From a virus, in IMG/VR virus record IMGVR_UViG_3300017967_000300, positions 1 to 20,065 of that record: a stretch of 20,065 nucleotides of DNA; one strand, given 5' to 3'. The notes beneath the pieces were generated by a model, which was not told the origin of the DNA, made no database searches, and saw only the letters and a program-made list of their open reading frames with translations. Below, piece by piece: positions 1 through 20,065 of this stretch (position 1 is the first letter of the stretch; each line of letters opens with the position of its first letter). Position numbers and translations under genes: made by a program.

Positions 1-2894
1 ACTATACTTACATCATCGGAACCTGACAATCCTTGTGTTCCTTGATTACTTAAACCTTGCGAACCTTGAAGACCTTGAATTCCAGTCTTAGTGAATAATA
101 CCGTTACTTTTTCTCCGTTTGAGGGGAGATTACCACTTACATAAGTAACAGGAACAGTCCAATAAGTAGTATTATTAGTTACACTACCATCAACGTAGAA
201 TATTGTACTTGTATTCCCAGAAGACTTTACTGATGTTACATAAATATAACCACGATTTAAACCACTATTAACAATAGTATCGTCGAAAGTATCATACCAA
301 CCAGTTTGATTTGATCCAAGTAAATCAGTATCATCAAAATAAATCCTATCAACATCTGGAGGATGATTGGTGTTAAATCTCATAGATCCTTGACCACCAG
401 AACCTGCTGAGACAGTGGTATCAAATTGATAGTAAATACCACCGCGATCTCCCAAATTGCCTTGGACACCTTGAGCACCTTGTATTCCCTGAAGACCTTG
501 CGTTCCTTGATTAGTCAATCCTTGAGTTCCTTGAGAACCAATAGTAGAGAATACATGCCAGGTTGAATTTGCGCCATCATCTTCCCAAATAAAATCTAAT
601 ACTGTTGTTCCAAGATCTACAGTTAAATCTTCAGATTCTCCTTCAATTGTTCCACCATTTCTATCTATTGTCAAATTCAAAATCGCCCAATTTCCACCAT
701 CGGCAATTCTTACAATTGCACCATTACTTAATTGGGAGTATGGTGGTAATTTTAATGTAAATGAACCTCCAGTTGTATCGGCAAGAATTTGATCTCCATC
801 AGACAAAACTTCATTGTTATTTGCAGATGTTTTTCTAACCCATTGATTTGCCTGACCACCTAGACCTTGAATACCTTGTGTTCCCTGTAGGCCTTGAGTA
901 CCTTGTGTTCCCTGTAGACCTTGAATACCTTGAGTTCCCTGTAGACCTTGAATACCTTGAGTTCCCTGTAGACCTTGAATACCTTGAGTACCTTGAGTAC
1001 CTTGAAGACCTTGAGTTCCTTGAGTTCCTTGAAGTCCTTGAACACCTTGAGTTCCCTGTAGACCTTGAGTTCCCTGAAGACCTTGAAGACCTTGAGTTCC
1101 CTGAAGACCTTGAAGACCTTGTGTTCCTTGAACACCCTGATTACTTAAACCTTGAGTTCCCTGCAGACCTTGAAGTCCTTGAACACCTTGAGTACCTTGA
1201 AGTCCTTGAGTTCCTTGATGTGATCTACCTTGAAGACCTTGTAATCCTTGAGTTCCTTGTCTTCCCGTAATCTCAGGTATTACGGATGTCATTGCATAGT
1301 TATCATATCCATCACCATTAGAAGTTGATTGGCAAAGTGCCAAATAGACACCAGACATATCTCTGGCACCATCAGGAATTTCCCATCTCAGTAAATTCCA
1401 TTCATTAAAATCTGATACCTTAAGTTGATTAATATCTGGACCAATAAAGGTGTCTGTTGTTACATTATGTGCAGATATTTTAGTCCATCCATTTCCATTG
1501 GTTGGAGCTTCAGTATCAGTCGTATTGGTTTTGTATCTTAAACTGATTGATTCATTAGTATTACTATTACTACCTTCGGGTTTATCTCCCCAACCATCTG
1601 ATGAATTTGCAACATTTATATAAGCATAAAGATAATTGACAGTATTTAAATAAACTACAGATTGATATCTTTTTACAAATCTAAAGTGAGAACTTCCAGT
1701 TCCAGCCCCGTTAAAAACAAATATTGGAGTATATTCATTTAAAAATGTATCCGATGACGTAGTTGCCATCGTTGAATTTTTAGCAGAATTATATTCGGTA
1801 ATTGTAGTTAACTCTACAGAATTACGATAATACAGACCATCACCCGCCTGGGCATCAACTACCGCATATGTAAGTAAAGCTTCGTCTCCGTTGATGCCTT
1901 GAAGACCTTGAGTACCTTGAAGACCTTGAGCACCTTGTGTTCCCTGTAGACCTTGAATGCCTTGAGTTCCCTGTAGACCTTGGACACCTTGAGTTCCCTG
2001 TAGACCTTGAATACCTTGTGTTCCCTGTAGACCTTGAGTACCTTGTGTTCCCTGTAGACCTTGAGTACCTTGAGTTCCTTGAACACCCTGATCACCTTGG
2101 AGTCCTTTATCCCCACCCAAACCTTGAGTACCCTGAAGACCTTGAGTTCCCTGAAGACCTTGAAGACCTTGAGTTCCTTGATTTCCTGTTCTAGAAAATG
2201 AAATTACACACTTCTCGGAGTTTGAAGGAAATCCACCAGAAATTGGTGTTACAGAAAGAACTGTCCATCCATTGTTTGTTGTATTACTATCACCAGTAAT
2301 ACTAAAAATTGCATATGTTGCATCATTACTATCGGCGCTTTGAATTACAATATGTCCACGAATATTTGAAGACGTTGAATCATCCCAAGTAGCAATAAAT
2401 GCTGAAATATCTGTTCCCTCAGCAGTATCATCAGATATTGATAATTTTGTTATGTTGGTAAATGTGCCATTATCAAATTGAAACTTTCCAGATGTTGGAT
2501 TATTAGTACCGTTATTAACTGCAGATGAAAAATCATATCGTATTCCACCTCTAAATCCAGGTGTACCATCAGCACCATCAACAGCAGCAGCACCTTGAAC
2601 ACCTTGAAGTCCTTGAGTTCCCTGGAGACCTTGGTTTCCTTGAGCACCAACAATATCAACTTCTACACCTTCAGTTTGAATAGGTGCCCAATATCTCTTA
2701 CCTTCATATCCATCTACTGCAGCTAAAATATATGTTTGTCCTATAGGTTTTGGATTTGCACCAGTAGATCCTACACCAACCGTAGGATCTCCTAAATCGG
2801 GTTCTGCTTGCTCTAGACCAAGATATTCATACCTGTCGGTAGTAATATCTCTTTGCCCAAATCTCTTTTTTCTTCCTGAATTATATTTTGCCAT
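1..2894 (-). CDS. Collagen-like tail-fibre/virion structural protein, partial (C-terminus beyond left edge)
   Basis: The frame is open from an ATG at 2894 to the window edge, giving 964 visible codons without a stop. Residues 1-80 form a non-repetitive head (starts MAKYNSGRKK) that could anchor the protein to the virion. Collagen-like Gly-X-Gln triplet tracts follow at about 84-101, 237-335, 540-690 and 785-810, separated by presumed beta-rich domains at about 115-238, 340-540, 694-782 and 815-938. The 694-782 domain (contains FTLKLPPYSQL, then IVRIADGGNW) resembles a module common in marine phage fibres. Domains 115-238 and 815-938 look like copies of each other. The start lies 7 nt after the stop of the 112-residue gene, with no clear Shine-Dalgarno sequence. 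A trimeric receptor-binding or decoration fibre is an inference from the domain style and position; no adhesin domain is visible before the sequence ends. Confidence 0.85.
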   Translation of the reverse strand, partial: MAKYNSGRKKRFGQRDITTDRYEYLGLEQAEPDLGDPTVGVGSTGANPKPIGQTYILAAVDGYEGKRYWAPIQTEGVEVDIVGAQGNQGLQGTQGLQGVQGAAAVDGADGTPGFRGGIRYDFSSAVNNGTNNPTSGKFQFDNGTFTNITKLSISDDTAEGTDISAFIATWDDSTSSNIRGHIVIQSADSNDATYAIFSITGDSNTTNNGWTVLSVTPISGGFPSNSEKCVISFSRTGNQGTQGLQGLQGTQGLQGTQGLGGDKGLQGDQGVQGTQGTQGLQGTQGTQGLQGTQGIQGLQGTQGVQGLQGTQGIQGLQGTQGAQGLQGTQGLQGINGDEALLTYAVVDAQAGDGLYYRNSVELTTITEYNSAKNSTMATTSSDTFLNEYTPIFVFNGAGTGSSHFRFVKRYQSVVYLNTVNYLYAYINVANSSDGWGDKPEGSNSNTNESISLRYKTNTTDTEAPTNGNGWTKISAHNVTTDTFIGPDINQLKVSDFNEWNLLRWEIPDGARDMSGVYLALCQSTSNGDGYDNYAMTSVIPEITGRQGTQGLQGLQGRSHQGTQGLQGTQGVQGLQGLQGTQGLSNQGVQGTQGLQGLQGTQGLQGLQGTQGLQGTQGVQGLQGTQGTQGLQGTQGTQGIQGLQGTQGIQGLQGTQGIQGLQGTQGTQGLQGTQGIQGLGGQANQWVRKTSANNNEVLSDGDQILADTTGGSFTLKLPPYSQLSNGAIVRIADGGNWAILNLTIDRNGGTIEGESEDLTVDLGTTVLDFIWEDDGANSTWHVFSTIGSQGTQGLTNQGTQGLQGIQGAQGVQGNLGDRGGIYYQFDTTVSAGSGGQGSMRFNTNHPPDVDRIYFDDTDLLGSNQTGWYDTFDDTIVNSGLNRGYIYVTSVKSSGNTSTIFYVDGSVTNNTTYWTVPVTYVSGNLPSNGEKVTVLFTKTGIQGLQGSQGLSNQGTQGLSGSDDVSI
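862..1260 (-). repeat. Second collagen-like coding repeat tract in the left-edge fibre
   Basis: Nearly uninterrupted Gly-X-Gln coding repeats with GLSNQG and GRSHQG breaks, in the same orientation as the other tracts. Shorter repeats of the same type occur at about 470-535, 40-85 and 2590-2645. Confidence 0.93.
1895..2190 (-). repeat. Collagen-like coding repeat tract in the left-edge fibre
   Basis: Gly-X-Gln coding repeats of the same kind and orientation as at 5640-6930, including near-identical units such as those encoding GLQGTQG. This tract is interrupted near 2105-2120 by a GLGGDKG step. Confidence 0.93.
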
Positions 2895-2901
2895 TATTTA
2901 A

Positions 2902-3240
2902 TTATTGCTTTGCGGTTTCAAGAATGCTTAATACTATATTTAATTTACCGTTTTCACTTCCTTGGATTTTAAAAATATCATTTGTTTCTAATACCAATCT
3001 TCCATCACCTACAATACTATAAGAATCTTCTGGTGGAATTGGTGTATTTTTAGTTAATTCAAAATCAGATCCACTTCTTGAATGATATGCAGTAACTGAT
3101 GCAATACCTGTAGACTTATTAGATACTTGACTTAAAATGACAATAGTAGCAACACCAGTAGGACAAGTGTAGATACCTACATTTGTATCTGTTAGTTCAT
3201 GTCTTATTGTCTTAAATCGATTAAGAGGTATTTGTGCCAT
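2902..3240 (-). CDS. Small virion structural protein (112 aa), cyanophage type
   Basis: The protein begins MAQIPLNRFKTIRHEL and has the pattern of a small beta-sandwich: 'VGIYTCPTGVATIVIL' followed by alternating polar and hydrophobic strands and a 'GRLVLETNDIFKI' strand. I recall similar short proteins next to fibre genes in marine T4-like phages, where they are called structural or hypothetical. No signal peptide or membrane segment is seen. It sits between two collagen-like fibre genes, 1 nt after the upstream one and 7 nt before the downstream one, so it is almost certainly co-transcribed with them and may be a fibre-associated or capping subunit. That role is an inference; no enzymatic motif is present. 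Confidence 0.75.
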   Translation of the reverse strand: MAQIPLNRFKTIRHELTDTNVGIYTCPTGVATIVILSQVSNKSTGIASVTAYHSRSGSDFELTKNTPIPPEDSYSIVGDGRLVLETNDIFKIQGSENGKLNIVLSILETAKQ

Positions 3241-3241
3241 C

Positions 3242-6200
3242 TTATCCTAATGCTATAACTAGAGGTGTTACTGTATTTAACAGACTTTGACTGAATGCTC
3301 TACCAGAAATTGTGCCTGTAAGTTGATTAATTGAAACATCAGGTCCAATCTTGAAGTCACCTGATTGATTTGTTCCTGTAAATATAATTCTTCCTCCATT
3401 CTGCATTACAAATTCATTATCTACGATTGCAACTCCACCAATTCCTGGTCTTGCAGTATTAATGTCTGTTCCACTTCCTACCCATTCCAAAGAAATGGTT
3501 GTTGCAAGTTGCAGACTTGTTCTTGAAAAATAAACTGTGTCTCCAGAAGTTACATTATTATTTAGATTCTGTACTAGAACCACCGTACTTACACCAGCAG
3601 AAGGTGCAGTTGCACTCTCAATACCATAATAAATTGGATACATTACAGTGGTAAATGATAAACCATTTCCACCATTTTGTGTAATAGTTATATTTGGTGC
3701 TGTAGATGAATATTGAGATCCTCCATTAACTACATCTATAGAAGTAACAGTTCCTGTGGAATTGACATTGGCAGATAGTTCTGCAGTAATTCCATTTGGA
3801 CCTGTTGGATCAGCAACTACAAATGTTGGAGGATTTGCAGGATTATATCCAGAACCACCATTGGTAACTTCTATTTTTTGAATTTCGTAATATAAAGTAT
3901 CAAAGTAAATTGCTTGTCCATCATAAGGTCTATTATCCCCAATCCCAGAAATTACAATAGTATCTGCATTATCGCCATCAGCACTAACATCATTTACAAC
4001 TTCTCCAGTATAACGATAGATTGATCTGGAATATTCATCACCGACGCCATTACTAACAAGTCCCTTGTTACCGAAAGAACAGTTAGAGTTTGTGATGTCA
4101 CACTGACCACCACCAGAAGACCAATGTCCAATGTCATTACAAATAGTAAAGATAGAAACTAACTGAGCATATGCACCATTAGTTATTGATACTCCAATTC
4201 CATTTTGATTATATTGTGTATAAGAATCAACTGACATTGATCCCGTCACACCAATATCATTTTCATCCCCAGGTTCTGCATGGAATCCATCAATCTTCAT
4301 TCCAATACTCTTTCCAATGAAGTTGGTGCAGTTTCTTATGTAAGGTCCTTGAGATATTACACCAACGCCAGGAGAGAATGTATTTCCACCAATCTTTGTA
4401 TCTGAGTAAGCATTACTTGCTTGACCATCAGTACCTGAAGGTTGTGTTTCTGGAATCCCAGCAGAAGCATATCCACTGTTCATTATATTTGTAATGATAC
4501 CTTTACAAGTATCAATTGCTGATTTTACATTTGAACAAGATCCAATATCAGAATTGGATCCAGTAACAGAATCTGCCTGCATGGACAAATCTTTGACCTG
4601 ATAATAAGTTGATTGATTATTACCAGTCCATGTAACGTTGTTAATGCAAGAATATGCAATGTCTCTGCTGTAATTTAATGCAGATGTTACATCTGTTTTG
4701 CCGATAGCAGTAACATCTGCATTATTATCATAAAATTCTGATCCAATACCAACACACTTAGAATTACCTCCACGAGTAATATCATGGCAGATTGCTCTGT
4801 ATGATCTCTTGATCAGTTCTGCAAGTTTTACTTTATTTGTAGGACTTAGACTTTCATTTGCTGCTGCTTCATATCCAATAAAATCAAGATTCATACGAAT
4901 CATTCTTGCTCCATCAAAGAAACGATCAGAAGAAACCCCAGCAAGAGGTTGGAATGCAACAATTGCCGCACCACCAGTGGATTCTGATCCAACAAAACTT
5001 AAATCAGTAACATGGCATCCATTATTGACATGGAATAAATCAGATCCTGAATTTTGTGGTGTAACAATACAGTTTCTGAGTTCAGTTCCTTCTACGGCAA
5101 CCTTTTCTTTAATGATGATTGGATTATTTTCTACATAAACACCTGGGAATACTTTTACAGTATCACCAGTACTTGCAATTCCTGCAGCATTTTTAATTGT
5201 TCTCTTTGGATGATTCTCACTCAATCCAGTGTTAGAATCGTCACCATTTTGTGCAACATATATGGTTTTCCCAGTTGGTTTGTATGAAGTGACTGTAACT
5301 TTTCCCTTTCCTCCAACAGGATCAAGATCAATACCAATACCAGGAACTATTTGAGTAACAATTCCAACAAGATTTACACCATCACCATAATATGAATCTG
5401 CAGTTGCAATACCACTAACAGTTAGAGTAACATTATTACCATCAACTGTTGCAATTGCAGATGTACCAACTCCAAGACTACCTGATGAAGGTATGAATAC
5501 TAATTTTTCTGAGGCAACATTTATCGAACTTATCCCTAATGTGGGATCTGTAATTGTAACTGTAGATAAACCAACATAAATTAATTGATCAAGTTGATTG
5601 TCATCAGAAATTAATATGTCTGCACCATCACCTTTAATTCCTTGAACACCTTGTGTTCCCTGAAGACCTTGAATACCTTGTGTTCCCTGTAGACCTTGAA
5701 GACCTTGAAGTCCTTGAACACCTTGAAGTCCTTGAACACCTTGAGTTCCCTGAAGGCCTTGAGTCCCCTGAAGTCCTTGAACACCTTGAGTTCCCTGAGC
5801 ACCTTGAGTTCCTTGAGCACCAAGACCTTGAGTTCCCTGAAGACCCTGTATACCTTGTAGACCTTGAATTCCCTGAGCACCTTGAGTTCCTTGAGCACCA
5901 AGACCTTGAGTACCTTGAAGACCTTGAAGACCTTGAGTTCCTTGAAGACCTTGAGCACCTTGAGTTCCTTGGAAATTACTCAATACTCCCTGTATTCCTT
6001 GACCACCTTGTGTTCCTTGGAAATTACTTAATACTCCTTGAACACCTTGAAGACCTTGAAGTCCTTGAACACCTTGAATTCCCTGAAGACCTTGAGTTCC
6101 TTGAAGACCTTGAGGTCCTTGAGTTCCTTGAGTACCTTGAGTTCCCTGTAAACCTTGAGGTCCTTGAGTTCCTTGAACACCCTGATCACCTTGGAGTCCT

Positions 6201-7084
6201 TGAGTACCTTGAAAATTACTTAATGCCCCCTGAACACCTCTTTGACCCTGTAGACCTTGAATACCTTGACCACCCTGTAGACCTTGAGTTCCCTGTAGAC
6301 CTTGAATACCTTGAATTCCTTGAGCACCTTGTGTTCCCTGAAGACCTTGAATACCTTGTGTTCCCTGATGACCCTGTGGTCCTTGAATCCCTTGATTTCC
6401 CTGAAGACCTTGAGTACCTTGAGTACCTTGGAAATTACTTAAAGAACCTTGAACACCCTGACGACCTTGCGTCCCTTGTAAACCTTGTGTTCCTTGTAAA
6501 CCTTGTGTTCCTTGATTTCCTTGTAAACCCTGCGTTCCTTGAGCACCTTGAGTTCCTTGGAAATTACTTAATACTCCTTGAGAACCTTGAAGACCTTGCA
6601 GTCCTTGTAATCCTTGATTTCCCTGTAGACCTTGAATTCCCTGTAGACCTTGAGTTCCCTGATTACTTAATCCTTGTAATCCTTGTAAACCTTGAGTTCC
6701 TTGGAAATTTGCAATATTTCCTTGAAGACCCTGAAGACCTTGAGTACCTTGAAGTCCTTGAGCACCTTGAGTTCCTTGTGCTCCCTGAGTACCCTGAAAG
6801 TTACTTAATGCCCCTTGAATACCAGTCTCACCTTGAGGACCAGGTTCACCAACACCCTGAGTACCTTGAAGACCTTGTACTCCCTGAGTACCCTGAAAGT
6901 TACTTAATGCACCTTGAATACCTTGCAGTCCTCCACCAGAACCAGTTCCAGTACCAAATTTTTCTCCGGTCTCTCCTACTATGGCGTCACCATAAATGAC
7001 AACACCATCCCAAAAAGTGGTCTTTTCGTTAAAATATGTTTCTTTTCCGAAAGATTGTATCTTATTAGGATCTAATTCTGACAT
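3242..7084 (-). CDS. Long tail-fibre-like protein: collagen-like stalk plus right-handed beta-helix (1280 aa)
   Basis: The head at residues 1-52 (contains '[17 protein letters not shown]') resembles fibre N-termini of marine T4-like phages. Residues about 53-481 are Gly-X-Gln collagen-like triplets, almost free of proline, broken at intervals by an 'LSNF' element. Residues about 490-600 are a beta-rich neck containing '[11 protein letters not shown]'. From about 606 ('[17 protein letters not shown]', then '[14 protein letters not shown]') the protein looks like a pectin-lyase-type right-handed beta-helix (DUF1565-like) up to about 1020. A module with two GSGY/GSQY motifs lies at about 1070-1145. 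The last 40 residues ('[13 protein letters not shown]', 'GTISGRAF', '[13 protein letters not shown]') match a C-terminal motif recurrent in cyanophage structural proteins. A late-promoter octamer lies about 34 nt upstream. It is probably a trimeric host-contact fibre; glycan binding or cleavage is possible, but no catalytic residues are obvious. Confidence 0.88.
5640..6930 (-). repeat. Collagen-like coding repeat tract of the 1280-residue fibre
   Basis: About 1.3 kb of degenerate 9- and 18-nt units encode Gly-X-Gln triplets (X mostly Leu, Thr, Ile, Val, Ala). The tract is interrupted eight times by a G-x-[LI]-[SA]-N-F-Q-G-T-Q-G element and once by the shorter GLSNQG. The periodic DNA keeps several shadow frames open on both strands. 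Confidence 0.95.
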
Positions 7085-7117
7085 CTAGGGTTATATTGAT
7101 ATAATCTATCATAATCA

Positions 7118-7125
7118 TATTTATG
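7118..7125 (-). promoter_or_regulatory. Late-promoter-like octamer before the 1280-residue fibre gene
   Basis: CATAAATA on the minus strand matches 7 of 8 bases of TATAAATA. It overlaps the stop of the spike gene and lies 33 nt before the fibre ATG, the spacing expected for a late promoter. It could give the fibre genes their own transcript. Confidence 0.5.
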
Positions 7126-8053
7126 ATATGTCTAAAGCATCATCTAATCCAGTTCTATCTCCAGCCTTTGCTCTTTCAAGTTCTGCATCAAGTTCCGCCC
7201 CAATATCATCTGATACAGAATTATTTACTGTGGATGCTGGTTTTGTAATAAAACTATCTAAAGCCAATCCTCTATCTAAATCACTTTGTAGTGCATGAGT
7301 TGCAAAATTTGGAACACTATCAATACTCAATCCTTTAGCAAGATTACTCGATGCTAATTGTGCTGCTCCACTAACAAGGGATCCTACTCCACCACTCAAT
7401 GCACCACTTGCAGCAGCTCCTGCCATATCAAAAGCAGTACCAAGAACGGTGCTCCCAATAAATCCTCCGTTTCTCATAAAGGGCAACATACCACCAAAAG
7501 CACTACCAACAATACCCGACAATTTATCTCCAAACACTCCACTAAGTAATCCATCTGTACCAACAAATGATCCTTCAAAAACACGAACACCAAATTGACC
7601 ACCATCTGGAATTAGACTTCCATAAAGTCCTTTTGCATCACATCTTGTTCCTTTTAATAATACTCTTTGTTTCGCATCTAGAATAATATTTCTTCCAGAC
7701 TTTAAAGTTATATCCTCATCAGCATCAAGTACTATATTTTTACCCTTTATTTTTACTGCTCCATTACGATTAGCAGTAATTGTAATATCTCCAGACAAAG
7801 ATGTTACTACAATATCAACTCCATCCGACTCTTGATTAGCACCGGCAATCACTTCTATACACCTATCATTCCACAATCTTAAGGTTCCACCTTGGGTCAT
7901 TCCAATCAATGAAACGTCATTTTCATCCGATACACCATACATGGTGTATACACTTGGTCCATTACCACCAACATTGGGATTATTTACATCAATTCTAAAT
8001 TTATCTCCTTGACTCCAAAGTAATCTACGTTCCCAATTTTTTTCGTGTCCCAT
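7121..8053 (-). CDS. gp5C-like beta-helical central spike protein (310 aa)
   Basis: Residues about 84-140 carry short repeating strands ('GDITITANRNGAVKIKGKN', then 'NIVLDADEDITLKSG' and 'NIILDAKQRVLLKG'). This is the pattern of the triple-stranded beta-helix in the C-terminal part of T4 gp5 and of VgrG spikes. The N-terminal 80 residues ('NWERRLLWSQGDKFRIDV') may seat it on the hub. Residues about 165-245 are Gly/Ala-rich and hydrophobic, with no clear match to T4 gp5. The gene starts 1 nt after the stop of the gp5-like OB-fold gene, so the two products are made together and probably assemble at the same place: the membrane-piercing tip below the hub. The CDS ends in a T-rich stretch that includes a late-promoter-like octamer for the next gene. 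The spike role is inferred from repeat style and neighbours. Confidence 0.75.
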   Translation of the reverse strand: MGHEKNWERRLLWSQGDKFRIDVNNPNVGGNGPSVYTMYGVSDENDVSLIGMTQGGTLRLWNDRCIEVIAGANQESDGVDIVVTSLSGDITITANRNGAVKIKGKNIVLDADEDITLKSGRNIILDAKQRVLLKGTRCDAKGLYGSLIPDGGQFGVRVFEGSFVGTDGLLSGVFGDKLSGIVGSAFGGMLPFMRNGGFIGSTVLGTAFDMAGAAASGALSGGVGSLVSGAAQLASSNLAKGLSIDSVPNFATHALQSDLDRGLALDSFITKPASTVNNSVSDDIGAELDAELERAKAGDRTGLDDALDIS

Positions 8054-8054
8054 A

Positions 8055-10286
8055 TTATTCTATGCAGTCTTTTACAAATGTGGTATTTCTTAATGTTTGC
8101 TTCTTATTGGGATCAATTAGTTCTTCAGGAATTCTACTTAGAACAGGTTTTAGTATAGCTCCAAACCCAGTATCACTTTCAATATTAATAATTACAAGAT
8201 CATCAACAGGAATGTAGTTATTTAGAGGTGTGACAGAGGGATTAAGATTAGCATCTTCTCCTAAAACTAAATCTACGGACTCGATTCCACCATCAGAATT
8301 TAATATTGGATGATAAGTATTGCCGACAGTGTCAATAATTTTGTCATCTAATGTATATCCAATTCCAGGTTTAATAACACTCACATCACTAACATATGCT
8401 GGTATATTCGGTGAAAGACTATCAGACACATCTGTTGGAATATTTACATTTGAATTTCCTATTGGATAATTTTCACCAGGACTAACAACATAAATGTTAT
8501 CTATTTTACCATCATCATCTATTGTAGATCTTAGCACAGTGCCATATCCTTTCCCACATTCATCCTCAACTATCACAAATGGAGGATACTTATAATTTTT
8601 TCCCTTATCTTTTAATATTGCTCCAATCACACTTGCAGATATTTCCTCCCCTTCATTTACAAAATCACCTAAAACTACATCTGCTTCGCCACCTTCACCC
8701 ATACCTCCAAATATTTTAATTTTTGGTATTGAACTACAACTTTCAATTTCTCCAGTGTAACATCTACCTTTTTTACCTTTTATACTAGAGTCTGATGTTG
8801 CTGAGGAGAATATATCAAATCCTTGCTTAACTTGAGAAAATCCATCTTCAGCATCTTCTTTTATATTCTTAACTGTAGATATGGATCTTTGAATGCTATC
8901 TAAAACATCTTTAGATTTTAAAATTCCATCTACAATTGCAGCAGGACCTATTCCTATTGCCCAATTATTAATATTATCATATGAATTATTTTTATTTTGA
9001 TTTGTATCAAAAAGACCACTTAAACCAGTTAGTGCAGTAATACTTTCGGAAAGTGTGTTGAAAACACTGAATGCAGGCGCTGCCAAAGAAAGTATTTTAC
9101 TTACTCCACCCAGAACACCAGAAATACTACTCTGTATTTGTCTCATTACTTCTCTTACGATTGATGCGGTTGCTTGAGTTTCAATACATGAATCTGGTCT
9201 TTTTGCATTATCAACAATATCGGTAAGCATACTTTTTACAGTTCCTGTCAATTTGTTGAGAACAATACCAGGAAGATCTACAATAAAATCTTGCAGAAGT
9301 TGAACGGGATACACCATTGCGTGTTGTGCTGCCACTCCAGCAAAGTGTGCTATTGGATAATTTTGAGTAGCTGCATAAACTGCTTTAAATACTGCATCAT
9401 ATAAAAGTCTTAACCCTTTCTGCAAAATAGGAACTAAAACTTCAAATAAAATATCAACTGATCCTCCAACAATACCTTCAGTAATTCCTATAATCTTATC
9501 AACAGAACGACTTATTTCTGCAATTTTACTGGGAACATTCCCAAAAGGATTATTTACTTTTTTTATTAAATTGCTAACTTCTGTTCCTATTTTTACCCCA
9601 TTAGTATTTTTACTAGAATCTGCTATAATTATTTCTTGACCAACTGCACTAGAAATAGGTAATTGCTTTTCTGCTTTCTTTTGTTCTTCTTCTTCTGCTG
9701 CTTCAACAGCAGCATCTTCTGCAGCCAATATGGACTTTAGTTGAGAATCGTATTCTTTATCTTGTTTTTGATTAATTTTATCAACCGTATTTGGAGGAAG
9801 ATCTCTAGGAGTTTCTTGGGAAGCACTATTAGATTCCCCCGCTTCTCTAGGACTTAATGTTCCATTTGGTTTTTTAACGTTATCACTATATCCAGTGAAT
9901 GGTATAAATGCACCTTTAAAAGATGCAGAAGGAACCGAACTAGTTCTGCCAAATGATCCCATAATCATTGGAAGTTGACCATCATCCCCATCTAAGAAAA
10001 ATCCAAGTACAACATCACCAGGTCTTATTTTTGGAGTGGTTGCATAATTAGACCCACCAGTTCCTGCTGTAGTTGGCAACATTACATGCGCCCAAGGAAG
10101 ATCCTCATCAGACAATTGTGCAGTACTATATGGGTGATATCCCATGATGCGAACTTTCCAACGGTGTCCCCACCCTTCTCCATTAATTTGCTTTCCTTGA
10201 GCAGATGCTACTGCAACTTGACCAATCCACCATCTGAATCCGTCTCTTCCTACAAAATTAGATTTTAGTATTGACTCTTCTATCAT
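8055..10286 (-). CDS. 5: gp5-like baseplate hub protein with OB-fold N-terminus and no lysozyme domain (743 aa)
   Basis: Residues 1-120 ('FRWWIGQVAVASAQ', 'HRWKVRIMGYHPYS', 'LPWAHVMLPTTAGTGGS', 'RPGDVVLGFFLDGDDGQLP', 'GSFGRTSS') follow the order of the T4 gp5 OB-fold domain: W.G.V, R.KVRI.G.HP, LPW..V..P, GD.V.GFF.DG, .I.GS.G. The rest is unlike T4 gp5. It has a charged Ala/Glu-rich helix (about 190-210), a long hydrophobic/amphipathic stretch (about 255-350), and a C-terminal beta region with GKNY/GENY/GIGY motifs (about 560-690) also seen in the neighbouring fibre. No lysozyme motif is visible. The gene overlaps the gp27-like gene by 4 nt (ATGA), consistent with the stoichiometric gp27-gp5 hub of T4. 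The gp5 identity applies to the OB domain; the rest is lineage-specific. Confidence 0.8.
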   Translation of the reverse strand: MIEESILKSNFVGRDGFRWWIGQVAVASAQGKQINGEGWGHRWKVRIMGYHPYSTAQLSDEDLPWAHVMLPTTAGTGGSNYATTPKIRPGDVVLGFFLDGDDGQLPMIMGSFGRTSSVPSASFKGAFIPFTGYSDNVKKPNGTLSPREAGESNSASQETPRDLPPNTVDKINQKQDKEYDSQLKSILAAEDAAVEAAEEEEQKKAEKQLPISSAVGQEIIIADSSKNTNGVKIGTEVSNLIKKVNNPFGNVPSKIAEISRSVDKIIGITEGIVGGSVDILFEVLVPILQKGLRLLYDAVFKAVYAATQNYPIAHFAGVAAQHAMVYPVQLLQDFIVDLPGIVLNKLTGTVKSMLTDIVDNAKRPDSCIETQATASIVREVMRQIQSSISGVLGGVSKILSLAAPAFSVFNTLSESITALTGLSGLFDTNQNKNNSYDNINNWAIGIGPAAIVDGILKSKDVLDSIQRSISTVKNIKEDAEDGFSQVKQGFDIFSSATSDSSIKGKKGRCYTGEIESCSSIPKIKIFGGMGEGGEADVVLGDFVNEGEEISASVIGAILKDKGKNYKYPPFVIVEDECGKGYGTVLRSTIDDDGKIDNIYVVSPGENYPIGNSNVNIPTDVSDSLSPNIPAYVSDVSVIKPGIGYTLDDKIIDTVGNTYHPILNSDGGIESVDLVLGEDANLNPSVTPLNNYIPVDDLVIINIESDTGFGAILKPVLSRIPEELIDPNKKQTLRNTTFVKDCIE

Positions 10287-11605
10287 TTCTTTTTGTAACC
10301 GAAACTATCTCTTACTAATCTTAATGAAGTATAAGATTGTGTTGAATCAAAATGATGACATAATTCCTTTATCATATATAGTCCACTTGTCTCAACATCA
10401 TATTCTTTTTCTTTTGAAGAACTTGCTCTGGGAAAATTGCACTTTATCAAATCACCAGCATTTAAATTTGTATTCAATGGAACCAACATTTCAAGTTGTT
10501 GGGTTAACATCGTATTATATCTCATTAATGATTGAGATTGATACTTTGCCATATCTCCATTTTGATCTATAGAAACATCCTTTTCCATGGTTCCATAATC
10601 AAGAACTTGAGTAATTAGTCTTGTAGGTACATCTCCTAGTGTTTTATCTGACCCATTTCCCAACTTTGGCAGTTTCATTCTATCGCCAAGGTTTTCAGTT
10701 TTTGATATGTAATCACTTTGTTTGAAAACTCCTTGCTCTGGGGATGTGAAAGAAAAATCTACAGGATTAAAAAACATTCTTTGAGTGGAGTAAGTTCCCA
10801 ATCTTAACTTTTCAAGTAAAGCAGAATTTCTTATGATTTTATAACTTAAAATTTTAAAATCATTATCAACTTTTTTCCCCGAAGAATCGAAGGACTCATT
10901 CTTTTCACTATAAGTATATGTCGCTTTTTCTTTTTGTTTATTTAATTCGTCGATTGATCTAAATTGAAATCCTTCTTTAGTTTGGTAAAATAAGAATCCT
11001 GCCGTAGCATTTTTAGATTCTGATGGAACACCCTTTCCTGCCAATGATGTTAAAATCGTAAAAGGTTTTCTCATGTTTCCAATAAAACCATATCTATTGG
11101 ATGTTTTATCAATTTTACCTATTTTTGTAGTTTGTAAAGTTTCTTTTAGTATTTTTTCAACAGAGGTATTGATTGGTGATGATATTGGATATTTTCCAAC
11201 AACTCTAGTGGTTTCATTAGTAATTGCTTCTCTAGAAACTAAATGTAAAGTAAATTCTTCACTGTCTTGTTTAGCATCAACATCACTAATAGATGAAACA
11301 TAAAAATAATCTTCTGAATTTTTTGAAAAGTCTAAATCACTATTTCGTGTCGTATTTGCATTTACTCTAAGTGATAATCTTTCTCCCCCTCTAAGAGGTA
11401 AACCATTATAAATCGATTGCATTACTCCATTTTTTTCAATACTATCTCCAGTATTAAGTACCCTAAGTTTAGCAGTAATTACTGGAGAAAATATATCCTC
11501 AAAGTACTGAAACATCACTATACCAAATGATATATCAACTGTACGTGATAAATCATTCGATTCTAAAATTGCTTCACCGTAGATAGACTTGTTAGATGCT
11601 TCCAT
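10283..11605 (-). CDS. 27: gp27-like baseplate hub protein (440 aa)
   Basis: The length is close to T4 gp27 (391 aa), and the gene precedes the gp5-like gene with a 4-nt overlap, as expected for subunits that form a gp27-gp5 hub complex. The N-terminus ('TVDISFGIVMFQYFEDIFSP', 'ITAKLRVLNTGDS', 'LPLRGGERLSLRV') fits the first tube-like barrel of hub proteins. The C-terminal part ('VPLNTNLNAGDLIKCNFPR', then 'SGLYMIKELCHHF') has the 'L.AGD.I.C..P ... SGLY.I....H.F' pattern of the gp27/gpD/VgrG hub family. The start codon A is shared with the TAA stop of the upstream lysin-hub gene. The identification is from recalled family patterns and context, so it is good but not certain. Confidence 0.7.
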   Translation of the reverse strand: MEASNKSIYGEAILESNDLSRTVDISFGIVMFQYFEDIFSPVITAKLRVLNTGDSIEKNGVMQSIYNGLPLRGGERLSLRVNANTTRNSDLDFSKNSEDYFYVSSISDVDAKQDSEEFTLHLVSREAITNETTRVVGKYPISSPINTSVEKILKETLQTTKIGKIDKTSNRYGFIGNMRKPFTILTSLAGKGVPSESKNATAGFLFYQTKEGFQFRSIDELNKQKEKATYTYSEKNESFDSSGKKVDNDFKILSYKIIRNSALLEKLRLGTYSTQRMFFNPVDFSFTSPEQGVFKQSDYISKTENLGDRMKLPKLGNGSDKTLGDVPTRLITQVLDYGTMEKDVSIDQNGDMAKYQSQSLMRYNTMLTQQLEMLVPLNTNLNAGDLIKCNFPRASSSKEKEYDVETSGLYMIKELCHHFDSTQSYTSLRLVRDSFGYKKK

Positions 11606-13515
11606 TAGACGTAGTTAAGTGCTAAGAGTATTCTATTCTTCGTAAAAGTATTTAACATATAAGAAGGGTCTGTATATGATATTGTTGTCTCAGTAGACGA
11701 TTGAATTGGAGCAGATATTGATTGATTACCAGCACCATTATTTGCCACAAGAAATATATTTTGATTTCCCTCCTCTTCTGGTGCAAATGCCATTGTTTGT
11801 GAAGTATTTAAATTTATATTTGAAGATATATTGGGAGAAACTTTTTTCGCTTCTTCCAAATAACTTTTATATCTATTTCCACCATATACACTCCATGCAT
11901 CGAATCCTTGCCTATCATATACCATTTTCGCCGCCTTTACGTTCGTTAAGGGATCATAAAGTTTATCAACACTATCAATCCCAAACCAACCAAATCTTTC
12001 TTGTCTATAAGGACCAGTCATATTGATTTGCCACAATCCATATGATGTCTCTCCGATTTGCTTATATAATCCAGATTTAATTGTATCATTTCTAGGATCA
12101 CCACCAGATTCTGCCATTGCAATTGCTGCCATCTTGATCGCTTGATCATCATTAAATCCTACAGATTTTGCTAACTGTATTAGTTGTGCTAAGTTATATC
12201 TTCCTGAAGATGGTAAAACTGAAGTTTGTGGTCTAGTATGTGATGTTCTAATGTTAGTATTATTATTAGTATTAGTATTAGTATTATTAGTATTAGATGT
12301 GGTTTGTGTAGATTTAGTTGCCTTTACATTGCCACCCTTTACAATCAGTCCAGCGTCAACTAATCCCATAGGATCCATTGTTCCAGAAACCATAGAAGAT
12401 GCAGAATCATATCCTGATGCATGATCTATGTGTAAATGTGGTGCAGTCGATAGACCAGTACTTCCACTAAAACCTACAACTTTTGCATTACCATCAGATC
12501 CCGTACCTGCACCAACTTTATCACCTTTCTTAACACTAATTGACTTCATGTGTGCGAATTTAACAAAGGTTCCATCTTCCAATTGAATTACAACAAAATT
12601 ACCATAACCACCATTTGTTCCATCAGGATCTCTAGAATCTCCCATTATTCCAACATCAACAACTGTTCCGTTAGAAACTAAAGTTATTGGTGTTCCTTCA
12701 GGTAATGGGAAGTCTTCACCAGTGTGTCCCTTCTCTCCACCTTTACCATGAACTCTAGTTTTTCCTCTAGTACCCATACCACCAGGTATATACTGACCAT
12801 AATCCCTATTTGCAGGATCTAATTTTTCTCCACCGGTCGATGTGTATGTTGATTCTTCTCCAGTAGATGGTTCTTCTCCCTGGGATTCATTTTGAATTTC
12901 ATCATCTCTTTGTCCAATAAGAATACTAAATGTTTCTTTCAAATCTTCTTGTATATCATTAAATGATTTTGTCAGTTCATCAGTTGCCGCTTTAACTTTT
13001 CCAGACATATCAAGAAAATCAAAATTTGAAAAATTTTCTTTATATGCTGTTAATACTCTACCAAAATCTCCAAACGCAATGAAAATTTTATTTGGCATTT
13101 CTTTCAATATTTCATGAATTTTATTAACTCTACCCATAAATTTTTCACCTAAGTCATTCATCATTGGTAGGTTGTTTATTAACCATCCAACACTAACCCA
13201 ACCTATGAATCCCAAAATCCTCTCAATAAAATTTCCTCCAGCAGTTGATAAAACTTTAGATCCTGGAATCATTGATGAAGTTCTTACATTTTTTGCTTCC
13301 AATACAGATTCTCTAACTGCTCTTTCAGACTGCTCTTTTCTTCTATTTTCAAGAAGCGAAGTTCTTTTTTCTATCCTACTTCGTTCTTTTGTACCATCTC
13401 TTATAATTCTAGAAATTGATTCTATATTTTTTTTTGTCTCAGAAGACTTTTCTCTGATACTAAAAATATTTTTCGAAATATTGGTAATACTAGAATTTTG
13501 GGATAATCTTGCCAT
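11605..13515 (-). CDS. Baseplate hub/tail protein with M23 metallopeptidase and lytic-transglycosylase domains (636 aa)
   Basis: Three parts are visible. Residues 1-205 are a basic coiled-coil region with a hydrophobic helix ('GFIGWVSVGWLINN', about 102-115). Residues about 245-390 are an M23/LytM-type endopeptidase: H264 and D268 in 'GHTGEDFPLPEGTPI', H322 in 'KFAHM', and H360 and H362 in 'APHLHID', so the zinc ligands and catalytic histidines are all present. Residues about 438-560 are a goose-lysozyme/SLT-like transglycosylase, with candidate catalytic Glu469 in 'AIAMAESGGDPRN', 'SYGLWQIN' (491-498) and 'WSVYGGNRY'. An Asn/Thr-rich linker (about 403-423) joins the enzymes. The protein could cleave both peptide and glycan bonds of peptidoglycan during DNA injection. 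It starts 1 nt after the tape-measure candidate and shares its last base with the gp27-like gene. A virion-borne lysin is preferred to a lysis enzyme because it sits in the hub operon and has no export signal. Confidence 0.85.
   Translation of the reverse strand: MARLSQNSSITNISKNIFSIREKSSETKKNIESISRIIRDGTKERSRIEKRTSLLENRRKEQSERAVRESVLEAKNVRTSSMIPGSKVLSTAGGNFIERILGFIGWVSVGWLINNLPMMNDLGEKFMGRVNKIHEILKEMPNKIFIAFGDFGRVLTAYKENFSNFDFLDMSGKVKAATDELTKSFNDIQEDLKETFSILIGQRDDEIQNESQGEEPSTGEESTYTSTGGEKLDPANRDYGQYIPGGMGTRGKTRVHGKGGEKGHTGEDFPLPEGTPITLVSNGTVVDVGIMGDSRDPDGTNGGYGNFVVIQLEDGTFVKFAHMKSISVKKGDKVGAGTGSDGNAKVVGFSGSTGLSTAPHLHIDHASGYDSASSMVSGTMDPMGLVDAGLIVKGGNVKATKSTQTTSNTNNTNTNTNNNTNIRTSHTRPQTSVLPSSGRYNLAQLIQLAKSVGFNDDQAIKMAAIAMAESGGDPRNDTIKSGLYKQIGETSYGLWQINMTGPYRQERFGWFGIDSVDKLYDPLTNVKAAKMVYDRQGFDAWSVYGGNRYKSYLEEAKKVSPNISSNINLNTSQTMAFAPEEEGNQNIFLVANNGAGNQSISAPIQSSTETTISYTDPSYMLNTFTKNRILLALNYV
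12253..12296 (-). repeat. Trinucleotide repeat coding the Asn/Thr linker
   Basis: A run of ATT and AGT triplets (AAT and ACT on the coding strand) encodes the Asn/Thr linker between the metallopeptidase and transglycosylase domains. Being in triplets, length changes would keep the frame. Confidence 0.85.
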
Positions 13516-13516
13516 C

Positions 13517-15316
13517 TTACACTACATTAAAAATTTGTTTTGAATATAATGTATAAAAATTTTCAGGATTTGAGGTGTTGATATGAGGAACATCGGTGAT
13601 TGATTTTTCTGGTACTGAAACTGCAGGGGAAGCAGGTCCAGATGTTCCTCCAGATGTATTCAATGGAATAATTTGTGGTGGTCGCTTATTTTTAACTGGT
13701 AAAGTTTTTGGTTCTTTTAAGGGAATCAAATTTTGAGAATCTGCAGTTATTGGAGATTCACCTTCCTTTTGCAATGCAATGTTTAGAAGAGCATCTTCTC
13801 TATCTAAAGTTGCCTTCATAGAACGATCTACATCAGTATTTTTTCTATTATTTGCATAATCAGGATTTATAATATTCGTTTGAGGTACATATTTTGGTGG
13901 TGGTTCTTCCTCAGCACTCTCTTTTGGTTCAACCTTTGATGATGTATTTAAAATATTATTCTGTGGTTCGACAGAAATTTCTGGATCTATTGGCTCAGTA
14001 TCTCCAAATTTTTTTCTCTCAAAAAAGTTTAAAAAATTTCTTTCAGTTTGATTCGCAATTCGTTCAGTTTCGCTTTGAGGTTCAGCATTTGCAGGTTGAG
14101 ATGACGTAGGTTCAACATTTGTAGATTGAGATGATGTAGGTTCAACATTTGTAGATTGAGATGATGTAGATTCAACATTTGTCTCAGTCTGCAATGATGT
14201 ATTATTTGTATTTGCTTCTACCCCAGGTTTTGATTCATTATTCAATGCAGGTGTATTGAATTTTGTACTTTGTGGTTGAATATTTGAATTGGGTTCAGAT
14301 TGAGACTGAGTATTTGATCCTGTAAGAAATTCATTAACGGCTTTCATAAAGTCATCTACAATACTCTTCCCCTTCTCATCTTCATCTATAAGACCTTTAC
14401 CAAATAGATCCAAGAGTTGTTCACTTGAGAATATAACTCCAGCAACTCTTGCAAGTCTTCCGACTGGCAATATTGAAAGTACACCAAGACTTGCCTCAAT
14501 CATATTATTATCTTTGGCCTCAAGTATGGATGATATTGCAGTAAGTGCTGTTCCAAAAAATCCAAATCCTTTTGGACCCTTTACACTCGGAGTCCTTCTG
14601 CTAGTGGCAGCGGCACCAGACAACAAATTTCTAACAGATTGGAATGGTTTTTTAATTAATAAATCGCCAGCAAATTTAGATAATCCAGTAATACCACTAA
14701 CTATTTGTCCTAATCCACCTTTAAATAAAAGAAGGACATTGGTCGCGTTTCTAATACCATTGAGTATTGTAGACTGTATTTCATTAGCTAAATCTATATT
14801 TCCATCTGCTCTCGCACGAATCAATTGTCCATAATTATTAAGTAACCATCCACTAAACAAGAACAATAATGACTTTGCTATTCTATCAAATAAACCCGTA
14901 GTTCTTCTTGCAACAGGAGTCACAGCAGAAGTAAATGCTCTGTTTATTTTCTGCTCTACTACCTTTTCTTTTCCTTCTCTTATATTTGCTTCTGCAAGTC
15001 TTCTTTCTCTATTTTGCTTATCTGCTAATATTCTTTGCTCATTTGCAATATCATTTTGAAGTAATGTAGATACACCAACAAGTCCAGCATTTAGTGCAGC
15101 AATATCTTGTCTAACTTGAACTAACCCAGTTTGAAGACCCAACAAACTTTGCTGATTTTGTTGAGTAATTTGAAGTGTTTGTATATCCGCTTCACTTACA
15201 ACTGGTTGAGACCTAATAGTTTGAACTAAAGGATTCACATTTCTAGCACTAATACTACCAGAGTTACTGATCCTTGATCTTGTAGATTGTCCTAGAATTG
15301 GTGAATTAGGTGCCAT
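13517..15316 (-). CDS. Putative tail tape-measure/hub protein, gp29-like (599 aa)
   Basis: The length is close to T4 gp29, the 590-residue tape measure. The order gp54, gp26, gp51-like, this gene resembles the tube, chaperones, tape-measure order of many long-tailed phages. A Gln-rich N-terminus is followed by a charged coiled coil (about 85-128), a hydrophobic helix ending in 'FLFSGWLLNNYGQ' (about 148-164), and several Gly/Ala-rich hydrophobic helices (about 190-305). A Pro/Ser/Thr/Asn/Gln-rich low-complexity stretch (about 333-420) includes 10-residue repeats. The helix motif 'GWLLNN' recurs as 'GWLINN' in the next protein. The start codon at 15316 overlaps the end of the gp51-like frame by 11 nt. 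No direct sequence similarity to T4 gp29 is claimed; the call rests on length, helix content and position. An alternative is a minor hub protein. Confidence 0.6.
   Translation of the reverse strand: MAPNSPILGQSTRSRISNSGSISARNVNPLVQTIRSQPVVSEADIQTLQITQQNQQSLLGLQTGLVQVRQDIAALNAGLVGVSTLLQNDIANEQRILADKQNRERRLAEANIREGKEKVVEQKINRAFTSAVTPVARRTTGLFDRIAKSLLFLFSGWLLNNYGQLIRARADGNIDLANEIQSTILNGIRNATNVLLLFKGGLGQIVSGITGLSKFAGDLLIKKPFQSVRNLLSGAAATSRRTPSVKGPKGFGFFGTALTAISSILEAKDNNMIEASLGVLSILPVGRLARVAGVIFSSEQLLDLFGKGLIDEDEKGKSIVDDFMKAVNEFLTGSNTQSQSEPNSNIQPQSTKFNTPALNNESKPGVEANTNNTSLQTETNVESTSSQSTNVEPTSSQSTNVEPTSSQPANAEPQSETERIANQTERNFLNFFERKKFGDTEPIDPEISVEPQNNILNTSSKVEPKESAEEEPPPKYVPQTNIINPDYANNRKNTDVDRSMKATLDREDALLNIALQKEGESPITADSQNLIPLKEPKTLPVKNKRPPQIIPLNTSGGTSGPASPAVSVPEKSITDVPHINTSNPENFYTLYSKQIFNVV
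14071..14182 (-). repeat. 30-nt tandem repeat in the tape-measure candidate
   Basis: Two identical 30-nt units (14101-14160, apart from one base) are flanked by a degenerate copy (14071-14100) and a partial copy (14161-14182). They encode the 10-residue unit TSSQSTNVEP within a disordered linker. Confidence 0.85.
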
Positions 15317-15479
15317 TACCGTTCTTTAGGTTTTCTTCTTCGATGTATTGCTGGAGGAGAGTTATATAAACTTCTCTCTCCCATGGTATCATATTTTCTA
15401 ACTCTGTTAATGAATATTTATGATGCTGAATCAAAGCAAAATTCATTTTATAATATGATATAAGATTCTCATGCATCAT
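15306..15479 (-). CDS. 51: gp51-like small baseplate-hub assembly protein (57 aa), possibly made by frameshift from gp26
   Basis: The frame begins MMHENLISYYKMNFAL and contains 'HHKYSLTELENMIPWERE', then 'VYITLLQQYIEEENLKN'. I recall similar short proteins after gp26 in T4-like cyanophages, called gp51 or hypothetical. The ATG at 15479 lies 2 nt after the gp26 TAG, without a Shine-Dalgarno sequence. The same frame is open upstream through CGC CTA GGC back to a TGA at 15521, so a -1 slip in the last codons of gp26 would enter it. The start ATG falls inside a predicted stem, which might hinder independent initiation. The end overlaps the tape-measure candidate by 11 nt. A role as the T part of a G/GT-type chaperone is an inference. 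Confidence 0.7.
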   Translation of the reverse strand: MMHENLISYYKMNFALIQHHKYSLTELENMIPWEREVYITLLQQYIEEENLKNGNGT

Positions 15480-15494
15480 GCCTAGGCGAAAAAA
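15420..15494 (-). other. Candidate -1 programmed ribosomal frameshift signal joining gp26 to the gp51-like frame
   Basis: Read on the minus strand, the gp26 codons TCT TTT TTC contain the heptamer T TTT TTC (15494-15488). It is followed by 8 nt (GCCTAGGC, including the gp26 TAG) and then a stem. ATGATGC (15479-15473) pairs with GCATCAT (15426-15420), and after a bulge GAATC (15468-15464) pairs with GATTC (15432-15428). A small inner hairpin TTATA/TATAA is possible in the loop. A -1 slip would read CGC CTA GGC ATG and give a 297-residue fusion. P2 E/E' uses a similar T-rich heptamer and lambda G/GT has the same layout. Confidence 0.65.
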
Positions 15495-16198
15495 GAGTTT
15501 AGTCCCTCCATGACAATCTCACTATCAACACCAGTATTTGGATTAGTAACTTTTAAGACGTGTTTTAATTTTGGCATAGTCTCAAAAAATTGTTCAATTT
15601 GTTTAAATTGCTTTGAACTCAGAGATTCTACGAACTCCACTAATTCTTTTTTAGTGCAGTCCTTAGCACTCCATGCTTCCTCTTCATTGTAAACTTGCTC
15701 AATGCAAGTGCAGATGACTTTAAATGTATCATCAACTGTCACATCACCACCCGTGAAATTGTTTGTAATAAACTCATTCATAGATGGATATCTCATTCTC
15801 ACACTTAAATTATCATCGAGTTGAATGTCTCTAGTGTGGTTCTCTCCCACTTCAACTTTAATATCATCTAAATTAATGCTCATAGGAACTTGAGTCTTAT
15901 TATCATCTGGACATGTAATTAATACATCCACAGACTCTCCTACAGACTTTCCTCTAATATTTAAAAATAGATACTCAATATCAAAAGTCGCTAAACTATC
16001 GATTTTAATACCCCGTGTAATAATACAGTTTGATATAACATCCTTAACTGCATTTGCAATTTGTTTTGGATCTTCACTCTCTAAAGCGATAATTAAAATT
16101 TTCTCTTCTTTTACTAAAAAAGGTCTATATTTAATTTTCTTTTTTAATGAAGGAATTTCCAACTCATATGTTGGTGTAGATACTTTTGGTAAAGGCAT
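15482..16198 (-). CDS. 26: Baseplate hub subunit/assembly chaperone gp26 (238 aa)
   Basis: Family features of T4 gp26 (T4_baseplate family; T4 protein 208 aa) are seen: the N-terminal 'TYELEIPSLKKKIKYRPFL' with 'VKEEKILIIALES', a central 'SVRMRYPSMNEF' strand, a helical C-terminal half ('LVEFVESLSSKQFKQIEQF', then 'FETMPKLKH') and the end 'EGLNSFFA'. The acidic character and helical C-terminus suit an assembly protein. The last sense codons, TCT TTT TTC GCC, contain a -1 slippery heptamer just before the TAG stop, with a predicted stem-loop downstream. The gene starts 27 nt after gp54, and the gap carries a late-promoter-like octamer. In T4, gp26 acts in the pathway that builds the central hub around gp27-gp5 and gp29. 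Confidence 0.82.
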   Translation of the reverse strand: MPLPKVSTPTYELEIPSLKKKIKYRPFLVKEEKILIIALESEDPKQIANAVKDVISNCIITRGIKIDSLATFDIEYLFLNIRGKSVGESVDVLITCPDDNKTQVPMSINLDDIKVEVGENHTRDIQLDDNLSVRMRYPSMNEFITNNFTGGDVTVDDTFKVICTCIEQVYNEEEAWSAKDCTKKELVEFVESLSSKQFKQIEQFFETMPKLKHVLKVTNPNTGVDSEIVMEGLNSFFA

Positions 16199-16218
16199 AA
16201 TAAACTGTCAGATATTTT

Positions 16219-16226
16219 TATTTAGT
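16219..16226 (-). promoter_or_regulatory. Weak late-promoter-like octamer before gp26
   Basis: ACTAAATA on the minus strand matches 6 of 8 bases of TATAAATA. It begins at the last base of the gp54 stop codon and ends 20 nt before the gp26 ATG, so the leader would be short. Confidence 0.3.
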
Positions 16227-17011
16227 TACGCTATATCAGAGTTTGCAGCATTTATAATTGTCTGTCCTCCATTGGCATTTACCGCATCTAATCCCTTTGT
16301 ATTTTTTTCGAGAGGTGGTCTATTTAAAATATTATCTTCTTGTGTTCTTTGCTGCTTCTTATTTCCTAATCCAGATTGATTATTTTCAGAAATTCCTTTG
16401 AAAAGATCAAAACTCCATGTTCTGCCAGCAATGTAGCGATCATATTCAAATGTTGCAGCAACTTTCAATACATCAGATCCAGCATAACTTACAGGAATTG
16501 ATGATATTGATTGCGGAAACATTCCTCTAAATGTATATTCAATCTCTCTCTTATAATCTCTATCAAACTTAACAATTTTAGTTTCTGTGGATTTATAAGA
16601 ATCTGGATATTGCATCTTGATATAGTAATCTTTTGCAAGTTTATTATTTTTATCCTGATTATCTCCACCACTAGAAATAAAGTCCATCCAATGTTCTAAA
16701 ACTTTTATGGTTTCATATCTCCTATCAACATAAAATTCCATAGTAATATTATTATACATTCTTGTATGTGCAATCTTTTCACGGATTCCTTGCTGTGGTG
16801 TCAATTCGGAGGTTGCAAATGCAGAAGTAGGAAGATTTGCAGAAAAGCAAAGCAAACCAAAATCACTGACACAGTAAAAAGGGGAAACACCTTTCCAAAA
16901 CAGATAGTTTACTACAGGTCCTGGAATTTGAAATTTTACTTCGTAATGGGAAGATTGTGCAAGATTTCCAAATAATCTTTTTGCAGTTTCTGGTTTTATT
17001 GGAAATGCCAC
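16226..17011 (-). CDS. 54: Baseplate tail-tube initiator gp54 (261 aa, GTG start)
   Basis: The protein has the tail-tube-type order of T4 gp54: an N-terminal 'LAQSSHYEVKFQIPGPV', then 'LLCFSANLPTSAFATSELT' (the 'F.A...LP...F.T.E' strand-loop), 'NNITMEFYVDRRYETIKVL' followed by 'EHWMDFISS', 'YYIKMQYPDSY', and 'YTFRGMFPQSISSIPVSY' before a final strand ending 'YDRYIAG'. This is the tube-like fold on which the first tube ring assembles. The start is GTG at 17011; an in-frame TAG lies 9 nt upstream, so no longer start is possible, and no ATG occurs in the first 20 codons. It is the first gene of the minus-strand series and diverges from gp4 across 43 nt. A low-complexity tail rich in Asn/Gln/Lys follows the fold. 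gp48 has a related fold, but gp48 is better matched by the 333-residue plus-strand protein. Confidence 0.75.
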   Translation of the reverse strand: MAFPIKPETAKRLFGNLAQSSHYEVKFQIPGPVVNYLFWKGVSPFYCVSDFGLLCFSANLPTSAFATSELTPQQGIREKIAHTRMYNNITMEFYVDRRYETIKVLEHWMDFISSGGDNQDKNNKLAKDYYIKMQYPDSYKSTETKIVKFDRDYKREIEYTFRGMFPQSISSIPVSYAGSDVLKVAATFEYDRYIAGRTWSFDLFKGISENNQSGLGNKKQQRTQEDNILNRPPLEKNTKGLDAVNANGGQTIINAANSDIA

Positions 17012-17019
17012 TCTAAATA
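17012..17019 (+). promoter_or_regulatory. Late-promoter-like octamer for gp4
   Basis: TCTAAATA matches 7 of 8 bases of the T4 late promoter TATAAATA. It would start transcription about 29 nt before the gp4 ATG. It is one of two facing octamers in the gp54/gp4 divergent gap. Confidence 0.55.
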
Positions 17020-17047
17020 CCTATGACTGTTCTTTTTATTATACAAG

Positions 17048-17055
17048 TATTTAGA
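17048..17055 (-). promoter_or_regulatory. Late-promoter-like octamer for gp54 and the minus-strand series
   Basis: On the minus strand this reads TCTAAATA, 7 of 8 bases of TATAAATA, about 36 nt before the gp54 GTG. It mirrors the octamer at 17012-17019 and touches the first base of gp4. Confidence 0.55.
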
Positions 17056-17492
17056 TGGCATACAGAGGAAAATATCAACCATCCTATCCCAAAAAATATA
17101 AAGGTGATCCTACAAATATTGTTTATAGATCATTATGGGAACGTCGATTCATGGTTTACTGTGATATAAATGAAAATGTTCTTGAATGGGGAAGTGAAGA
17201 ACTAGCACTTCCATACCGTTCACCACTAGACAATAGGATCCACAGATACTTTCCAGATTTTTATATCAAAGTACGTGAAAGCAATGGACAGATTCAAAAA
17301 TATATTATTGAAGTAAAACCGAAGAAACAAACTATTGAACCCAAAGTTCAGAAGAGAAAAACTAAAGGGTATATCTTTGAAGTGACTGAATGGGCAAGAA
17401 ACCAAGCAAAATGGAAAGTCGCTAAAGAATTTTGTGAAGATCGTCAATGGAAGTTTAAAATTATCACAGAAGACGAACTAGGTATCAAGTAA
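17055..17492 (+). CDS. 4: Head completion protein gp4 (145 aa)
   Basis: Length and sequence fit T4 gp4 (gp50/65) head-completion proteins: 'YRSLWERRFMVYCDINENVL', then 'EWGSEELALPYRSPLDN', 'HRYFPDFYIKV' and 'IIEVKPKKQT'. The protein acts at the neck, finishing packaged heads so that tails can attach. The order E29, D68, E86-V-K88 is that of PD-(D/E)XK/TnsA-type nuclease folds, so the nuclease-like residues are kept; whether it cuts DNA is unknown. The ATG at 17055 is the only early start. The 43-nt leader has a late-promoter-like octamer (17012-17019) but no clear Shine-Dalgarno sequence. Its stop TAA shares its last base with the ATG of the next gene, which implies coupled translation. Confidence 0.85.
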   Translation: MAYRGKYQPSYPKKYKGDPTNIVYRSLWERRFMVYCDINENVLEWGSEELALPYRSPLDNRIHRYFPDFYIKVRESNGQIQKYIIEVKPKKQTIEPKVQKRKTKGYIFEVTEWARNQAKWKVAKEFCEDRQWKFKIITEDELGIK

Positions 17493-18091
17493 TGGCACTG
17501 ACTGGATATGAAAGAAAAAGTTTAGAACAATACACTGCACCAGAACTTAGAGAAATTGCAAAGACGTATGGTGTAACATTCAAAACTGAAGCTGGAAATA
17601 CCAGTTTAAATTATAGTAGATTAAACAAAACACAACTAATCTATGAGATCACATATGATGTAGATTATATTAGAGCAAATCCAAATTTAAAGTATGATGA
17701 TGTTCTAAAAAATAAACAAAATAGAATAGTACCTATCAAAAGAGATCTCATTGGAATTGAATCTCCAGGTGAATTGATGTATAGAATTATAAAAGCACTT
17801 GATGATACTAAGGGGAATATTCCCGTCGCTGGAAACTATTATACATTTATATACAGAGCAATAACTCCAGGTCTTTTATTTGACTTGCATCCACTAATTA
17901 GAGGATCTGATATATTAACTGATAAATTCTTTATTGGGTACAATTATCACTGGCAACTTCGTGGTGGGCAGAGTCCTATCAGGAAATATTTACTAAGGGA
18001 AGTTCAAAGTGACATATATCAAATGAGTACTGAAGAATTTATAACCCTAAGAGGTGTTAACTATCAAAAATTTATTCAAAACAGGTCATAA
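17492..18091 (+). CDS. Unassigned structural-operon protein with SAP/Rho-N-like N-terminus (199 aa)
   Basis: I do not recognise a function. Residues about 10-52 ('SLEQYTAPELREIAKTYGV', then 'LNKTQLIYEI') look like the helix-extended-helix of SAP or Rho-N domains, often involved in nucleic-acid binding. Residues about 115-195 ('GNYYTFIYRAITPGLLFDL', then 'HPLIRGSDIL', 'FFIGYNYHWQLRG') form a compact beta-rich region with the spacing 'Y.F.YRA.TPGLL.D.HPLI ... F.GYN.HW'. I associate that pattern with uncharacterised marine T4-like phage proteins. The gene overlaps gp4 by 1 nt and precedes gp48 by 19 nt, so a neck, DNA-terminus or tail-completion role is plausible by position. It is too unlike T4 gp2 or gp53 to use those names. 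Confidence 0.8.
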   Translation: MALTGYERKSLEQYTAPELREIAKTYGVTFKTEAGNTSLNYSRLNKTQLIYEITYDVDYIRANPNLKYDDVLKNKQNRIVPIKRDLIGIESPGELMYRIIKALDDTKGNIPVAGNYYTFIYRAITPGLLFDLHPLIRGSDILTDKFFIGYNYHWQLRGGQSPIRKYLLREVQSDIYQMSTEEFITLRGVNYQKFIQNRS

Positions 18092-18094
18092 ATA
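18087..18094 (+). promoter_or_regulatory. Late-promoter-like octamer before gp48
   Basis: CATAAATA, 7 of 8 bases of TATAAATA, overlaps the stop of the 199-residue gene and ends 16 nt before the gp48 ATG. The leader would be only about 10 nt, which weakens the call. Confidence 0.35.
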
Positions 18095-18110
18095 ATTATA
18101 AAGCAGATAC

Positions 18111-19112
18111 ATGACTGTAAGAACTGCAGAAGGGGATAGTAATACTTCAACTAGTACAAATGCTAATACTAGTGAGAGTACTACTACAACCAACAATCAA
18201 ACAACTAACAAAAAAGCAAAAGCTCCTTCAATACTTTCTTATCCTCAGGATGGATATCAGAGAGCAGATCATGAATATATTAGATTTGATGTAGTTGAAT
18301 ATAAAGCTCCAGGATTTGGTGTTAGTGAGAAGGGTAATTTTAGTTTTAGTCTTCCGACGGGTAATCAATCTGTAAAAGATGGTATTGATTTAGGAACATC
18401 AAAAGTATCTTCTTATATCATTTTACCTTTACCAAAGGCAATTTCTGACGGACAAGGTGCATCTTGGGGAGATAATAGTATAAATGCGGCCGCTGCTGCT
18501 GGATATGCTGGTGGAACTGCAGCAACTCAAGGTAATATAATGTCTACGGTTGAACAGATACTTCAAAAATTTCAAGGTGAAGTTGGTCAAAATACACAAT
18601 CACTTGCTACTGGGGCCGTAGGATTGGCAATTCAAAATTTAGTTGGACAAGAAGTAGACATAAATTCTATTGTATCAAGACAGACTGGACAAATCATAAA
18701 CCCAAATGTTGAACTATTATTTAATGGTGTTCAATTAAGAGGTGGATTTAATTTTTCTTTTGATCTCATGCCTAGAAGTGAGTCCGAAGCAATTCAAATT
18801 AAATTAATTATAAGAGCATTTAAGCAGAACATGATGCCCACAAAAAGTAGCGCAGGTGGTCTTTTCGTCAACAGTCCCAAAGTTTTTAGGGTATCATACA
18901 TGAAGGGAACTCATTTTCATCCTTTCCTGAATAAATTTAAAATTTGTGCTCTCACAAATATGAGTGTTGATTACACTGGTTCAGGACAGTACTCGTCTTA
19001 TTATGATGGTACACCAGTACACATGGTTATGAATTTGCAATTCCAAGAACTATCCCCAATATACTCTGAAGATTATGATACACTAGACGGTTTACATGGA
19101 GTCGGATACTAA
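18111..19112 (+). CDS. 48: Baseplate tail-tube cap protein gp48 (333 aa)
   Basis: The size is near T4 gp48 (364 aa). A Ser/Thr/Asn-rich disordered N-terminus (residues 1-40) is followed by an extended strand region ('DHEYIRFDVVEYKAPGFG'), a Gly/Ala-rich membrane-like insertion (about 125-145) and the strongest match at about 198-245: 'NPNVELLFNGVQLRGGFNFS', then 'FDLMPRSESEAIQIKLIIRA' and 'FKQNMMP'. This is the 'N...LF.GV..R.F.F...F.PRS..EA..I..II..FK....P' pattern of gp48/gp54 tube-cap proteins. The C-terminus ('MVMNLQFQELSPIYSEDY') also fits. It assembles on top of the hub and, with gp54, starts tube and sheath growth. A late-promoter octamer overlaps the end of the previous gene 17 nt upstream. 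The stop TAA shares its last base with the gp53 start. Confidence 0.8.
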   Translation: MTVRTAEGDSNTSTSTNANTSESTTTTNNQTTNKKAKAPSILSYPQDGYQRADHEYIRFDVVEYKAPGFGVSEKGNFSFSLPTGNQSVKDGIDLGTSKVSSYIILPLPKAISDGQGASWGDNSINAAAAAGYAGGTAATQGNIMSTVEQILQKFQGEVGQNTQSLATGAVGLAIQNLVGQEVDINSIVSRQTGQIINPNVELLFNGVQLRGGFNFSFDLMPRSESEAIQIKLIIRAFKQNMMPTKSSAGGLFVNSPKVFRVSYMKGTHFHPFLNKFKICALTNMSVDYTGSGQYSSYYDGTPVHMVMNLQFQELSPIYSEDYDTLDGLHGVGY

Positions 19113-19759
19113 TGACATACTTTAGAGAACTACCTAACTTACAATATCAATCATTTCTGAGTGATAAAAATTCTTCCCACGAATATATCTTAATAAAAAA
19201 TATTTTCAGAAGAGCAAAAATTAGAGATGATCTTCAAAATATAATGACAATATTTAACAAATATGAAATAAGAGATGGTGAAAGACCAGAAACAATAGCA
19301 GAAGAAGTTTATGGAAGTACTTCTTATGATTGGGTTGTAATTATAACCTCTGGAATCACAAATATAAGAGACCAATGGCCTCTATCTAGTAGAGATCTAT
19401 ATAGATTTTCCGAAAGAAAATATGGATCTAATATAAATGCAATTCATCACTATGAAACAACGGAAGTAAAAGATTCTAAAGGAAGATTAATATTGAATTC
19501 TGGATTAGAAGTTAATTCCAACTTTACTATCCCAAATCCATCATCACCAGAAAATACGATTAATCCTGTGATTGGTATCAGTAACTATGAATATGAAACT
19601 AAAGAAAATAATAAAAAAAGTCTAATATATCTGCTAAAAAAATCCTATTTACAATCAGCACTCAATGACATGAGAAGTGAATTGTTTTATGGAGAGTCTT
19701 CTCAATACATAGATCAAAAAACAATTAGAACTGAAAACACTTACAACACATCACCATAA
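19112..19759 (+). CDS. 53: Baseplate wedge protein gp53 (215 aa)
   Basis: The size is close to T4 gp53 (196 aa). The segment at about 20-110 ('IFRRAKIRDDLQNIMTIFNK', 'YEIRDGERPETIAEEVYGS', 'YDWVVIITSGITNIRDQWPL') follows the gp53 pattern, in which a LysM-like unit ('G.RPE.IA...YG...YDWV....N') clamps the wedge to the hub. The first residues 'MTYFRELPNLQYQSFLSD' are also typical of the marine T4-like form. The ATG overlaps the gp48 TAA by one base. The 3' end overlaps by 9 nt a gene on the opposite strand, so no terminator can lie between them. The region is very AT-rich. Confidence 0.82.
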   Translation: MTYFRELPNLQYQSFLSDKNSSHEYILIKNIFRRAKIRDDLQNIMTIFNKYEIRDGERPETIAEEVYGSTSYDWVVIITSGITNIRDQWPLSSRDLYRFSERKYGSNINAIHHYETTEVKDSKGRLILNSGLEVNSNFTIPNPSSPENTINPVIGISNYEYETKENNKKSLIYLLKKSYLQSALNDMRSELFYGESSQYIDQKTIRTENTYNTSP

Positions 19760-20065
19760 AAGGTTTAAAGATTTATCAAAAACCATCACATACCTATGTT
19801 TACGGGAGCGATCTTTCCATTCTCCATCGCATCCCTTAACAAAACCTCGGGAATGCTTGGTGCCATCTGCAAAGTAGAAATCTTTCTTTGGTTCTGATAG
19901 ACCGCAATACCTAAAGTTGCAAGCCCTATAAATTGTACCGTGATGATAGTCGCTATCAGCGTATGAGATGATCGCTTTGACTTCTGTGTCTTTTCTAAGT
20001 CTCTTAATCGCCTTTGAAACGAACCAAGAAGTGATATTATACTCTCTCTGCTGAGTATCGGGGTG
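19751..20065 (-). CDS. Mom-like DNA adenine-modification/GNAT-type protein, partial (N-terminus beyond right edge)
   Basis: This is an open frame of 104 codons plus a TGA stop, entering from the right edge. Visible motifs are 'ITSWFVSKAIKRLRKDT', 'VKAIISYADSDYHHGTIY', 'RACNFRYCGL' and 'KHRYVMVFDK'. The 'W..S..I..LR..T.....ISYAD...HHGTIYRA.NF.Y.G' pattern is that of the Mom family, the GNAT-fold enzymes (as in phage Mu) that modify adenine in phage DNA to protect it from restriction. It is also found in uncharacterised phage acetyltransferase-like genes. It faces gp53 convergently and overlaps its end by 9 nt, so it belongs to another transcription unit. By hand count G+C is 125 of 305 bases (41%) in 19761-20065, clearly above the neighbouring structural genes. 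The family is likely; the substrate is inferred. Confidence 0.65.
   Translation of the reverse strand, partial: HPDTQQREYNITSWFVSKAIKRLRKDTEVKAIISYADSDYHHGTIYRACNFRYCGLSEPKKDFYFADGTKHSRGFVKGCDGEWKDRSRKHRYVMVFDKSLNLLW

Follow-up and report, generated by a model that had tools for sequence, protein, structure and literature searches.

The window, by which we mean the whole 20,065-nt stretch of viral DNA analysed here (IMG/VR record IMGVR_UViG_3300017967_000300, positions 1-20,065), carries on its minus strand a gp26 gene and, next to its 3' end, a small open frame of 57 codons in the -1 register relative to gp26 (Table 1). The 3' end of gp26 reads AAC TCT TTT TTC GCC TAG. The T TTT TTC heptamer that a preliminary description had placed in the gp26 frame is indeed present at 15494-15488, in phase for tandem -1 slippage; its distance from the TAG is 3 nt (GCC), not 5 nt as given there. 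The 8-nt spacer that follows was correctly described, and the sequence also bears out that the -1 frame runs open through the gp26 stop and is continuous with the 57-codon frame, being open from 34 nt 5' of the TAG. After a -1 slip, translation would continue as CGC CTA GGC ATG ATG CAT GAG..., giving ...NSFF-RLGMMHENL..., to a stop that ends at 15306. The predicted fusion is 297 aa and 34.3 kDa, compared with 27.1 kDa for gp26 alone, as computed from sequence. The junction peptides predicted for this phage are VTNPNTGVDSEIVMEGLNSFFR in the -1 frame, ending ...SFFR, and VTNPNTGVDSEIVMEGLNSFFA in the 0 frame, with the C-terminus ...SFFA. No other in-phase T TTT TTY occurs at any of the 5485 codon positions of the window's 13 main genes, which makes a chance placement 3 nt from this stop unlikely.

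Table 1. Features of the predicted frameshift locus and its neighbours in the window
Feature	Positions	Strand	Basis or remark
Tail-tube-type protein, gp54/gp19-like, upstream neighbour	16226..17011	-	PF23849 E 6.4e-13; phrog_45 tail tube E 9.4e-36
gp26 / TAC-N, short tail assembly chaperone (putative)	15482..16198	-	238 codons/aa; PF12322 and phrog_150 matches
GGAGG, internal Shine-Dalgarno-like element	15505..15509	-	exactly 10 nt 5' of heptamer
Slippery heptamer T TTT TTC, in phase	15488..15494	-	3 nt (GCC) 5' of TAG
gp26 TAG stop, bypassed on a -1 shift	15482..15484	-	read from sequence
-1 segment, TAC-C of predicted fusion	15306..15488	-	first codon CGC at 15488; phrog_634 and gp51 C-terminus matches
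Hairpin 5' arm (ATGATGCA)	15472..15479	-	8-nt spacer after heptamer; conserved pairing in relatives
Hairpin 3' arm (TATATCAT)	15455..15462	-	7/8 pairs kept in window
599-aa ORF, downstream neighbour, tape-measure candidate	13517..15316	-	position only

The gp26 protein matches PF12322 (T4_baseplate, E 7.9e-75) and phrog_150 (E 1e-79), and the small frame matches phrog_634 (E 2.4e-25); in the annotations of relatives, the -1 segment appears as a separate 'gp51'. When the gp26 model (pLDDT 86) was compared using VIA, the top match was the HK97 TAC 2OB9 (Z 8.0, rmsd 4.1 over 84 residues), followed by 3FGX (Z 7.6), YqbN 3KLU (Z 7.2) and 5IR0 (Z 4.8), values that are middling by VIA's own note and a match that is limited to residues 1-88. 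Unrelated rows reached at most 3.9, the best outside phage and satellite proteins having Z 3.9. We take YqbN, 3FGX and 5IR0, the last from a Vibrio cholerae PICI-like element, to group with the tail chaperones. This moderate match suggests that gp26 has a TAC fold in its first 88 residues. Foldseek found no match to the gp26 and gp51 models in the PDB at E 0.001, a PDB sequence search with gp26 gave no credible match, and VIA offered no chaperone among its candidates for the gp51 model, a result that excludes nothing. Profile comparison (hhalign) with lambda G and T returned nothing (probability about 0.1%). Sequence homology to lambda G/T is not a defining feature, such chaperones diverging beyond sequence recognition, and G/T-type ORFs have low sequence similarity among themselves (PMC5009743).

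The 599-aa tape-measure candidate had no Pfam or PHROG match, and its profile comparison with T4 gp29 was negative. In Caulobacter phage Cr30, the gene at 3622-5310 of locus L085, separated by a single additional small ORF, carries the annotation tail tape measure protein. Between the tape-measure candidate and a phrog_350 tail gene, the window encodes a 636-aa protein with M23 peptidase and SLT lysozyme-like domains (11605-13515, minus strand). Two long minus-strand ORFs (3-2894 and 3242-7084) carry collagen-like QGTQGLQG repeats and probably encode fibre-type proteins; the repeats yield long spurious antisense ORFs, for example 5653-6999 on the plus strand.

Relatives were drawn from IMG/VR and from annotated phages, giving 208 distinct junctions. 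Related sequences do not count as independent events, for which reason single representatives of clusters were analysed too; the chance figures below are naive with respect to phylogeny. The preliminary description had suggested aligning such junctions to see if the heptamer and the -1 register recur, and they do: TTTTTTC or TTTTTTT is in phase in 206/208, the -1 frame extends at least 40 codons past the stop in all 205 complete cases, and the +1 frame does so in none. The codon 5' of Phe-Phe ends in T in 206/206, though it may encode Ser, Asp, Ala, Asn, Thr or Gly. The second Phe codon is TTC in 181/206, the background for TTC over the rest of the genes being 29%. When each 60%-identity cluster is represented by a single sequence (n=32), the T-ending codon is found in 32/32 and TTC in 22/32, against a background of 41%. 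Along gp26 in the close clade, both Phe codons are invariant at synonymous sites (1.0 vs a mean of 0.57). In 70 of the 206 relatives the -1 frame has no start codon (ATG, GTG or TTG) among its first 14 codons, which rules out independent initiation as the general route. Together with the conserved T-run and the open -1 frames, never +1, this points to frameshifting as the conserved route.

The heptamer pattern also occurs in Cr30, Synechococcus phage S-CRM01, Pseudomonas phages pf16 and Astolliot, Stenotrophomonas YB07, Aeromonas Aeh1, Rhizobium IG49, and Vibrio phages K571 and TCU-VP04-AIR2. A scan of viral contigs with the K571 gp26 as query gave no match. The two junctions without a T-run belong to Vibrio phages D493 and 1.244. 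In both, the small frame is still -1 and its ATG overlaps the gp26 stop (TAATG); coupled initiation may have replaced frameshifting there. At one locus (L272) and others similar to it, gp26 extends about 8 codons beyond the heptamer before its stop, and the small frame is again -1.

An element upstream of the heptamer, not mentioned in the preliminary description, appears from codon choice to be a further stimulator. The Glu codon at the GGAGG site is GAG in 105/148 relatives against a background of 27%, and xTG before and GGR after it are likewise over-used, spelling GGAGG. With representatives at 80, 70, 60 and 50% identity, the nominal Fisher p for the GAG excess is 5e-15, 8e-6, 1e-5 and 0.009. 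Within the close clade, the Glu, Gly and Leu codons upstream of the heptamer are not unusually conserved at synonymous sites, and the Shine-Dalgarno claim therefore rests on the codon preference of the wider set, where the element seems favoured beyond codon usage. Shine-Dalgarno-like sequences stimulate -1 frameshifting at a spacing of 9-14 nt, 10 in dnaX (PMC5009743), a range that includes the spacing found here. The same GGAGG lies 25 nt 5' of the small-frame ATG, too distant for initiation and at the right distance for the heptamer.

Downstream of the heptamer, an 8-bp hairpin is conserved in 44 relatives, with 92.3% of cells paired and three pairs showing changes on both sides. Its covariation is 0.148, compared with 0.052 for shuffled alignments and no more than 0.042 when the register is slid. 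Two other clades carry different hairpins at roughly this position, and these too show paired changes. The hairpin of the window itself is weak, about -2.5 kcal/mol vs -9.0 for the clade consensus, and none was found in some relatives (L022, L041, L043, L065 and syn9), so it is not essential everywhere. It also covers the ATG at 15479. The preliminary description had instead put forward a two-part stem of 7 and 5 bp. This stem does lie within the lowest-energy fold of 15420-15502; that fold, however, scores no better than its shuffled versions (z 0.01), and the 7-bp arm is fully paired in 1/48 close relatives. We accordingly rejected the two-part stem as stimulator in favour of the nearer hairpin. 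An extension of the latter to 11 pairs was also rejected, its outer pairs being poorly kept and columns 15/41 being unpaired in 27/44.

Comparison with T4 relates the two frames to known proteins. T4 gp26 (208 aa) and gp51 (249 aa) are encoded on opposite strands and both match PF12322 at full length, and only gp51 has in addition a match to phrog_634, to which the small frame belongs. The alignment of the predicted fusions with gp51 continues through the junction, and a profile of the -1 segments aligns with gp51 residues 208-245, its C-terminal end (E 3e-6). T4 gp51 thus combines a full gp26-type domain with the small domain, and T4 gp26 is its short paralogue. Since gp51 carries both domains and gp26 one, T4 has two genes for the pair of forms that this phage would produce from a single gene. 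In seven loci of the T4 type, those in which gp26 turned up next to gp51, Phe-Phe is kept as GAR TTC TTT with no slippery run, suggesting that elsewhere the run is kept for slipping and not for the amino acids.

We have observed the layout, the register, the conservation of the signals, the homology of both domains to a single contiguous protein of T4 and the resemblance to a chaperone fold, and we infer from these that frameshifting occurs: ribosomes are very probably programmed to slip -1 near the end of gp26. We put at about 0.92 the probability that gp26 is the short TAC-N and the small frame the TAC-C of a long form made by this slip. The preliminary description had proposed the fusion as a T4-like counterpart of lambda G/GT, and the comparative, structural and T4-paralogue evidence agree with it. 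The efficiency of the shift and its part in assembly can be pictured by inference. The majority of ribosomes would terminate at the TAG (15484-15482) and yield gp26; a minority would slip one base back on T TTT TTC and produce the 297-aa gp26-gp51 fusion (TAC-NC). Both the GGAGG 10 nt upstream, through pairing with the 16S rRNA anti-Shine-Dalgarno, and the hairpin 8 nt beyond the heptamer would probably promote the slip. On the model of lambda G/GT, the tape-measure protein would be covered by an excess of short chaperones with a few long ones, whose C-terminal domain would bring in tube subunits; neither form would remain in the completed tail.

Public annotators list a distinct gp51 gene, and the small frame could accordingly be a separate 57-aa protein whose translation begins at the ATG at 15479, through coupling or reinitiation once ribosomes have reached the stop of gp26. 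The window does have ATG ATG at this position, 2 nt past the TAG, 120/206 relatives have an ATG among codons 1-14 of the -1 frame, and coupling may operate in the D493/1.244 lineage, with its TAATG overlaps and no heptamer. Against this stand the 70/206 relatives with no start codon there, a GGAGG too far from the ATG and at a distance that fits the heptamer, and the presence of both domains in one chain in T4 gp51. A separate protein would also leave the in-phase heptamer unexplained. For this phage we consider it improbable. The long form might alternatively come from slippage of RNA polymerase, not of the ribosome, on the run of six or seven T, transcriptional slippage being a known route to alternative frames (PMC5009743). 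The run is, however, shorter than the nine A or T quoted for bacteria (PMC5009743), and 206 of 206 runs keep a tandem-slip phase that polymerase would not need. The putative GGAGG and hairpin elements are, moreover, of the kind that stimulates ribosomes, and we regard a transcriptional origin as very improbable.

The predicted frameshift can be set beside several known systems. The T4-like gp26/gp51 chaperones belong to the same protein family and have the same short and long forms as here; in T4 each form has its own gene, whereas in this phage both are predicted to come from one. Lambda gpG/gpGT has a different heptamer and no detectable sequence similarity. P2 E/E+E' shares with this locus a T-run heptamer, a tail chaperone role and a contractile-tailed phage; the P2 heptamer ends in G and that of this phage in C. 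The E. coli dnaX gene has the same three parts, a Shine-Dalgarno-like element 10 nt upstream, a heptamer and a downstream hairpin (PMC5009743), but its heptamer is an A-run, the gene is unrelated and the shift yields a shorter product. In phage Adele (Pakpunavirus/Vandenendeviridae), a conserved -1 shift likewise links TAC-N to TAC-C, at a T-run close to where TAC-N ends; the motif is GTTTTT and the phage family another (PMC12846349).

The three parts also invite a wider reading, toward which we lean slightly: a cassette in marine T4-like phages that sets a short-to-long ratio tuned by selection, with a hairpin that differs between clades yet keeps its pairing, and that the T4 branch would have dropped at gene duplication. 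Predicted one-gene frameshifting here contrasts with gene duplication in T4, the slippery run being lost once unneeded.

The abstract of the 2022 paper by Vladimirov and colleagues is said to name T4 genes 26 and 51 and to describe frameshifting as conserved in several T4-like groups. A 2016 review holds low-level G-T frameshifting to be widespread in long-tailed phages and names T4 as the exception (PMC5009743). According to the passages that cite them, Vladimirov, Gautam and Davidson (2022) found that some T4-like phages have one short and one long gene and no frameshifting (PMC10274946), and it is to their paper (Virology 566:9-15) that poly-T signals for a -1 shift in T4-like TAC-N genes are credited (PMC12846349). 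The preliminary description knew of no account of this for marine T4-like phages; by these citing passages, T4-like chaperones and the frameshifting in them had already appeared in print in 2022 (PMC10274946, PMC12846349), and the idea itself is therefore not new. The GGAGG element and the covarying hairpins may be additional to that description. Our literature search found no paper combining cyanophage, ribosome profiling and baseplate.

The locus offers a predicted frameshift cassette that is compact and open to testing, in a marine phage group of high abundance. What annotators call 'gp51' in cyanophages is most likely a longer chaperone's C-terminal domain and not a gene standing by itself. 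As it stands, public annotation of the small frame is inconsistent: it is shortened in syn9 (L084) and missing in Aeh1 (L091), and in Vibrio phage D493 (L089) the annotated small gene begins more than 100 nt past the gp26 stop.
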